The notes under the pieces: model-generated
Told to the model about the DNA's origin: nothing
Databases searched by the model: none
The model's input: only the letters and a program-made list of their open reading frames with translations
Origin: Devosia sp. 66-14
GTDB lineage: Bacteria; Pseudomonadota; Alphaproteobacteria; Rhizobiales; Devosiaceae
Direction: 5' to 3'
Assembly (NCBI GenBank): GCA_001899085.1
Contig: MKVB01000002.1
Span: 313,208-376,909, forward strand
Length of the DNA stretch: 63,702 nucleotides
Made by a program: the position numbers and the translations under genes
Part shown: positions 1 to 63,702 of the stretch, one piece after another
How the letters are laid out: each line of letters begins with the position of its first letter
Numbering within the stretch: the stretch's first letter is position 1

Positions 1-409
1 CGGTCAGGAAGCGCAGGTATTCCGCCGACTTCGCCAGCGCTTCGCTCGGATCGAAGGCGTTGCGCAACCCGCGCAGGCGTGCGGTCGAGGGAATGAACTG
101 CGCTATCCCCTGCGCCCCGGCGATGCTCAGCGCGAACGGATCGAAGCGGCTCTCCTGCCAGATCAGCCGGGCGAAATACCCCGCCGGCAGCTGTTCGCGC
201 CAGGCAAACAGCTGGATCGCCCCGCAGGTGTCGCGAAAGAACTGCTCCTGCCGGATGCACACAGCCGTCCAGGCCGGGGCCGAGGGCGAGGAGGAATAGC
301 AGGAGCGGGGCTTGGCGGGTTCGGTGTCGGTTTCGACGGCATGGACCACGCAGCTCAAAGCCGCGATCGCCAATGCCAGGCCGAGGCCGATCAGGTGTCT
401 GCCGCGCAT
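1..409 (-). CDS. Lytic murein transglycosylase, SLT domain (3' end outside window)
   Basis: This is the first 136 residues of a protein that runs off the left edge. An N-terminal hydrophobic signal segment (MRGRHLIGLGLALAIAAL) is followed by an export-like region with cysteines. An SLT-type lysozyme-like domain then begins around residue 70, with the catalytic-glutamate context LIWQESRFDP and the following GAQGIAQFIPSTA motif, as in soluble lytic transglycosylase family members. It would cleave peptidoglycan glycan strands in the periplasm. The C-terminal half is not visible, so the subfamily cannot be set. It lies downstream of the GGDEF gene on the same strand with a gap of about 120 bases. 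Confidence 0.8.
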   Translation of the reverse strand, partial: MRGRHLIGLGLALAIAALSCVVHAVETDTEPAKPRSCYSSSPSAPAWTAVCIRQEQFFRDTCGAIQLFAWREQLPAGYFARLIWQESRFDPFALSIAGAQGIAQFIPSTARLRGLRNAFDPSEALAKSAEYLRFLT

Positions 410-531
410 GGGGGCAAACTAGGATGCACCCCGGGGTTCCGGCAAGACCAGGACAGAGCCCGGGGCTTGAGCTTCATGGCCGGCAGGATGCCGCGCCGCA
501 TCCGAGGCTTCAAGCCGCCAACCGGGGATTC

Positions 532-2070
532 TCAGCCCGCGGCCCTCGCCTCGTTCACCGCATCATCGGCCACCACGCGGTTCCGGCCGGCGGATTTCGC
601 GGCGTAGAGGCGGCGGTCGGCACGCGCCAGCGCGGCCTCGGGCTCCCCGGCTTTGGCGGTGGCGACACCGATGCTCACCGTCACCGCAAGCCCCGGTGCG
701 AGCCGCGACCAGTCATGGTCTTCGATGCCACGCCGCACCGCTTCGCAGATCGCCCCGGCGTCGCCGGCATCGCCGGCGAACAGCAGGGCGAACTCCTCGC
801 CGCCCAGCCGGGCCGCCAGCGTGGCGGGCGCGGCGTCGAGCAGGCGCGACACCTGCCGCAGCACTTCGTCGCCGAGCATGTGCGAGTGGGTGTCGTTGAT
901 CGCCTTGAAGTGATCGATATCGACGATGGCGATGCTGTGCGGCCCATCCGTCATCGCCTGCAGTTGCTGTTCCAGGGCCCGGCGATTGGCGATGCCGGTC
1001 AGCGGGTCGCGCAGCACTTCGGCGGCCAGCCGCTCCGCCTCGGCGCGGTGATGCTGGCTCTCGAAATGGATCTCGGCGGCCTGCGCCCGCCGCCGCGCCT
1101 GTTCGCCTTCATTGCGGCGATAGGTGTCGTGGTAGCGCTTGAAGTCGTGCAGCGCCGCCGCCAGGTCGCCGGCCTTCTCGGCAATCTCGGCGAGGCGCCT
1201 GAGGCTGTTCATCTGGTGGTCGGTATGTCCGGTGGCCTCGGCCAGTTCGAAGGCCTGGCGGCAGGCCTGCCGCGCGCCATCGAGGTCGCCCTCGCGCATG
1301 CGCAACTCGCCATCCGTGTAGAGGTGGTGCACCGTCTCGCGCACGCCGGGCGTTCCCGGGGTCGCCGGCCACTGCGCCAACAGGGTGCGCGCCATGGCGA
1401 GCTGGCCCTGCAGGCCCAGGTACTCAGCGGTGTTGGTGAGCGCCAGGCGCAACATCCAGCCATCACCGCTGCGGCGCGCCGTATCGATTGCCGCTGTGCC
1501 GAGATCGACGGCGAGGTTGCGGTGGGCGGCGGCGCCGTCGAAGTCGCCGGCCCGTTCGCGGGCGTCGGCGAGATCGGCAAAGGCGTAGGCGAGGTTGCTC
1601 AGGAACAGCGACAGCGACGACTCGTCGTCGATCTCGGCCGCCACCTTCACCGCCCAGCGGAAGTGATGCTCGGCGAGGTCCGGGTGCTGCGAATAGAGCA
1701 GCGCCATGCCCTTGCCGTTCAGCGCATGCGCCAGGGTGAGCGGCTCGCCATCGGACTCGGCGAGGGCGACGGCGGCATCGGCCTCGAGATAGGCTTCATC
1801 GGTGAGGCCGACTTCGAGCAGCAGCCAGGCGGTGAGCGACTGTGCCGCGGCCCGACGATCCGCCTCGCCCAGCTCTTCGGCCAGGCGGCGCGCGGCGACG
1901 GCGGCGGCGAGGCCGGTGCTGGCCTCGCCCAGTTGCAGACTGTGCCAGGCGACGCGCAGCAGGGCGGCCAGACGGATGGAGCGGTCGGTCGAGACCTCGG
2001 CCAGGCGGCGCGCAACGACCAGCGCCGCGGCCGGCTCGCCGGTGCGGCCGAGACGGCGCGCTTCGGCCAA
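532..2070 (-). CDS. Diguanylate cyclase with N-terminal TPR-like region
   Basis: About 512 residues. Residues 1-335 are alanine- and leucine-rich helical repeats of TPR type with no membrane segment or signal peptide. Residues about 345-505 are a GGDEF domain with RDPLTGIANRRAL, DIDHFKAINDTH and the active-site loop RLGGEEF, so cyclic-di-GMP synthesis is likely and the protein should be cytosolic. The position five residues before GGEEF does not read RxxD, so the product-inhibition I-site seems absent. The annotated start is a TTG at 2070 with a weak ribosome-binding site. A strong site, GGAAGGAGA (2116-2124), instead sits six bases before an in-frame ATC codon (2107-2109), 13 codons upstream, and an in-frame stop lies just beyond it. 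The true start may therefore be that ATC. Confidence 0.85.
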   Translation of the reverse strand: MAEARRLGRTGEPAAALVVARRLAEVSTDRSIRLAALLRVAWHSLQLGEASTGLAAAVAARRLAEELGEADRRAAAQSLTAWLLLEVGLTDEAYLEADAAVALAESDGEPLTLAHALNGKGMALLYSQHPDLAEHHFRWAVKVAAEIDDESSLSLFLSNLAYAFADLADARERAGDFDGAAAHRNLAVDLGTAAIDTARRSGDGWMLRLALTNTAEYLGLQGQLAMARTLLAQWPATPGTPGVRETVHHLYTDGELRMREGDLDGARQACRQAFELAEATGHTDHQMNSLRRLAEIAEKAGDLAAALHDFKRYHDTYRRNEGEQARRRAQAAEIHFESQHHRAEAERLAAEVLRDPLTGIANRRALEQQLQAMTDGPHSIAIVDIDHFKAINDTHSHMLGDEVLRQVSRLLDAAPATLAARLGGEEFALLFAGDAGDAGAICEAVRRGIEDHDWSRLAPGLAVTVSIGVATAKAGEPEAALARADRRLYAAKSAGRNRVVADDAVNEARAAG

Positions 2071-2191
2071 TTGGGCGTTCTCGCTCGCGGTCGGCTCGGG
2101 CTGGGCGATCGGTCGTCTCCTTCCGGGCCCAAGCTAGCCGGCACCCGTTACCGCGGGGTTGTCGCGCTCATCGGTGTTGTGCGCATCGGGC

Positions 2192-3889
2192 TCAGCCGCT
2201 GAACCGCCCGGGCTCCCAGTTCGCCAGCACGGCTTGCTGCAGGTCGATCTCTTCCATGATCTCGCGCAACACCTCGTCGTCGAGCTTGCGCTCGTCGCGG
2301 GCGGCAACCAGGGCGGCGCGGCGCGCCTCGAGCACAGTACGGCCGAGTTCGAGCACCATGGTGTCGTGTTCGGTGTGCGACTGGCGCTCGGCGGCATCTT
2401 CGACGCTGGCGCGCTTCAGCATCTGCTCGGCGGCGGCGCGGGCCTTCGGGTCGGTCTGCCCATCGCGGAAGGCCGTGATCGCCGCCCGCCCGGCCGCATC
2501 GGCAATGTCGCGGGCGACGGCGTGCTGGGCGGCACGGTACTTGTCCTCGGCCGGATCGGAAATGCCGAGGGTGCGGATCAGCCAGGGCAGGGTGAGGCCC
2601 TGCACCAGCAGCGTGCCGATGGTGACGGCGAAAGCGACGAACTGGATCAGGTCGCGGCTCGGGAAGGCATCGCCGGCGAGCGTGGTCAGCGGAATACCGG
2701 CGGCGGCGGCGAGGGTGACCACGCCGCGCATGCCGGTCCACGAGATCACCAGGTTCTCCTGCCAGGTGAACGGCTCGGGGACGTCGAAGCCACCCTGCCG
2801 CAGTTGTTCCCGGCGGCGTTCGAAACCGCCGTTGCGTCGACCGAAGCGGCGCGGTGGCTCCTCGCCGGCCTCGATGCGGGCAAGCGTCTCCCGCACCCGG
2901 CGGGTCTGCCAGCGCGACACGACGCTGGTGCCGAACACCCAGGCGATGCGGACGAGGATCACCGCGACGAGAACCAGCAGCGACAGCCCGAGCAGCTCGA
3001 CGAGGCTGAAGCCGGTGGCGGTGGCCTCCTCGATGACGAACTTCATCTGCAGGCCGATATAGGCAAAGACGAAGGCCTCGAGCAGCGCGTCGGCGGTGCG
3101 CCAGAACTGCCGCTCCTGGATGCGCGCGGCGTAGCCCGCTTCGGTGGAATTGTGGCCCAGCGAAAAGCCTGCCGCGACCACGGCGAGGACGCCGGACGCG
3201 CCGACTTCCTCGGCCACCAGATAGGCGGCGAACGGCACCAGCACGGAGAGCACGGTGACGAGCGATGCGTTGCTCATGCGCAGGCGGGTGCGATGGACGA
3301 TGGCGCCGATCACCATGCCGATGACGATGCCGACGACGACCGCGTAGACGAAGTAGAGAAAGCCGTTGTCGATGAACAGGTGGCGGCCGGTGATGGTCGC
3401 CGTGGCGAAGGCAAACAGGGTGAGCGCCGCGGCATCGTTGATCAGGCTCTCGCCCTTCAGCACCGTCATCATGCGGCTGGGCAGCCCGAGCTGGCGGCCG
3501 ACGGCGACCGCCGTCACCGCATCGGGCGGCGACACCACGGCGGCGAGCACGGTGGCCGCAGCGAGCGTCAAACCGGGGATGATCAGGGCCGAGACGCCGC
3601 CCACCACGAAGGTGGTCACCAGCACCAGGATCACCCCAAGGTTGATGATCGAGGGCAGGCGCCTGATGAAGCTGATGAACGAGAACTCGGTCGCCGCCGA
3701 AAAAAGCAGCGGCGGCAGCACCACGGTGAGGATGATCTCGGGCTCGAGTTCCAGCCGCGGCAGGCCGGGGATGAACGAGGCGGCTAGGCCGACCAGCGCC
3801 AGCAGGAGCGGTGCCTGGATGTTGCGGCGTTCCGCGAAGATGGTGACGGCGATGGCCGCGATCATCACCAGGAGGATCTGTGAAACCAT
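2192..3889 (-). CDS. Na+/H+ antiporter, CPA1 (NhaP) family
   Basis: 565 residues from the ATG at 3889. That start is preceded by AAGGGG and opens directly into the first membrane segment (MVSQILLVMIAAIAVTIFAE); the open frame extends further upstream but only through the 6S RNA and promoter region. About a dozen hydrophobic segments fill residues 1-420. They include the ion-site motif SPPDAVTAVAVG and the GESLINDAAALTLF segment typical of monovalent cation:proton antiporter family 1. A hydrophilic regulatory tail follows from about residue 430, ending in helices rich in Glu and Arg. It should exchange Na+ or K+ for protons across the inner membrane. Ion specificity cannot be read from sequence. 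Confidence 0.88.
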   Translation of the reverse strand: MVSQILLVMIAAIAVTIFAERRNIQAPLLLALVGLAASFIPGLPRLELEPEIILTVVLPPLLFSAATEFSFISFIRRLPSIINLGVILVLVTTFVVGGVSALIIPGLTLAAATVLAAVVSPPDAVTAVAVGRQLGLPSRMMTVLKGESLINDAAALTLFAFATATITGRHLFIDNGFLYFVYAVVVGIVIGMVIGAIVHRTRLRMSNASLVTVLSVLVPFAAYLVAEEVGASGVLAVVAAGFSLGHNSTEAGYAARIQERQFWRTADALLEAFVFAYIGLQMKFVIEEATATGFSLVELLGLSLLVLVAVILVRIAWVFGTSVVSRWQTRRVRETLARIEAGEEPPRRFGRRNGGFERRREQLRQGGFDVPEPFTWQENLVISWTGMRGVVTLAAAAGIPLTTLAGDAFPSRDLIQFVAFAVTIGTLLVQGLTLPWLIRTLGISDPAEDKYRAAQHAVARDIADAAGRAAITAFRDGQTDPKARAAAEQMLKRASVEDAAERQSHTEHDTMVLELGRTVLEARRAALVAARDERKLDDEVLREIMEEIDLQQAVLANWEPGRFSG

Positions 3890-3952
3890 GCGTCGCCCCT
3901 TATGCCGATGCCGGAGTGATATAGGGGGCGAGGTGGAAAAGGAAAGAAGCGC

Positions 3953-3982
3953 TTGGCGTCGACGCCTGAGCGACCCTATATT
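3953..3982 (+). promoter_or_regulatory. Predicted promoter of the 6S RNA
   Basis: A -35-like TTGGCG (3953-3958) and a -10-like TATATT (3977-3982) are separated by 18 bases; reading the -10 as CTATAT gives 17. They lie just upstream of the predicted 6S RNA 5' end (about 3988). No other sigma-70-like pair fits as well in this intergenic region. Confidence 0.5.
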
Positions 3983-3987
3983 GAGGG

Positions 3988-4150
3988 TGCTGCCCGGTGC
4001 GTGTTGGATCTTATTTCCCTGGGGCCGTACTGATCCTAAAGGGAGCTGTACCTGACCGGACCCGTGGGTTCGGACATACGGCGCCCACCTACGTAAGTAG
4101 GTTCCCAGGATCTGTATCCCACGGCCAGGGCGGCACCTGAATTTCTCGGT
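3988..4150 (+). ncRNA. ssrS: 6S RNA (ssrS)
   Basis: The stretch upstream of fau folds as a long interrupted hairpin of 6S type. CCCTGG-GGCCGT (from about 4017) pairs with ACGGCC-AGGG (4120-4130), extended outward by GGTGC with GCACC and inward by GATCCT with AGGATC. The apical half contains a large bubble, with a small hairpin CCTACG-TA-AGTAGG on its 3' side, as in 6S RNAs. It is known that bacterial 6S RNA genes often precede the 5-formyltetrahydrofolate cyclo-ligase gene, as seen here. It would bind sigma-70 RNA polymerase and dampen transcription in stationary phase. The exact ends are estimated from pairing and from the promoter. Confidence 0.75.
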
Positions 4151-4214
4151 TGTCCGAGGTGCGGGATCAAACCGCAAAGCCTGCACTTGTCCGGATCCCG
4201 CTCCAGAAAGCCCG

Positions 4215-4811
4215 ATGAGCGACGCAAAGATCGAAGAGGCGAAAGCGGCGCTCCGTGCTGAGGCGCACAAGAAGCGGGCGGCTTTCCACCCCTCGCTGCG
4301 CAGCGACGCCGCCAGGGCGGCAGCGGCGCATTTCTTCGAGGGCGTGCCGCTCGAAAAGGGCGAAGTGGTTGCCGGCTACTGGCCGATCCGCGATGAGATG
4401 GATGTCAAATCCGTGGTGGCGCGGCTGATGGATGCCGGCCAGCCGGTGTGCCTGCCGGTGGTGCTGGGCGATGAGCAGCCGCTCGAGCTGCGGATCTGGG
4501 AAGATGGCGCGCCGCTCTACGAGGCCGGCTTCGGCACGCTCGCGCCGCCCGAGGAAGCACCGCGCGCCGTGCCCGATGTGATCATCATGCCGCTGCTCGG
4601 TTTCGACCGCTATGGCACCCGGTTGGGCTATGGCGGCGGCTATTACGACCGCACGCTGGCGACGCTCGACAAGCGCCCCCGGCTCATCGGCTTTGCCTTC
4701 GCGCTGCAGGAGGTGGACCTGATCCCGCGCGAGGCGCACGATGTGCCGCTCGACGCCATCGTCACCGAACATGGCGTGCGCAACTTCGAGAAAAAGGCGC
4801 CGGTTACGTGA
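4215..4811 (+). CDS. fau: 5-formyltetrahydrofolate cyclo-ligase
   Basis: 198 residues, normal for the family. It converts 5-formyl-THF to 5,10-methenyl-THF with ATP in the cytosol, salvaging folate. The C-terminal signature GFDRYGTRLGYGGGYYDRTL (about residues 132-151) carries the glycine-rich ATP-binding loop of the 5-FTHF cyclo-ligase family, and the N-terminal basic helix (AHKKRAAFHPSLR) also matches. It follows the 6S RNA with no obvious promoter of its own, so it may be made from readthrough of that transcript. The stop overlaps the GTG start of the next gene by four bases, implying translational coupling. Confidence 0.92.
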   Translation: MSDAKIEEAKAALRAEAHKKRAAFHPSLRSDAARAAAAHFFEGVPLEKGEVVAGYWPIRDEMDVKSVVARLMDAGQPVCLPVVLGDEQPLELRIWEDGAPLYEAGFGTLAPPEEAPRAVPDVIIMPLLGFDRYGTRLGYGGGYYDRTLATLDKRPRLIGFAFALQEVDLIPREAHDVPLDAIVTEHGVRNFEKKAPVT

Positions 4812-5623
4812 GAGTTCTGTTTCTGGGCGACGTGGTCGGCAAGGCCGGCCGCGATGCCGTTTCCGACCGCCTGGCCGGGCTGGTCGACAAGCACAAGTTC
4901 GATTTCGTGGTGATCAACGGCGAGAATGCCAGCCATGGGCGCGGCCTCACCGAGGGACACTTCGCCGAGATCAAGGCGGCCGGCGCCGATGTGGTGACGC
5001 TGGGCGATCACGCCTTCGATCAGCGCGACACGCTGACTTATATCGCCCGTGAACCGACGCTGCTCAGGCCGATCAACCTCGCGCCCGGCACCCCGGGACG
5101 CGGCGCCAATCTCTACGAGAGCCGCGCCGGGCATCGCGTGCTGGTGATCAACGCCCAGGGTCGGGTGTTCATGGATCCAGTGGATGACCCATTCCGAGCG
5201 GTGGAGGCGGCGGTTGCCGCCTGTCCGCTGGGTGAGCAGGCCGACGCGATCATCCTCGATTTTCATACCGAGGCGACCTCCGAGATCCAGGCGATGGGAC
5301 ATTTCCTCGACGGCAAGGTGAGCCTGGTGGTGGGCACCCACACCCACATTCCCACCGCCGACCACCGCATTCTCAAAGGCGGCACGGCGCTGATGGCCGA
5401 TGCCGGCATGTGCGGGGATTATGACTCGGTGATCGGCGTCGAGGTCGACGAACCGCTCAACCGCTTCCTCACCGGCATTGCCACCGGGCGCTTTACGCCC
5501 GCGGAGGGCGAAGCGACGCTGAGTGGGGTGGCGATCGAGACCGATCCGCGGACCGGTCTTGTCGCCAAACTGTTCCCGGTCAGGGTGGGCGGATCGCTGG
5601 GGCAGGCGGAGCCGGCGTTCTGA
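4808..5623 (+). CDS. YmdB-family metallophosphoesterase
   Basis: 271 residues starting at a GTG that overlaps the fau stop. The protein opens with the metal-binding signature FLGDVVGKAGRDAV, followed by NGENASHGRGL, TLGDHAFDQRD, DFHTEATSE and VGTHTHIPTAD, which are the consecutive metal- and phosphate-binding motifs of the TIGR00282/YmdB phosphoesterase family. Characterised members hydrolyse 2',3'-cyclic nucleotides; the substrate of this one is unknown. The fau-ymdB-yebC order is common in Alphaproteobacteria. Confidence 0.9.
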   Translation: MRVLFLGDVVGKAGRDAVSDRLAGLVDKHKFDFVVINGENASHGRGLTEGHFAEIKAAGADVVTLGDHAFDQRDTLTYIAREPTLLRPINLAPGTPGRGANLYESRAGHRVLVINAQGRVFMDPVDDPFRAVEAAVAACPLGEQADAIILDFHTEATSEIQAMGHFLDGKVSLVVGTHTHIPTADHRILKGGTALMADAGMCGDYDSVIGVEVDEPLNRFLTGIATGRFTPAEGEATLSGVAIETDPRTGLVAKLFPVRVGGSLGQAEPAF

Positions 5624-5699
5624 GCCCGCTTCACAGGTCGCGACGATTTGACTATAAGCCCGCCCATTCAATTCAGCCTCAGACACGAGGGGTGACCGC

Positions 5700-6449
5700 A
5701 TGGCCGGCCATTCACACGCCAAGAATATCATGCACCGCAAGGGCAAGTCCGACGCGGCTCGCTCGAAGGTGTTTTCGAAACTCGCCCGTGAAATCACCGT
5801 TGCCGCCAAGCTCGGCATGCCCGACCCGGCGTTCAACGCACGGCTGCGCCTCGCGGTGCAGAACGCCCGCGCCCAGTCGATGCCGCGCGACAATATCGAG
5901 CGCGCCATCAAGAAGGCAGCCGGCAATGACGGCGAGAACTACGAAGAGATCCGCTACGAGGGCTATGGCCCGGGCGGCGTCGCGGTCATCGTCGAGGCGC
6001 TGACCGACAACCGCAACCGCACCGCCTCCAACGTGCGCTCGACCTTCTCAAAGAATGGCGGCGCGCTGGGTGAAACCAACTCGGTCGGCTTCATGTTCGA
6101 TCGCGTCGGCGAGATCTTTTATCCGGCGACCGCGGGTTCTGAAGACAAGGTCATGGAAGCGGCGATCGAGGCCGGCGCCGATGACGTCGAAAGCGATGAA
6201 GACGGGCACTGGATCTACACCTCGTTCGAGCAGCTGAACGAAGTTGCCGGCGCGCTCGAGAAGGTACTGGGCGAGGCAGAATCGGCCAAGTTCATCTTCA
6301 AGCCGCAGAACGAAGTGCCGGTCGATGCGGAAAAGGGCGCGACGCTGCTCAAGCTGATCGGCATCCTCGAAGAAGACGATGACGTGCAGAACGTCTACGC
6401 CAACTTCGACATTTCCGACGAAGACATGAGCAAGATCGAAGCCGCCTGA
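5700..6449 (+). CDS. YebC/PmpR family regulatory protein
   Basis: 249 residues, full length for the YebC/TACO1 family. The N-terminus [19 protein letters not shown] and the downstream motifs [25 protein letters not shown] and [12 protein letters not shown] are hallmarks of the family. Members have been described both as DNA-binding regulators and as translation factors that help ribosomes through difficult peptides, so the specific role is open. GAGGGGTG precedes the ATG. A GCCGCC/GGCGGC hairpin overlaps the stop (6441-6455), where the gene converges with a GGDEF gene. Confidence 0.93.
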
Positions 6450-6467
6450 GGCGGCGTCGGTCCGGCA

Positions 6468-7313
6468 CTAGGCTGCTGCAGCCGGCAGGGTGTCGTAATG
6501 CGCGATGGAGGCGACCGCGATGCGGTTGCGTCCATTCTGCTTGGCTGCATAGAGCTGCTGGTCGGCCAGCCGGAACAGTTCGGCAAACGGCAGATGACGG
6601 TCGTAGACGGCGCCGCCGACGCTGACCGTCAACTGGTGCGTTTTGCCGTCCGGCGCGAACTCCGCCTCGTAAACGGCCAGTCGCAAGCGTTCGGCCACCG
6701 CCTCGGCGATCAGCTGCGTGGTGCCGGGCAGATAGACCGCAAACTCCTCGCCACCGATGCGTCCGACCAGGTCAGCCGAGCGCAGCACACTGCGGATCGC
6801 GCCGGCGATCCGGCGCAGCGCCGCATCGCCTTGCTCGTGGCCGAAGGTGTCGTTGATCGCCTTGAAGTTGTCGGCGTCGATGACCAGCAGGGTGCCGCGC
6901 ATGCCGTCTTCGGAGAAGCGGGCATCATCGAGCGCTTCTTCGACCTCGCGGGTGAACGCGCCCCGGTTGAGCAGGTCGGTCAGCGTGTCGGTCGCCGCGT
7001 GCCGACGCAGCAGCTCATGCGCGATGGCGAGTTCGCGCAGCTTGCTGAGCAGAAAGTAGAGGATCGGCGCGGCAAGCCCGATCGGCAGCAGGATGTCGAT
7101 GGCGATCGACCAGCGCAGCGCCTGAGCGTCCAGGTTGTGAAAGTTGAAGGAATCCACCAGCAGCGCGACGGCGATGCAGCCGAGCGTCCCCAGTGCCGTC
7201 CATAAATAGACGCGGCCCTTTCCGGTGGGCGATAGATCCACTGTACGCGTCCCCTTCAGCACTGCTGTGCAGAGGGCCGGAACGGTAGGCGAGGCGGGTT
7301 GAGATCGCCTCAA
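6468..7313 (-). CDS. Membrane-anchored diguanylate cyclase (two TM helices)
   Basis: 281 residues if translated from the first ATG; a shorter start at a GTG nearer the first membrane helix is possible. Two hydrophobic segments (VYLWTALGTLGCIAVALLV and LLPIGLAAPILYFLLS) form a hairpin in the inner membrane. A GGDEF domain follows from about residue 120, with TLTDLLNRGAF, DADNFKAINDTFGH and RIGGEEF. RSAD lies five residues before the GGEEF loop, so a product-inhibition I-site is present. The next gene downstream in coordinate order has the same architecture, and the two probably arose by duplication. Confidence 0.85.
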   Translation of the reverse strand: MRRSQPASPTVPALCTAVLKGTRTVDLSPTGKGRVYLWTALGTLGCIAVALLVDSFNFHNLDAQALRWSIAIDILLPIGLAAPILYFLLSKLRELAIAHELLRRHAATDTLTDLLNRGAFTREVEEALDDARFSEDGMRGTLLVIDADNFKAINDTFGHEQGDAALRRIAGAIRSVLRSADLVGRIGGEEFAVYLPGTTQLIAEAVAERLRLAVYEAEFAPDGKTHQLTVSVGGAVYDRHLPFAELFRLADQQLYAAKQNGRNRIAVASIAHYDTLPAAAA

Positions 7314-7352
7314 ACCGGTGGACGGGATTTTATCGATCGCGGGCGGGGGCGA

Positions 7353-8120
7353 TCAGCCGGCGGCGACTCTCATCTCGGCAAGGGCGGCCGAGCTGCCGAG
7401 TTCGACTCGGTTGCGACCGGCATGCTTGGCCTCGTACAGGCGCCGATCGGCGATGCGGAACAGTTCGGAAAAACCTGCATCGCCGGCGCATACGGCGCCG
7501 CCGATGCTGACCGAGAGCCGCTGCGCGATGCCTTCGGAAGTAACGAACACCGCATTGACCGCGGCCCGGATGCGTTCGGCCGCGAGATCGGCGACTTCCG
7601 GCCCGGCATCCTCGAGGAACACTCCGAACTCTTCGCCGCCGATGCGGCCAACCAGGTCGCCTTCGCGCACATTGTCGCGGATGGCGCCGGCAATCAGCTG
7701 CAATGCCTCGTCGCCGCGCTCATGGCCGAAGCGGTCGTTGACCATCTTGAAGTGATCGGCGTCGATGACCAGCAGGGTGCCATTGCCCTCGATCTGGCCG
7801 AGGCTGGAACTGACGCGCGTGGTGAAGGCGCGGCGATTGAGGCAGCCGGTCAGCCAGTCGGTCGAGGCGAGCAGCTCGAGCCGACGGTTGGCCTCGCGCA
7901 GTTGCGCCGAGCGGACCTGCAGGAACAGCAGGATCGGGCCACCGAGCGCGGTGGGCATGCCGAGGGCCAGAACGGTGCCGACCTCGTTCATCCCTTCGTT
8001 CAGGGACATCATGACGAGGTTCGAGATGACCCAGGATGCCAGTGTCGAAGCGACGAGGATCAGCGCCGTGCGGCGCCAGACGATGCCCCACTCGGAAGGT
8101 GGCAGTGCAAACTTGTTCAT
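7353..8120 (-). CDS. Membrane-anchored diguanylate cyclase (paralogue of the adjacent gene)
   Basis: 255 residues from the ATG at 8120, preceded by GGGGACGCGGGA; the longer open frame upstream overlaps ruvC and is not credible. Two N-terminal hydrophobic helices (about residues 20-60) precede a GGDEF domain with DWLTGCLNRRAF, DADHFKMVNDRFGH and RIGGEEFGVFL. REGD in the I-site position suggests feedback inhibition by cyclic-di-GMP. It is transcribed away from ruvC, with which it shares the 8121-8273 intergenic region. Confidence 0.87.
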   Translation of the reverse strand: MNKFALPPSEWGIVWRRTALILVASTLASWVISNLVMMSLNEGMNEVGTVLALGMPTALGGPILLFLQVRSAQLREANRRLELLASTDWLTGCLNRRAFTTRVSSSLGQIEGNGTLLVIDADHFKMVNDRFGHERGDEALQLIAGAIRDNVREGDLVGRIGGEEFGVFLEDAGPEVADLAAERIRAAVNAVFVTSEGIAQRLSVSIGGAVCAGDAGFSELFRIADRRLYEAKHAGRNRVELGSSAALAEMRVAAG

Positions 8121-8273
8121 TCCCGCGTCCCCGGAGTGAATGATTCCGGCATAAGCATGAATGCTTGAATGCTGATTAATTCGGGGGGACGGATCGCAGC
8201 TAATTCGGTGCAGTGTTTCTGTTTCGTTCACAAAGCGCTTGGTAGGGTCCGGTTCCTGACCTAATGCTTCGAA

Positions 8274-8777
8274 ATGGCGGAAACAGTGCGAATCATCGGG
8301 ATTGATCCGGGCCTGCGACGTTGCGGTTGGGGCATCATCGAGAGCAATGGCAACCGGTTGAGCTTTGTCGCCTGCGGCACCATCACGCCGCCGGTCGAGG
8401 GCGCACTCGCCGACCGGCTGGTCGAGCTGCATCGCGGCATCGTCGAGGTGCTCGACGCCTATGCGCCCGAGGAGGCGGCGGTGGAAGAGACCTTTGTTTC
8501 CGCCGGGGCGCGTTCGGCGCTGCAGCTGGGCCAGGCGCGCGGCGTGGTGCTGATGACGCCGGCATTGCGCGGGCTGCCGGTGGGCGAGTACGCCGCCAAC
8601 CTGATCAAGAAATCGGTGGTCGGCACCGGCCATGCCGAAAAGGCGCAGATCCAGATGATGATCAAGATCCTGCTGCCGACGGCGACCTTCAAGGGCGCCG
8701 ATGCGGCCGATGCCCTGGCGATCGCCGTCTGCCACGCGCACCATCGCGCCATTCGCAAGCTGAGTGTTCCTGCATGA
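8274..8777 (+). CDS. ruvC: Holliday junction resolvase RuvC
   Basis: 167 residues, standard length. RuvC makes symmetric nicks in Holliday junctions held by RuvAB. Asp11 in [14 protein letters not shown], the Glu pair in AAVEETF and the C-terminal acidic motif [17 protein letters not shown] supply the RNase H-fold metal ligands. The stop overlaps the ruvA start in ATGA, the usual coupled ruvC-ruvA arrangement. A TTGGTA...CTAATG pair about 35 bases upstream may be the promoter of the ruv operon. Confidence 0.95.
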
Positions 8778-9388
8778 TCGGCAAACTCAAGGGCATGGTC
8801 GACGGCTTCGGCGACGACCATGCGCATCTCGACGTCAACGGGGTGGTTTACGAGGTGTTCTGCTCGGCCAAGACCCTCGCGGCCTTGCCGCAGGTCGGCC
8901 ATGCGGCAGTGGTCCATACCGAGATGATCGTGCGCGAGGACATGATCCGGCTCTACGGGTTTTTCACCGAAGCCGAGAAAGCCTGGTTCACCACGCTGAT
9001 GACGGTGCAGGGCGTCGGCAGCCGGGTGGCGCTCGCCATCCTCTCCGTCCTTACCCCGTCGGAACTCGCCAGCGCCATCGCGCTGCAGGACAAGGCAATG
9101 GTCGGCCGCGCCAACGGCGTCGGTCCCAAACTGGCGGTCCGTATCGTCACCGAGCTCAAGGGCAAGGCCCCGGCGGGCGCGATCGATGCCGGTGTGCTGG
9201 GCCTGCAGGCGGCACTGGGCGAGGGCGTCGCGGCCGGCAATGTCGCCGACGCCGTCTCGGCGCTCACCAATCTGGGCTACTCGAGCGCCCAGGCTTCGGC
9301 CGCGGTAGCGCGAGTGGTCGGCCGCGAAGGCGACGAGGTTCCGACCGACAAGCTGATCAGGCTAGGGCTCAAGGAGTTGAGCAGCTAG
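8774..9388 (+). CDS. ruvA: Holliday junction branch migration protein RuvA
   Basis: 204 residues from ATG 8774, overlapping ruvC by four bases. It begins [21 protein letters not shown], the OB-fold domain that contacts DNA. A helix-hairpin-helix region follows ([13 protein letters not shown] and [19 protein letters not shown]), then a C-terminal three-helix domain (residues about 155-204) that contacts RuvB. RuvA tetramers hold the four-way junction. The usual next gene, ruvB, is separated from it here by a two-gene toxin-antitoxin module. Confidence 0.95.
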
Positions 9389-9390
9389 CC

Positions 9391-9434
9391 TTGCAAGGGG
9401 TAGATTTCCTTACTATCTTATTCATGTAAGGAAA
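9391..9434 (+). promoter_or_regulatory. Promoter and inverted-repeat operator of the toxin-antitoxin module
   Basis: A perfect nine-base inverted repeat, TTTCCTTAC (9405-9413) and GTAAGGAAA (9426-9434), with a 12-base spacer lies 16 bases before the antitoxin start. A -35-like TTGCAA (9391-9396) and a -10-like TATCTT (9414-9419), 17 bases apart, overlap it, so a protein bound to the repeat would block transcription. AbrB-type antitoxins, alone or with their toxins, typically autorepress through such sites. Confidence 0.6.
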
Positions 9435-9450
9435 CCGGTTTGGTGACGAC

Positions 9451-9732
9451 ATGTCAACCGCGACGATTACAAGTAAGGGCCAACTCACTCTGCCGAAGGA
9501 GGTTAGGGACGACCTTAATCTGCGGGAGGGCGACAGAGTGAGTTTCGAGAAAGTGGACGGTCGCTACGTGCTTCGACCGCAGAACAAGAGTGTCATGGAC
9601 CTGGCGGGCATACTGCATCGGCCCGGCGAGAAGAGTATGTCCATCGAGGAGATGGATGAGGCAATGGGTGAGGCCCTACGCGAAGATAATGACCGCATCC
9701 GGAAATATGGAAGCGGGCGTGCTGGGGATTGA
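9451..9732 (+). CDS. AbrB/MazE-type antitoxin of a PIN toxin pair
   Basis: 93 residues. The N-terminal half (MSTATITSKGQLTLPKEVRD... GDRVSFEKVDGRYVLRP) is a SpoVT-AbrB swapped-hairpin DNA-binding domain. The C-terminal half is acidic and helical (SIEEMDEAMGEALREDNDR), as expected of the segment that wraps around and neutralises the toxin. It overlaps the downstream PIN gene by about 25 bases. Its lower GC and different codon use compared with the ruv genes suggest acquisition by transfer, though this is an impression, not a calculation. Confidence 0.85.
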   Translation: MSTATITSKGQLTLPKEVRDDLNLREGDRVSFEKVDGRYVLRPQNKSVMDLAGILHRPGEKSMSIEEMDEAMGEALREDNDRIRKYGSGRAGD

Positions 9733-10123
9733 TAGCAACATTCTCGTCAGATTCCTCACCAGAGATGACGAGGTGCAATTCGAGCACGCGAGCCGGCTAT
9801 TGGGGCAGGCCGACGATCGAAGCCTGTTTCTCGGCGTGATTGTTCTGGTCGAGGTCAACTGGACCTTGCGGCGCGTCTACCAGCAACCGGCAAAGGAAGT
9901 CCTGCGGACCCTCGAGGACCTTGTTGATGCACGCCAATTCACAGTTGAGGATAGAGATGAAGTCGTGCGGGCAATAGGCATCGCAAGAGACTCGGGTGCT
10001 GATCTTTCAGACGCCCTCATTGCGCTACGAAATGAAGGCGCCGGCTGCATGCGGACGGCTACCTTCGATCGTCGCGCGCTGCGGATCGACCAAATGGCAT
10101 CCGTCGCGGAACTCCTCAAGTGA
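9707..10123 (+). CDS. PIN-domain toxin (VapC-like ribonuclease)
   Basis: 138 residues from ATG 9707; a GTG at 9719 is an alternative start. The PIN acidic residues are all visible: Asp in [11 protein letters not shown], Glu in LVEVNWTL, Asp in [11 protein letters not shown] and the final Asp in ATFDRRAL. Members of this family are Mg2+-dependent RNases that cut tRNA or rRNA when freed from their antitoxin. The stop TGA overlaps the GTG start of ruvB in GTGA, so ruvB is translationally coupled to the toxin. Confidence 0.85.
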
Positions 10124-11160
10124 CCGATCTGACTTCCGCCCAGGCCGGTCGCGATGACCCGCTCGATGTTTCGCTCCGCCCGTCGGGCTTTTCTGAGTTC
10201 ATCGGGCAGGCCGAGGCGCGGGCCAATCTCGAGGTGTTCATCCAGGCCGCCAAGCAACGCGGCGCGGCGCTCGACCATGTGCTGTTCGTCGGCCCGCCGG
10301 GCCTGGGCAAGACCACGCTGGCGCAGATCGTGGCGCGTGAGCTGGGCGTCGGGTTCCGGGCCACGTCCGGTCCGGTGATCGCCAAGGCGGGTGATCTCGC
10401 GGCGCTGCTGACCAATCTCGAAGAGCGCGACGTGCTGTTCATCGACGAGATCCACCGGCTCAATCCGGCGATCGAGGAAATTCTCTACCCGGCGATGGAG
10501 GACTATCAGCTCGACCTGATCATCGGCGAAGGCCCGGCGGCCCGCTCGGTGCGGATCGACCTCGCCAAGTTCACCCTGGTCGGGGCGACGACGCGCGCCG
10601 GGCTGCTGACCACGCCGCTGCGCGACCGCTTCGGCATCCCGATCCGGCTCAACTTCTACACTCCCGAGGAGCTGGTGAAGATCGTCGAGCGCGGCGCCCG
10701 GCTGCTCGGTATCGGCATGGCGCCCGACGGCGCGATGGAAGTGGCGCGCCGCTCGCGCGGCACGCCGCGCATCGCCGGCCGGCTGCTGCGCCGGGTTACC
10801 GATTTCGCGCTGGTCGATGGCGCCAAGGAGATCACCCGGGCCATCGCGGACAAGGCGCTGCTGCGGCTCGACGTCGATGCACGCGGGCTCGACCAGCTCG
10901 ACCGGCGCTATCTCAAGGTGATCGCCGATTTCTACGGCGGCGGCCCGGTGGGGATCGAGACCATCGCCGCAGCGCTGTCGGAGCCGCGTGATGCGCTCGA
11001 GGAGATCGTCGAGCCCTACCTGATCCAGCAGGGTTTCATCCAGCGCACGCCGCGCGGACGCATGCTGACGGCGCTGGCGTTCCAGCACATGGGCATCAGC
11101 GTGCCGCAGGGCTTTGTCGGCATGCAAGGCAGCCTGTTCGAAGAGCCGGAGGGAGAGTGA
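10120..11160 (+). CDS. ruvB: Holliday junction branch migration helicase RuvB
   Basis: 346 residues. AAA+ motor that forms hexameric rings on RuvA-bound junctions. Walker A is [11 protein letters not shown] (about residues 60-70), Walker B is VLFIDEIHR, sensor 1 is [10 protein letters not shown], and the arginine-finger region is [10 protein letters not shown]-terminal winged helix ends [17 protein letters not shown]. It starts at a GTG overlapping the toxin stop by four bases. The gap to the next small gene is about 34 bases. Confidence 0.95.
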
Positions 11161-11194
11161 GCAACCCGGCGTTCACCCGCGGAGCGAGGAAGCA

Positions 11195-11389
11195 ATGACC
11201 GCGCTGCCCCGCATCGGTCGGCCAGCAACTGCCGCCCTCGCGCTTATCGGCGTCACCACGCTCGAGCAGCTCGCGGCGCGCAGCGAACGGGAATTGCTGG
11301 CGCTGCATGGCGTCGGCCCCAAAGCGGTGCGCATTCTCAAGGCGGAGCTCGCGGCGCACGGCCTGCAGTTCGCGGAGGCGCGCGAATGA
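11195..11389 (+). CDS. Small helix-hairpin-helix protein
   Basis: 64 residues from the ATG at 11195, preceded by GCGAGGAAGCA. The body is a pair of helix-hairpin-helix elements (IGRPATAALALIGVTTLEQL and LLALHGVGPKAVRILKAEL), a non-specific DNA-binding fold. It has no catalytic domain. It sits between ruvB and the Nudix gene, overlapping the latter by four bases. Homologous short HhH proteins are found in many Alphaproteobacteria; the role is unknown, but binding of branched or damaged DNA would suit the neighbourhood. Confidence 0.75.
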   Translation: MTALPRIGRPATAALALIGVTTLEQLAARSERELLALHGVGPKAVRILKAELAAHGLQFAEARE

Positions 11390-11883
11390 GCAGCGAACGG
11401 CAGATGCTGAGCTTCCGGCTGCCTGGGGCGCTGTTTCAGATGCGGGCAGTGGCGATCATCCGCCGCGACGGCCACGTGCTGCTGCATCGCGCCACGCACG
11501 AGCAGTTCTGGTCGTTGCCCGGCGGCCGAATCGAGTTCGGCGAGACGGCGTCTGAAACGCTGCAGCGCGAGATGCTGGAAGAGCTGGGCTGCGCCACTCG
11601 GCCGGGTCCGCTGCGGTTTCTCGTCGAGAACCTGTTCGTCTACCAGGGCGCCGAGGTGCACGAGGTGGGCTGGTATTTCGAGGTGGAGCTGATCGACGAC
11701 TTTCCCTTCCGCACCGACGATATCTGCTATCGCGCCATCGATGGTGCGTCGGAGCTGGAGTTTCGCTGGGTGCCCAATACGGCCGAGGCCTACGGCGATT
11801 TCCCGCTGTTGCCGCCGATGCTGCCGGCGCAGCTCCTCGATCCCACGCCGGGTTTCCGGCACATCATCGAGCGCCAGACGTGA
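11386..11883 (+). CDS. Nudix hydrolase
   Basis: 165 residues. A complete Nudix box, beginning GGRIEFGETASE and ending REMLEELG, lies at about residues 45-67 with the expected GX5EX7REUXEEXGU spacing. It should hydrolyse a nucleoside diphosphate linked to another moiety; the substrate cannot be named. It overlaps the HhH gene upstream and the ybgC GTG start downstream by four bases each, so the run from ruvB to ybgC reads as one operon. Confidence 0.9.
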   Translation: MSSERQMLSFRLPGALFQMRAVAIIRRDGHVLLHRATHEQFWSLPGGRIEFGETASETLQREMLEELGCATRPGPLRFLVENLFVYQGAEVHEVGWYFEVELIDDFPFRTDDICYRAIDGASELEFRWVPNTAEAYGDFPLLPPMLPAQLLDPTPGFRHIIERQT

Positions 11884-12272
11884 CCAGCAGCCACTTCACC
11901 GCCCGGGTCTACTACGAAGACACCGACTTTTCCGGCAATGTCTACCATGCGGCCTACCTGCATTTCTTCGAGCGGGCGCGCACCGAGTTCCTGAGGGAGC
12001 GCGGCGTGCATCATTCGGAGCTGGTGAAGGACGGCATCGCCTTCGCGGTGCGCACCATGACCATCGATTTCAAGGCGGCGGCGCATATCGACGACCTGCT
12101 GGAGGTGACCACGGAGGTTGCCTCACTCACCGCGGCGCGACTCAACCTGGTGCAATCGATCAGCCGGGACGGCGCCGAGATCACGCGGGCCGCGGTGCAG
12201 GTGGTCGCGATCAAGACCAGCGGTGGCGCCGCGCGCATGCCGCGCGAGCTGCTGGATCTGCTCAAGGCGTAA
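11880..12272 (+). CDS. ybgC: Tol-Pal-associated acyl-CoA thioesterase YbgC
   Basis: 130 residues beginning at GTG 11880. Hot-dog fold thioesterase with the family signature YYEDTDFSGNVYHAAYLHFFERAR, where the Asp of DFSG is the catalytic residue. YbgC acts on acyl-CoA or acyl-ACP and is usually encoded next to tolQRAB; here an oppositely oriented CHRD gene lies between them. It is the last gene of the ruv-ybgC run. Confidence 0.92.
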   Translation: MTSSHFTARVYYEDTDFSGNVYHAAYLHFFERARTEFLRERGVHHSELVKDGIAFAVRTMTIDFKAAAHIDDLLEVTTEVASLTAARLNLVQSISRDGAEITRAAVQVVAIKTSGGAARMPRELLDLLKA

Positions 12273-12308
12273 AAAAGGGCCGCCAGTCCCAAACGGAACC
12301 GACGGCCC
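12271..12308 (-). terminator. Rho-independent terminator of the CHRD gene
   Basis: Read on the minus strand, GGGCCGTC and GGCGGCCC form a stem of about eight base pairs with a roughly 16-base loop, followed by TTTTTT. It begins about 25 bases after the CHRD stop. The plus strand has no U-tract after the stem, so it does not obviously serve ybgC. Confidence 0.65.
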
Positions 12309-12332
12309 AAGATTGTTCCTGCGAGGGGCGTC

Positions 12333-12773
12333 CTACATCGCAGCAGCCATCACCTGGCCGCGGATTTCGCCATCGGGGAACTTCGCCGTATGCAGATTGA
12401 AGTACCACTGGCCGCCCTGCAGCTGGGTGACCTGGTCGTCGGTCAGGGTGGCGTTGCCGTTGATCGGGCTCGCCAGCGGGTCGGCCAACGGCACCACCGG
12501 ATCGGCATTGGCGCCCTCAGCCGCCGGGCCGTGGAAATGCGCGCCTGTCGCGTCACCGCTCAGGCCTTCATAGGTGACGGTCCAGGTGAAGACCTTGGTG
12601 TCGGTGTCGAGGGTCGCCTCGACCTTGCCGGTCGCCGCCGAATCGGTCGGCGGCACCTCCGAGGCGCCCTTCAGGTCGGCGCTGAACTTCAGCATTTCGG
12701 CGTAGGCCGGCATGGCCGAGAAGGCCAGTACCGCGGCGGTCGCGAGCAAAGTGCGTGTCAGGTTGAGATGCAT
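12333..12773 (-). CDS. Secreted CHRD-domain protein
   Basis: 146 residues from ATG 12773, which has a good ribosome-binding site (GGGAGAGC) and a classical signal peptide with a predicted cut after SAMPAYA. The mature part is one CHRD domain: ADLKGASEVPPTDSAATGKVEATLD near the N-terminus, GAHFHGPAAEG in the middle, and YFNLHTAKFPDGEIRGQV at the end. The domain is named from chordin; its bacterial function is not established. The protein should be periplasmic or secreted. It is inserted on the opposite strand between ybgC and tolQ, with its own terminator. Confidence 0.88.
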   Translation of the reverse strand: MHLNLTRTLLATAAVLAFSAMPAYAEMLKFSADLKGASEVPPTDSAATGKVEATLDTDTKVFTWTVTYEGLSGDATGAHFHGPAAEGANADPVVPLADPLASPINGNATLTDDQVTQLQGGQWYFNLHTAKFPDGEIRGQVMAAAM

Positions 12774-13066
12774 GGGAAGCTCTCCCTCGGTTGTTGTGAT
12801 TGGTCCCGCCCGAATTTCCCAATCCGGCGGGTCAACACGGAAACGCCGCTCGGACCCGAGGGTTGCGCTGCGCCGATCGGTCGCGATCACACAAACGCGA
12901 GGAATCGCTTTGTTAACACTTGCTTGACCATAAGTAAGGCAGTGCTCGAACAGCGCTGCCAAAGGTCCGGGATTCCGGGCTTTTCTCTTAAATTTGACAA
13001 ATTTGGACCGCATCGACCCGACGATCATGTTTCGGTCGTCGGGGCCGGACTGAGAAGGACCCTTAC
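12774..13066. other. Divergent intergenic region between the CHRD gene and tolQ
   Basis: About 290 bases with no credible gene. It must hold the promoters of both flanking genes. A TTGACA (12994-12999) and a TTGACC near 12924 are candidate -35 elements towards tolQ, but neither has a clear -10. AAGGAC just before 13067 is the tolQ ribosome-binding site. Confidence 0.4.
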
Positions 13067-13780
13067 ATGGAAGCCATGGACGCCGTTGGCACGGCCACTG
13101 CGCATGCTGACCTTTCGATCTGGGCGCTGTTCTGGCAGGCCGACCTCGTCGTCAAGACCGTGATGATCGGCCTGTTGGCCGCCTCGGTCTGGTGCTGGGC
13201 GATCATTGTCGACAAATCGATGCTGTATGCCCGCGCCAAGGCGGAGATGAACCGCTTCGAGCGAGTGTTCTGGTCGGGGCAGTCGCTGGAAGAACTCTAT
13301 CAGCAGATGAGCGAGAAGCCGGCCATGGGGCTGGGCGCGGTCTTCGTTGCCGCAATGAAGGAGTGGAAACGCAGCCACGAGCAGAACGCCTCCTCGTTCG
13401 TCGGCGTGCAGGGCCGGCTCGACAAGGTGCTCGATGTGGCGATCAGCCGGGAGAGCGAGAACCTCGAAAAGCGCCTCGGCTTCCTCGCCACCGTCGGTTC
13501 CGCCTCGCCCTTCATTGGCCTCTTTGGCACGGTATGGGGCATCATGAACGCATTCACCGCCATCTCGGCCGCGTCGAGCACGAACCTGAGCGTGGTTGCC
13601 GGCCCGATCGCCGAGGCGCTGTTCGCCACCGCGCTCGGCCTGCTCGCCGCCATCCCGGCGGTTATCGCCTACAACAAGCTGAGTGGCGATGCGAACAAGC
13701 TGATCGGCCGGCTCGAAGGCTTCGCCGATGAGTTCTCCACCATCCTCAGCCGACAGCTCGAAGCGCGGGGTGCCCGCTGA
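13067..13780 (+). CDS. tolQ: Tol-Pal system proton channel subunit TolQ
   Basis: 237 residues with three membrane segments: residues about 22-45 (VKTVMIGLLAASVWCWAII), and two near the C-terminus around GSASPFIGLFGTVWGIMNAF and ALFATALGLLAAIPAVIAYN. These match the MotA/TolQ/ExbB proton channel family. With TolR it uses the proton motive force to energise TolA, which supports outer-membrane constriction at division. The stop and the tolR start share a base. Confidence 0.95.
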   Translation: MEAMDAVGTATAHADLSIWALFWQADLVVKTVMIGLLAASVWCWAIIVDKSMLYARAKAEMNRFERVFWSGQSLEELYQQMSEKPAMGLGAVFVAAMKEWKRSHEQNASSFVGVQGRLDKVLDVAISRESENLEKRLGFLATVGSASPFIGLFGTVWGIMNAFTAISAASSTNLSVVAGPIAEALFATALGLLAAIPAVIAYNKLSGDANKLIGRLEGFADEFSTILSRQLEARGAR

Positions 13781-14247
13781 TGGCAATGGCAGTATCCAGC
13801 GGCGGCGGAGGCGGTGGCCGGCGTCGTGGCCGGCGTCGCGGCGGCGGCTCAAAGCCGATGAGCGAGATCAACGTCACGCCGATGGTCGACGTGATGCTGG
13901 TGCTGCTGATCATTTTCATGGTGGCGGCGCCGCTGATGACCGTCGGCGTGCCGATCGAGCTGCCGCAGACCCAGGCCAAGCAGCTCAATACCGAACAGAA
14001 GCCGATCACCATTTCGGTCACCAACGAGGGGGCGATTTTCCTTGGCGACAATCCGGTGACGCTCGACGACCTCGTCACGCAGGTCGCCGCGGTTGCCGTC
14101 AACGGCACCGAGGACCGCATCTATGTGCGCGGCGATCTGGCTGCCAATTACGGTTCGGTGATGCAGGTGATGGGTGCGCTGTCGGGCGCCGGCTACGCCA
14201 AGATCGGCCTCATCACGGAACAGGCCGCGCAGCAGCAGGGCCAGTAA
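13780..14247 (+). CDS. tolR: Tol-Pal system protein TolR
   Basis: 155 residues. A basic, glycine-rich cytosolic N-terminus (RRRGRRRGGGSKPMSEINVTP) leads into one membrane helix (MVDVMLVLLIIFMVAAPLM) carrying the conserved Asp that gates the proton channel. A periplasmic ExbD/TolR domain follows. It partners TolQ in the inner membrane and overlaps tolQ by one base. Confidence 0.94.
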   Translation: MAMAVSSGGGGGGRRRGRRRGGGSKPMSEINVTPMVDVMLVLLIIFMVAAPLMTVGVPIELPQTQAKQLNTEQKPITISVTNEGAIFLGDNPVTLDDLVTQVAAVAVNGTEDRIYVRGDLAANYGSVMQVMGALSGAGYAKIGLITEQAAQQQGQ

Positions 14248-14251
14248 GCTG

Positions 14252-15373
14252 ATGCGCACCGGGTTCACGGTTTCCACCATCGGACATGTCGGACTGATCG
14301 TTCTCGCGGTCGTCGGCATCGGCATGGGGCGACCGATGAATCCGGAGCCGGTCGAGGCGATTGCCGTCGACCTGGTGCCGATTTCCGAGTTTTCCAACAT
14401 CAGGATGGGTTCGCTCAACAGCACGGTGGTCGAAACTGAAGCGCCGTCGGTGGTCGATGACGTGAAGCCGGCCGAACTGGCACAGCCGACAGGCAACACC
14501 CAAGAGGATCAGCCGACCCCGGCCAACAACCCGGACCCGACGCCGGCACCAACCGAGCAGACGGCGCCAGCGCCTGAGGCGGCGGCCGAACCGGTGGTCG
14601 AGCCGGAGCCGGAGCCCGTTCCTCCGACGCCGGCGTCGCGTCCGGTGGTGGAACCGCAGCCCGAACCGGTCCCCGAACCCGTTGCTGAGCCGACGCCGCC
14701 AGAGCCGACTCCGGTCGCGACACCGGAAGCGCCAAATCCGGCCGACAGCGCGCCCAAACCGAGGACGCACACCGCTTCACTCGAGCAGAAGCGCGCCGAG
14801 TTCAAAAAGCAGCAGGCCGACGAAAAGCAGAAGCAGGCCGACGAAAAGGCCAAGGCGGAAGCGGACAAGAAGAAGGCCGAGGAAGAAAAGAAGCGCAAGG
14901 CCGCCGAAGAGAAGAAACGCGTCGAGCAGGCGAAGGCCGATCAGGCCAAGCAAGTCGCCGATGAGGTGGCCAACCTGATCAACAACGAGCAGTCTCGCGG
15001 CGCCACCACCGGCTCGGGCGGCCAGGCGACGCTTGGACGCCAGGACGGGCGTTCGGCGACGCTGAGCCAGTCCGAGATGGCCGGGCTCGTTGCCGCGATG
15101 CGGGCCTGCTTCAGCCCCCCGCCGGGCTCGGCAGAGGAGGGCGCCACGGCGCTGGTCGAGGTGCGGCTGACGCCCGAGGGGATGGTCCAGGGGCGGCCCG
15201 AGGTCCTTTCGGTCACCGGCGCCGCCACCGGCCAGATCACCGGCAGTGCCGCCATTCGCGCCGTGCAGAACTGCGGGCGGAACGGTTACACCATGCTGTC
15301 GCCCGAGTCGTACGCTGGAGCGAATGGCTGGAATACCGTCAAGGTAACGTTCAACGCCGCCGATACATTTTGA
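14252..15373 (+). CDS. tolA: Tol-Pal system protein TolA
   Basis: 373 residues from ATG 14252, five bases after tolR. One N-terminal membrane anchor (VSTIGHVGLIVLAVVGIGMG) is followed by a Pro/Glu-rich linker (about residues 70-165) and then a long Lys/Glu/Ala coiled coil (about 170-240). A globular C-terminal TolA domain comes last (MAGLVAAMRACFSPPPGS onwards), with paired cysteines at ACFS and NCGRNG. It spans the periplasm and links the TolQR motor to Pal. The linker is low in complexity, so its length is likely to vary between strains. Confidence 0.92.
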   Translation: MRTGFTVSTIGHVGLIVLAVVGIGMGRPMNPEPVEAIAVDLVPISEFSNIRMGSLNSTVVETEAPSVVDDVKPAELAQPTGNTQEDQPTPANNPDPTPAPTEQTAPAPEAAAEPVVEPEPEPVPPTPASRPVVEPQPEPVPEPVAEPTPPEPTPVATPEAPNPADSAPKPRTHTASLEQKRAEFKKQQADEKQKQADEKAKAEADKKKAEEEKKRKAAEEKKRVEQAKADQAKQVADEVANLINNEQSRGATTGSGGQATLGRQDGRSATLSQSEMAGLVAAMRACFSPPPGSAEEGATALVEVRLTPEGMVQGRPEVLSVTGAATGQITGSAAIRAVQNCGRNGYTMLSPESYAGANGWNTVKVTFNAADTF

Positions 15374-15416
15374 CTTCCAGGTCCGTCACTCGCGGTGACG
15401 GACCGGAGATTTGGAG

Positions 15417-16730
15417 ATGAAGATGACCCTGATCACCCGGCGCAACGCGCTCAAGCTCGGCCTCGCCGGCGGTGCCTTCGCGCTCGCCACTCCGTCGCAG
15501 GCGCTGGTCGAGATCGTCGTTACCGGCGGCAACTTCACGCCGCTGCCGATCGCCATTCCGGATTTCGCCTCGTCGGACCCGAGCTTCGGCGCCGAGATCG
15601 CGCAGATCGTGCGCGACAACCTGAAGCGCTCCGGGCTCTTTGTCCCGCTCGATCCCGCCTCGCTGCCGATCCGCGTCGGCGATGTTACCAACGAACCGGA
15701 TTTCGCTTCGTGGCGTACGGCCTCGGTCGACGCTTTGGTGATGGGCTCGGTGGAGCGCGGCGCCGAAGTCGCCTCGCAGGTGCGTGTCTGGGATACCCAG
15801 GCGTCGGCACAGGTGGTCGGCAAGTCGTACAAGACCGATGCGCAGAACTATCGCCGCATCGCCCATATCGTGTCGGACGCGATCTACGCCTCGCTGTCGG
15901 GCGGCTCGGGCTATTTCGATACCCGCATCCTCTATGTCGCCGAGAGCGGGCCCAAGGCCAACCGCGTCAAGCGCCTCGCCATCATGGACCAGGATGGCTT
16001 CAACGTGCAGTATCTGAGCTCGGGCAAGGCGCTGACGCTGACCCCGCGGCTGTCGCCCAACGGCGCCTCCGTGGCTTACACCTCCTACGAGGATGGCAAC
16101 CCGCAGGTTTACGTCGCCGGGCTCGGCGGCGCCTCCAAGAAGCTGATCAACGGCGCGCCGATGTCGTTCGCGCCGCGCTTCGCCCCCGATGGCGGCTCGG
16201 TGGTGTTCTCGGTGTCGAATGGCGGCACCACCAATATCTACCAGGCGGGCGTCGGCGGCGGCAACCCGACCCAGCTGACCAGCGGGGCGGCGATCGACAC
16301 GTCACCCTGCTACGCGCCGGACGGCTCGCGCATCGTGTTCGAAAGCGACCGCGGCGGCAGCCCGCAGCTCTACATCATGGGCGCCGGTGGCGGCGGGGCG
16401 CAGCGCGTCTCGTATGGCGAGGGCAGCTATTCGACCCCGGTCTGGTCGCCGGACGGCACTCTCATCGCCTATACAAGGCAGTCCGGCGGGCAGTTCCACA
16501 TCGGCATCATGAAGCCCGATGGCTCGGGCGAGCGTATCCTGTCGTCCTCCGGCCAGGTGCAGGAAGGCCCGACCTGGGCGCCAAACAGCCGCGTGATCGG
16601 GTTCTTCCGCGAGCCGGGTGGCGATGCCGGCCCGAGCCTCCACTCGATCGACATCTGGGGCCGCAACGAGCTGAACCTCAAGACCGAGACCTTTGCCTCG
16701 GACCCGAGCTGGTCGCCGCTCCGGGCGTAG
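15417..16730 (+). CDS. tolB: Tol-Pal system beta-propeller protein TolB
   Basis: 437 residues from ATG 15417; a TTG six bases upstream and an ATG six bases downstream are alternatives. The signal peptide carries ITRRNALKLGLAGGAFALA, a twin-arginine motif with a predicted cut after PSQA, so export by Tat is likely. The mature protein has an N-terminal alpha/beta domain and then repeated WD40-like blades (DGSRIVFESDRGG and WSPDGTLIAYTRQ). It works in the periplasm, binding Pal and the TolA C-terminus. Confidence 0.94.
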   Translation: MKMTLITRRNALKLGLAGGAFALATPSQALVEIVVTGGNFTPLPIAIPDFASSDPSFGAEIAQIVRDNLKRSGLFVPLDPASLPIRVGDVTNEPDFASWRTASVDALVMGSVERGAEVASQVRVWDTQASAQVVGKSYKTDAQNYRRIAHIVSDAIYASLSGGSGYFDTRILYVAESGPKANRVKRLAIMDQDGFNVQYLSSGKALTLTPRLSPNGASVAYTSYEDGNPQVYVAGLGGASKKLINGAPMSFAPRFAPDGGSVVFSVSNGGTTNIYQAGVGGGNPTQLTSGAAIDTSPCYAPDGSRIVFESDRGGSPQLYIMGAGGGGAQRVSYGEGSYSTPVWSPDGTLIAYTRQSGGQFHIGIMKPDGSGERILSSSGQVQEGPTWAPNSRVIGFFREPGGDAGPSLHSIDIWGRNELNLKTETFASDPSWSPLRA

Positions 16731-16757
16731 TTTCTGGGAGAAGGTCGTGCGGGAAGG

Positions 16758-16800
16758 ATACCCCCCACCCTGTCCCTCCCCCGCAAGGGGGGAAGAGACC
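16758..16800. repeat. REP-like palindromic element
   Basis: CCCTCCCCC-GCAA-GGGGGG forms a GC-rich hairpin directly after tolB, preceded by the CCCCACCCTGTCC lead found in this class of elements. Similar sequences recur at five other places in the window. It could act as a transcript-stabilising or terminating hairpin between tolB and pal. Confidence 0.6.
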
Positions 16801-17009
16801 AAAACACTGGCGTTCGTTTTGCCGCACCGATCTATCGATCGAAAGATGCTCACCATTCCGTGTCTTCACCGCAACACCGCGGAAAAGCCCGGATTCAGGC
16901 CACATTCGCGCCAGAATGACCAACAATTAACCAAGCACGACAACCCCGCCTTAAGATTACCAACGGTAAAAAAGGCGTCTCAAATCCTTCCGATTAGGAG
17001 TCAACCCGG

Positions 17010-17504
17010 ATGCGTTCAGTAACGCCCCTTATCGCCGTGCTGCGTGCTGCCGCGCTGGTGGTTCTCGTGGTCGCCGTGGCGGCCTGTTCACGCAATGGAG
17101 CAGGCGGTGGTACCGGCGTCGGCAACCTCGGGCCGGGCGGCGGCGCCCCAGGCAGCCAGCAGGAATTCCTGGTGAGCGTCGGCGACCGCGTGTTCTTCGA
17201 GACCGACTCCTCGAGCCTCACCCCCACCGCCATGGCGACCCTCGACAAGCAGGCGCAGTGGCTCAACCGCTACACCAATTACCGCATCCTGATCGAAGGC
17301 CACGCCGACGAGCGCGGCACGCGCGAGTACAATATCGCGCTCGGCGCGCGGCGCGGTTCGATCGTGGTGAACTACCTGGTGTCGAAGGGCGTCGACCAGC
17401 GCCGCATCACCACCAAGTCGTTCGGCAAGGAACGTCCTGTGGCCATTTGCAACGATATCTCGTGCTGGTCACAAAACCGCCGTGCTGTGACGGTCGTACA
17501 ATAG
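17010..17504 (+). CDS. pal: Peptidoglycan-associated lipoprotein Pal
   Basis: 164 residues. A lipoprotein signal ends in the lipobox AVAAC, so the mature protein starts at the lipid-modified Cys and is anchored in the outer membrane. A Gly-rich linker precedes an OmpA-like peptidoglycan-binding domain (about residues 55-164) with NYRILIEGHADERGTREYNI, the diaminopimelate-binding signature. AGGAG precedes the ATG by nine bases. A strong terminator follows. Confidence 0.95.
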   Translation: MRSVTPLIAVLRAAALVVLVVAVAACSRNGAGGGTGVGNLGPGGGAPGSQQEFLVSVGDRVFFETDSSSLTPTAMATLDKQAQWLNRYTNYRILIEGHADERGTREYNIALGARRGSIVVNYLVSKGVDQRRITTKSFGKERPVAICNDISCWSQNRRAVTVVQ

Positions 17505-17587
17505 GCTCGAGCGGGCTTCGGGGCGGAGGCCGCGGCCACGCGGTGTCTCTCGCGTAATCCCCGAAGCCATGTTCGACTGGAGGCATA

Positions 17588-17627
17588 AGCGCCGGGCGCC
17601 ACGTAATTGGGCCCGGCGCTTTCTTTT
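17588..17627 (+). terminator. Rho-independent terminator after pal
   Basis: AGCGCCGGGC (17588-17597) pairs with GCCCGGCGCT (17611-17620) around a 13-base loop, and TTCTTTTT follows immediately. This ends the tolQRAB-pal transcript about 85 bases after the pal stop. Confidence 0.85.
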
Positions 17628-17731
17628 TGTCGAAATCCTGCGCTAATCGAAAGGCCACGCTAAATCAGCGTGGTGCGGCCAATCGGCCGCGAGCGACATT
17701 CCGACCCTTTTCCGGACCCGACGGAGCTTTG

Positions 17732-18805
17732 ATGGTGAAACTCCCCCCAATTCGTGGATCGGCCCGCAGCCGACCCGCGATCTATGCCGCGCTGCTGGCC
17801 TCGGTACTGACCGTGCCGGCGCTCGCCGCGACCAGCCCGCTGCCGGTCGATGGCGCCGCGTTGCTGGCGCCCAAGGCGGTGGCCGAGACCCGCATCCATG
17901 TGGCGCAGAACCAGCAGTCGAGCGCCCAGCTGCTGGTGCGCATCCAGGAGCTGGAGGATCTGATCCGCACGCTCACCGGTCGGGTCGAGGGGCTGGAGTT
18001 CCAGCTCACCCAGATGCAGACGCAGTTGCAGAAGCAGACCGAGGACAACGAGTTCCGCTTCCAGCAGCTGGAAGGCGGTGCTGGGGGAAAACCGCAGGCG
18101 GCAGCGCCAACTGACGGCGTGACGCCGTCCGATACGCTGCCGCAGAGCCCTGCTCAACAGACTCCGGCCCAGAACGCTCCGGCAGCCACCGACACGGTGC
18201 CGCAGCCTGAACAGCCGACCCCGCTCGCCGATGGCGGAACCGACGCCCCGATGGATACGCTTGGCGACGGCGCCCCGATGGACACCCTGGGGGATTCCGC
18301 CGACCCGCTGCTCAAGGGTGGGATCGATCAACTGGGCACCATGAACGGAGACGATCCGCTCGGTGGCCGTCCGCTCGACCTGACGCTGGGCGGGGGCGGC
18401 GCCATTTCGGATGGTGACGCCAATGCCCAATACGCTGCCGGTTATGACGCCATGACCCGTGGCGACTATGCCTTTGCTGCCGATCAGTTCCAGCAGTTCA
18501 TCGCGCTTTATCCTGCCGATCCGCAGGTGCCCGATGCCATCAACTGGCTGGGCGAGGCGCTGATCCAGCAGGGGCAGTTCACCGACGCGGCGCAGGTCCT
18601 GGCCGATGGCTATACCAAGCACAAGGACAGCAAGCGTGCGCCCGACATGATGCTCAAGCTCGGCGTGGCGTTGGTCGGAGCCGATCAGGTGGATGTGGGT
18701 TGCCGCACCTTCTTCACCCTCAAGCAGCGTTATCCGCAGCTCAGCCCGGCGTTCACGCAGCGCCTCGCGGAGGAAGCACAGAAGGCGAAATGCCCGGTGA
18801 CGTGA
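17732..18805 (+). CDS. cpoB: Tol-Pal accessory protein CpoB/YbgF
   Basis: 357 residues from ATG 17732, chosen because a signal peptide begins there (AIYAALLASVLTVPALAA). A coiled-coil trimerisation segment (QLLVRIQELEDLIRTLTGRV, about residues 65-115) is followed by a long Pro/Gln/Thr/Asp-rich linker. A C-terminal TPR domain comes last (ANAQYAAGYDAMTRGDYAFA onwards). In E. coli CpoB coordinates peptidoglycan synthesis with outer-membrane constriction through TolA and PBP1B. The end overlaps the tilS start by 16 bases. Confidence 0.9.
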   Translation: MVKLPPIRGSARSRPAIYAALLASVLTVPALAATSPLPVDGAALLAPKAVAETRIHVAQNQQSSAQLLVRIQELEDLIRTLTGRVEGLEFQLTQMQTQLQKQTEDNEFRFQQLEGGAGGKPQAAAPTDGVTPSDTLPQSPAQQTPAQNAPAATDTVPQPEQPTPLADGGTDAPMDTLGDGAPMDTLGDSADPLLKGGIDQLGTMNGDDPLGGRPLDLTLGGGGAISDGDANAQYAAGYDAMTRGDYAFAADQFQQFIALYPADPQVPDAINWLGEALIQQGQFTDAAQVLADGYTKHKDSKRAPDMMLKLGVALVGADQVDVGCRTFFTLKQRYPQLSPAFTQRLAEEAQKAKCPVT

Positions 18806-19827
18806 TCGACAGCGAGGCGATCTTCGCTCCGCTGGCCGAATTCCGACGCCTTGGGCTCGCCGTTTCCGGCGGGCCCGACAGCCTGGCGCTGCTGCTGCTG
18901 GCAGCGGCGTTCGCCGATCGGCATGGGGCGCATGCCCGCTTCGTGGTCTATTCCGTCGATCATGCGCTGCGGCCGGAGGCGGCGGCCGAGGCCGCCTATG
19001 TCGCCGATGCCGCACAGCGGCTTGGGTTCGCCGCCCGGGTGCTGCGCTGGGAGGGGCCCAAGCCCACGACCGGCATCCAGCAGGCGGCCCGCACCGCGCG
19101 CTATGGTCTGATCGCCGCGGCCATGCCGGCGGATGGCGCTGAAATTCTCGTTACCGCGCATCATCTGGCCGACCAGGCCGAGACCGTGCTGATGCGGCTG
19201 GCGCACGGCTCGGGCATCGAGGGGCTGCGTGGCATGGATTATTTCGCCGAGATCGGCGGGCTGGCAGTGGTGCGGCCGCTGCTCGGCATCGATCCGGCCG
19301 ATCTGGGGCGGCTGGTCGCCGCGTCCGATCTCGTGCCGGCGCAGGATCCCGGCAATCTGGACCCCGGGTATGAGCGGGTGCGCTGGCGCCAGATGTTGCC
19401 GCAACTGGCAGCGCTCGGGCTCGACGCCCGGCGGCTGTCGCGCTTTGCCGACCGCATGCGCGATGCCGATCTGGCGCTCACCGAGATGGCGACCGCGGCG
19501 ATGACGGCCGAGCCGGCGAGCGGCTCCGGCCGGATCACGCGCGCCGCCCTGGTCAGGCTGCCGCGCGCGGTGGCGACCCGGGTGGTGGCGAGGCTGCTGG
19601 CCGAGGTCGGGGGCGGACAGAAGCCGCATGACCTCGCGCCGGTCGAAACGCTGACCGATCGATTGCGGATGGAACCAGCCCTGAAGCGGACAAGTTTACA
19701 TGGTTGTCTGATCAGCAGCGACGGCGCGACCATCACCGTCGTGCGGGAGGCTGGCCGGCAGGCAGCGCGTCAATCTGCCGTAAGGTCCGCCCGTATGAGG
19801 TCCGATACCTCCGTGACACGGAATTAA
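18790..19827 (+). CDS. tilS: tRNA(Ile)-lysidine synthetase TilS
   Basis: 345 residues from ATG 18790, inside the end of cpoB. The PP-loop motif SGGPDS (residues 26-31) binds ATP. It is followed by the family's VDHALRPEAAAEA and TAHHLADQAETVLMRL, and GSGIEGLRGM. The enzyme attaches lysine to C34 of the CAU-anticodon tRNA-Ile so that it reads AUA. It is shorter than E. coli TilS, lacking much of the C-terminal tRNA-binding region, and ends in a basic tail of unclear homology. tilS preceding ftsH is a conserved order. Confidence 0.9.
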   Translation: MPGDVIDSEAIFAPLAEFRRLGLAVSGGPDSLALLLLAAAFADRHGAHARFVVYSVDHALRPEAAAEAAYVADAAQRLGFAARVLRWEGPKPTTGIQQAARTARYGLIAAAMPADGAEILVTAHHLADQAETVLMRLAHGSGIEGLRGMDYFAEIGGLAVVRPLLGIDPADLGRLVAASDLVPAQDPGNLDPGYERVRWRQMLPQLAALGLDARRLSRFADRMRDADLALTEMATAAMTAEPASGSGRITRAALVRLPRAVATRVVARLLAEVGGGQKPHDLAPVETLTDRLRMEPALKRTSLHGCLISSDGATITVVREAGRQAARQSAVRSARMRSDTSVTRN

Positions 19828-19972
19828 CCGGAAAAGCGCAAGCTCACTCGACTTTTCGGCCAAACCGCCGCACCAGTTTCGGCCCGCCGCTACCTTGTAA
19901 GGCCCAGGAGCGAGGCCTACATTCGCCCCAACTCTCCGGCCTCTCCCCGTGCCGGACTTCAGGACAGGATTG

Positions 19973-21907
<1,935 letters not shown>

Positions 21908-21928
21908 CGTTTCCCGAAATCCACATCA

Positions 21929-21958
21929 GGGCCGCTCTTCGGGGCGGCCCTTTTGTTT
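21929..21958 (+). terminator. Rho-independent terminator after ftsH
   Basis: GGGCCGC-TCTTCG-GGGCGGCCC forms a stable stem-loop about 20 bases after the ftsH stop, followed by TTTTGTTT. Confidence 0.85.
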
Positions 21959-22074
21959 CTGGGTTGTGTTTTGAGCGTGGCTGCCGCAAACCGCTGCAGG
22001 TCCCTTGGTTCGGTCGGGCTTTCAAACCCGACAACCTGCACCACTTGCTGAACGTGCTCCGAGGAGCCCACCAC

Positions 22075-22926
22075 TTGAAGACGCCGAAAAAGCACGCCGA
22101 CCTCGATCTGTTTGCCCGGATGCTGAAGGTGTTCGCCGATACGCCGTGGCTGCATTACGGGCTATGGCTCGAAGGCGAGACGCCGAGCTTCCCGCGGGTG
22201 CGCCAAGCGCAGGAACGCTATGTCGACAAGCTCCTGGCGCTGCTGCCGCCGGCGCCGGCGCACATCCTCGATATCGGTGGCGGCACCGGCGCCATGGCCG
22301 GCCGGCTGGCCTCGCTCGGCTACAGCGTGGAGATGCTGACGCCGAGCGAAGTGCAGGTCGGCATCGCGAGGGAATCGCTCAACGGCGCTGCCACGGTGCA
22401 TCTGTCGCGGCTCGAGGATTTTACCCCGGGCCGGCAGTTCGATGTCTGCCTGTTCTCCGAGAGCTATCAGTACATCCCGCTCGCGGCCTCGTTCGCCAAG
22501 CTCGGCGAATTGCTGGCGCCGGGCGGACGGGTGGTGATTGCCGATTGCTTCCGTTCAGAGGGCTTCAAGGGGGGCAGGGCGATCGGCGGCGGCCATCGCT
22601 ACACCGAGTTCCTGAGGGCAGTGGAGGCTTCGGGGTTCGCCATCGCCAGCAATGAGGATGTCACGGCGCTCGCTGCGCCCTCGATCGAGATCGATCGGAT
22701 GCTCTATCGCGACGTGCTGTCGCCGGTGGTGAGCCAACTGGATGGACTCCTCGCCGACAAGCGGCCCGCCACGCACTGGCTGGCGACACGCGCCTACGGC
22801 CTGTTCGTCAACGCCAAGGAGCGCCAACGCATCACCGAGCGGCTGAAGGCGGAGTATCGCACGCCGGAGCTGTTTGTCGCCAACAACACCTACCGCTTCA
22901 TGACGCTGGAACGCCGGGCAGGTTGA
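22075..22926 (+). CDS. Class I SAM-dependent methyltransferase
   Basis: 283 residues from a TTG at 22075, chosen because GAGGAG lies eight bases upstream and the N-terminus [19 protein letters not shown] then fits a globular protein. The frame is open further upstream to 21964. The Rossmann-fold SAM motif [19 protein letters not shown] starts at about residue 60, with the later motifs [15 protein letters not shown] and [14 protein letters not shown]. The substrate is unknown; small molecules such as lipids or quinones are typical of this class. It stands between ftsH and glmM on the same strand. Confidence 0.8.
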
Positions 22927-23075
22927 GCCGGCGAGGCGCCGCAGCAACAGCCGCCGGCATTCGCAAGGTCAGCCCAACATCCGCCCGGATCGGCCGGTTA
23001 ACGAAACGGCACCAATCTATTTCGTATGCTTGGGGCTCGGCGCTAGAGTGGCGCCATCCCAATCGAGGGCATCTC

Positions 23076-24419
<1,344 letters not shown>

Positions 24420-24656
24420 GCCGGACAGCAGATCCCGACGGCGACGCCCCGCTCACCGACGATTGTCCCGCGGCTGTCGCCGCGGCGAGACTGCTTGCGG
24501 CCGCTCAAGTAAATGGACCGGGTACGCCCAGACTTCGTTAACGCATCTCCTTCACCCAATATTAGGGTTACCCGTTAGGGTTAAGCGGGTTTTAAGAAAA
24601 GGCAGGCAGGATGGGTCCACTCGACTGGTGTCGTCGTGGCAACAAGGACCCTGCAA

Positions 24657-25403
24657 ATGCGTAGATATCTCGCTTCAGCGGCCGCGGTAGGAACCGCGCT
24701 GCTGCTCGTCGGCCCCGTGGTGGCGGCTGATATGCCCGAATACCCCCAGATCCCCGAAGTCGACTACGACATCGGCGGTTCGTTCTATCTGCGCGGCTCG
24801 GCCGCGCTGAACTGGCACTGGGCCCCGGAAGTGAAGCACCCGTGGGATCCGAGCGACATCGATCCGATCGTCGAATATGGCTACGGTTATAGCTGGGGCG
24901 CCGGCTTCGGTTACGAAACCGGGACGGGCCTGCGCTTCGACGGCACGATCGACTCGGTCGAGACCAAGGGCCTGATGATCACCAAGCCGGGTCCGGCACC
25001 CGACGCCGGTGACTACACCCTGATGCTCCGCTCCACTGTCGCGCTGGCCAATATCTATTACGATTTCGGCCTTGGCGGCGACTTCAGCTATTCCTCGGGT
25101 GCGGGTGGCGCCTTCGGTTATGTCGGCGCGGGCGCCGGTGTGGCGTGGAACCATGCCGAGACCAACTCGCCGTGGGGCGTTCCGGTCCCGGTCCCCACCG
25201 GTGGCAATGTCAGCGCCGCAGCCGCCGTCATGGTCGGTGTCGGCTACGACATGGGCAGCTGGGTGGCCGATGTCGGCTATCGCGGCCTCTACATCAACCA
25301 GATCAACAACTCGCCGACCGATCCGGCCCAGGAAGGGTATTTCGAGGTCGACAACAACTGGATCCACGAGCTGCGCGGCACGGTCCGCTACCGCTTCAAC
25401 TAA
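24657..25403 (+). CDS. Outer-membrane beta-barrel protein
   Basis: 248 residues from ATG 24657. A signal peptide ends at about residue 22 (VGPVVAA). The mature protein is rich in Gly, Tyr and alternating aromatic residues (GGSFYLRGSAALNWHWAPE, WGAGFGYETGTGLRFDGTI), with an aromatic C-terminal strand LRGTVRYRFN. These are marks of the eight-stranded OmpA/Omp25-like surface antigen family in Rhizobiales. No transport function can be read. A strong hairpin follows the stop. Confidence 0.82.
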   Translation: MRRYLASAAAVGTALLLVGPVVAADMPEYPQIPEVDYDIGGSFYLRGSAALNWHWAPEVKHPWDPSDIDPIVEYGYGYSWGAGFGYETGTGLRFDGTIDSVETKGLMITKPGPAPDAGDYTLMLRSTVALANIYYDFGLGGDFSYSSGAGGAFGYVGAGAGVAWNHAETNSPWGVPVPVPTGGNVSAAAAVMVGVGYDMGSWVADVGYRGLYINQINNSPTDPAQEGYFEVDNNWIHELRGTVRYRFN

Positions 25404-25434
25404 GCAGCTGTTGGACGACACCAGTCCGACCCGG

Positions 25435-25458
25435 AACGGCGCCCAGAAGGGCGCCGTT
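25435..25458. terminator. Terminator-like hairpin between convergent genes
   Basis: AACGGCGCCC-AGAA-GGGCGCCGTT is a perfect ten-base-pair stem with a tetraloop, placed between the converging ends of the beta-barrel gene and the short porin-like gene. The plus strand then reads GCTGTTT, a weak U-tract, so it may work in both directions. Confidence 0.6.
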
Positions 25459-25468
25459 GCTGTTTCCG

Positions 25469-25915
25469 TCACCAGGAAAAGTTGACGCCGGCCCGACCAC
25501 CCGAGGTGCCGCGATTGAGACCGAAACCGACAGCTCCGGTAAAGGTCAGCCCGTCGAGCGCCTGGATGGCTCCGCCGAGACCAACGGCGCTTTCTCCGTT
25601 GAAGGTGCCGAAGTTCACCGAAGCGCCGAAGGTCTTGCCCGGATCGACCGTCGCGGTCGGCAGGGACAGGCTCAGCGCCACACCTTCATTGGCGTCGCGA
25701 ACCTGCTCGAGCATTTCGCTTTCGCCGCTGATGGTGCCGAACTCGGTGTTTCTCTTGGTTTCGCCGGTATCGGGATTGTAGCAGGTTTCGGTGCCGGGGA
25801 TGTAGAACCACCCCGTACCGAACACGCTGCAGACCCTGACATACTCGATTGCTGCGAAGGTTGGCGACGCGCCAAGAATTACCGCGGTGACCGCGGCCGT
25901 AAGTAACATGCGCAT
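25469..25915 (-). CDS. Short porin-like exported protein
   Basis: 148 residues from ATG 25915, with a signal peptide (MRMLLTAAVTAVILGASPTFA). The mature start VRVCSVFGTGWFYIPGTETC closely resembles the N-terminal strand of Rhizobiales major porins (Omp2 type, cysteine pair included). The full porin barrel is missing: the protein instead runs into SLPTATVDPGKTFGASVNFG and ends in short Gly-rich strands finishing GVNFSW. It could be a porin remnant or a small dedicated outer-membrane protein. Both ends look intact, which favours a functional gene. Confidence 0.72.
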   Translation of the reverse strand: MRMLLTAAVTAVILGASPTFAAIEYVRVCSVFGTGWFYIPGTETCYNPDTGETKRNTEFGTISGESEMLEQVRDANEGVALSLSLPTATVDPGKTFGASVNFGTFNGESAVGLGGAIQALDGLTFTGAVGFGLNRGTSGGRAGVNFSW

Positions 25916-26050
25916 GGTGATTTGCCCCAGATTGACGGCGGCATTATCTCCGGAGCTTTCGCAGGCACAAGCCACAGTAACGACGTAAGTGATTGCTTTG
26001 GGTCAGCATTTTCCGCCGTTTCATCGACCACCCCGCTGTCAATCGCTATA

Positions 26051-26752
26051 ATGAGTGACATGAATCCTCCCACCATCACCATTGAAGACCGCACCCTCAC
26101 CCGGGCCGACATCGCCGCGCTGGCGGGCGACGAGCCGGTGCGGCTGGCAGGCTGCACGCTCGACGAGACCAAGCTCGCCGAGCTCGATCTCACCGGCTGG
26201 GTGTTCGAGCGCTGCAGCCTCGCGCGCACCGATTTCGGCAAGTCCGAACTGGAGCTGGCGCGCTTCGTCAACTGCCGGGGCGCGTTCGCGCTGTTTTCGC
26301 GCGCCAATCTCGAGGATGCGGTGTTTCGGGCGTCCGACTTCAACAATGCGAGCTTTCGCGGCGCGACGCTGTCATCGGGTTCGTTCGAGGATTGCAAGCT
26401 CACCGGCTGCGACATGACCGAAGCCAAGTCGATGGGCGTGCGTTTCACCAACACGCTGCTGGTCTCGGCCAAGCTGCCGGGCTTCAACTTCCGCAAGGAC
26501 CAGCTGGTCGGCGTCGACCTCAGTTCCGCCGATCTGGTCAAGTGCGATTTCCGTGAGGCGAGCTTCGAAAACTGTTCGATCCGCGAGGCCAATATCGATC
26601 AGGCACGCTTCGAGGATGCAGACCTGCGCGGCGCCGACCTGGGCGGATTGTCGATCCTGGCGCAGGCCGGCCGCTTCAGGGGCGCCGTGGTCTCGGCGGC
26701 GCAGGCCGAGCTGATCCTCAGCCAGACGGGGCTCAAGGTACGGGCGCGGTAA
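26051..26752 (+). CDS. Pentapeptide-repeat protein
   Basis: 233 residues from ATG 26051, with a second possible ATG at 26060. From about residue 45 onward it shows the A(D/N)LXX periodicity: TKLAELDLTGWVFERCSL, ANLEDAVFRASDFNNASF, ADLVKCDFREASFENCSI and DQARFEDADLRGADLGGL. This folds as a right-handed quadrilateral beta-helix. Some family members mimic DNA and protect gyrase (Qnr-like); nothing here proves that role. It is followed by a paired palindromic element. Confidence 0.82.
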   Translation: MSDMNPPTITIEDRTLTRADIAALAGDEPVRLAGCTLDETKLAELDLTGWVFERCSLARTDFGKSELELARFVNCRGAFALFSRANLEDAVFRASDFNNASFRGATLSSGSFEDCKLTGCDMTEAKSMGVRFTNTLLVSAKLPGFNFRKDQLVGVDLSSADLVKCDFREASFENCSIREANIDQARFEDADLRGADLGGLSILAQAGRFRGAVVSAAQAELILSQTGLKVRAR

Positions 26753-26762
26753 GGGCCCCGGC

Positions 26763-26878
26763 CACCTCTCCCTTGGGGGAGAGGTCGGCCCGAAGGGCCG
26801 GGTGAGGGGGCCTTCTGCACCGTGCCTGCGGCAAGGCCCCCTCACCCCAACCCTCTCCCCCAAAGGGAGAGGGGGCGC
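26763..26878. repeat. Paired REP-like palindromic elements (inverted)
   Basis: Two elements face each other. The first contains CCTCTCCC-TTGG-GGGAGAGG and GGCCCGAAGGGCC; the second contains CCCTCTCCCCCAAAGGGAGAGGG. They are joined by a perfect 14-base inverted repeat (GGTGAGGGGGCCTT and AAGGCCCCCTCACC). The pair lies between the converging pentapeptide and ycaQ genes and could fold as one long stem in either transcript. Confidence 0.75.
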
Positions 26879-26905
26879 CAGCGCCGAACTCGTGGTGTTT
26901 CCTGC

Positions 26906-28042
26906 CTACTCGCCCAGCTGAAACCGTTCGAACCGACCCAGTTCGTCCTCGAGCATCGCCTTGTGGTCGGCGGCATTGCCTTTGCCCACCCAGTGCCAGG
27001 CCTGGATCAGCACCTTGCCCGCGGCGCGGTCGGTCTTCAGATCCAGCGCCGCGACGATCTCGTCGCCCGCCAGTACCGGCAGGGTGAAGTAGCCGAACTT
27101 GCGCCTGGCCTTGGGCACATAGGCCTCGAATACGTGATCGTAGCCGAAGAACAGGCTGGTGCGGCGGCGCTGGATGGCGAGGGGGTCGAACGGGGAGAGG
27201 ATATGCACCAGCGGCGGGCCCTCGGGTTCGGGCGTATCGAGCGCCTCGGGCGTCGCGTAATGCAGCGTCGGGTCGTCGCCGATGGTCACCGGCCGCAGCG
27301 CCTTGCTGCGGAGCCGCGTGTCGATGAGCTTACCCAGTTCTGGCGTGAAGCGGAGCCGAGGGTGCATCACCGAGGGGGCGCTGATCAGCCCCTGCGAGAC
27401 CAGGGCGCGGTCGAGCAGATAGGCATCGATCTGCCTGGCGGTCGCCGCCCTGGGCAGCTTGCCGAAATGCCGATCGATCAGCTCATAGGTCTTCACCATG
27501 CCGGTGCGCTCTGAAATGGTCAGCGCGCCCGAAAAGAACCCGTATTGCAGCACGCGCTTGCTGGGCTTGCGGCTGCCCCAGGGGTGGTCCTTTTCCACCA
27601 GCTCGTCGGTGTCGATGTCGCGGATGGAGATGGCGCCGTCCTTCCTGATCTGGCGCAGCAGCTTCTTCAGGTCGTTCGGGTCGGCATCGGCATACCAGCG
27701 CATCGGCGCGCTCCGATGCTGCTTCATCTCGTCGATGTAGAAGCGGAGGTCGCGCACCGGCACATAGGCCAGCGCATGGGTCCAGTATTCGAACAGCGAC
27801 TTGTCGGTCGATTGCGCCGCTGCGAGGTCGCTGCGGCGATAGTTCGGGATGCGGGTGAACAGGATGTGGTGGTGGGCGCGCTCGATGACGTTGATGGTAT
27901 CGATCTGCACATAGCCCAGTTGCTCCACCGCCTTGCGGGTGGCCTCCGGGCCGGCGCCGAACGGCTCGCGGCTATCGAGGCGCTGGGCGTGCAGCCAGAT
28001 GCGGCGGGCGTGCGGCAGGGTGAGGTTGAGCGGCTTTTTCAT
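26906..28042 (-). CDS. ycaQ: YcaQ-type DNA crosslink-repair glycosylase (winged helix)
   Basis: 378 residues. The family signature is present from the N-terminus: LPHARRIWLHAQRL, then the QxD motif in GYVQIDTINVIERAHHHILFTR, where Gln and Asp act in catalysis in characterised homologues, and FEYWTHALAYVP. These proteins, made of tandem winged helices, unhook interstrand DNA crosslinks by base excision. The adjacent UvrD-type helicase gene is on the same strand 44 bases upstream, so the two may form a DNA-repair operon. Confidence 0.88.
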   Translation of the reverse strand: MKKPLNLTLPHARRIWLHAQRLDSREPFGAGPEATRKAVEQLGYVQIDTINVIERAHHHILFTRIPNYRRSDLAAAQSTDKSLFEYWTHALAYVPVRDLRFYIDEMKQHRSAPMRWYADADPNDLKKLLRQIRKDGAISIRDIDTDELVEKDHPWGSRKPSKRVLQYGFFSGALTISERTGMVKTYELIDRHFGKLPRAATARQIDAYLLDRALVSQGLISAPSVMHPRLRFTPELGKLIDTRLRSKALRPVTIGDDPTLHYATPEALDTPEPEGPPLVHILSPFDPLAIQRRRTSLFFGYDHVFEAYVPKARRKFGYFTLPVLAGDEIVAALDLKTDRAAGKVLIQAWHWVGKGNAADHKAMLEDELGRFERFQLGE

Positions 28043-28086
28043 GCTGACACATCTACCGTATGAACCTGCCAGGCGATGTCAGGCTT

Positions 28087-30150
28087 TCATTTCTTCCACA
28101 TCGCCAGCAGCCCAGCGCCGACATCGATGCGGGGCGCAGCCGGGGCGGCGAGGCCGTTGATGGCGGCCGGTTTCACCGCCGGCCAGAACATATCGTCGAA
28201 CAGCGGCAGCATGGCCCGGGTGATGAAGCGGCTGCGCTGCGCATAGACGTGCTTGTCGCCATAGGATGCCTGCTGGTGCACGTAGAAGCGCTGCGGCACC
28301 ATCAGATGCAGCTCGTCGCGGGCACGGGTCATCGCCACATAAAGCAGCCGCCGCTCCTCCTCCAGCTCGTGCGTCGAGCCGGTGCCGAGGTCGGACGGGA
28401 TGGCGCCGTCGACCACGTTCAGCACATGCACGTTCTTCCACTCCTGGCCCTTTGCCGAATGGATGGTGGAGAGGATCAGAAAATCCTCGTCGAGCAACGG
28501 CACGCCGGCCTGGTCCGAGGTGGCATCGGGCGGATCGAGCGTCAGCTCGGTGATGAAGCGCTCGCGGCTCGGGTAGCCGGCGGCGATCTGCTCGAGCTGG
28601 TAGAGATCTTCCTTGCGGACCTCGGCATCCTCGTACACCGCCTCCATCAGCGGCTCGTACCACATGCGGGCCCGCAGCAGTTCGGCGGGCCAGCCGCCAC
28701 CGCCCTTACCCAGATGCTCCACCACTTCGAGCAGAGCCGGCCAGCCCTCCGAGCCACGCGGCGGGGGCGGGGCCTGCAACAGCTCGAGCAGCGGGTCGGC
28801 GCTGTCGGCCATGCGGTCGAGCAGCTTGCCGGCCGCACCCGGGCCGACGCCCGGCAGCAGCTGCAGCACGCGGAAGCCGGCGACGCGGTCGCGCGGATTG
28901 TCGACAAAGCGCAGCAGCGCCAGCATGTCCTTGACGTGGGCGCTGTCGAGGAACTTCAGCCCGCCAAACTTGACGAAGGGGATGTTGCGCCGGGTGAGCT
29001 CGATCTCGAGTTCGGCCGAATGCGAGGAGGTGCGGAACAGCACGGCCTGCTGCTTCAGCGCCGTGCCGCCCTCGCGGCAGGCGAGGATGCTTTCGACCAC
29101 GTAGCGGGCCTGACTGGGCTCGTCCTTAACCGTCACCAGCCGCGGCTTTTCCGTCGCTACGCGTTCGGTCCACAGGTTCTTGGTGAAACGCTCCTTGCTC
29201 TCGGAGATCACCGCGTTGGCGGCTTCGAGGATCGGCTGGGTGGAGCGGTAGTTGCGGTCGAGCGTCACAATCCGGGCCTGCGGGGTGAAGGCGCCGGGAA
29301 AATCAAGGATGTTGCGCACCGTCGCGGCGCGGAAGGAATAGATCGATTGCGCGTCGTCGCCGACCACCGTCAGCCCGTCTCCATCAGGCTTCAACGCCAG
29401 AAGGATCGAGGACTGCAGCCGATTGGTATCCTGGTACTCGTCGACCAGCACGTGATCGAAACGGCCGCCCAGGTCCTCGGCGATGGTCGGCTCGCGCATC
29501 ATGGCGGCCCAGTAGAGCAGCAGGTCGTCGTAATCGAGCACCTGCTGGCGCTGCTTTGATTCCACGTAGGCAGCGAACAGTTCGCGCAGCTGCGGGCCCC
29601 ACATGGCGACCCAGGGAAACGCCTGCTTCAGCACCGCGTCGAGATCGTCCTGGGCGTTCACCACGCGCGAATAGATGGCGAGGCAGGTGCCCTTGGTGGG
29701 AAAGCGCTTCTTGGCCTCCGAGAACCCCATCTCGTGGCGGATGATGTTGATCAGGTCGCCGGAATCCTCGCGATCGTGGATCGAGAACCCCGGCGTCAAT
29801 CCGATCTGCTCGGCATGCTCGCGCAGCAGCCGCGCGCCGATGCCGTGGAAGGTGCCGGCCCAGCTCAGCGCGTCGGTGATGATGCCGGCTTTGGGGCCCA
29901 TCACCTGCGCCACCAGGCGCTCGACCCGGCGCTGCATCTCGCCGGCGGCGCGGCGCGAAAAGGTCATCAACAGGATGCGGCGCGGATCGGCGCCGTTGAC
30001 GATCAGGTGCGCCACCCGGTGCGCCAGGGTGTTGGTCTTGCCCGAGCCGGCGCCGGCAATCACCAGCAGCGGCCCGCCCACATGCTCCGCCGCCTGCCGC
30101 TGCTCGGGGTTGAGCTTGTCGAGATAGTGGGGAAGCGGGGCAGCCTGCAC
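28087..30150 (-). CDS. UvrD/Rep-family ATP-dependent DNA helicase
   Basis: 687 residues from a GTG at 30150. Superfamily 1A helicase motifs in order: Q-motif NPEQRQAAEHV, motif I AGSGKTNTLAHRV, motif II VLVDEYQDTN, motif III VGDDAQSIYSFR, motif IV TLDRNYRS, motif V STIHSAKGQEWKNVHV and motif VI LLYVAMTRARDELHL. It translocates 3' to 5' on single-stranded DNA. It is shorter at the C-terminus than UvrD and could be a Rep/PcrA-like or a clade-specific helicase. Confidence 0.92.
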   Translation of the reverse strand: MQAAPLPHYLDKLNPEQRQAAEHVGGPLLVIAGAGSGKTNTLAHRVAHLIVNGADPRRILLMTFSRRAAGEMQRRVERLVAQVMGPKAGIITDALSWAGTFHGIGARLLREHAEQIGLTPGFSIHDREDSGDLINIIRHEMGFSEAKKRFPTKGTCLAIYSRVVNAQDDLDAVLKQAFPWVAMWGPQLRELFAAYVESKQRQQVLDYDDLLLYWAAMMREPTIAEDLGGRFDHVLVDEYQDTNRLQSSILLALKPDGDGLTVVGDDAQSIYSFRAATVRNILDFPGAFTPQARIVTLDRNYRSTQPILEAANAVISESKERFTKNLWTERVATEKPRLVTVKDEPSQARYVVESILACREGGTALKQQAVLFRTSSHSAELEIELTRRNIPFVKFGGLKFLDSAHVKDMLALLRFVDNPRDRVAGFRVLQLLPGVGPGAAGKLLDRMADSADPLLELLQAPPPPRGSEGWPALLEVVEHLGKGGGGWPAELLRARMWYEPLMEAVYEDAEVRKEDLYQLEQIAAGYPSRERFITELTLDPPDATSDQAGVPLLDEDFLILSTIHSAKGQEWKNVHVLNVVDGAIPSDLGTGSTHELEEERRLLYVAMTRARDELHLMVPQRFYVHQQASYGDKHVYAQRSRFITRAMLPLFDDMFWPAVKPAAINGLAAPAAPRIDVGAGLLAMWKK

Positions 30151-30209
30151 GCGAATCGATCCGGATAGAGTTGAGGATCAGGAAGCACTATTCGTGGTTT
30201 GTTCGCAAT

Positions 30210-31502
30210 TCACGGGGCCGAAACGGCGCAGGCGCGGGCCCGGCCACGGAGGAAGGCCGCCTCCTCGGCGTTGCGCGTGAGCCTCGCTGCAGCTTCGAAC
30301 TCGGTGCGTGCCTCGGCGAGGCGGCCGGCGCGGAACAGGACGTCGCCGCGCGCCGCCGGCAGCGGTGCGTAGTCGCGGAGCACCGGTTCACCGGCGAGCT
30401 GGTCGAGCAGTTGCAGGCCGGTCTCGGGCCCGTAGGCCATGCTGTGGGCGATGGCGCGATTGAGCGCCACGACGGGCGAGGGCATGACGAGGCGGAGCCC
30501 ATCGTAGAGCCCGGCAATGCGGGGCCAGTCGGTTTCGGCGGCGGAGCGAGCCCGGGCGTGGCAGGCAGCCAGAGCCGCCTGCAGCACATAGGGTCCCCAG
30601 CCGCCCGGGCCGGGGCCCAGCAGCTCGATGCGCGCCATCGCCTCGAGGCCACGCCGGATCAGCAACTGGTCCCAGTGTGTCCGGTCCTGCTCTGTGAGCG
30701 GCACCAAGGCGCCATCGGCCCCGCGGCGGGCGGCGAGGCGCGAGGCCTGAAACTCCATCAGGGCCAGCAGGCCGAGAACCTCGGGGTCGTCGGGCAGCAG
30801 TCCGGCAAGGATGCGGCCCAGCCGCTGCGCCTCGAGGCAGAGGCCCGGGCGGATCGGGTCCTCGCCGGCGGTCGCGGCATAGCCCTCGTTGAAGATCAGG
30901 TAGATGACCTCGAGCACCGAGGGCAGGCGGGCGACCCGCTCGCTGCCGCGCGGCACTTCGAAGCGCAACCCGGCCCTGGCGATCGCCTGCTTGGCGCGGA
31001 CGATCCGCTTGGCGATGGCGGCCTCATTGGCGAGGAAGGCCCGGGCGATTTCATCGATGCTCAGTCCGCCCACCACGCGCAGCGTCAGCGCCGCGCGCGC
31101 ATCGGCGGAAAGCATGGGGTGACAGGCGGCAAAGATCAGTCCGAGCAGCTCATCGCCCAGGTTGTCGGCCGGGTCATCGCCGAGGCCCGCCTCGATCGCT
31201 TCGGCGGCGTCGCCGGCCGCCTGGTCCAGGCTGTGCGCGATCTCGGCCTGCTTGCGCTGCCGCATCCGGTCGTGCCGGATGGCATCGATGGCGCGGCGCC
31301 TCGCCGCTGTCATCAGCCAGGCGCCGGGATTGCCGGGGACACCGGACCTCGGCCAGGTGTCGAGCGCGATCACCAGCGCATCCTGCGCCAGCTCCTCGGC
31401 CCGGTCGATGCTCCGCACCAGCCGGACCAGGCCCGCGACCAGCCTCGCCCGTTCGATGCGGAAGGTGGCCTCGATCGCGCGATGCGTATCGTGTGCGGTC
31501 AT
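30210..31502 (-). CDS. ECF sigma factor with C-terminal helical extension (ECF42-like)
   Basis: 430 residues, twice the length of a minimal ECF sigma factor. Region 2 lies near RIERARLVAGLVRLVRSIDRAEELAQDALVIALDTWP, and region 4 near LTLRVVGGLSIDEIARAFLANEAAIAKRIVRAK. The remaining roughly 230 residues are a TPR-like helical extension containing FNEGYAATAGEDP. This architecture and the adjacent DGPF/YCII gene match the ECF42 group, in which the extension, rather than an anti-sigma factor, controls activity. It shares an operon with the upstream YCII gene (46-base gap). Confidence 0.87.
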   Translation of the reverse strand: MTAHDTHRAIEATFRIERARLVAGLVRLVRSIDRAEELAQDALVIALDTWPRSGVPGNPGAWLMTAARRRAIDAIRHDRMRQRKQAEIAHSLDQAAGDAAEAIEAGLGDDPADNLGDELLGLIFAACHPMLSADARAALTLRVVGGLSIDEIARAFLANEAAIAKRIVRAKQAIARAGLRFEVPRGSERVARLPSVLEVIYLIFNEGYAATAGEDPIRPGLCLEAQRLGRILAGLLPDDPEVLGLLALMEFQASRLAARRGADGALVPLTEQDRTHWDQLLIRRGLEAMARIELLGPGPGGWGPYVLQAALAACHARARSAAETDWPRIAGLYDGLRLVMPSPVVALNRAIAHSMAYGPETGLQLLDQLAGEPVLRDYAPLPAARGDVLFRAGRLAEARTEFEAAARLTRNAEEAAFLRGRARACAVSAP

Positions 31503-31548
31503 GCCCCGTTTTCGGCCTCGGCGGCCGGGAAGGCAAGCCGCTCGCGGC

Positions 31549-31974
31549 TCAGATGACGCCGAGCTTGCCGCGCTCGCCCTCGCGTGGCGTCGCCAGTTCT
31601 TCCGGGCTCACCAGCCCGACGAGGTCGGCGGCTTCGAGGAAGGGCCGGAGCTCGATCTCGTTCCTGCCGGGCGCGACGCTGGGGTAGCGGCTGGCCCAGG
31701 CAATGGCTTCGTCCATGTCCTTGACCTCCCAGATCTGAAAGCCGGCGACCAGTTCGCGGGTCTCGGCGAACGGTCCGTCGATGACGGTGCGATGGTCGCC
31801 ATCGATGATGATCCGCCTGGCTTCGGAACCGGATTTGAGGCCGGCGCCGGCAACCAGCACGCCGGCCTTCACCAGCTCTTCGGTGAACCGATCCATGGCC
31901 TCGAAGGCCTCCTGGCTCGGCGGCGCGCCGCGTTCGCCGGTTTCGCTCGCCTTGCCCAACACCATTACACGCAT
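31549..31974 (-). CDS. YCII/DGPF-domain protein (ECF42 partner)
   Basis: 141 residues from ATG 31974, preceded by AAGGAGACGAAC. One YCII ferredoxin-like domain: MRVMVLGKASETGE, IIDGDHRTVIDGPFAETRELVAGF with the defining DGPF, and WEVKDMDEAIAWASRYP. It precedes the ECF sigma gene in the same orientation. DGPF proteins are known targets of ECF42 sigma factors, so this pair is probably autoregulated. The biochemical role is unknown. Confidence 0.85.
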   Translation of the reverse strand: MRVMVLGKASETGERGAPPSQEAFEAMDRFTEELVKAGVLVAGAGLKSGSEARRIIIDGDHRTVIDGPFAETRELVAGFQIWEVKDMDEAIAWASRYPSVAPGRNEIELRPFLEAADLVGLVSPEELATPREGERGKLGVI

Positions 31975-32132
31975 TGTTCGTCTCCTTGTTGCCGGCCTCA
32001 TCGAACCGGTGCCAGAGCGACGGATGAGGGGCGCGAAAAGGGACACCGTTGCGCACATTATTTCAACGTTCGGGGCGAGGCGCTACCCGCCACCGCCCCG
32101 AACGCAGGTCGGCGCTGCCGTCGCGGCCCTCG

Positions 32133-32888
32133 TCACTGGGCGGCAGCTTCGATCACCTTGGCGACATCCTCGGCCTTCGAGATGAGACCAGAATGGCTGG
32201 CCTCGATCTCGGTGACGGTGGCACCGATGCGGCCGGCAAAGAAGCGCTGGGCGTCGGGCGGCAGCACCAGGTCCTCGGTGGTCACTACGTAGAAGCTTGG
32301 CTTGTCGTGCCAGGCGGCGACCTCAGCCACGGCGTCGAAGTTCGCCGGGTTCGACGGCAACTGCGTGCCTGCGTTGGCCGCGGCTTCCGCCGCCGGCAGG
32401 TCGCCGGCGAACAGCGCGGGGTACTGGGCGGGATCGAAGATCAGGCCCCCCTCGGCGTTGGGACGGATCGCCTTGACCCCCTCGCTTGGCTCGCCGCCCG
32501 ACAGCAGCTTGTTGAGCGTCTCGCCCTTGTCCGGCGCGAAAGCCGACACATAGACCAGCGCCTTGACCTTCTCGTCGGCGCCGGCCTCGCCGATCACCAC
32601 GCCGCCCCAGGAATGGCCCACCAGCACGGTCGGGCCGTCCTGGGCGTCGAGCGCCGCCCGGGTGGCGGCCACATCGTCGGCCAGCGAGGTCAGCGGGTTG
32701 GCGACCTGGGTGACGTGGTAGCCTTTTGCCGAAAGGATCCCGGCGACGTTGTCCCAGCTCGAAGTATCGGCGAAGGCGCCGTGCACCAGGACGATATTCT
32801 TGGCGGGCTCCTGGGCGAGAGCCGCGCCACCAGCACCGACAGCGGCGGCGCTGAACACGACGGCGGACAGAATGGACTTCATTTTCAT
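32133..32888 (-). CDS. Exported alpha/beta-hydrolase
   Basis: 251 residues from ATG 32888. A signal peptide (cut after AALAQ) leads to an alpha/beta-hydrolase fold with IVLVHGAFADTSSW at the oxyanion region, the nucleophile elbow LVGHSWGG, and a late His in EASHSGLISK. It probably hydrolyses a small ester or amide in the periplasm. An AraC regulator is divergently transcribed from the adjacent gene, which is the usual layout for this family and suggests that the regulator controls it. Confidence 0.85.
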   Translation of the reverse strand: MKMKSILSAVVFSAAAVGAGGAALAQEPAKNIVLVHGAFADTSSWDNVAGILSAKGYHVTQVANPLTSLADDVAATRAALDAQDGPTVLVGHSWGGVVIGEAGADEKVKALVYVSAFAPDKGETLNKLLSGGEPSEGVKAIRPNAEGGLIFDPAQYPALFAGDLPAAEAAANAGTQLPSNPANFDAVAEVAAWHDKPSFYVVTTEDLVLPPDAQRFFAGRIGATVTEIEASHSGLISKAEDVAKVIEAAAQ

Positions 32889-33033
32889 CTCCAGATGTTG
32901 GGCGAGGTTGGACGATCGGCAAAGTCGATCTGCCGCTGGCTGGTGCCGAGCTTCAATAATCTGATCTTGCGTTTCGGCCGAGGATCGTTGAGGTTCCTCG
33001 CCAAGTGATGCCGTAGAGATAGAGGCGAAGGCC

Positions 33034-34020
33034 GTGAACAACCATGATCGCCCCTCCGGAGTTCATGCTCTGGAATCCGAGGCGATTTTCCCGATGATGG
33101 CGTCGCGCGTCGACCTCTTGTCACAGGTGCTGACGCTGATCCGGTTGCGCGGCGAGCTGATTTTCTCGGCCGAGCTGATGGCGCCCTGGGCGCTGCAGTT
33201 CGACGCCGGCTCGGCCTATTTCCATGTGGTGTCGGATGGCAGGTTCGAGGTGCGGGCCAGCGACGGCAAGCAGGTGATCGCCGAGGCCGGCGACCTGATC
33301 GTCCTGCCGCAGGGGAGCGGCCACACCATCGGGGTCGACGGCGCGCCGCCGCTGCCGATCGGCGAGGTGCTGGGGGCGCAGATGCGCGAGGAGCAACTCG
33401 CCATCCGGCTCGGAGGCAACGGGGCGCGGACTCACCTCATTACCGGCGCTTTTCGCTTCGAGGGCGACAACATGCCGACCATGCTGGCCGTGCTGCCCTC
33501 GCTGATCCATATCTCGAAGGCGTTGCGCAGCGAGGAGGAGGCCTGGGTCGAAGGCATCGGGCATTTCCTCCTCGCCGAGGCACGAGAGCCGCATCCCGGC
33601 TCATCGCTGATGATCTCGCGGCTGATCGACATCCTGGTCATCCGGGCGATGCGCACCTGGGTTCGTACCGCGCCACCGGAAAATCGCGGCTGGCTCGGGG
33701 CGCTCGCCGACATACGCATCAGCCGGGCGCTGAAGGCCATTCACGACGCGCCGTTCCGACGCCGTACCGTGGCGGAGCTGGCCGGCATTGCCGGCATGTC
33801 CCGCTCCAGCTTTGCCGAACGCTTTGCGACGCTGATCGGGGCCGCGCCGCTGCACTACCAAACGCGCTGGCGCCTGCTGCTCGCCAATGAAATGATGAAG
33901 CGACCCGATACCCGGGTCAGCGATGTCGGGCGTCGTATCGGCTATGATTCCGACGCCGCGTTCAGCCGCGCCTTCAAGGCGCAGTTCGGCTATCCGCCGG
34001 CCCAGGCGCGACAGGTCTGA
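33034..34020 (+). CDS. AraC-family transcriptional regulator with cupin N-terminus
   Basis: 328 residues from a GTG; the ATG of MASRVDLLSQ about 20 residues on is an alternative start. An N-terminal cupin ligand domain (WALQFDAGSAYFHVVSDG, LIVLPQGSGHTI) is followed by a C-terminal double helix-turn-helix: TVAELAGIAGMSRSSFAERF and RVSDVGRRIGYDSDAAFSRA. It should activate or repress the divergent exported hydrolase in response to a small molecule. Confidence 0.9.
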   Translation: MNNHDRPSGVHALESEAIFPMMASRVDLLSQVLTLIRLRGELIFSAELMAPWALQFDAGSAYFHVVSDGRFEVRASDGKQVIAEAGDLIVLPQGSGHTIGVDGAPPLPIGEVLGAQMREEQLAIRLGGNGARTHLITGAFRFEGDNMPTMLAVLPSLIHISKALRSEEEAWVEGIGHFLLAEAREPHPGSSLMISRLIDILVIRAMRTWVRTAPPENRGWLGALADIRISRALKAIHDAPFRRRTVAELAGIAGMSRSSFAERFATLIGAAPLHYQTRWRLLLANEMMKRPDTRVSDVGRRIGYDSDAAFSRAFKAQFGYPPAQARQV

Positions 34021-34034
34021 GCTGTCTCAAGGCG

Positions 34035-35741
34035 CTAGGCCTCCGCCCGTGCCGGCTGGGTGTAACGCGCCGTGACGATTTCGGTGATGCGCTTGCGGCT
34101 GTCGGCCGTGCCTGGCGCCTCCGCCTCGATTTCCTTGGCCTCGTCGGCCAGCTCATCGTCGCGGATGGCGCCACGGAACCAGTTCGAATAGTCGCCGCGA
34201 CCGAAGTGAAAGTCCCAGGTCTCGTCATCGACGCCATCGGCGATCTGCAGGAACACCATCAGGTTCTGCGCCTTGAGGTTCAGCTTGCCGTCCGGACCGC
34301 GGAAGTAAAAGCTGCGCTCGTCGGTGAGCGCGCCCTCGGCGTATTTGCGGATATGCCGCTTATGCTGCTGCCGGGGCTTTTCGACGGTTACCAGCTTGGG
34401 CGGCGTGCCGGCGGCGCGATGCCAGTAGAGCACATGCTCATCGTCAGGGACCGTAACCTGCGGGGGCTGCTCGCCGGTGGCAGCGCAGAACTGGGCAATC
34501 ACCTTGTCGGCCTCGGGGCCAAGCGCCAGGATCTTGGTGACATGCTTGAGGGCATCGGGGGCCACGGCGTCCGGGTGCACGGTGATCAGCACCGTGCCCG
34601 ACAGGCTGTCGGGCAAGGCGAGCGCCTTGCCGTCGCGGCCGGCCGGCAGGAGGTGATGCGCCTCGTCGATGATCAGCCAGTGCGGGCGTCCGCTCTTGGC
34701 CCGGTATTTCGACAGCTCCGGCATCAGTTCGGCGAAGAAGCCCGGTCGTTCCTTCAGTTCGAGGCCGAGGGTGTTGATCACCACGCTGGTGCCGGGCTCC
34801 TCGAGCAGGTCGAGGGCCTGCTTGCGGGTCGGCGGGACCTTCTCCTCGCCGACCTGCACGGCCTGCTCGAGCTCGGAATAATCGCCTTCCGGGTCGAGGA
34901 TGGCGAATTGCAGCTGCTTGCCGGCGAGCTGCTCGGTCAGCGCCGTGGCGAGGGTCGACTTGCCGATCCCGGACGAGCCCGCAATCAGCAGGACATCGCC
35001 GGGCTTGAGATCGACCAGCTCGTCGCCCGGGCCCTTGCCGAGCGGCACGCGATTGCGCGGCAGGGCCGCCAGCGCTTCATCGTCGGCCAGCATCGCGGCA
35101 ACCAGTTCCTCGACGCCGGCTCCGCGGGCCCCGCGGGTGACGAAATCGGCGGTGTCCTTCACTGCCGGCAGCGCATTAGCGACTGCCGCGCTGCAGCCGC
35201 AGGCCCTTAGGAAGGCGTGGTCATTCTCGGCATCGCCGATCCCCACCACGTTGTGCGGGGAAAGCTCCAGCAGCTTCAGCGCCGCGGCGAGCCCGCTCGC
35301 CTTGTTGATGCCGGAGGGCAGCACCATTACCGCGCCCTTGTTGAAGATGATCTGCAGTTCGAGCTTCAGCTCGCCGATGGCCTCCAGCACCGCCTGCTGC
35401 TGCGGTTCCCAGGTGGCGACAATGCTGCGGCCCACCGAGAGCGGCGAAACGCCCCGTCGCTGCAGGGCGGCGACGAAATCTGCCGAGGGCGGGTCCGCGA
35501 CCGGCCGCTCCTCGCCCGATTGCGGCAGGTAGAGCAGGGCGCCATTTTCCACTACGGCGACATCGAACAGGTCGAGCCGATCGAAGGTGCGCTGCAGGTC
35601 AGGCAATTCCCGGCCGGTGACGAGGATCAGCTTGCGGCCGCTCTCCCGCACCTGCTCCAACGCGGCAATGGTGGACCCGGCGACGTCGCCATGGTCGGCG
35701 ATGGTTCCGTCATAGTCGGTGGCCAGTGCCTGCAGGTACAT
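34035..35741 (-). CDS. HAD-family phosphatase fused to a HerA-like P-loop ATPase
   Basis: 568 residues. Residues 1-215 are a Cof-type HAD hydrolase: DYDGT motif with Asp9 and Asp11, LVTGRELPDLQ, the conserved Lys in INKASGLAAAL, and GIGDAENDHAFLR. Residues about 235-450 are a P-loop ATPase of the DUF87/HerA class: Walker A GSSGIGKST (255-263), the characteristic ILDPEGDY, and Walker B HWLIIDEAHHLLP. The final 110 residues, with YFRGPDGKLNLKAQNL, form a separate region. The fusion is one continuous frame. The substrates of both halves are unknown. Confidence 0.82.
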   Translation of the reverse strand: MYLQALATDYDGTIADHGDVAGSTIAALEQVRESGRKLILVTGRELPDLQRTFDRLDLFDVAVVENGALLYLPQSGEERPVADPPSADFVAALQRRGVSPLSVGRSIVATWEPQQQAVLEAIGELKLELQIIFNKGAVMVLPSGINKASGLAAALKLLELSPHNVVGIGDAENDHAFLRACGCSAAVANALPAVKDTADFVTRGARGAGVEELVAAMLADDEALAALPRNRVPLGKGPGDELVDLKPGDVLLIAGSSGIGKSTLATALTEQLAGKQLQFAILDPEGDYSELEQAVQVGEEKVPPTRKQALDLLEEPGTSVVINTLGLELKERPGFFAELMPELSKYRAKSGRPHWLIIDEAHHLLPAGRDGKALALPDSLSGTVLITVHPDAVAPDALKHVTKILALGPEADKVIAQFCAATGEQPPQVTVPDDEHVLYWHRAAGTPPKLVTVEKPRQQHKRHIRKYAEGALTDERSFYFRGPDGKLNLKAQNLMVFLQIADGVDDETWDFHFGRGDYSNWFRGAIRDDELADEAKEIEAEAPGTADSRKRITEIVTARYTQPARAEA

Positions 35742-35790
35742 GCTCGCCTCGCGAAAACCTCGGGTTTCCGCTCAACGCGAGCCGGCGCCG

Positions 35791-36009
35791 TCAGTTGCTT
35801 TCGGTCTTGCCGAGGTCGCGCTGCTTCATCAGGAAAGCGACGCCGGAAGTATAGCGATCGTGCATCCGGGCGAAGCGGTTGAGCGTCGCCTTGGGCACAT
35901 TGGCCTCGATCAGCTCGGCGTGGATCGCCTTCAGGCTCTTTTCCATTTCGTCCATCTCGACGAACATCTGGTCGATCTGTTCGCGTGACAGGCGCACCAT
36001 AGTCGCCAT
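35791..36009 (-). CDS. Small conserved helical protein of unknown function
   Basis: 72 residues from ATG 36009, chosen for the strong ribosome-binding site GAGGGAGG just upstream. The product is almost entirely helical and charged (MVRLSREQIDQMFVEMDEME, LKAIHAELIEANVPKATLNR), with no signal, membrane segment or metal site. It lies 49 bases upstream of the HAD-ATPase gene on the same strand and is probably cotranscribed with it. Confidence 0.65.
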   Translation of the reverse strand: MATMVRLSREQIDQMFVEMDEMEKSLKAIHAELIEANVPKATLNRFARMHDRYTSGVAFLMKQRDLGKTESN

Positions 36010-36099
36010 CGCAACCTCCCTCTCGAGGAGCGCCTTCAGGAAAAGTGCAGAGCCTTTCCAGCGAAGGCGCGACAATTCAACACCCGCAGACGCAGTGTT

Positions 36100-36504
36100 T
36101 CAACGGGCCACGACGCGCGAGCGCCGAGCACCGTCCGTTGCGGCTTTGCGCGCCGCGTTCTCGGCGAGGCGCGCCTTGACGAGGCGGGTGACCAGTTCAT
36201 CCGGCAGCGGCGCACCGGCGGCAAAGCGCACCGTGCCCTTGGAGGTATCGAGGCCGGCAAGCGCCTCGGCATGCGCCTGCATCACCGCCGGGCTCTGAAC
36301 ATAGAGCGCGCAGTGGTGCCTGGTTGCCCCGAACGATACCAGCGCGCCGTCCTGGCGAAACGCCGGGATGCCATAGCCGACATATTCCTCGGCATCGGGC
36401 GCTGCGGCAATAATCACCTCGCGCAGGTGCGCAAGCGCGTGACGCTGGTCGGCGGGCAGCGCCGCAAGGAAATTGCGAGTGGTCTCGGGCACCGGACTGG
36501 GCAT
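36100..36504 (-). CDS. DUF1801 (YdhG-like) protein
   Basis: 134 residues from ATG 36504, preceded by GGAGACGACG. Motifs of the DUF1801/YdhG family, which has a frataxin-like fold: LPADQRHALAHLREVIIAAAPDAEE, YGIPAFRQDGALVSFGATRHHCALY and KGTVRFAAGAPLPDELVTRLV. Some relatives have been proposed to bind iron; this is not shown here. It is divergent from usg. Confidence 0.8.
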   Translation of the reverse strand: MPSPVPETTRNFLAALPADQRHALAHLREVIIAAAPDAEEYVGYGIPAFRQDGALVSFGATRHHCALYVQSPAVMQAHAEALAGLDTSKGTVRFAAGAPLPDELVTRLVKARLAENAARKAATDGARRSRVVAR

Positions 36505-36673
36505 CGTCGTCTCCGCTCGAGCCCCAGCCTTGCACAGCTTGGGCTGCGCTGTCAGCACTCCCATGAGATCGCTGCTATCATATTGAAAGTGTTAAACTAT
36601 TTGCGACACGCTGTTGCCATGCGGCCGGCTGCGCCTCATGCTCATCCGGTCGCCCGCCCATCGGAGGTGCCTG

Positions 36674-36940
36674 ATGCCGCTGCTGACCAACCGCCAAACC
36701 GACAGCGAAGGGTTTGGCCTCACCACCGCGCAGATCATCTATCGCGTGCCCGACCATCTCGAACTGCTGCAGGATTTCCTCTGGCAGCAATATGACGTGT
36801 TCCCGGAGTTCCCCAGCCTCAGGAAGTTCCTCGCCTTCTGGGAGGAAAGGATCGAGGGCCCGCTGCATTCGGTGACGGTGGCGCATGCCCGCCTGATCCA
36901 CCCGGTGGAACTGCGGGCGCTGCACGCCACGCGCCACTAG
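36674..36940 (+). CDS. Usg family protein
   Basis: 88 residues from ATG 36674, with GGAGGTGCCTG upstream. The sequence carries the alphaproteobacterial Usg signature: GLTTAQIIYRVPDHLELLQDF, WQQYDVFPEFPSLRKFLAFW and EGPLHSVTVAH. Usg proteins are small, conserved and uncharacterised, named from an early observation upstream of a tryptophan biosynthesis gene. It converges with the tfuA end of the YcaO operon. Confidence 0.85.
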   Translation: MPLLTNRQTDSEGFGLTTAQIIYRVPDHLELLQDFLWQQYDVFPEFPSLRKFLAFWEERIEGPLHSVTVAHARLIHPVELRALHATRH

Positions 36941-36950
36941 CCTGGGGCGC

Positions 36951-37646
36951 TCAGGCGGCCCGGTCGGCCAGTTCGGCGAGGTAGCCGCGCCAGGGATCGG
37001 AGGCAATGAAGGTCCAATCCGGGGCCGGTCCGCGACCCGGCGGCAGGGCTTTCAACCGTTCGACCAGCAGCAGCGCGTCGGCGGTCTTGGCGCGGACGCG
37101 CGCGGCGCGATAGCGGTCGGCGAAGGCCGGCGGCAATCCGGCTTCGGCGACGATCGCCTCGACGGTGCGATCGGCGAAGTAGATCGACTGCGCCGCCAGC
37201 CGCAGCGCGATCGCTTCGGCTGCCGTTATGTCCATCGCAGCCACCGTCGCCTCGACATCGACCAGCGGCTCGCTCAGCGGCATGAAATCCAGTTCGGCGG
37301 GGGCGTGAGCAAGGCAGACATCGGCATCGGCGCTGCGGGCGCCGCTGACATAGCTCTGGGCGATCGGGCCGATGGCCTGCATGCCGAAGGCGGCGCACTC
37401 GCCGGCGCGCAAGGCGCCGATCGAGGCGGCGCCAAGCACCGGGATGCCCTGCTCGAGGGCATGGAGGATTTCCTTGTGCCAGACCGAGGGCACGAAGCCG
37501 AACACGCCGTCGACCAGCCCGATGGCGTCGGCGCCGTCGCGCACGGCGGCGTGGAGGTCGCCCTGCCGCGCCGGCGGCCGCACCTCGAGGCCGCTCCGAT
37601 CATAGGGCTGGCCGGACAGCGAGGGGCCGACGAACAGGACTTTCAC
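36951..37646 (-). CDS. TfuA-like protein (YcaO partner)
   Basis: 231 residues from a GTG at 37646, overlapping the ycaO stop by four bases. The TfuA core is clear: FVGPSLSG at the N-terminus, PPARQGDLHAAVRDGADAIG, LVDGVFGFVPSVWHKEILHA (residues 44-63) and LGAASIGALRAGECAAFGM. TfuA was first found in the trifolitoxin cluster, and in YcaO-TfuA pairs it assists backbone thioamide formation, probably by recruiting or activating the sulfur donor. It is the last gene of a four-gene operon. Confidence 0.88.
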   Translation of the reverse strand: MKVLFVGPSLSGQPYDRSGLEVRPPARQGDLHAAVRDGADAIGLVDGVFGFVPSVWHKEILHALEQGIPVLGAASIGALRAGECAAFGMQAIGPIAQSYVSGARSADADVCLAHAPAELDFMPLSEPLVDVEATVAAMDITAAEAIALRLAAQSIYFADRTVEAIVAEAGLPPAFADRYRAARVRAKTADALLLVERLKALPPGRGPAPDWTFIASDPWRGYLAELADRAA

Positions 37647-38848
37647 AGGAACCCCAGCATGGCGGCGGTGGCGCGCGAACCCGGACGCCAGTTGAGATTG
37701 GTGAGCCGGTCTTCGAGCCCGGGCACGAAGACGCGCGCCACCTCGATACCGAACTGCGCGCCACCGAGCGGAACGGCGACGATGCGCTCGAGGCCGACCC
37801 GGGCGAGCCCCGCTTGCAGCGCCGCGATCAGTTCGCTCTCGGCGGTCCCGGCGGGCAGGCCGAGCGGGGCCGGGCGGGTGGCGGGCACCGCCTCGGTCAG
37901 CACGGCGATGCTGCGGCCGAGTTGCTGGTCGTATTCGCCGGCGATGATATCGTCGCGCGCGCCGGCAATATTGGTGATCCGGGTCTGCGCCGCCTCGACG
38001 ATGGCGCGCCGGGCCGCTACCGCGGCGATCGGGTGGCAGCCGGCTCCGGTCGCCACATCGAAATGCCGGTCGGCGCCATCGGCCGGAAACAGCGCGGCGT
38101 AGACCACCGGGATGCCGATATTGCTCGTCTGGTCGAACAGCCGCAGCTGAAAGCCGGCGCGGGCGATCCGCGCGGCGAGCGCATCGATGCCGGCATCGCC
38201 GAAGGCTGAGGGGGCAACGGCCGTGCCCTGCGCTGCGGCGTCGGATTTGTAGCTCCACAGGCAGACCGAGTCGCGCTCGACCAGCTCGCAAAGGCCGTGC
38301 AGCAGGGCGCCGGAGAGTTCGACACCGGCGGCGACGCCGTTGCTGGACTGCGACAGGCCGTTGAGGTCGCGCGGTGGCGTGCCGAGCACCACCGCATCAT
38401 ACGGCACCAGCACCGGCGCGCCGGTCGCCAGCGCAAAGCCCTCGACCCAGCGGATCGGGGTTGTTGCATCGAGCGAGGCGCCGCGTGGCAAGAGCGGCGT
38501 GGGGTCGAGCCAGTCGTCGCCCGCGGCACGCAGGTCGGCAAGGCTGAGGGTGCGCTGCGGCGTCTGGGGCGCCTCGGCGACTGCATACTCGGCCGCCTCC
38601 ATCACCGCCGAGATCTGCGCCGAAATGTCGTCCACGCCTTTGCCCTGGTGGCTGGCGAGGGTCGCCGAATTCGGCCGCACCGCCGCGTAGCAGGGGATGC
38701 CGATGCGATCGAGCCCGGTCTGGTTGGCCAGCCGGGTGATGCCAAGGGCGCCGAAGTGCAACGACAAATCCCGCAGCAGGGCCGCGGGATTGCGAGGGCC
38801 GCCCGGCGCCTTGACGGCTGCCGGGCGGAGCTGGGCTCCGAAATGCAA
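37643..38848 (-). CDS. YcaO-domain peptide-modifying cyclodehydratase/thioamidase
   Basis: 401 residues from a TTG at 38848, three bases after the stop of the 72-residue gene. ATP- and Mg2+-binding residues of the YcaO fold are intact: ASHQGKG (65-71), Sx3ExxE as S80, E84 and E87, SNGVAAGVE (169-177), ExxER as E188, E191 and R192, and EAAQTRITNIAGARDD (285-300). These enzymes phosphorylate a peptide backbone carbonyl to form azolines or, with TfuA, thioamides. It does not end in the PxPxP tail common in azoline cyclodehydratases, which fits the TfuA-type class. No separate E1-like or dehydrogenase gene is adjacent. Confidence 0.9.
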   Translation of the reverse strand: MHFGAQLRPAAVKAPGGPRNPAALLRDLSLHFGALGITRLANQTGLDRIGIPCYAAVRPNSATLASHQGKGVDDISAQISAVMEAAEYAVAEAPQTPQRTLSLADLRAAGDDWLDPTPLLPRGASLDATTPIRWVEGFALATGAPVLVPYDAVVLGTPPRDLNGLSQSSNGVAAGVELSGALLHGLCELVERDSVCLWSYKSDAAAQGTAVAPSAFGDAGIDALAARIARAGFQLRLFDQTSNIGIPVVYAALFPADGADRHFDVATGAGCHPIAAVAARRAIVEAAQTRITNIAGARDDIIAGEYDQQLGRSIAVLTEAVPATRPAPLGLPAGTAESELIAALQAGLARVGLERIVAVPLGGAQFGIEVARVFVPGLEDRLTNLNWRPGSRATAAMLGFL

Positions 38849-38851
38849 GAC

Positions 38852-39070
38852 TTACTTGGAGGTGTAGAACCAGGCGGCGCTGCCGTCCGCGCGGTTGCCG
38901 GCGGCCACGGCGATGTTGATGCCGTCGACGAGCGCGTCGCCCGACTGCAATGCCGAGCGAACCTCGGCGGGGACCACGGTTGCCTGATCAACGGGAGTCA
39001 CAGTCATCAGCTGGGTGTCGACAACCAGCAACTGCTCAGAGTCTTTCTGTCCGATGATAACGTAACGCAT
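38852..39070 (-). CDS. 72-residue peptide in the YcaO-TfuA operon (candidate substrate)
   Basis: Preceded by AAGGAG at ideal spacing and followed three bases later by ycaO, so expression is assured if the operon is transcribed. The product starts MRYVIIGQKDSEQLLVVDTQ and ends NRADGSAAWFYTSK. It contains no cysteine; Ser/Thr are few (S11, T19, T23, T25, T31, S39, S43, S64, T70, S71). There is no signal peptide and no recognisable leader family. Its position suggests a RiPP precursor, with the C-terminal Gly/aromatic segment as a possible core, but it could equally be an accessory protein. Confidence 0.7.
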   Translation of the reverse strand: MRYVIIGQKDSEQLLVVDTQLMTVTPVDQATVVPAEVRSALQSGDALVDGINIAVAAGNRADGSAAWFYTSK

Positions 39071-39089
39071 AAGTACATCTCCTTGCGGC

Positions 39090-41051
39090 CTACTTGAAAC
39101 CGGCCTTGTGCAATGCGTCTATATACAGATCGACATCAGAGGGATCGCGCTGCGGCACTCGGGATAGCCAACGAGCGGTTGTAAAATCCGGTTGCAATCT
39201 AAGTGCTTGCAACCGATAGCGCCGGGCCAGCTCCATCTGGCCGGCCATGGCCGCGGCGGCGGCCATCAGGCGGTAAGCCGGTTCGGGGTTGCGCATCTGG
39301 CTCAGATTGGCCAGCGCTTCCTCGAAACGCCCGCGGAAGAAGTTGATGCCGCCCAGCGTCCACAGGTACTCGTCCGGCGGAATGGGGTTGAGCCGCATGG
39401 CGGCGGAGATCTTTTCCTGCGCCTCGCGGTGGTTGGAATTGTGGGCCAGGGTGTCGGCGAAATCGGCCAGGATGTCGGCATGGTTGGGGGCCAGTTCGGC
39501 AGCGGTCGACATGTGGACAAGCGCCTGGTCGAGATCGCGGTCGAACAGCGCCACGCGGCCCAGTTCGCGATAGGCGGTGCCGTCATTGGGGTCGATCGAG
39601 ACGGCGCGCTCGGCGTGCAGTTTCGCCTTGTCGAGCAGCGCCTTGTCCGACCCTGACCGGAGCACCCATTCCACCACGTAGGAGCGGGCAAGCGCGCTCT
39701 CGATGGTGGCCTGTTCCGGCTCGATGTCGCGGGCAATGCGCAGCGATTTGCGGCCGCGGCGGATCTTGGGCAGATCGAACGTCCTGAGGTTCTGGCGGCC
39801 GGCCAGGTAGTGCGAATAGGCATTGGCGTCGCGCAGCGTGCGCTCGCGCTGCAATTCCGCCGTCTCGATGGATTCGGCGAGGGCGCGGGCGACACCATTG
39901 GTGAAGTCCCAGTAGCGCTCCGGCGCGGTCAGCGCCGAGAAGGCGAACTTGTCGGCCCAGACGATCTCGCGCCCGGCGGCCCGCACCAGGCGAATGGCGA
40001 GCGACAGCCCATCGGTGGCAAAATGCGGCGCGATACGGCTCTCGACCGCATAATCGATCTGATGCGCCCGCACTTCGTCGAGCGCAGTGAACGGGTCGAG
40101 CTGCCAGGCGGTGTGCGGCGCGATCACCGACACCGATTTCAGCCGCGACAGCCCGATGGTCACATCCTCGACCAGCGCCGGCGCCAGATGCTTGGGCACG
40201 CTGGCCTGCTTGAAATCCTGCAGCGGCGGCAGCAGCACGACGCGCGGCACGAAGCTCAACCGCGCCCGATCCTCATCGGCAAGCGGGCGGCGCTGATCGG
40301 CGGTCCGCGGCTGCGCCGGCGTGGTGGCTTCGCTTTCCTGCTCGAACAGGTCGGAGGTTTCCGTTGCCGGCTCCATGCCGAGGCCGTGCCGCAGCCGGTT
40401 GCGGAAGGCGGCGAAGGCGGCCCGGGCGCCGCTTTCGTTGTTCTCCGAGCGGAACAATTCGATGGTGGCGCGGCACACCACGTCGGAATAGGGCAGGCGC
40501 TCGGCCAGGCGGAACAGCGCCGAGTGGGCGCCGCGGCCGCCGATGCGCAGGGCAGCCTCGGTCGCCTGGGTGGAGAACTGATTCTCGATGCGGGTGCGCT
40601 CCAGCGCCAGCCACTGGTCGAACTCGCTGCCGACGCCGGTGACGCCGGCCAGCAGTTCTCCACGATAGAGCGCGATCAGGCGTTCCAGTTCCGCCGCGTC
40701 TTCGGCAGTGCGGATCCGGCCGATCTCGCGCAGATCGAGAATGACGTCGCGATTGAGTTCGATCTCGGTAGCATCGGCGTCGAACAGGTCGAACCCGTAT
40801 CTACCTTCGAGTTCACGCGTATGCAGCAGGGTCTGACGCAGATTGGTCATCGCCTGTTCGGCAGTGCTGCTTTCCCAGGTGCGTTCTGCCAGTGCCGAGC
40901 GTCGGGCGCGATTCGAAAAGTCGAGATACAGCACCGCCGCCAGCGCATAGGCCTTCTGACGCAACTTTACTGCCGAACCATCCGCCAGGCGGAGGACCGG
41001 GGTCCCCAGGAGCTGCAGGGTGACCGTTTCACGCATAGAAGTGATCGGCAT
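39090..41051 (-). CDS. BTAD/SARP-like regulator with TPR region
   Basis: 653 residues; an internal ATG at 41036 is an alternative start. An N-terminal winged helix (TLQLLGTPVLRLADGSAVKL) and a BTAD helical domain (about residues 100-245, with LYRGELLAGVTGVGSEFDQW) resemble SARP-type activators. A central alpha/beta region (about 275-400) looks like the domain found in TPR-bearing adenylate-cyclase-like regulators. The C-terminal 250 residues are TPRs (SHYLAGRQNLRTFDLPKIRR, ELGRVALFDRDLDQALVHMS). It is the first gene of the operon ending in tfuA and probably controls it. Confidence 0.82.
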   Translation of the reverse strand: MPITSMRETVTLQLLGTPVLRLADGSAVKLRQKAYALAAVLYLDFSNRARRSALAERTWESSTAEQAMTNLRQTLLHTRELEGRYGFDLFDADATEIELNRDVILDLREIGRIRTAEDAAELERLIALYRGELLAGVTGVGSEFDQWLALERTRIENQFSTQATEAALRIGGRGAHSALFRLAERLPYSDVVCRATIELFRSENNESGARAAFAAFRNRLRHGLGMEPATETSDLFEQESEATTPAQPRTADQRRPLADEDRARLSFVPRVVLLPPLQDFKQASVPKHLAPALVEDVTIGLSRLKSVSVIAPHTAWQLDPFTALDEVRAHQIDYAVESRIAPHFATDGLSLAIRLVRAAGREIVWADKFAFSALTAPERYWDFTNGVARALAESIETAELQRERTLRDANAYSHYLAGRQNLRTFDLPKIRRGRKSLRIARDIEPEQATIESALARSYVVEWVLRSGSDKALLDKAKLHAERAVSIDPNDGTAYRELGRVALFDRDLDQALVHMSTAAELAPNHADILADFADTLAHNSNHREAQEKISAAMRLNPIPPDEYLWTLGGINFFRGRFEEALANLSQMRNPEPAYRLMAAAAAMAGQMELARRYRLQALRLQPDFTTARWLSRVPQRDPSDVDLYIDALHKAGFK

Positions 41052-41254
41052 TGCTCAATTGATCCGACGAAAGAGGTGGAAGTTTACTTGACGAAGTAAA
41101 GGGCAAAGCGTAGCCACGTAACGGCTAGATAACGCATCCAAGTAAGCTACCTGCGTGCGAAGCGCTAGCACAATAACTGCGAGGAGACGCGGCGGGTGGG
41201 CCGCAGTGTCCCGCATATAGGACCCGAAACCTAGGCAACAATATCGAGGGACGA

Positions 41255-41731
41255 ATGGAATCAGGAACATCGAACCTGGCTGCAGCAGCAATGGCAGACG
41301 CTAGGAGTTCCCAACTGATCGAACTGAGCGCCGACATCGTCAGCGCTTATGTGAGTCACAATGCGCTCAGCGCCAGCGACATTCCCAAGCTGATCGCGAC
41401 GGTTCATGCAACACTGAGCGGTCTCGGCGGCGTCATTGAACCCGAGGCAGTCGTCGAGCTGCGGCCGGCCGTGCCGGTGAAGAAATCGATCACGCCGGAA
41501 TACTTGATCTGTCTCGAAGACGGCAAGAAATTCAAGTCTCTGAAGCGTCATCTCAGAACCGAGTACGACATGTCGCCGGAAGAATACCGGGCGAAGTGGG
41601 GGTTGCCGGTCGACTATCCCATGGTTGCGCCGACCTATTCGGAAGCACGCTCGCGGCTCGCCAAGACCATCGGCCTCGGCCGCAAGCCGAAAGCGACTGC
41701 AGCTCGCGGTCGCACCAAGGTCGTTTCCTGA
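41255..41731 (+). CDS. MucR/Ros-family transcriptional regulator
   Basis: 158 residues. The Ros/MucR core is intact: LIELSADIVSAYVSHNALSA, then KKSITPEYLICLEDGKKFKS and LKRHLRTEYDMSPEEYRAKW, followed by GLPVDYPMVAPTYSEARS. The zinc-finger region has the single Cys/Asp arrangement usual for rhizobial MucR. Members regulate exopolysaccharide, motility and cell-cycle genes. It is divergent from the BTAD gene; a strong terminator follows. No direct link with the YcaO operon can be shown. Confidence 0.92.
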   Translation: MESGTSNLAAAAMADARSSQLIELSADIVSAYVSHNALSASDIPKLIATVHATLSGLGGVIEPEAVVELRPAVPVKKSITPEYLICLEDGKKFKSLKRHLRTEYDMSPEEYRAKWGLPVDYPMVAPTYSEARSRLAKTIGLGRKPKATAARGRTKVVS

Positions 41732-41756
41732 CGCTTCACGGCAGGTGACAAAGCAG

Positions 41757-41782
41757 ACCGGCGTCCTGTGGCGCCGGTTTTT
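41757..41782 (+). terminator. Rho-independent terminator after the MucR gene
   Basis: ACCGGCG (41757-41763) pairs with CGCCGGT (41772-41778) around an eight-base loop and runs into TTTTT. It lies about 25 bases after the MucR stop. Confidence 0.82.
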
Positions 41783-41995
41783 GTCGCAAGGCGGATATCA
41801 CAACGCCATGATCGCGGCGGCCTTGCGGGCCGGCGGTCTGAAAAACTGCCCCCTCCATTTGGTGGGGAGGGAGCAGTAGGGCACAGGACCCGAATTCCCT
41901 ATGCGCAGACGATACTAGGCAAGTCGTCGTGACGCCGGCGTTATGCCCGGTGTCAGCGAACGGTAAGCTATGCATCCGCAGCCGTTATCGGGTCG
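41783..41995. other. Non-coding stretch between the MucR terminator and the thiolase gene
   Basis: No gene is credible here. The stretch holds a short REP-like palindrome, CCCCCTCCATTTGGTGGGGAGGG (about 41847-41872), which probably serves as the 3' hairpin of one of the two converging genes. Nothing else is evident. Confidence 0.45.
41847..41872. repeat. Short REP-like palindrome
   Basis: CCCCCTCC-ATTTGGT-GGGGAGGG is a single short member of the palindromic element class, without the flanking GGTGAGGGG arms seen in the paired copies. It sits between the MucR gene and the thiolase gene. Confidence 0.5.
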
Positions 41996-43167
41996 TCAGC
42001 GTTCGATGCAGACGGCGACGCCCTGGCCGCCACCGATGCAAAGCGTGGCGAGGCCGCGCCGGACGTTCCGCCGCTGCATTTCGTGCAGCAGCGTCACCAC
42101 CACCCGGCAACCCGAGGCGCCGATCGGATGGCCGAGGGCAATCGCCCCGCCATTGACGTTGACCCGCTCGGGCGCCCAATGCATCGCCGCCATCACGGCC
42201 AATGCCTGGGCGGCGAAGGCCTCATTGAGCTCGATCAGGTCGACATCGGACGAGTGCCAGCCCGCCCGGTCCAGGGCCCGCTGCGCCGCGGTCGCGGCGC
42301 CCAGCCCCATTTCCATCGGCTCCAGCGCCGCCGAGGCAGTGGAGACGATGCGGCCGAGCGAGGTCAGGCCGAGCTCGATCGCCCGTGCCTCGGAGGCCAG
42401 CAACACTGCCGCCGCGCCATCATTGAGGCTGGCGGCATTGCCGGCGGTCACGGTGCCCGCCTGCTCGAAAGCCGGCTTCAGCCTGGCCAGGGCGGCGAGC
42501 GTGGTGTCGGCGCGTGGCTGCTCGTCGGCGACGACGAGGCGCTGCTCGCGCCGTTCGGTGACGGTGACGGGCGCGATTTCGGCAGCGAAGCGCCCGGCGG
42601 CCGCCGCTGCAACGGCCTTCTGATGCGAGGCCAGTGCGAAGCCATCCTGCGCCTCGCGCGACAGACCGAACTTCGTTGCCAGCCCTTCGGCGGTGATCCC
42701 CATGGCGACGTGGTTGAAGGCGTCGACCAGCCCGTCGACCATGATGCTGTCGGTGGCGGTGACGTCGCCGAGCTTGCTGGCGCGACGGCCGGCCAGCAGG
42801 TGTGGCGCCTGCGTCATGCTTTCCTGTCCGCCGGCAAGGATCAGTTCGGCATCGCCGGCGGCGATGGCCTGCGTTCCCAGGTGAATGGCCTTCAGCCCGG
42901 AGCCGCAGACCTTGTTGACGGTGAAGGCCGGCACGTGGATCGGCAACCCGCCACCGATCGCCGCCTGCCGCGCCGGGTTCATGCCGGCGCCCGCCGTCAG
43001 CACCTGGCCGATGATCACTTCGTCGATCGTGGCCGGGTCGACGGCGCTGTCGGCCAGCACCTGCCTGACCGCAATGGCGCCAAGCGCGCTGGAACTCAGC
43101 TCGGCCAGGCCGCCGATGAAGCGGCCGATCGGGGTGCGGCGGGCGGCAACGATGTGGACGGGACGGG

Positions 43168-43171
<4 letters not shown>
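41996..43171 (-). CDS. Acetyl-CoA acetyltransferase (thiolase)
   Basis: 391 residues from ATG 43171, overlapping the stop of the acetoacetyl-CoA synthetase gene in ATGA. Catalytic Cys in [14 protein letters not shown] (about residue 88), GHP motif in [17 protein letters not shown], and the second Cys region LCIGGGQG at the end. It cleaves acetoacetyl-CoA with CoA into two acetyl-CoA, or runs in reverse towards polyhydroxybutyrate. Coupling to the synthetase favours the catabolic direction. Confidence 0.93.
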
Positions 43172-45096
<1,925 letters not shown>

Positions 45097-45176
45097 CTGC
45101 CAGAGAATTTCAGCCTCCCGTTTTGAGGCGACGCTAGTGCTTGTGCCCGCTCGACAAGGAGTCGTATTTTTACTCT

Positions 45177-45767
45177 ATGCACCTCCTCCCTCCCAGTCTT
45201 GGCAAGGCCGACCCCAGTGCGGCAGGCTTCGGCTATTCGCTCGCCGATATCCCGGTGCCCATCGTGTTCGCCGCCCATCGCATCATCAGGGACTGCAACG
45301 CGCCGTTTGCGGCGCTGTTCGGCTATGACCGCGCCGAGATGATCGGCGTGAGTTTCCGGCAGCTCTACCAGGATGTCGGCGATTTCGTGCGGGTGGGCGA
45401 GTTGTGGCGCAGCCATCTGGCGGCCGGCGTCATCTATTTCGACGAGCGGGTGATGCGACGCAAGGATGGCAGCACGCTGTGGTGCCGGGTGCATGGCCGC
45501 TCCAACACGCCGGACGATCCGTTTGCCGAAGCGATCTACTGCTTCGAGCCGATGCAACGCGGCATCCTGCCGACCGAGCACGTGCTGACCGGCCGGCAGC
45601 GCCAGATCCTGATGCTGGTGGCGCAGGGGCGCACGAGCGCCGAGATCGCCGCCGAGTTGCGGTTGTCGCGACGTACCGTCGAGGCGCACCGCGCCCGGCT
45701 GATGAAGACCATCGGGGTGCGCAACGGCGCCGAACTGATGGCATGGTTCAACGAAAGGGAAGGGTGA
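45177..45767 (+). CDS. PAS-LuxR transcriptional regulator
   Basis: 196 residues from ATG 45177. A PAS domain fills residues about 15-125 (YSLADIPVPIVFAAHRIIRD, FGYDRAEMIGVSFRQLY, RRKDGSTLWCRVHG). A LuxR-type helix-turn-helix follows (LTGRQRQILMLVAQGRTSAE, LRLSRRTVEAHRARLM). No phosphoacceptor domain is present, so it probably senses a ligand directly. It is divergent from the acetoacetyl-CoA synthetase gene, and its stop overlaps the dehydrogenase start, so it is well placed to regulate the ketone-body genes. Confidence 0.87.
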   Translation: MHLLPPSLGKADPSAAGFGYSLADIPVPIVFAAHRIIRDCNAPFAALFGYDRAEMIGVSFRQLYQDVGDFVRVGELWRSHLAAGVIYFDERVMRRKDGSTLWCRVHGRSNTPDDPFAEAIYCFEPMQRGILPTEHVLTGRQRQILMLVAQGRTSAEIAAELRLSRRTVEAHRARLMKTIGVRNGAELMAWFNEREG

Positions 45768-46516
45768 TGCAAAGCGCGATGAGCAAGCAGAAAACGGCAC
45801 TGGTGACCGGTGCATTGGGCGGCATCGGCTCGGTGATCGCCGCCCGGCTGGCGGCGGACGGGTTCCGCGTCGCCTATCACGACATCGTCGAGCGTGCAGC
45901 CCCGGATTACTTCCGCGCCGACCTCATGCAATCGGGGGCCGGCGAGCAACTGGTGGCCGACGTCGTGGCGCGCTACGGCCGGCTCGACGTGCTGGTCAAC
46001 AATGCCGGCGCACAAAAGGTGGCGCCGGTCGCCGAGTTCGCCCGGGCCGACTGGGACCTGGTTCGCACGCTCAGCCTCGACGCCTCGTTCGAGTGCATCA
46101 AGGCCGCGGTGCCGGGCATGGTCGCGCGCGGCTGGGGCCGCATCATCAACATCGCCTCGGCGCATGGGTTGATCGCTTCGCCGTTCAAATCCGCCTATAC
46201 CGCCGCCAAACACGGGCTTGTCGGCCTCACCAAGAGCGTGGCGCTGGAGGTTGCCGAAGCCGGGGTCACCGCCAACGCCATCTGCCCGGGCTATGTGCGC
46301 ACCCCGCTGGTCGAAAAGCAGATCGACGACCAGATGAAGGTCCACGGCCTCAGCCGCGAAGCGGTGATCCGCGACATCATGCTCGCCTCGCAACCGACGC
46401 GGCGCTTCGTCGAAGCCGAGGAGATCGCGGGCCTCGCCTCGTACCTCGCGAGTGACGCGGCGCGTTCGATCACCGGGACGACGATCGCCATCGACGGGGG
46501 GTGGACGGCGCGGTGA
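45767..46516 (+). CDS. SDR-family 3-hydroxybutyrate dehydrogenase (probable)
   Basis: 249 residues, with the start sharing one base with the upstream stop. Short-chain dehydrogenase: cofactor motif TGALGGIGSVIA, NNAG, catalytic Ser/Tyr/Lys in SAHGLIASPFKSAYTAAKHG, and the C-terminal TGTTIAIDGGWTAR. NICPGYV-type and VEKQIDDQMKVHGLSREAVI segments match NAD-dependent D-3-hydroxybutyrate dehydrogenases. This fits the acetoacetate-using neighbours. Other SDR substrates are not excluded. Confidence 0.82.
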   Translation: MQSAMSKQKTALVTGALGGIGSVIAARLAADGFRVAYHDIVERAAPDYFRADLMQSGAGEQLVADVVARYGRLDVLVNNAGAQKVAPVAEFARADWDLVRTLSLDASFECIKAAVPGMVARGWGRIINIASAHGLIASPFKSAYTAAKHGLVGLTKSVALEVAEAGVTANAICPGYVRTPLVEKQIDDQMKVHGLSREAVIRDIMLASQPTRRFVEAEEIAGLASYLASDAARSITGTTIAIDGGWTAR

Positions 46517-46579
46517 CGATGTTCTGCTTGTGTTCTCATGCGAAGCCTGACAGCAACGGCGACGTCAGGGAGAGATCAC

Positions 46580-46945
46580 ATGTTCCAGAAACTCGAATGC
46601 GTCTGCCTCTACACCGCCGACATCGCCGCCTCGCTGGCCTTTTACGTCAGCCTCGGGCTGGAGCAGGCCTGGCGAATCGAGCGGGTCTCCGCCTCGGGTG
46701 TCCCATCCAGCCTGATCGGGCTGAAGTTCCCGCGCGCCGACAGTTCCGAACTGGTGCTCAGCGACAACGCGGAGGTGAATTTCACCGAGGTGGAAATTCA
46801 GGTCGATGATGTTCGCGGCGCCCATGAGGCGCTCAGCGCCAACCCGCAGGTCACCTGGATCCGCACTCCCTTCGCCAGCGAGTCGGGCCATGTCGCGGTA
46901 ATGGAAGCGCCCGACAAGAACGTCTTCGTACTGGTCGGGCGTTAG
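46580..46945 (+). CDS. VOC (glyoxalase-like) family protein
   Basis: 121 residues from ATG 46580, with GGGAGAG upstream. One vicinal-oxygen-chelate domain with two beta-alpha-beta-beta-beta modules (CVCLYTADIAASLAFYVSLG and VEIQVDDVRGAHEALSANPQ), ending GHVAVMEAPDKNVFVLVGR. Candidate metal ligands are few, so it may be a binding protein rather than an enzyme. Function unknown. Confidence 0.8.
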   Translation: MFQKLECVCLYTADIAASLAFYVSLGLEQAWRIERVSASGVPSSLIGLKFPRADSSELVLSDNAEVNFTEVEIQVDDVRGAHEALSANPQVTWIRTPFASESGHVAVMEAPDKNVFVLVGR

Positions 46946-46997
46946 GAACGTCTGGGGCGCGTTGCCGCTTCGGGGAACCGTTAGCGGCGCCGTCCGC

Positions 46998-47423
46998 CTA
47001 GGCCGACGGGATCACCGTGCCAGCATAGCCGCGGGCCGAGATGCCGGTGCACAGTCCATGCCATTCGCAGCCTGCACAGGCGGCGCGGGTGCGGCCCGTG
47101 GCAAAGGCGTCGCGCATCTGGCGAAGCAGTGCCGGCTCGAGCGCGAGTCGTTCGCCCAGCCCTGGCGGCGCTTCCAGCAGTTCGCCCAGGTCGCGCAGCG
47201 CCAGGCGGTCGCGTTCGACGACGCTGTCACGGTGGCAGTGCGGGTCGGCGTCACCCAATAGCGGGGCGCAGATATCATCCGGCCCCGCCACGATCAGCAC
47301 GTCCTCGCCATCGCCGATGCGGGCGGCGATGGCGTCGTAATTGGCGGTGAACGCCGCGCTGTACCCCTTGCCCACATAGGTGAGCAGGCAAAGCAGGTGG
47401 TGCGGGCGCAGCCGGATGGTCAT
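46998..47423 (-). CDS. DUF1284 protein
   Basis: 141 residues. DUF1284 signature at the N-terminus (IRLRPHHLLCLLTYVGKGYS), then GEDVLIVAGPDDICAPL and a C-terminal cysteine cluster (RAACAGCEWHGLC) that could bind a metal or an iron-sulfur cluster. Several conserved Cys/His residues suggest a metalloprotein. The start overlaps the bioY stop by one base, so it is in the bioY operon. DUF1284 downstream of bioY is a recurrent pairing in this clade, from memory. Confidence 0.82.
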   Translation of the reverse strand: MTIRLRPHHLLCLLTYVGKGYSAAFTANYDAIAARIGDGEDVLIVAGPDDICAPLLGDADPHCHRDSVVERDRLALRDLGELLEAPPGLGERLALEPALLRQMRDAFATGRTRAACAGCEWHGLCTGISARGYAGTVIPSA

Positions 47424-48004
47424 CAGGCGGTGCGGGACTTGCCGCGGGCGAGCAGCGCCAGCAACGCGGCGCCGAGCACCGATTTCAGCACGCCGCCGAC
47501 GATGAACGGGGCGACGCCGCTGGTCCAGGCGACGTCGGCGCCGAACAGCACGGCCAGCCAGGCCGCTCCGAGCGCGAGGCAGAGCGCATTGCCGAGCAGC
47601 ATGTTGAGGAAGGCCAGCGCCGGGCGGCGGCCGTTCCAGCCGCGCTCGGCCAGCCAGCCGACGACGGCGCCGGCAACCGGGAAGGCGAACAGGTAACCGG
47701 CGGTGGGGCCGACGAAGTGATGCGCGCCGGCCGCACCACCCGACAGCACCGGCAGGCCGATGGCCGCCTCGGCGAGCCAGGCGATGATGGTGATGGCGCC
47801 CAGGCGCCAGCCATAGAGCGCGCCGACCAGCATCACGGCAAAGGTCTGCATGGTCACCGGGACCGGCACCATCGGCACTTCGACATAGGACGAAAGCGCG
47901 AGGAACAGCGTGCCGAGCACCACGGCGCCGACCCGCCAGGCGAGGGGGCGGCTGTCGAGGTCGAGCGGGCTGAAGACGGATGTCGGGGATGCGGCGTTGG
48001 GCAC
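47423..48004 (-). CDS. bioY: Biotin transporter BioY
   Basis: 193 residues from a GTG. Five to six membrane helices with the BioY (ECF transporter S-component) signature VPMVPVPVTMQTFAVMLVGA at about residues 43-62 and GPTAGYLFAFPVAGAVVGWL. It imports biotin, alone or with EcfAT. The upstream region holds a BioR operator 21-30 bases from the start, and bioR is the next gene upstream on the same strand. Confidence 0.93.
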   Translation of the reverse strand: MPNAASPTSVFSPLDLDSRPLAWRVGAVVLGTLFLALSSYVEVPMVPVPVTMQTFAVMLVGALYGWRLGAITIIAWLAEAAIGLPVLSGGAAGAHHFVGPTAGYLFAFPVAGAVVGWLAERGWNGRRPALAFLNMLLGNALCLALGAAWLAVLFGADVAWTSGVAPFIVGGVLKSVLGAALLALLARGKSRTA

Positions 48005-48024
48005 GAGGCGGCTCCTTGCAAGAA

Positions 48025-48034
48025 TTATAGATAA
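48025..48034. promoter_or_regulatory. BioR operator upstream of bioY
   Basis: TTATAGATAA is an exact match to the alphaproteobacterial BioR palindrome (TTATCTATAA on the other strand). A degenerate second copy, CTATCTATCG, follows at about 48041-48050. Binding of BioR here should block bioY transcription. Confidence 0.8.
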
Positions 48035-48088
48035 TCTACGCTATCTATCGCTAAAGGAGTCCACAGCTGCGGAGGAATTGCAAGAGGG

Positions 48089-48751
48089 CTAAAGTCTGGC
48101 CGCTGCGGAAGGCTTGCGCAGTGCCGGTTTCCGGGGCTCCTGGCCACTCCAGCGGATGTGGCGGGCCAGCACGGCGGTGGCGGTTTCGATCTCGCCGGCG
48201 CGCAGGGCGGCGAGGATCGCCATGTGGTCGCGATCGGTCGGCGCTTCCCATTCGGCTCGCCAGCCGGAGAACAGGAAGCGGGCGCTGGCGCTGTGCAGGT
48301 CGTCGATGGTGCGGAGCAGGCGCGGCATGCCGCAGGGGGTGATGATCAGCCGGTGAAATGCCCGGTTTGCCTCTTCCCAGGCCTGCACGTCGCTGGCCCG
48401 GTCGCCCGCCTTGCTGATGGCTTCGGCCTCTTCGAGCAGCGCCTTGGTCAAATGCGGGCCGGCCTGGCGCAGCGCCAGCACCTCGAGCGCGGCACGCATC
48501 TCGGCCACCTCCCGCACTTCGTCGAGGCTGAAGCCGGCCACGCGAACGCCGCGGCGCGGTTCGCTCACCACCAGGCCCTGCGATTCCAGCAGGCGGAACG
48601 CCTCGCGCACCGGCACGTGGCTGGCGCCGAATTCCTCTGCGATATGGTCCTGCCGCAGGCGGGCGCCGGGCTCGACGTCGCCGGCGATGATCCGCTCGGC
48701 CAGGGCCCGGCTGATGCGGACGGAAACGGGATCGTCTTTGGCGGTGCTCAT
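48089..48751 (-). CDS. bioR: GntR-family biotin regulator BioR
   Basis: 220 residues from ATG 48751. A GntR winged helix (AERIIAGDVEPGARLRQDHI, HVPVREAFRLLESQGLVVSE) is joined to an FCD effector domain with helices from about residue 85 to the end. The identification as BioR comes from context: it adjoins bioY, and BioR-type operators lie before both bioY and itself. BioR represses biotin genes in alphaproteobacteria that lack a DNA-binding BirA. Confidence 0.87.
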   Translation of the reverse strand: MSTAKDDPVSVRISRALAERIIAGDVEPGARLRQDHIAEEFGASHVPVREAFRLLESQGLVVSEPRRGVRVAGFSLDEVREVAEMRAALEVLALRQAGPHLTKALLEEAEAISKAGDRASDVQAWEEANRAFHRLIITPCGMPRLLRTIDDLHSASARFLFSGWRAEWEAPTDRDHMAILAALRAGEIETATAVLARHIRWSGQEPRKPALRKPSAAARL

Positions 48752-48756
48752 GGATT

Positions 48757-48766
48757 TTGTAGATAA
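48757..48766. promoter_or_regulatory. BioR operator at the bioR start
   Basis: TTGTAGATAA (TTATCTACAA on the bioR strand) differs from the consensus palindrome at one position and lies five bases before the bioR ATG, covering its ribosome-binding region. This predicts autorepression. Confidence 0.72.
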
Positions 48767-48872
48767 TTCATCTCGTGTCGGCGCGCCAGCGCTGCGCACG
48801 CCGGGAGGGCTTGCGACATCGTCGTCCTTGCGCCTGCACCGGGCACGGGCTAGGCAGGCTGGCGAGGGCAAG

Positions 48873-49262
48873 ATGCAACGCAGTTCGACAGGCATGATCA
48901 GGGAGATCGGCACCGCGCTGGCGGTGCTGTCGCTCTATGTGCTCACCCTGCTGCTGCCGCTGCATCAGGCCGCGGGATTGCAGAACGACTTGGCGCGACT
49001 TGGTTTCGAGACGGTCGGCTCGTGGTCGATCTGTGCCGATGCCGGAGCCGCCGCCAAGGACGAGAAGCAGGCTCCGGCGGCGCTCAAATGTCCTGCCGCC
49101 GGGATCGGCAAGCACGAGTTCGCCGCCATCCTTCCTGTGGTGCTCGGCATCGCGCCGCCCGACCGGGCCGACCCGTTCCACGCTACAGATCCGACCGGCC
49201 GCGTATCCGCGAGCCGGCACGCCCATAGCGGGCAATCCCGAGCCCCTCCAGCTGAGGCCTGA
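48873..49262 (+). CDS. DUF2946-like protein of a copper-uptake operon
   Basis: 129 residues from ATG 48873, with GAGGGC upstream. An N-terminal hydrophobic helix (TALAVLSLYVLTLLLPLHQA) is followed by Cys residues at SICAD and LKCPAAG, a hydrophobic stretch, and the C-terminal QSRAPPA motif, which resembles the DUF2946 family. It precedes ycnI and copCD on the same strand, suggesting a copper-related role. The assignment is by resemblance only. Confidence 0.65.
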   Translation: MQRSSTGMIREIGTALAVLSLYVLTLLLPLHQAAGLQNDLARLGFETVGSWSICADAGAAAKDEKQAPAALKCPAAGIGKHEFAAILPVVLGIAPPDRADPFHATDPTGRVSASRHAHSGQSRAPPAEA

Positions 49263-49266
49263 GCCC

Positions 49267-49366
49267 AGAGCATTCGCCGTTTCGTTGAACGGTGTGATGC
49301 TCCGGGTCCTTGATCTGGTCGCGTTTTCGAACCGGAAAGCCTGCAACTTTCTCGAAAGCGCTCCAG
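49267..49366. repeat. Dispersed Rhizobiales intergenic palindromic element
   Basis: The stretch runs from AGAGCATT through GCGTTTTCGAACCGGAAA to CTCGAAAGCGCTCCAG. It resembles the common rhizobial intergenic element with AACCGG and a terminal GCTCTAG-type motif, and contains an internal CGTTTCGTTGAACG inverted repeat. It fills almost all of the space between the DUF2946-like gene and ycnI. Confidence 0.5.
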
Positions 49367-49410
49367 CCCGGCAGCTCGCTGCCAGACCTCGTTTTTGCCT
49401 GGAGATCATC

Positions 49411-49932
49411 ATGATCCGCTTTATCACGGGCGCGGCCGTCGCCGTCGCCGCTTTCGCATCCGCCGCTCCTGCCTTCGCGCATGTCACGCTCGAAACGCCC
49501 AAGGCCGCCATCGGCTCGACCTACAAGGCCGTCGTCCGGGTGCCGCATGGGTGCGGCACGGCGGCGACCAATGTCGTCCGGGTGCAGATCCCCGAAGGCT
49601 TTTACAATGTGAAGCCGATGCCCAAGGCCGGCTGGACCCTCGAGACCGTCATCGGGCCCTATGCAAACCCCTATGACAACCACGGCACGCAACTGACCGA
49701 AGGGGTCAAGGAGATCGTCTGGAAGGACGGGAACCTGCCCAACGAATGGTACGACGAGTTCGCGTTCCGCGGCACGTTTGCCGGCACGCTGCAGCCGGGG
49801 CGGTTCTACTTCCCGGCCATCCAGGAATGCGTCGGCGGCGAGGAAGCCTGGATCGACGTCAGCGGCGACGAGAATGCCGAGATGCCGGCGCCGAGCGTCG
49901 AACTGGTTCCGGCGGAAGCCGCCGGCCACTGA
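49411..49932 (+). CDS. YcnI-family copper-binding protein
   Basis: 173 residues from ATG 49411, preceded by GGAGATCATC. A signal peptide ends at AAPAFA, so the mature N-terminus begins HVTLETPKA; in characterised YcnI proteins this His helps bind copper. The rest is the YcnI/DUF1775 beta-sandwich (VRVPHGCGTAATNVVRVQIP, VGGEEAWIDVSG). No C-terminal membrane anchor is seen. It should bind Cu2+ in the periplasm and pass it to the CopCD fusion encoded downstream. Confidence 0.9.
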   Translation: MIRFITGAAVAVAAFASAAPAFAHVTLETPKAAIGSTYKAVVRVPHGCGTAATNVVRVQIPEGFYNVKPMPKAGWTLETVIGPYANPYDNHGTQLTEGVKEIVWKDGNLPNEWYDEFAFRGTFAGTLQPGRFYFPAIQECVGGEEAWIDVSGDENAEMPAPSVELVPAEAAGH

Positions 49933-49994
49933 CCCACGCAAGGGACGCCGGGGCCTTGCGACTTCGGCGTCCTGCCGCCTGTACGGAGGACGGT

Positions 49995-51587
49995 GTGCAC
50001 CTGTTCGGTCGTTCCTGGTTGCCAGTGCTGCTGGTTGTGCTGCTCGCCCTGGGCGCGGCCCAGCCTGCGCTGGCACATGCGCAACTGCTGGCGACAGTGC
50101 CGGTCGACGGGGCCGTGCTGGCTGCAGCGCCGCAGCAGGTGCGATTGCAGTTCAACGAACCGGTCAGCCCGCTGGCCGTGACACTGATCGGACCCGACGG
50201 CACCTCGATCGATCTGCTGGACGAGACGGCGGGCGGCGAGAGCGTCGCCATCGATCTGCCCCAGGCGCTCGCCTCAGGCACCCATGTGCTCAGCTATCGC
50301 GTGGTGTCGACCGATGGACACCCGATCGGCGGCGCAGTGGTGTTCTCGATCGGCCAGGTCAGCCAGGCCGCCCCGGCGCCGGGCGCCGACCTCAACACCT
50401 CGGTGGCGCTCTGGACCGGCAAGGCGCTGCTGTTCGTGGCCTTGTTCTTCGGTGTCGGCGGCGCGGCGTTCCAGGCGCTGGCGCCGCTGCCACCAACCGC
50501 CAGGCGTGTCGCCCTCGGCCTCACCGCGACCGGGTTGCTGCTCGCGCCCATGACGCTCGGATTGCAGGGGCTCGATGCGCTCGGCATGCCGCTCCCGGCC
50601 ATGTTTGAGGCTGCCGCCTGGAATGCCGGGCTCGCCACCAGCTACGGCGCGACGGCAATCGTCGCGGCTGTCGCCTTTCTTGCCGCATTGGGAGGGCTGG
50701 CGACGCCGGCGGCGCGCGACGCCATCCTGCTCGGTCTCCTCGCCGCCGGCCTTGCGGCGCTGTCGCTGGCGCTCAGCGGTCATGCCAGCGCCGCCGCGCC
50801 GCAATGGCTGACCCGTCCGGCGGTGTTCGTCCATGCCGGCGGCGTGCTGCTGTGGATCGGCGCGCTGCTGCCGCTCTGGCTGCTGCTGCGTGACCGTTCG
50901 GTGGCGGCCGACGCCGCGCTGGCGCGCTTCTCGCGCAGCATTCCCTATGCCGTGGCGGCCCTGCTGCTGTCCGGGGTGACGCTGGCGACGATCCAGATGG
51001 GCTGGCCGGGGCCGCAATGGCTGACCGGCTATGGCGTCATTCTCGCCGCCAAGCTGGTGCTGCTCGTGGCGCTGTTCGGGCTGGCGCTGTGGAACCGCCG
51101 TTCGCTGACCGCCCCGGCGCTGGCAGGCGACAGCCGCGCACGGCGCCGGCTGCGCCGGTCGATCGCCGCCGAGGCGGGGCTGGTGCTGCTGATCCTGGGT
51201 CTGGTGGCAGGCTGGCGCTTCACGCCGCCGCCGCGGGCGCTGGCGCCTGCCCCGGTCGCCAGCGCCGAGCCGGTGCTGCTGCATCTGATGGATGCCACCA
51301 CCATGGCGATGGCGGCGATCAGGCCGGGCAAAGCCGGCCCGGTCCAGCTCGACCTCGCCATCACCGATATCGAGGGACTGCCGAAGGCCGTGCAGGCCGT
51401 CGCGGTCACGCTCGCCTCTCCAGCCCTCGGCATCGAGCCGATCCGCCGCGCCGCGGTTGCCACCGACACAGGCTGGCGCGTCGGCGATCTCACCGTACCG
51501 GTGGCCGGGACCTGGCGGCTCGAGCTCGATATCCGGGTCAGCCGGTTCGAACTCAGCAAGCTGCAGGCGGAATTCTCGGTGCCGTGA
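49995..51587 (+). CDS. CopC-CopD fusion copper protein
   Basis: 530 residues from a GTG 49995, with GGAGGACGG upstream. A signal peptide ends at QPALA, leaving a mature N-terminus starting HAQLLATVPVDGA, which carries the copper-ligand His of CopC. The CopC beta-barrel occupies residues about 28-125 with YRVVSTDGHPIGGAVVFSIG. It is followed by about eight membrane helices of the CopD domain, including HAGGVLLWIGALLPLWLLL, and a periplasmic C-terminal beta domain from about residue 425, as in YcnJ. It probably imports copper across the inner membrane. Confidence 0.9.
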   Translation: MHLFGRSWLPVLLVVLLALGAAQPALAHAQLLATVPVDGAVLAAAPQQVRLQFNEPVSPLAVTLIGPDGTSIDLLDETAGGESVAIDLPQALASGTHVLSYRVVSTDGHPIGGAVVFSIGQVSQAAPAPGADLNTSVALWTGKALLFVALFFGVGGAAFQALAPLPPTARRVALGLTATGLLLAPMTLGLQGLDALGMPLPAMFEAAAWNAGLATSYGATAIVAAVAFLAALGGLATPAARDAILLGLLAAGLAALSLALSGHASAAAPQWLTRPAVFVHAGGVLLWIGALLPLWLLLRDRSVAADAALARFSRSIPYAVAALLLSGVTLATIQMGWPGPQWLTGYGVILAAKLVLLVALFGLALWNRRSLTAPALAGDSRARRRLRRSIAAEAGLVLLILGLVAGWRFTPPPRALAPAPVASAEPVLLHLMDATTMAMAAIRPGKAGPVQLDLAITDIEGLPKAVQAVAVTLASPALGIEPIRRAAVATDTGWRVGDLTVPVAGTWRLELDIRVSRFELSKLQAEFSVP

Positions 51588-51590
51588 GGG

Positions 51591-51613
51591 GCAGCGCCGA
51601 TGGGTGGCGCTGC
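51591..51613. terminator. Hairpin between convergent copCD and metE
   Basis: GCAGCGCC (51591-51598) pairs with GGCGCTGC (51606-51613) around a seven-base loop, in the 33-base gap between the two converging genes. There is no U-tract on either strand, so termination is uncertain. Confidence 0.4.
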
Positions 51614-51620
51614 AAGGTCC

Positions 51621-53885
51621 TCATCGCGCACCCGATCCCCTGAGCCGCCTCGCCGTCTCAACCAGGTTGCGCAAGGCCGCCTCGACTTCGGGCCAGCCGC
51701 GGGTCTTCAGGCCGCAATCGGGGTTGACCCAGAGTTGGGCCGGCGGAATGGCTTCGGCCGCTTTCAGCAGCAATGCCTCCATGTCGCCCTGGCCGGGGAC
51801 GCGGGGCGAATGGATATCCCAGATGCCGGGGCCGATCTCGTTGGGATAGCTGAAGTCGCGGAAGGCTTCGAGCAGCTCCATATCGGAGCGCGAGGTCTCG
51901 ATCGAGATCACGTCGGCGTCAAGCTCGGCGATCGCCGCCATGATGTCGTTGAACTCGGCATAGCACATATGGGTGTGCACCTGCGTGTCGTCGGCGACGC
52001 CGGAGGCGGTGAGGCGGAAGCAGTCGACGGCCCAGCGGAGGTAGCCGGTCCAGTCGCTGCGACGCAGCGGCAGGCCCTCGCGCAGCGCCGGCTCGTCGAT
52101 CTGGATGATGCCGATGCCGGCCGCTTCGAGATCGAGCACCTCGTCGCGAATGGCCAGCGCAATCTGCCGGCAGGTTTCGGCGCGCGGCTGGTCGACGCGG
52201 ACGAAGCTCCATTGCAGGATGGTGACGGGGCCGGTGAGCATGCCCTTCATCGGCCGGTCGCTCAGCGCGGCGGCGTAGACCGACCAGCGCACCGTCATCG
52301 GGGCGGGGCGCGAGACATCGCCATAGATCACCGGTGGCTTGACGCAGCGCGAACCATAGGATTGCACCCAGCCATTGCCCGTGAAGGCGAAGCCGTCGAG
52401 CTGCTCGCCGAAATACTCCACCATGTCGCTGCGCTCGAACTCGCCGTGCACCAGCACGTCGAGGCCGATCTGCTCCTGGAGGCGTACCGCCCGCTCGGTC
52501 TCGGTCTCGAGGAAGCGGTGGTAGGCGGTCGCGTCGATGCGGCCGTGCCGGAAGGCGGCGCGCCGCTCGCGCACCTCCGGGGTCTGGGGGAACGAGCCGA
52601 TGGTGGTGGTGGGGAAGGCGGGAAGCCCGAAGCGCTGTTGCTGGGCCTCGCGGCGCACCGCAAACGGGCTCGGTCGCGCCAGCCGGATGTCGGCTGCCGC
52701 CCGGAGCGCTACCGCCGGCTTGTGGATGCGCGGCGACTGCCGATGCGACAATGCCGCGGCGGCGCTGGCTTCGAAGACGGGTCTGGCGGCCGGGCGCCCC
52801 TTTTGCATGGCGAGCGTCAGCGCCGAGATTTCCGCCAGCTTCTGCGTCGCAAAGGCCAGCCACGACTTGAGCTCGGCATCGAGGTCGGTTTCGGCATCGA
52901 GGTCGACGGGGCTGTGCAGCAGCGAGCACGACGGTGCGATTTCCAGCCGGTCCGGGCCGACGCTGTCCCAGGCGGCGCTGACCAGGGCCAGTTGCCCGTC
53001 GAGATCGGCGCGCCAGATGTTGCGGCCGTCGATCACCCCGACCGAGAGCAGCTTGTCGGCCGGCAGCGCCTTCAGCACCGCCGGCAACTGCTCGGGAGCG
53101 CGGACGAGGTCGATATGAAGGCCGGCCACATGCAGCCCGGCCGCCAGGTCGAGATTGTCGCCGAGCGCGCCGAAATAGCTGGCGAGCATGATGCGCGGCG
53201 CCACCGCCTGCAGCAGATCGTAGCTGCGGCGGAGGGCGGCGCGCTGCGCCGCGGTGAGGTCGAGCGCCAGGATCGGCTCGTCGATCTGCACCCACTCGGC
53301 GCCGGTCGCCTTGAGCGTCGCCAGCAGCTCGGCATAGACCGGCAGCACGCGGTCGAGCAGCGACAGCGGATCGAGCGCTGCTACCTTCGATTTGCCGAGG
53401 CTCAGCCAGGTGACCGGGCCGACCAGCACCGGTCGGGTCTCGATGCCGAGGCTCCGTGCCTCGAGGAATTCGTCGACCACCTTGCTGGTGGCAAGCCGGA
53501 AGCTCTGGCCGGCCTGCAGCTCAGGGACGATGTAGTGGTAGTTGGTGTCGAACCACTTGGTCATTTCCATCGCCGGCGCCGCCTCGGTGCCGCGCGCCAT
53601 GGCGAAGTAGAGCGCCGTCGGGTCGGTGATGCCGGCGAAGCGGGGCGGGGCGGCCCCCAGCGTCGCCGTCATGTCCAGCACGTGGTCGTAGAACGAGAAA
53701 TCGTTGGAGGGGATCACGTCGATGCCGGCTGCACGCTGCAGCTGCCAGTGGCGGGCGCGCAATTGCCGGCCGGCGGCATTGAGTGCCGCAGCGTCGATGG
53801 CGCCCTTCCAGTACGCCTCGAGCGCATGCTTCAATTCGCGATGGAGGCCGATGCGGGGAAAGCCGAGATTGGCGGAACGGGTCAT
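51621..53885 (-). CDS. metE: Cobalamin-independent methionine synthase MetE
   Basis: 754 residues from ATG 53885, the standard MetE length. The N-terminus TRSANLGFPRIGLHRELKHA and the C-terminal half FPTTTIGSFPQTPEVRERRA are the two barrel starts. Zinc ligands are present: HxC in QVHTHMCYAEF, Glu in DVISIETSRS and the final Cys in LWVNPDCGLKTRG. It transfers a methyl group from 5-methyl-THF polyglutamate to homocysteine without B12. It is controlled by the cobalamin riboswitch about 230 bases upstream. Confidence 0.96.
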   Translation of the reverse strand: MTRSANLGFPRIGLHRELKHALEAYWKGAIDAAALNAAGRQLRARHWQLQRAAGIDVIPSNDFSFYDHVLDMTATLGAAPPRFAGITDPTALYFAMARGTEAAPAMEMTKWFDTNYHYIVPELQAGQSFRLATSKVVDEFLEARSLGIETRPVLVGPVTWLSLGKSKVAALDPLSLLDRVLPVYAELLATLKATGAEWVQIDEPILALDLTAAQRAALRRSYDLLQAVAPRIMLASYFGALGDNLDLAAGLHVAGLHIDLVRAPEQLPAVLKALPADKLLSVGVIDGRNIWRADLDGQLALVSAAWDSVGPDRLEIAPSCSLLHSPVDLDAETDLDAELKSWLAFATQKLAEISALTLAMQKGRPAARPVFEASAAAALSHRQSPRIHKPAVALRAAADIRLARPSPFAVRREAQQQRFGLPAFPTTTIGSFPQTPEVRERRAAFRHGRIDATAYHRFLETETERAVRLQEQIGLDVLVHGEFERSDMVEYFGEQLDGFAFTGNGWVQSYGSRCVKPPVIYGDVSRPAPMTVRWSVYAAALSDRPMKGMLTGPVTILQWSFVRVDQPRAETCRQIALAIRDEVLDLEAAGIGIIQIDEPALREGLPLRRSDWTGYLRWAVDCFRLTASGVADDTQVHTHMCYAEFNDIMAAIAELDADVISIETSRSDMELLEAFRDFSYPNEIGPGIWDIHSPRVPGQGDMEALLLKAAEAIPPAQLWVNPDCGLKTRGWPEVEAALRNLVETARRLRGSGAR

Positions 53886-54096
53886 GGTGTTGTCCGATGC
53901 GTAAGCAGGCCCGGCGCCGGTGTGGCGCGGGCAGGGGAAGCTGAAAGGGGTGAGGGCGGCGCAGCGGCGCTTCGAGAAAGCCAGTGGCTCCCCCTTGCGA
54001 GAACGCGGCATGTGGCGCCGGATCAGCGACGCATTCGGAAGCGGTGACGAAGGCTCGTCATGGTTTGGTCCTCTCGCCGATCCGCCCGATCGACCT

Positions 54097-54114
54097 GAAG
54101 TGAACGATCACTTC
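54097..54114 (-). promoter_or_regulatory. Hairpin adjoining the metE riboswitch aptamer
   Basis: In the metE leader RNA, GAAGTGA-TCGT-TCACTTC is a perfect seven-base-pair hairpin. It starts at the last base of the riboswitch P1 stem and therefore competes with it by overlap. It may be part of the expression platform, but no U-tract follows, so control at translation or Rho-dependent control is possible. Confidence 0.4.
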
Positions 54115-54297
54115 CACGGTAGGTCTCCTGGCTCGCGGATCGTCCAGACGCTCGCCTTCCCAGCTTGTCGCCAGTGGCTCGTTGAGCGCCCGTCACCGCC
54201 TACAGTTGCGGGGGCAGCTCCGGACTGGGGACAGATCCCGCACCGGATTCCCTGTTACCCCCTTGCGGGGACCATGGACGAGACGAACTTGCCGTGG
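54114..54297 (-). promoter_or_regulatory. Cobalamin riboswitch (full-length type) controlling metE
   Basis: Minus-strand RNA with the canonical boxes in order: ACAGGGAATCCGGTGCGG, the B12 box GCTGCCCCCGCAACTG, the GAGCCACTGG and CTGGGAAGGCG arm, and GAGCCAGGAGACCTACC. P1 is closed by CCACGG (54292-54297) with CCGTGG (54114-54119). In this family, adenosylcobalamin or another cobalamin binds and switches the gene off. The downstream gene is the B12-independent methionine synthase. Confidence 0.93.
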
Positions 54298-54416
54298 CAG
54301 CGCGGTGCTGTCAATCGAGACATAAAGATTTCTTTATATCTCCGCAGCGCGGTGCACGTCGTCAAATTAGTGTCGCAACCCATTGACGCGAATCCCGAAC
54401 AGGAACACTACATCTA

Positions 54417-54552
54417 GTGTGTCGTGGTCGCCCGGGTCGCAAGGACGGGTGATAATAGGGAAGCCGGTGCGGGCAATCGCTCCAGTCCGGCGCTGCCCCC
54501 GCAACTGTGATAGCCGGCGCCGCCGGCCAGCCAGATACCTGCCACGACAGGT
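54417..54552 (+). promoter_or_regulatory. Cobalamin riboswitch (compact type) controlling nrdA
   Basis: Boxes in order: GGTGATAATAGGGAAGCCGG, GCTGCCCCCGCAACTG (54492-54507) and GCCAGCCAGATACCTGCC. P1 is GTCGTGG (54421-54427) with CCACGAC (54542-54548). Unlike the metE switch, it lacks the CCACTG/GGGAAGGC peripheral arm and has a short GCCGGC hairpin instead. It precedes the ribonucleotide reductase gene by about 120 bases. Cobalamin should repress nrdAB. Confidence 0.92.
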
Positions 54553-54670
54553 TAGTTCGTCCACGGGCGGGGTGCACCGGTTGGCCGCGAAACCGCCTGG
54601 CGAAATGCGCCTGGCGTCGTTTCGCGTCCTCGGAAAACCCCGCTGCCACTCACGGGGTATTTTGAGGCAC
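54553..54670 (+). promoter_or_regulatory. nrdA leader between riboswitch and start codon
   Basis: No gene. It ends in a hairpin ACCCCG (54637-54642) with CGGGGT (54653-54658), followed by ATTTTGAGGCAC and the nrdA ATG. The hairpin abuts the weak ribosome-binding site GAGG, so it may either sequester it or act as a weak terminator, and is a candidate expression platform. Confidence 0.45.
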
Positions 54671-57556
54671 ATGTCCAGTTTAGAGATCATCCATTCCGAC
54701 ACCGGCCGTCCGCTGGTCGTCACATCGTCGGAGCCGCACCCGGGCCATGAGCCGGGCTTCTCGCTGATCAAGCGCAATGGCGGCACGGTGCCGTTCGATC
54801 AGTCGAAGATTGCCGTGGCGCTGACCAAGGCGTTTCTCGCCGTCGAGGGCAACAAGGCGGCCGCGTCGCGCCGGGTGCACGAGATCGTCGAGCAGTTGAC
54901 CGGCGAAGTCGTGGTGGCGCTCACCCGACGGGCCAAGGACGGCCGGGTGTTCCACATCGAGGACGTGCAGGACCAGGTGGAGCTGGCGCTGATGCGCGGC
55001 GAACACCAGAGGGTCGCCCGCGCCTATGTGCTCTACCGCGAGGAGCATGCCAAGGCGCGTGCCGACAAGCTGGTGGCGCCGGCCACAACCTCCTCCGTCC
55101 GCATGGCCGATGGCTCGCCGCTCGACGAAGCCCGGCTCGCCACGGTCATCGCCGAGGCCTCGGCGGGCCTCGAGGGGGTGGTCGCCGAAACCATCCTCAC
55201 CGAAACACGGCGCAATCTCTATGACGGCATCTCGACCGACGAGCTGGCGCTGGCGCCGATCCTTGCCACCCGTACGCTGGTCGAAACCGAGCCGGGTTAT
55301 GCCTACGCCTCGGCGCGGCTGCTCAACGACAAGCTCCGGCGCGAGGCGCTGAGCTTTCTCGCCGGTCGCCCCGACCAGGCGACCGAAGCGGAGATGACCA
55401 CCCGCTATGCCGAGTATTTCCCTCGATATCTCGAACGCGGCATCGGGCTCGAGCTGATCGACCCGGAGCTGGGGCGTTTCGACATCGCTCGGATCGCCGC
55501 GGCCCTGGAGCCTTCGCGCGATCGGCAGTTCCAGTATCTCGGGCTGCAGACGCTCTACGACCGCTATTTCCTGCATGCCGCCGGCACGGTGTTCGAGTTG
55601 CCGCAGGCATTCTTCATGCGCGTGGCCATGGGGCTCGCAGTGCGCGAGATCGATCGCGAGGCGCGCGCCATCGAATTCTACAACCTGTTGTCGAGCTTCG
55701 ATTTCATGGCCTCGACGCCGACGCTGTTCAACTCGGGCACGCTCAGGCCGCAGCTCTCGAGCTGTTTCCTCACCACGGTGGCCGACGATCTCGAGGGTAT
55801 CTTCAAGGCCATCAAGGACAATGCGCTGCTGGCCAAATACTCCGGCGGGCTGGGCAATGACTGGACGCCGGTGCGTGGTCTCGGAGCGCATATCAAGGGC
55901 ACCAATGGCGAGAGCCAGGGCGTGGTGCCGTTTCTGAAGGTCGCCAACGATACCGCCATTGCCGTCAACCAGGGCGGCAAGCGCAAGGGCGCGGTCTGCG
56001 CCTATCTCGAGACCTGGCATGTCGATATCGAGGAATTCCTGGATCTGAGGAAGAACACCGGCGACGACCGCCGTCGCACCCACGACATGAACACCGCCAA
56101 CTGGGTGCCGGACCTGTTCATGGAACGCGTCGAAGCCGGCGCCGACTGGACGCTGTTCTCACCCGACGAGACGCCGGACCTGCACGATCTCTATGGCCCG
56201 GCGTTCAAGACCGCCTACGAAGCCTATGAGGCCAAGGCGGCGGCCGGCGGCATGGCGGTGTTCAAGACCGTCCGGGCGCTCGATCTGTGGCGCAAGATGC
56301 TGACCATGCTGTTCGAGACCGGCCATCCCTGGGTGACCTTCAAGGACCCGTGCAATATCCGCTCGCCGCAGCAGCATGTGGGGGTGGTGCATTCCTCCAA
56401 CCTCTGCACCGAGATCACCCTCAATACCTCCAAGGACGAGGTGGCGGTGTGCAATCTCGGCTCGATCAACCTGCTGCAGCATGTCACCGACCGCGGGCTC
56501 GACCTCGAGCGGCTGAGGCGGACCGTCGATACGGCGATGCGGATGCTCGACAATGTCATCGACATCAATTTCTACACCATCCCGGAGGCGCGCCGGTCCA
56601 ACCTCAGGCACCGGCCGGTCGGGCTCGGCCTGATGGGCTTTGCCGATGCGCTGCAGGCGCAGGGCATCGCCTACGCTTCCGATGCGGCGATGGAATTTGC
56701 CGACAGCTCGATGGAAGCCATCAGCTATTTTGCCATCTCGGCATCGACCAACCTCGCCGAAGAGCGCGGCGCCTACGCTTCGTTCCAGGGCTCGCTGTGG
56801 TCGAAAGGCGTGCTGCCGATCGACAGCCTCGAAATGCTGGCGATAACCCGCAGCGAGATCCACATCGACCGCACCCAGCGGCTCGACTGGGAGACGCTGC
56901 GCCAGCGCGTCAAGACGGTGGGGATGCGCAATTCCAACACCATGGCGATTGCGCCGACCGCCACCATCTCGAACATCTGCGGGGTGAGCCAGTCGATCGA
57001 GCCGGGCTACCAGAACCTCTATGTGAAATCGAACATGTCGGGCGATTTCACCGTGGTGAACGCCATGCTGGTGCGCGACCTCAAGGCCCGTGGGCTGTGG
57101 GACGAGGTGATGATCTCGGACCTCAAATACTTTGACGGCTCGGTCGGCCAGATCGACCGGGTGCCCGACGACCTCAAGGCGATCTACGCTACGGCCTTCG
57201 AACTCGATGCGGCCTGGCTGATCGCCGCCGCCTCGCGCCGGCAGAAATGGATCGACCAGGCGCAATCGCTGAACCTCTACCTCGCCAACCCCTCGGGCAA
57301 GGCGCTGGACCAGCTCTACCGCGGCGCCTGGAAGGCGGGACTGAAGACCACCTATTACCTGCGCTCGCGCTCGGCGACACATGTCGAAAAATCGACGCTG
57401 AAGGGGACGGATGGCAAGCTCAATGCGGTGGCGGTGATGCCGGTGGCGATGGCCGCGCCGGTGGTCGAGGCGCCGAAAAAGCCAGCGCTGGAAATGGCTG
57501 TGCTCGACGGGCCGGCCTGCCTCATCGACGACCCCGACTGCGAAGCCTGCCAGTAA
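54671..57556 (+). CDS. nrdA: Class Ia ribonucleoside-diphosphate reductase alpha subunit
   Basis: 961 residues from ATG 54671; the open frame extends upstream but only through the riboswitch. An N-terminal ATP-cone (SLIKRNGGTVPFDQSKIAVA, residues about 30-125) gives allosteric dATP control. The catalytic barrel has STPTLFNSGTLRPQLSSCFL, NLCTEITLNTSKDEVAVCNL, and RSATHVEKSTLKGTDG late. The C-terminal redox pair is in DPDCEACQ. It reduces ribonucleotides aerobically with NrdB. It is B12-independent and placed behind a cobalamin riboswitch. Confidence 0.95.
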   Translation: MSSLEIIHSDTGRPLVVTSSEPHPGHEPGFSLIKRNGGTVPFDQSKIAVALTKAFLAVEGNKAAASRRVHEIVEQLTGEVVVALTRRAKDGRVFHIEDVQDQVELALMRGEHQRVARAYVLYREEHAKARADKLVAPATTSSVRMADGSPLDEARLATVIAEASAGLEGVVAETILTETRRNLYDGISTDELALAPILATRTLVETEPGYAYASARLLNDKLRREALSFLAGRPDQATEAEMTTRYAEYFPRYLERGIGLELIDPELGRFDIARIAAALEPSRDRQFQYLGLQTLYDRYFLHAAGTVFELPQAFFMRVAMGLAVREIDREARAIEFYNLLSSFDFMASTPTLFNSGTLRPQLSSCFLTTVADDLEGIFKAIKDNALLAKYSGGLGNDWTPVRGLGAHIKGTNGESQGVVPFLKVANDTAIAVNQGGKRKGAVCAYLETWHVDIEEFLDLRKNTGDDRRRTHDMNTANWVPDLFMERVEAGADWTLFSPDETPDLHDLYGPAFKTAYEAYEAKAAAGGMAVFKTVRALDLWRKMLTMLFETGHPWVTFKDPCNIRSPQQHVGVVHSSNLCTEITLNTSKDEVAVCNLGSINLLQHVTDRGLDLERLRRTVDTAMRMLDNVIDINFYTIPEARRSNLRHRPVGLGLMGFADALQAQGIAYASDAAMEFADSSMEAISYFAISASTNLAEERGAYASFQGSLWSKGVLPIDSLEMLAITRSEIHIDRTQRLDWETLRQRVKTVGMRNSNTMAIAPTATISNICGVSQSIEPGYQNLYVKSNMSGDFTVVNAMLVRDLKARGLWDEVMISDLKYFDGSVGQIDRVPDDLKAIYATAFELDAAWLIAAASRRQKWIDQAQSLNLYLANPSGKALDQLYRGAWKAGLKTTYYLRSRSATHVEKSTLKGTDGKLNAVAVMPVAMAAPVVEAPKKPALEMAVLDGPACLIDDPDCEACQ

Positions 57557-57582
57557 TCAGCCCGTACTATCCGAGCTTGCCA

Positions 57583-57716
57583 CCCCTCATCCGACGCTAC
57601 GCGCCACCTTCTCCCCGACGGGGAGAAGAATACCGAGAGTGCAGCGCTCCCCCTCTTGTTCCTCTCCCCGTCGGGGAGAGGGTGGATCGGCCGAAGGCCG
57701 AGACGGGTGAGGGGTT
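57583..57716. repeat. Paired REP-like palindromic elements between nrdA and nrdB
   Basis: Two hairpins, TTCTCCCC-GACG-GGGAGAA and CCTCTCCCC-GTC-GGGGAGAGG, with GGCCGAAGGCC, are flanked by CACCCCTCATC and a GGTGAGGGGTTT inverted copy. They occupy nearly all of the space between the two reductase genes and would fold in the shared mRNA. Confidence 0.75.
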
Positions 57717-57745
57717 TCACCCACAGCATTTACAGGAAATCCAGA

Positions 57746-58837
57746 ATGTCCCTCGATTGGTCTTCAGACCTGCCAACCGTGCCCAGCCCCGCCCCAGATA
57801 CCCGCATCGATCGCGCCGGCGGCCGTGTTTCGGTCGACGACAAGGCAATGATCAACTGTCGCGCCGACGTGAACCAGCTGCTGCCGCTCAAGTACAAATG
57901 GGCGTGGGAGAAATACCTGAGCGGCTGCAACAACCACTGGATGCCGACCGAGGTGTCGATGCAGGCCGATATCGCGCTGTGGAAGAGCAAGGACGGTCTG
58001 ACCGAGGACGAGCGCCATACACTGAAGCGCAATCTCGGCTTCTTCGCCGCCTCCGAGAGCCTCGTCGCCAACAATATCGTGCTCGCCATCTACCGGCACC
58101 TGACCAACCCGGAATGCCGGCAATACCTGCTGCGCCAGGCCTTCGAGGAGGCGGTGCACACCCACACCTTCCAGTACATCGTGGAATCGCTCGGGCTCGA
58201 TGAGGGCGAGCTGTTCAACATGTATCGCGAAGTGCCCTCGATCACCGACAAGGCGGCCTGGGCGCTGAACTTCACCCAGCATCTCGACGATCCGGAGTTC
58301 ACCACCGGCACGCCCGAGACCGACCGGGCCTTCGTGCGCGACCTCATCGCCTTCTATGTGATCTTCGAGGGGATGTGGTTCTACACCGGCTTCGCGCAGA
58401 TCCTGTCGCTGGGCCGGCGCAACAAGATGGTCGGCATTGCCGAGCAGTACCAGTACATCCTGCGCGACGAGAGCATTCACCTCAACTTCGGCATCGACGT
58501 GATCAACCAGATCAAGGCGGAGAACCCGCATGTCTGGACGGACGAGTTCCAGGCCGAGGTGCGAGCAATGATCAGGAAGGCGGCCGAACTCGAAGCCGCT
58601 TACGGCCGCGACACCATGCCGAGGGGCTTTCTCGGGCTCAATGCGGCGCTGTGCGAGCAGTACATGCACTTCATCGCCAACCGCCGCTGCGCCCAGCTCG
58701 GCCTCGCGCCGGTGTTCGGCGAGACGGAGAACCCGTTCCCGTGGATGAGCGAGGCGATGGACCTCAAAAAGGAGAAGAACTTCTTCGAGACCCGGGTGAT
58801 CGAATACCAGAACGGCGGGGCGCTGAGCTGGGATTGA
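57746..58837 (+). CDS. nrdB: Class Ia ribonucleoside-diphosphate reductase beta subunit
   Basis: 363 residues from ATG 57746, with AGGAAATCCAGA upstream. Diiron ligands of the ferritin-like fold are visible: Asp/Glu in [15 protein letters not shown] and [26 protein letters not shown], and the later [12 protein letters not shown] and [14 protein letters not shown]. It generates and stores the tyrosyl or metal-based radical that NrdA uses. Its transcript should come from the riboswitch-controlled nrdA promoter, through the REP hairpins. Confidence 0.93.
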
Positions 58838-58879
58838 GGGGGGCTTGGCGCCCATATGGGCACCGCGAGTGGTCTAGCG

Positions 58880-59022
58880 TCCCCTCGCCCCTCTGGGGAG
58901 AGGGTCAGGGTGAGGGTGAGGGGGGCCCAGGGCATCGGGCAAAGGGCTGCCTATATCGGACGGCGCTGCCGGCGTTCTTGGCGCCCCTCACCCCAGCCCT
59001 CTCCCCAGAGGGGCGAGGGGGC
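58880..59022. repeat. Paired REP-like palindromic elements between convergent genes
   Basis: CCCCTCGCCCCTCTGGGGAGAGGG at the left and CCCTCTCCCCAGAGGGGCGAGGGG at the right form a near-perfect long inverted repeat of over 20 bases separated by about 90 bases. It lies between the ends of nrdB and the ADP-ribosylglycohydrolase-like gene and may serve as a shared transcript end. Confidence 0.78.
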
Positions 59023-59059
59023 GGTGCGGCACGTCCGGTGCAACCGATCGTGAAACGGA

Positions 59060-61153
59060 CTATGCCGGCGTGACGTGGATCCGGTCCGTCGAGAGGGCGC
59101 CTTCGAAGACGGCGAGGCCGATCATGCCGCTGCGATAGGTGGCATCCTCGGCTTCCAGCCTCGTTCCGGCAGCCTCAACCGTGAGCTGCGTGCCCGAGGC
59201 GGTGATGCGGAGCTCGATCGGGGTTTCGAAGGCTATCGGCAGCGGCGTTTCGGCGAGCACCGTTTCGATCTCGTCGCGGCGGCGCACGATCTGCAGCGTG
59301 CCGCTGCGGCCGAGCCGCACCGCGTAGTAGCGGCGCAGGCCCTCGGCCCGCACCAGCACGGCGCCATAGTCCCCCAGATGCAGGTTGAGCGTGGCGTCGA
59401 GCCGGTAGTCTGCCCATTGCCGCGTGCCGGTGAGGATGACGCCTTCGCCACGATTGCCGGAGATGCGGAACGACTCCTTGAAGTTCTTGGAGAAGACGCT
59501 GGCGCCGTTGATCCAGGCGCTGCGCCACATGCTGCCCTCGTTGTGCGGGCGCTTCAGCACCAGCTCGGGCTCGCCGTCCCAGCGCATCCAGTCGAGGAGG
59601 ACACGGCCGACGGTGGCCTGGTCGCGCACCGACATGACGAAACCGATCTCGGCGATCGGGTTGCCGTCGAGCTGCGGCAGGCGCCAGGACAGCGTGGCGC
59701 TGCCGCCGGCTTCGAGCGTGGCGCTTTTCGGCGCGACGGCGGTGACCAGGGTATCGCCCTCGCCATAGTGCCGGATGGCCAGCGCCACTTCGACGCTGCC
59801 CGAGAGGTTCGCTTCGGCGCTGATCCTCGCCTCGAGCGTTTGCCCCGGCCAGACGCGCGGCGTCGCCAGCACCTCGTACCAGCTATGGCCGATCATGGCG
59901 GGCGGGGTGAAGACGGGCGTGCCGACATAGGCGGAGCGCCCCGAGGTCATCGAAACGAGGTCGACCGCGAGGGCCGAGCCGGTGCCGGAGACCACGACAT
60001 CGGCACAGTCGCGCTGCGACCCGCCGGCCATGAAACCCTGGACCGCACCGGGCAGGGCGAAATGGAACTGCGCCCCGTCTTTGGGCGGCAGCGGCTCGGG
60101 CAAGCCGGCGAGTCGGTGGGCGAGCCCCGCCAGCCAGAGCGTCACCGCGGCGGCGTCGCCGACCCCGCGCCCGCCATCGGCGGTGGAGAGATAGAGCCGA
60201 TCGGCGACCGGGCCGCGCCAGTCAGGCCCGCCTTCCAGGCCGGCGAGCCCGAGCATGATGCCGTGCAGGCACCCCAGGTTGCCGGCATTGCAGTCGGTGT
60301 CCCAGCCCGAGGTGTTGACGATCATCTGGCCGCGGCTGAAATCGTCGGGCGCGTGCAGCAGCGCCATGATCATCAGGGCGTGGTTCGGCACCACGTGGCA
60401 GACGCCGGCATACTTGTCGTAGCCATAGCTGTCCTCGATCTGCTGGCGGGTGGCCTGCCAGTCGTCGCCATTGGCGGTGACCCAGCCACGGATGTCGGCC
60501 ACCAGTTTGGCGATCAGGCAGTCGGCGGGAATGTAGGAGAGGCCGGTGTCGATGAGGTGCCCGACATCGCGGCTGACGAAGGCCTCGGCCTCCATGGCCG
60601 CCCACAGCACGGCGGCGTGGACGCTTTCGCCGTCGTGGCTGACGCTGCCGGCAGCGCGGGCGAGTCTGGCGGCGAGGGCAGGGTTGCCGGGGGCGACGAG
60701 GGCCCAGCCATCGATGAAGATCTGGGCGCCGATCTGCTCGGCGACGGTCTTGCCGTTGGTAGCGATCGAGCCGGAGGCGGGCGCCGGAATGCCCTTGGCG
60801 AGGTTGAGCCAGGCGGTGTGCTCGGTGGAATTGCCGGCGCCGCCCCACCAGAACACGGCGCGGTTCTCGACCACATAGTTGAGCCAGGTGCGGCCGATAT
60901 CCTCAGAGCTCAGCTCGGCCGAGCAGACGTGATCCTCCAGCGCCCGCACGAAGCTGAAAGTGCCCGAGACGTCGTCATCGGTCACCACCAGCTGCGCGCC
61001 CAACTGCTCGTTGACGTAATAGGTGATGGGCCCCAGCTCGCGCATGATGCGCTGATAGGTCCAGTTCTCGAACGGCCGTCCGAGATAGACCCCGATCAGT
61101 TTGCCGAGCACGCCGGCATAGATGTGTTCGAGCGTGTTGGGGGGCAGGGCCAT
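59060..61153 (-). CDS. ADP-ribosylglycohydrolase-fold enzyme with C-terminal beta domains
   Basis: 697 residues from ATG 61153; a start 22 codons earlier (61219) is possible. Residues about 1-355 are an ADP-ribosylglycohydrolase domain: GVLGKLIGVYLGRPFENW, the metal-binding TDDDVSG, and GWDTDCNAGNLGCLHGIMLG with the second Asp cluster. Residues about 360-525 are a beta-sandwich linker. Residues about 530-697 resemble a laminin-G/DUF1080-like jelly roll. No signal peptide is seen. Placement with a LacI regulator and a sugar-binding protein suggests that it cleaves an imported N- or O-ribosyl-type glycoside; this is inference. Confidence 0.78.
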   Translation of the reverse strand: MALPPNTLEHIYAGVLGKLIGVYLGRPFENWTYQRIMRELGPITYYVNEQLGAQLVVTDDDVSGTFSFVRALEDHVCSAELSSEDIGRTWLNYVVENRAVFWWGGAGNSTEHTAWLNLAKGIPAPASGSIATNGKTVAEQIGAQIFIDGWALVAPGNPALAARLARAAGSVSHDGESVHAAVLWAAMEAEAFVSRDVGHLIDTGLSYIPADCLIAKLVADIRGWVTANGDDWQATRQQIEDSYGYDKYAGVCHVVPNHALMIMALLHAPDDFSRGQMIVNTSGWDTDCNAGNLGCLHGIMLGLAGLEGGPDWRGPVADRLYLSTADGGRGVGDAAAVTLWLAGLAHRLAGLPEPLPPKDGAQFHFALPGAVQGFMAGGSQRDCADVVVSGTGSALAVDLVSMTSGRSAYVGTPVFTPPAMIGHSWYEVLATPRVWPGQTLEARISAEANLSGSVEVALAIRHYGEGDTLVTAVAPKSATLEAGGSATLSWRLPQLDGNPIAEIGFVMSVRDQATVGRVLLDWMRWDGEPELVLKRPHNEGSMWRSAWINGASVFSKNFKESFRISGNRGEGVILTGTRQWADYRLDATLNLHLGDYGAVLVRAEGLRRYYAVRLGRSGTLQIVRRRDEIETVLAETPLPIAFETPIELRITASGTQLTVEAAGTRLEAEDATYRSGMIGLAVFEGALSTDRIHVTPA

Positions 61154-61239
61154 GGTGGTTCCGATCACGATGCGGCTCGTTTCCAGTTCGATCGACACCC
61201 GCTTGACGGGATCGATCATCCTTCATACTGATATCGCTA

Positions 61240-61253
61240 CTGATACGTATCAG
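61240..61253. promoter_or_regulatory. Palindromic LacI-type operator in the divergent promoter
   Basis: CTGATACGTATCAG is a perfect 14-base palindrome in the space between the ADP-ribosylglycohydrolase-like gene and the LacI gene. A related half-copy, ACTGATATCG, lies just to its left. LacI-family repressors bind such symmetric sites with a central CG, so this is probably the operator for both directions. Confidence 0.65.
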
Positions 61254-61268
61254 GCTGCAAGTTTCAAG

Positions 61269-62339
61269 ATGAAATCGACCAAACGCCAGCCAACGCAGAA
61301 AGATGTGGCCACCCATGCCGGGGTGTCGCAGGCGGCGGTGTCGTCGGTGCTGTCGGGTGACGGGGTCGGCATCAGCCCCAGTGTGCAGGAGCGGATCCGC
61401 GAGAGTGCGGCGGCGCTGAACTATGTGCCCAACCGCATGGCACAGGCGCTCAAGACCAACCGCACGATGATGATCGCCTGCATCGTGCCGGACCTTTCCA
61501 ACCCGTTCTATCCGCCGCTGATCCGCGCCGTGCAGAAGGTGGTGGAGCCGGCTGGCTATGACGTGATCGCGCTCAGCACCGATGGGCTGGGCAGTTCCGA
61601 ACGCGGCAGCCTGAGCCTCTGCCTCGACCGCCGCGTCGCCGGCATCGTCGGGGTGTTCTTCGTCACCACGGCGCGCGAACTGAGCGGCGTGCTGGGGGCA
61701 GACATCCCGGTGGTGCGCTACGAGTCGGCGCCCAAGCGTGGCGGTCCGCTCGCCATCGATGATTTCTACGTCGACAACCAGCAGGTGGCGTTCGAGCTGG
61801 CCTCGCGCCTCGTTGACCTGGGGCATCGGCGCGTCGTCTTCATGGCGTCGCCGGGTGGTCCGGAGCGGGCTCGTATCGCCGGCTACAGCGCGGCGCTCGA
61901 GGCGGCGGGCCTCGCCCCGCGGGTGGTTACCGTCGACAGCTATTCGATCGATGGCGGCGCCGCAGGGGCGGCGCGCCTGCTCGCCGACGCGGAGCGGCCC
62001 ACCGCCATCATGTGCGCCGACGACCTGCTGGCCTGCGGCGCCATTCGCGCCTGCCATTCGGCCGGCCTCGTGCTGCCGCGCGACATGTCGGTCACCGGGT
62101 TCAACAACCTGTCGATGACCGATGTCCTCAACCCGTCGCTCACGACGGTGGCTTTGGGTCAGGAGCTGTTCGGCCAGTTGGCCGGGGAGCGGCTGCTGGC
62201 CCGTATTCGCGGCGAGGTGGACGGGCCGGGAGAGGCCGTCGCCCTGCCGTTTTCGATCGTCGCCCGCGCCTCGACGGCCCCGCCGCCGAACGCGCCGAAC
62301 GACACCAGACAGTTGAATTCAGCAGGGAACACAGCATGA
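61269..62339 (+). CDS. LacI-family transcriptional regulator
   Basis: 356 residues from ATG 61269. A LacI helix-turn-helix (TQKDVATHAGVSQAAVSSVL, residues 9-28) and hinge (NYVPNRMAQALKT) precede a periplasmic-binding-protein-like effector domain (IACIVPDLSNPFYPPLIRAV through VTGFNNLSMTDVLNPSLTTV). It probably represses the divergent glycohydrolase-like gene and the downstream binding-protein gene in the absence of a sugar-like inducer. The stop overlaps the next start in ATGA. Confidence 0.93.
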   Translation: MKSTKRQPTQKDVATHAGVSQAAVSSVLSGDGVGISPSVQERIRESAAALNYVPNRMAQALKTNRTMMIACIVPDLSNPFYPPLIRAVQKVVEPAGYDVIALSTDGLGSSERGSLSLCLDRRVAGIVGVFFVTTARELSGVLGADIPVVRYESAPKRGGPLAIDDFYVDNQQVAFELASRLVDLGHRRVVFMASPGGPERARIAGYSAALEAAGLAPRVVTVDSYSIDGGAAGAARLLADAERPTAIMCADDLLACGAIRACHSAGLVLPRDMSVTGFNNLSMTDVLNPSLTTVALGQELFGQLAGERLLARIRGEVDGPGEAVALPFSIVARASTAPPPNAPNDTRQLNSAGNTA

Positions 62340-63646
62340 CGAAACTTACTCGCTCACTCTCGGGGGTGGCGCTCGCCGCCATCGCCCTCATGGCGCCGGG
62401 CCATGCCATGGCCCAGACCGTCTCGTGGTGGTACGAGGCGCTGACGCCGGAGCAGCAAAAGCTGCTCGACGACAAGCTGGTGGGCGGTTTCGCCGCCAGC
62501 CATCCGGGGGTGACGCTCGAGCTCGAATATCGCGGCAATGCGGTGGAGAACCAGCAGCGCCTGGCGCTGATGTCCGGCGGCGGCCCCGACATCATCAATT
62601 CCAACGGTCCGGCGACGGCGCTCAGCACGGCCAAGGCCGGCCAGCTGCTGGCGCTCGATGACTATGCGGCCAAGCTCGGCTGGGACAAGCGGCTGATCCC
62701 GATGTTCCTCAGCCTCGGCAAGGTCGATGGCGTGCTCTACTCCATCCCCAAGAACTACGAGGCGATGGGGCTGTTCTACAATGCCGACATCTTCGCCGCG
62801 AAGGGCTGGACGGCGCCCAAGACGGTGACCGAGATGGAAACCCTGGCCGATACCATGCTGGCCGAGGGGATGACGCCGTTCGTCGCCGGCAATGCCGGGT
62901 TCCGCCCGGCCAACGAGCAGTTCTTCACCGTGGCGCTCAACCAGCTGGCCGGCCCGGCCGCCATCCGCGAGGCGCTCGCCGGCACCCGGCCATGGACCGA
63001 TCCGGTGTTCGTCGAGGCGATGACCAAGTTCAAGGCCTGGTACGACAAGGGCTATTACGGCAAGGACTATTTCTCGACCTCGACCATCGACGCCTTCGCC
63101 GGCATGGTCACCGGCAAGACGGGCATGGCGCCGCAGGGCACCTGGGCCTTCTCGTGGGTGAAGGATTACTTCGAGCCGGCCGGCGCCAATGCCGCCTTCA
63201 CCTCCATTCCGGTGGCCGAGGGCGTGCCCTATCCGCTGTTCCCGATCGGGGTGGGCTCGGCGCTGTCGATCAACGCCAAGTCAGCCAACCCGGATGCGGC
63301 AGCCCAGGTGATCGACTACATCTTCAGCGGCGACTTCTACGGCGCGATCGTGCCGCAATGGCAGGGTGAGTGGAACGTGCCGCTGGCCGACCTGAGCGGC
63401 ATCACCATGCAGGGCGAGGTGACCCCGCTCTACAAGGAGGCGACGACGATGATCGCCGACGCCATCGCCGATGGCAGCTATGGCTACACCACCTGGACGT
63501 TCTGGCCGCCCAAGTCCGAGCAGTACATCATCTCGGGCGTCGAGGAGCTGTGGCTCAACAAGGCCTCGCCCGAGCAGTTCCTTGCCGGGCTGCAGGAAAT
63601 CTTCGCCGGCGAGCTGGCCGAAGGCAGCGTGCCGCCGCTGCCTTGA
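62336..63646 (+). CDS. ABC transporter extracellular sugar-binding protein
   Basis: 436 residues from ATG 62336, overlapping the LacI stop. A signal peptide ends at GHAMAQ. The mature protein is a family 1 solute-binding protein: VSWWYEALTPEQQKLLDDKL, MSGGGPDIINSNGPA, IPKNYEAMGLFYNADIFAAK and GMAPQGTWAFSWVKDYFEPA. It should deliver an oligosaccharide or glycoside to permease and ATPase subunits expected just outside the window. Confidence 0.92.
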   Translation: MTKLTRSLSGVALAAIALMAPGHAMAQTVSWWYEALTPEQQKLLDDKLVGGFAASHPGVTLELEYRGNAVENQQRLALMSGGGPDIINSNGPATALSTAKAGQLLALDDYAAKLGWDKRLIPMFLSLGKVDGVLYSIPKNYEAMGLFYNADIFAAKGWTAPKTVTEMETLADTMLAEGMTPFVAGNAGFRPANEQFFTVALNQLAGPAAIREALAGTRPWTDPVFVEAMTKFKAWYDKGYYGKDYFSTSTIDAFAGMVTGKTGMAPQGTWAFSWVKDYFEPAGANAAFTSIPVAEGVPYPLFPIGVGSALSINAKSANPDAAAQVIDYIFSGDFYGAIVPQWQGEWNVPLADLSGITMQGEVTPLYKEATTMIADAIADGSYGYTTWTFWPPKSEQYIISGVEELWLNKASPEQFLAGLQEIFAGELAEGSVPPLP

Positions 63647-63656
63647 GGTGACGGGG

Positions 63657-63702
63657 GCAGCCACCGGCCTCTCCGCCATCCTCCCCCGCGTGGCGGGGGG
63701 GG
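63657..63702. repeat. REP-like palindromic element, cut by the window edge
   Basis: CCTCCCCCGCG-T-GGCGGGGGGG after the binding-protein stop resembles the other palindromic elements in the window and is cut off at the right end. Confidence 0.5.

What the first reader, a model, noticed from the sequence alone, without database searches (positions are those of the whole stretch)
36951..41051. Four-gene BTAD regulator / 72-residue peptide / YcaO / TfuA operon: candidate undescribed RiPP or protein-thioamidation system
Seen: four tightly packed leftward genes (gaps of 19 and 3 bases, then a 4-base overlap) ending in YcaO and TfuA proteins with intact signature residues. The 72-residue gene has a strong ribosome-binding site. 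Known: YcaO enzymes with TfuA partners install backbone thioamides, on peptides or on methyl-CoM reductase in archaea. Inference: the small protein, which lacks cysteine and matches no leader family I recognise, is the substrate or an accessory. A large BTAD/TPR regulator in front is unusual for proteobacterial RiPP loci. No transporter, protease, E1-like or dehydrogenase gene is adjacent, so the product may stay in the cell or the target may be a larger protein.
Basis: partly seen in the sequence, partly recalled or inferred. Interest (0 to 1): 0.88.

Follow-up and report, generated by a model that had tools for sequence, protein, structure and literature searches.

The report
Multi-core thioamide peptide operon with regulator
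A soil bacterium carries a four-gene operon that most likely makes a small sulfur-modified peptide; related operons in many root-associated bacteria encode the same leader followed by one to about eight copies of a short product sequence, and nearly always travel with the same kind of large regulator protein.

Summary
In detail: regulator, 72-residue gene, YcaO and TfuA lie tightly packed at 36951-41051. The 72-residue protein belongs to a leader family with no Pfam or NCBIfam model over cut-off. It occurs in 33 of 397 sampled genomes of the order; all 33 also carry TfuA, against 62 of 397 overall, and 29 of 34 matches lie 1.3-2.0 kb upstream of TfuA on the same strand. Eighteen of 75 distinct relatives carry internal repeats behind the leader. 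The window's last 22 residues match one such unit without gaps over 19 positions (0 of 5000 shuffles). So it is a RiPP precursor with one core; relatives are multi-core, like the thiovarsolin precursor. The regulator is not unusual: it precedes YcaO in 76 of 80 relatives, and its closest subfamily is largely confined to such loci. Other peptide types fill the same slot elsewhere, one of them in a second locus of this genome. Thioamidation is inferred from YcaO-TfuA. Novelty: a new, widespread family of TfuA-type RiPPs with a dedicated SARP/CadC-like regulator. What the product does is unknown.

The parts
39090..41051 (-). Regulator, 653 aa: SARP-type winged helix (about 1-105) + BTAD (106-240) + linker + TolB-N/CadC-like domain (about 268-375) + TPRs (377-650)
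   Evidence: Pfam; AfsR/EmbR sequence match; AlphaFold2 model mean pLDDT 85; Foldseek hits CadC 3ly7 (rank 26) and AfsR 8hvr (rank 42) among many TPR proteins; domain borders read off the model are mine
38852..39070 (-). Precursor peptide gene, 72 aa
   Evidence: Leader-family profile; ribosome-binding site; pN/pS 0.22
38921..39070 (-). Leader part, residues 1-50; residues 1-43 predicted as three strands and two short helices
   Evidence: pLDDT blocks 72, 79, 79, 64, then 50-54; conserved across genera; pN/pS 0.15. The boundary at 50 is approximate and mine
38855..38920 (-). Single core unit, residues 51-72 (INIAVAAGNRADGSAAWFYTSK)
   Evidence: 19-position ungapped match to the 20-residue repeat unit of L060, 0 of 5000 shuffles; low-confidence part of the model
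39079..39084 (-). AAGGAG ribosome-binding site of the precursor gene
   Evidence: Sequence
37643..38848 (-). YcaO, 401 aa, predicted thioamide-forming
   Evidence: Pfam 5e-63; best sequence match among solved structures MJ1094 6pe3, 1e-22; conserved residues
36951..37646 (-). TfuA, 231 aa, predicted sulfide-delivering partner
   Evidence: Pfam 1.3e-32; solved TfuA 6xp8, 9.3e-23; S75 and K187 conserved
41083..41100 (.). Palindrome TTTACTT-N4-AAGTAAA upstream of the regulator's ATG, candidate operator
   Evidence: Only match in the window, 0 in 100 shuffles; matched in 4 of 191 loci, the four Devosia relatives aligned (L032, L033, L035, L036); the Devosia locus L057 has none

Best explanation
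The operon encodes a thioamidated RiPP. The 72-residue protein is the precursor: about 50 N-terminal residues form a small leader, and the last ~22 residues are one core unit. YcaO, with ATP, and TfuA, as sulfide donor (probably from a ThiS-type thiocarboxylate), replace backbone oxygen by sulfur in the core. General cellular peptidases may then free the modified piece, as proposed for thiovarsolins. Relatives carry the same leader with one to about eight cores. The SARP/BTAD protein with a CadC-like sensor half is the pathway's dedicated regulator. Shown here: gene order, families, leader-core anatomy, repeats, co-occurrence, selection. Inferred: the thioamide chemistry, release, and the regulator's role.
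For: Leader family in 33 of 397 order genomes, all TfuA-positive (62 of 397 are); 29 of 34 matches 1309-1956 bp upstream of TfuA, same strand. In 80 genome-contig loci (the best 80 of 347 relatives): TfuA adjacent downstream 78, regulator upstream 76 (3 of them only its C-terminal half), leader-family peptide in the slot 39, of which 15 have two. Internal repeats in 18 of 75 distinct precursors, several of the 18 near-copies from Phyllobacterium; 0 of 1500 shuffles. Tandem arrays found by a second method in L060, L059 and L062. Window C-terminus matches the L060 repeat unit. Leader more constrained than core, pN/pS 0.15 against 0.49. Peptide type follows the YcaO tree, 2 changes against a shuffled mean of 26.5. 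YcaO and TfuA residues intact. One ThiS-family gene in the genome. Precedent: precursor + YcaO + TfuA suffice for thiovarsolin B (passages of PMC6511847).
Against: No product or mass is known. The window's copy has a single core and no repeat. Three leader matches in 2 genomes (G681, G311) lie on contigs without TfuA and away from contig ends, and the longer stretches fetched (L178, L179) show regulator and peptide but no YcaO. NCBIfam's thioamidation models score below cut-off (YcaO 175.1 of 365, TfuA 132.3 of 235.2), though they are set for the archaeal MCR enzymes. No leader-binding (RRE) protein was recognised; none was searched for by a dedicated model. The match to repeat units of L061 and L062 is weaker (143 and 233 of 5000 shuffles) and to the two Phyllobacterium units not significant (1649 and 2733 of 5000). 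In the tree test I merged the KFR-, LFR- and PSRKFF-type peptides into one class and set two labels (L111, L034) by hand; deep branches are weak and near-copies inflate it.
Confidence: 0.8

Rival explanations
1. YcaO-TfuA modify a larger cellular protein, and the 72-residue protein only helps (leader-binding or chaperone).
For: YcaO can act on proteins: MCR in archaea, uL16 in Pseudomonadota (PMC5589413 search listing; PMC13063428 abstract start and passages). The leader part is predicted to fold.
Against: Relatives end in repeats with changing sequence, as expected of a substrate, not a helper. No MCR gene found in this genome. [quoted passage not shown]
Confidence: 0.07
2. The YcaO makes azolines or another amide-derived group rather than a thioamide.
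For: Cores hold Ser and Thr. Many YcaOs of known RiPPs make azol(in)es (recalled).
Against: Adjacent TfuA with S75/K187 intact. No cysteine in the peptide. No E1-like or dehydrogenase gene among the four neighbouring ORFs scanned. Best solved match is MJ1094.
Confidence: 0.06
3. The small protein is a regulatory partner of the BTAD protein (an anti-activator or co-inducer), and the YcaO substrate is encoded elsewhere.
For: Regulator and peptide stay together when YcaO is absent (L178, L179) or when the unit lies behind TfuA (L051).
Against: Core repeats; unrelated peptide types in the same slot; peptide type tracks the YcaO tree.
Confidence: 0.05

Closest known systems
Thiovarsolin cluster varAYT of Streptomyces varsoviensis (PMC6511847; passages read)
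   Same: YcaO and TfuA with a precursor family that runs from non-repeating to five repeats behind an aligned leader; the minimal set precursor + YcaO + TfuA suffices for thiovarsolin B; no specific protease in the cluster
   Different: Here no APR core, a different set of neighbours (no heme oxygenase, ligase or amidinotransferase among the four ORFs scanned), a SARP/TPR regulator, and a home in Hyphomicrobiales. VarA was not compared by sequence
TfuA-related clusters mined in Proteobacteria (PMC8120280; parts 1-4 of 6 read)
   Same: That survey counted 2,326 unique clusters, over 500 in Rhizobium, and 797 precursor clusters; loci like this one are probably among them
   Different: Its main text does not hold the words BTAD, tetratricopeptide, repeat, Devosia or Phyllobacterium; its supplements could not be read here
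Archaeal McrA thioamidation pair (TIGR03266, NF033432)
   Same: Best-scoring NCBIfam models for both enzymes
   Different: Scores below cut-off; no MCR found in the genome
SARP regulators AfsR/EmbR and the CadC/HilA sensor half
   Same: N-terminal part matches AfsR and EmbR; C-terminal part resembles CadC and weakly HilA/EilA (29 bits)
   Different: The combination, and its tie to YcaO-TfuA loci
Phazolicin and trifolitoxin of rhizobia (PMC6783444, PMC9670871; search listings)
   Same: RiPPs of rhizobia; the listing of PMC6783444 places phazolicin among YcaO papers
   Different: Described there as azol(in)e-modified peptides, not thioamides; sequences not compared here

Membership tests
TfuA-type thioamidated RiPP cluster | Adjacent YcaO and TfuA genes | tested here: met
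TfuA-type thioamidated RiPP cluster | YcaO core residues and TfuA Ser/Lys intact | tested here: met
   (84 YcaO rows, 79 TfuA rows); functional meaning of the YcaO residues recalled
TfuA-type thioamidated RiPP cluster | Precursor with leader and core encoded in the cluster | tested here: met
   Comparative:
TfuA-type thioamidated RiPP cluster | Thioamide in the product | not testable with these tools
   Needs mass spectrometry
Thiovarsolin family | Repeating core precursor beside YcaO-TfuA | tested here: inconclusive
   18 of 75 relatives yes, window copy has one core
Thiovarsolin family | APR/GPR core tripeptide | tested here: not met
   Sequence of the 72-residue protein
Thiovarsolin family | Leader homologous to VarA | not tested
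   VarA sequence not at hand
McrA-glycine thioamidation | Scores over the curated cut-offs | tested here: not met
   175.1 of 365 and 132.3 of 235.2 bits
McrA-glycine thioamidation | MCR substrate in the genome | tested here: not met
   PF02745 absent, two methanogen controls positive
SARP-type regulator | Winged helix followed by BTAD | tested here: met

The most novel reading that the evidence does not exclude
The SARP/CadC-like TPR protein is the receptor, or leader-binding partner, of its own peptide, so the operon is an intracellular peptide-signalling or self-tuning circuit with a thioamidated ligand, in Gram-negative bacteria. The pair stays together when the rest is elsewhere or missing (L051, L178, L179). 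In the 4 second-type Devosia loci seen (L025, L039, L040, L042) the protein has lost its DNA-binding half but kept the sensor/TPR half beside the peptide. Three genomes array three regulators, two YcaOs and one TfuA.
Probability: 0.25. Interest if true: 0.85.

Novelty: new variant of a known kind. Interest (0 to 1): 0.65.

Why it matters
As of 2021 the thioamidated RiPPs known to be made by a TfuA-YcaO pair all came from Actinobacteria (PMC8120280). Here is a widespread Hyphomicrobiales family with a recognisable leader, natural multi-core variants and three parts (precursor, YcaO, TfuA) that can be expressed together in E. coli. That gives a direct test of whether Gram-negative TfuA clusters make thioamide peptides, a ready series of leader-plus-repeat substrates, and a dedicated regulator whose sensor half may bind the peptide. 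Its home in root-associated genera makes a role between bacteria, or with plants, worth testing.

Tried and rejected
Pfam's weak hits for the small family (HCV_NS5a_1b in 2 of 22 members, 17.3 of 27 bits for the window's; V_ATPase_prox 0.00051 in 1 of 22) were dismissed. Foldseek on the small model gave nothing at E <= 0.001, and the model is low-confidence. A PDB profile search with the small family gave three hits, best 0.27. Clustering of flanking ORFs to find a shared transporter or protease gave mixed families, partly antisense ORFs, with no clear candidate; I did not run family models on them. Tandem repeats in the window's operon: none. Regulator profile as a marker: 129 of 297 genomes match at 1e-30, so only the top group (480 bits or more) is specific. 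One search was given the best 60 of a longer, cut list of regulator matches and 48 of the 75 TfuA places (those I judged to belong to the genomes concerned); TfuA was searched in the 397-genome sample, regulators in the 297-genome sample, and I could not check that every genome is in both. Among matches below 480 bits four lie 2.9-3.9 kb from a TfuA on the opposite strand and one 5.5 kb behind one, so a looser, differently arranged association exists. The class sample gave the leader in the own genome only (1 of 289). No paper describing this family turned up; the library lacks most subscription papers, so absence from print is not shown.
Full report
What is there. Four minus-strand genes at 36951-41051 are as described: a 653-residue regulator, a 72-residue gene, YcaO and TfuA, with gaps of 19 and 3 bases and a 4-base overlap. 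Pfam names the three large ones (BTAD and TPR, YcaO, TfuA) and nothing over cut-off for the small one. YcaO starts with TTG and TfuA with GTG. The genome is a 5.7 Mb assembly in 13 contigs, and the nearest named relatives of the YcaO are Devosia.

The small protein has relatives, and they sit in the same place. A search with the 72 residues alone found two distant relatives among 297 genomes of the order, besides the window's own, and both lie between the same kind of regulator and YcaO. One scan of the genome collection with a four-row YcaO alignment gave 347 relatives, of which the best 80 were kept. In these 80, TfuA follows YcaO in 78; in L077 it lies upstream on the other strand and L109 ends too soon. 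The regulator precedes YcaO in 76 (in 3 of them, L039, L040 and L042, only its C-terminal half) and lies behind TfuA in one (L051). Of the remaining three, L034 is a contig edge, and in L041 and L078 none was found. The slot in front of YcaO holds a leader-family peptide in 39 loci (24 with one, 15 with two), and 2 more loci have one elsewhere (L041, L051). It holds a short peptide ending in HALKFR-like residues in 31 and one with IPSRKFF in 3. Of the other five, L038 and L043 have peptides of their own kind and L111 a 51-residue peptide ending in LFR. L034 is cut off, though the window peptide's last 19 residues match its edge. L078 shows nothing clear.

Leader and core. An alignment of 22 members shows a shared N-terminal pattern (M-A-K-x-x-I-x-G...L-W-L-V-D...G-T-V) and a divergent C-terminus. 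AlphaFold2 gives three strands and two short helices for residues 1-43 at modest confidence, and little confidence after that. Among five Devosia sequences pN/pS is 0.22 overall, 0.15 in residues 1-50 and 0.49 in 51-72. In 18 of 75 distinct precursors the C-terminus holds an internal repeat; shuffled sequences gave 0 of 1500; several of the 18 are near-copies. Examples are a 20-residue unit about five to six times in L060, a 13-residue unit about seven times in L059, RSDAASHHYF units in L062, a 14-residue GLFERSE unit in L134 and a 7-residue GGFFEAS unit in L135. The window's last 22 residues align without a gap over 19 positions to the L060 unit (0 of 5000 shuffles); four other units matched less well or not at all (143, 233, 1649 and 2733 of 5000). 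This identifies the window's C-terminus as a single core.

Co-occurrence. A profile of the family found 34 matches in 33 of 397 order genomes. TfuA occurs at 75 places in 62 of 397 (same handles, taken to be the same sample). All 33 are TfuA-positive; 29 of 34 matches have TfuA 1309-1956 bp downstream on the same strand, and these account for 29 of the 75 TfuA places. Of the other five, all on contigs without TfuA, two are at contig ends (G347, G581) and three, in G681 (two) and G311 (one), are not. Fetched stretches of those two genomes show regulator plus peptide and no YcaO nearby. The hypergeometric figure ignores kinship. By genus the counts are 13 of 142 for the peptide and 32 of 142 for TfuA. 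In a class-wide sample 0 of the 288 other genomes had the family (at least 3 of the 288 belong to the same order), although 16 of 289 have TfuA, own included.

Enzymes. YcaO's best match among solved structures is MJ1094 and TfuA's is 6xp8. Residues conserved over 84 YcaOs and 79 TfuAs are present save one in each, and S75 and K187 of TfuA are kept. A paper passage states that TfuA uses a Ser-Lys pair to release sulfide from ThiS-COSH for YcaO (PMC13185837). The genome has one ThiS-family match and no MCR match. In a YcaO tree of 84 rows, peptide type (45 leader-family, 36 FR-type, 3 unlabelled) needs 2 changes against a shuffled mean of 26.5. I merged the KFR, LFR and PSRKFF types for this; deep branches are weak and there are many near-copies.

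Regulator. The model (mean pLDDT 85) shows a SARP winged helix with BTAD, then an alpha/beta domain and TPRs. Foldseek finds many TPR proteins, CadC's periplasmic domain (3ly7) and, for the first part, AfsR (8hvr). Of the 40 best profile matches in 297 order genomes (480 bits or more), 34 lie upstream of TfuA on the same strand within 10 kb; of the next 20, none does, though five of those lie within 6 kb of a TfuA in another arrangement. Of the six others of the top 40, two are contig ends, one sits on a 4.2 kb contig (L180), one is beside a peptide without YcaO (L179), one beside a YcaO without TfuA in 9 kb (L175) and one stands alone (L176). In four Devosia loci of the second type, one of them in this genome, only the C-terminal half was found. 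Three genomes of another family (G406, G435, G483) hold three regulators, two YcaOs and one TfuA, and peptides of 211-224 residues: AGVQSQ-type repeats in two, Q-rich PESQQAQQG-like repeats in the third (L172-L174). The leader profile did not match these, though their N-termini look alike by eye. A palindrome at 41083-41100 before the regulator is shared by the window and four Devosia relatives.

Mechanism. The best reading is leader-guided thioamidation of the core by YcaO and TfuA, with release by general peptidases, by analogy with thiovarsolin, where precursor, YcaO and TfuA suffice (PMC6511847 passages). The regulator most likely controls the operon; its sensor half may bind the peptide. 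The chemistry, the site of the thioamide, release and biological role are not shown.

Known or new. The 2021 survey (PMC8120280, parts 1-4 of 6 read) counted over 500 Rhizobium TfuA clusters, so loci of this kind are probably listed there, but its main text does not hold the words BTAD, tetratricopeptide, repeat, Devosia or Phyllobacterium, and its supplements were not readable. Seven literature searches gave no description of the family. In two plasmid records the genes are annotated as BTAD regulator, hypothetical protein, YcaO-like, TfuA-like, hypothetical protein. I rate it a new variant of a known kind.

Noticed in passing
L025 (G000:C1:553000-569000), 4967 to about 8.4 kb: Second YcaO-TfuA locus in the same genome: sensor-half-only regulator, a 33-residue peptide with a strong ribosome-binding site (TTG start) ending in PSRKFFRQ, YcaO 46% identical to the window's, and TfuA.
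   Followed up: partly
L029 (G000:C3:116639-117649 and around): Third YcaO of the genome lies in a 747-residue ORF that looks like a fused cyclodehydratase, followed by a dehydrogenase-like ORF; apparently a separate azol(in)e cluster (named by eye, no family search beyond YcaO).
   Followed up: no
L064, L067, L071-L075, L081 and other loci, just behind TfuA: A fifth small gene (about 75-90 residues, helical look) follows TfuA in Rhizobium, Pleomorphomonas and Mesorhizobium types and was not seen in Devosia; a similar ORF follows a lone regulator in L180.
   Followed up: partly
L172, L173, L174: Arrays of three regulators, two YcaOs and one TfuA with repeat-bearing peptides of 211-224 residues whose N-termini resemble the leader by eye but are not matched by its profile.
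   Followed up: partly
L178 (G681:C10) and L187 (G681:C33): Regulator and peptide lie on one contig without YcaO, while YcaO-TfuA with a regulator fragment lie on another; a transposase-like ORF (by eye) follows the peptide.
   Followed up: partly
window 41255-41731: A divergent ROS/MucR-type regulator gene (Pfam 2.5e-49) shares the intergenic region with the operon; that region is strongly conserved in four Devosia relatives.
   Followed up: partly
plasmids collection: YcaO relatives of any kind occur on 298 of 72,556 plasmid records, 154 of them Rhizobium; 60 predicted conjugative and 54 mobilizable.
   Followed up: no
L175 (G483:C2:77000-86000): Regulator, a 152-residue peptide with cysteine and YcaO, with no TfuA in the 9 kb fetched.
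   Followed up: no
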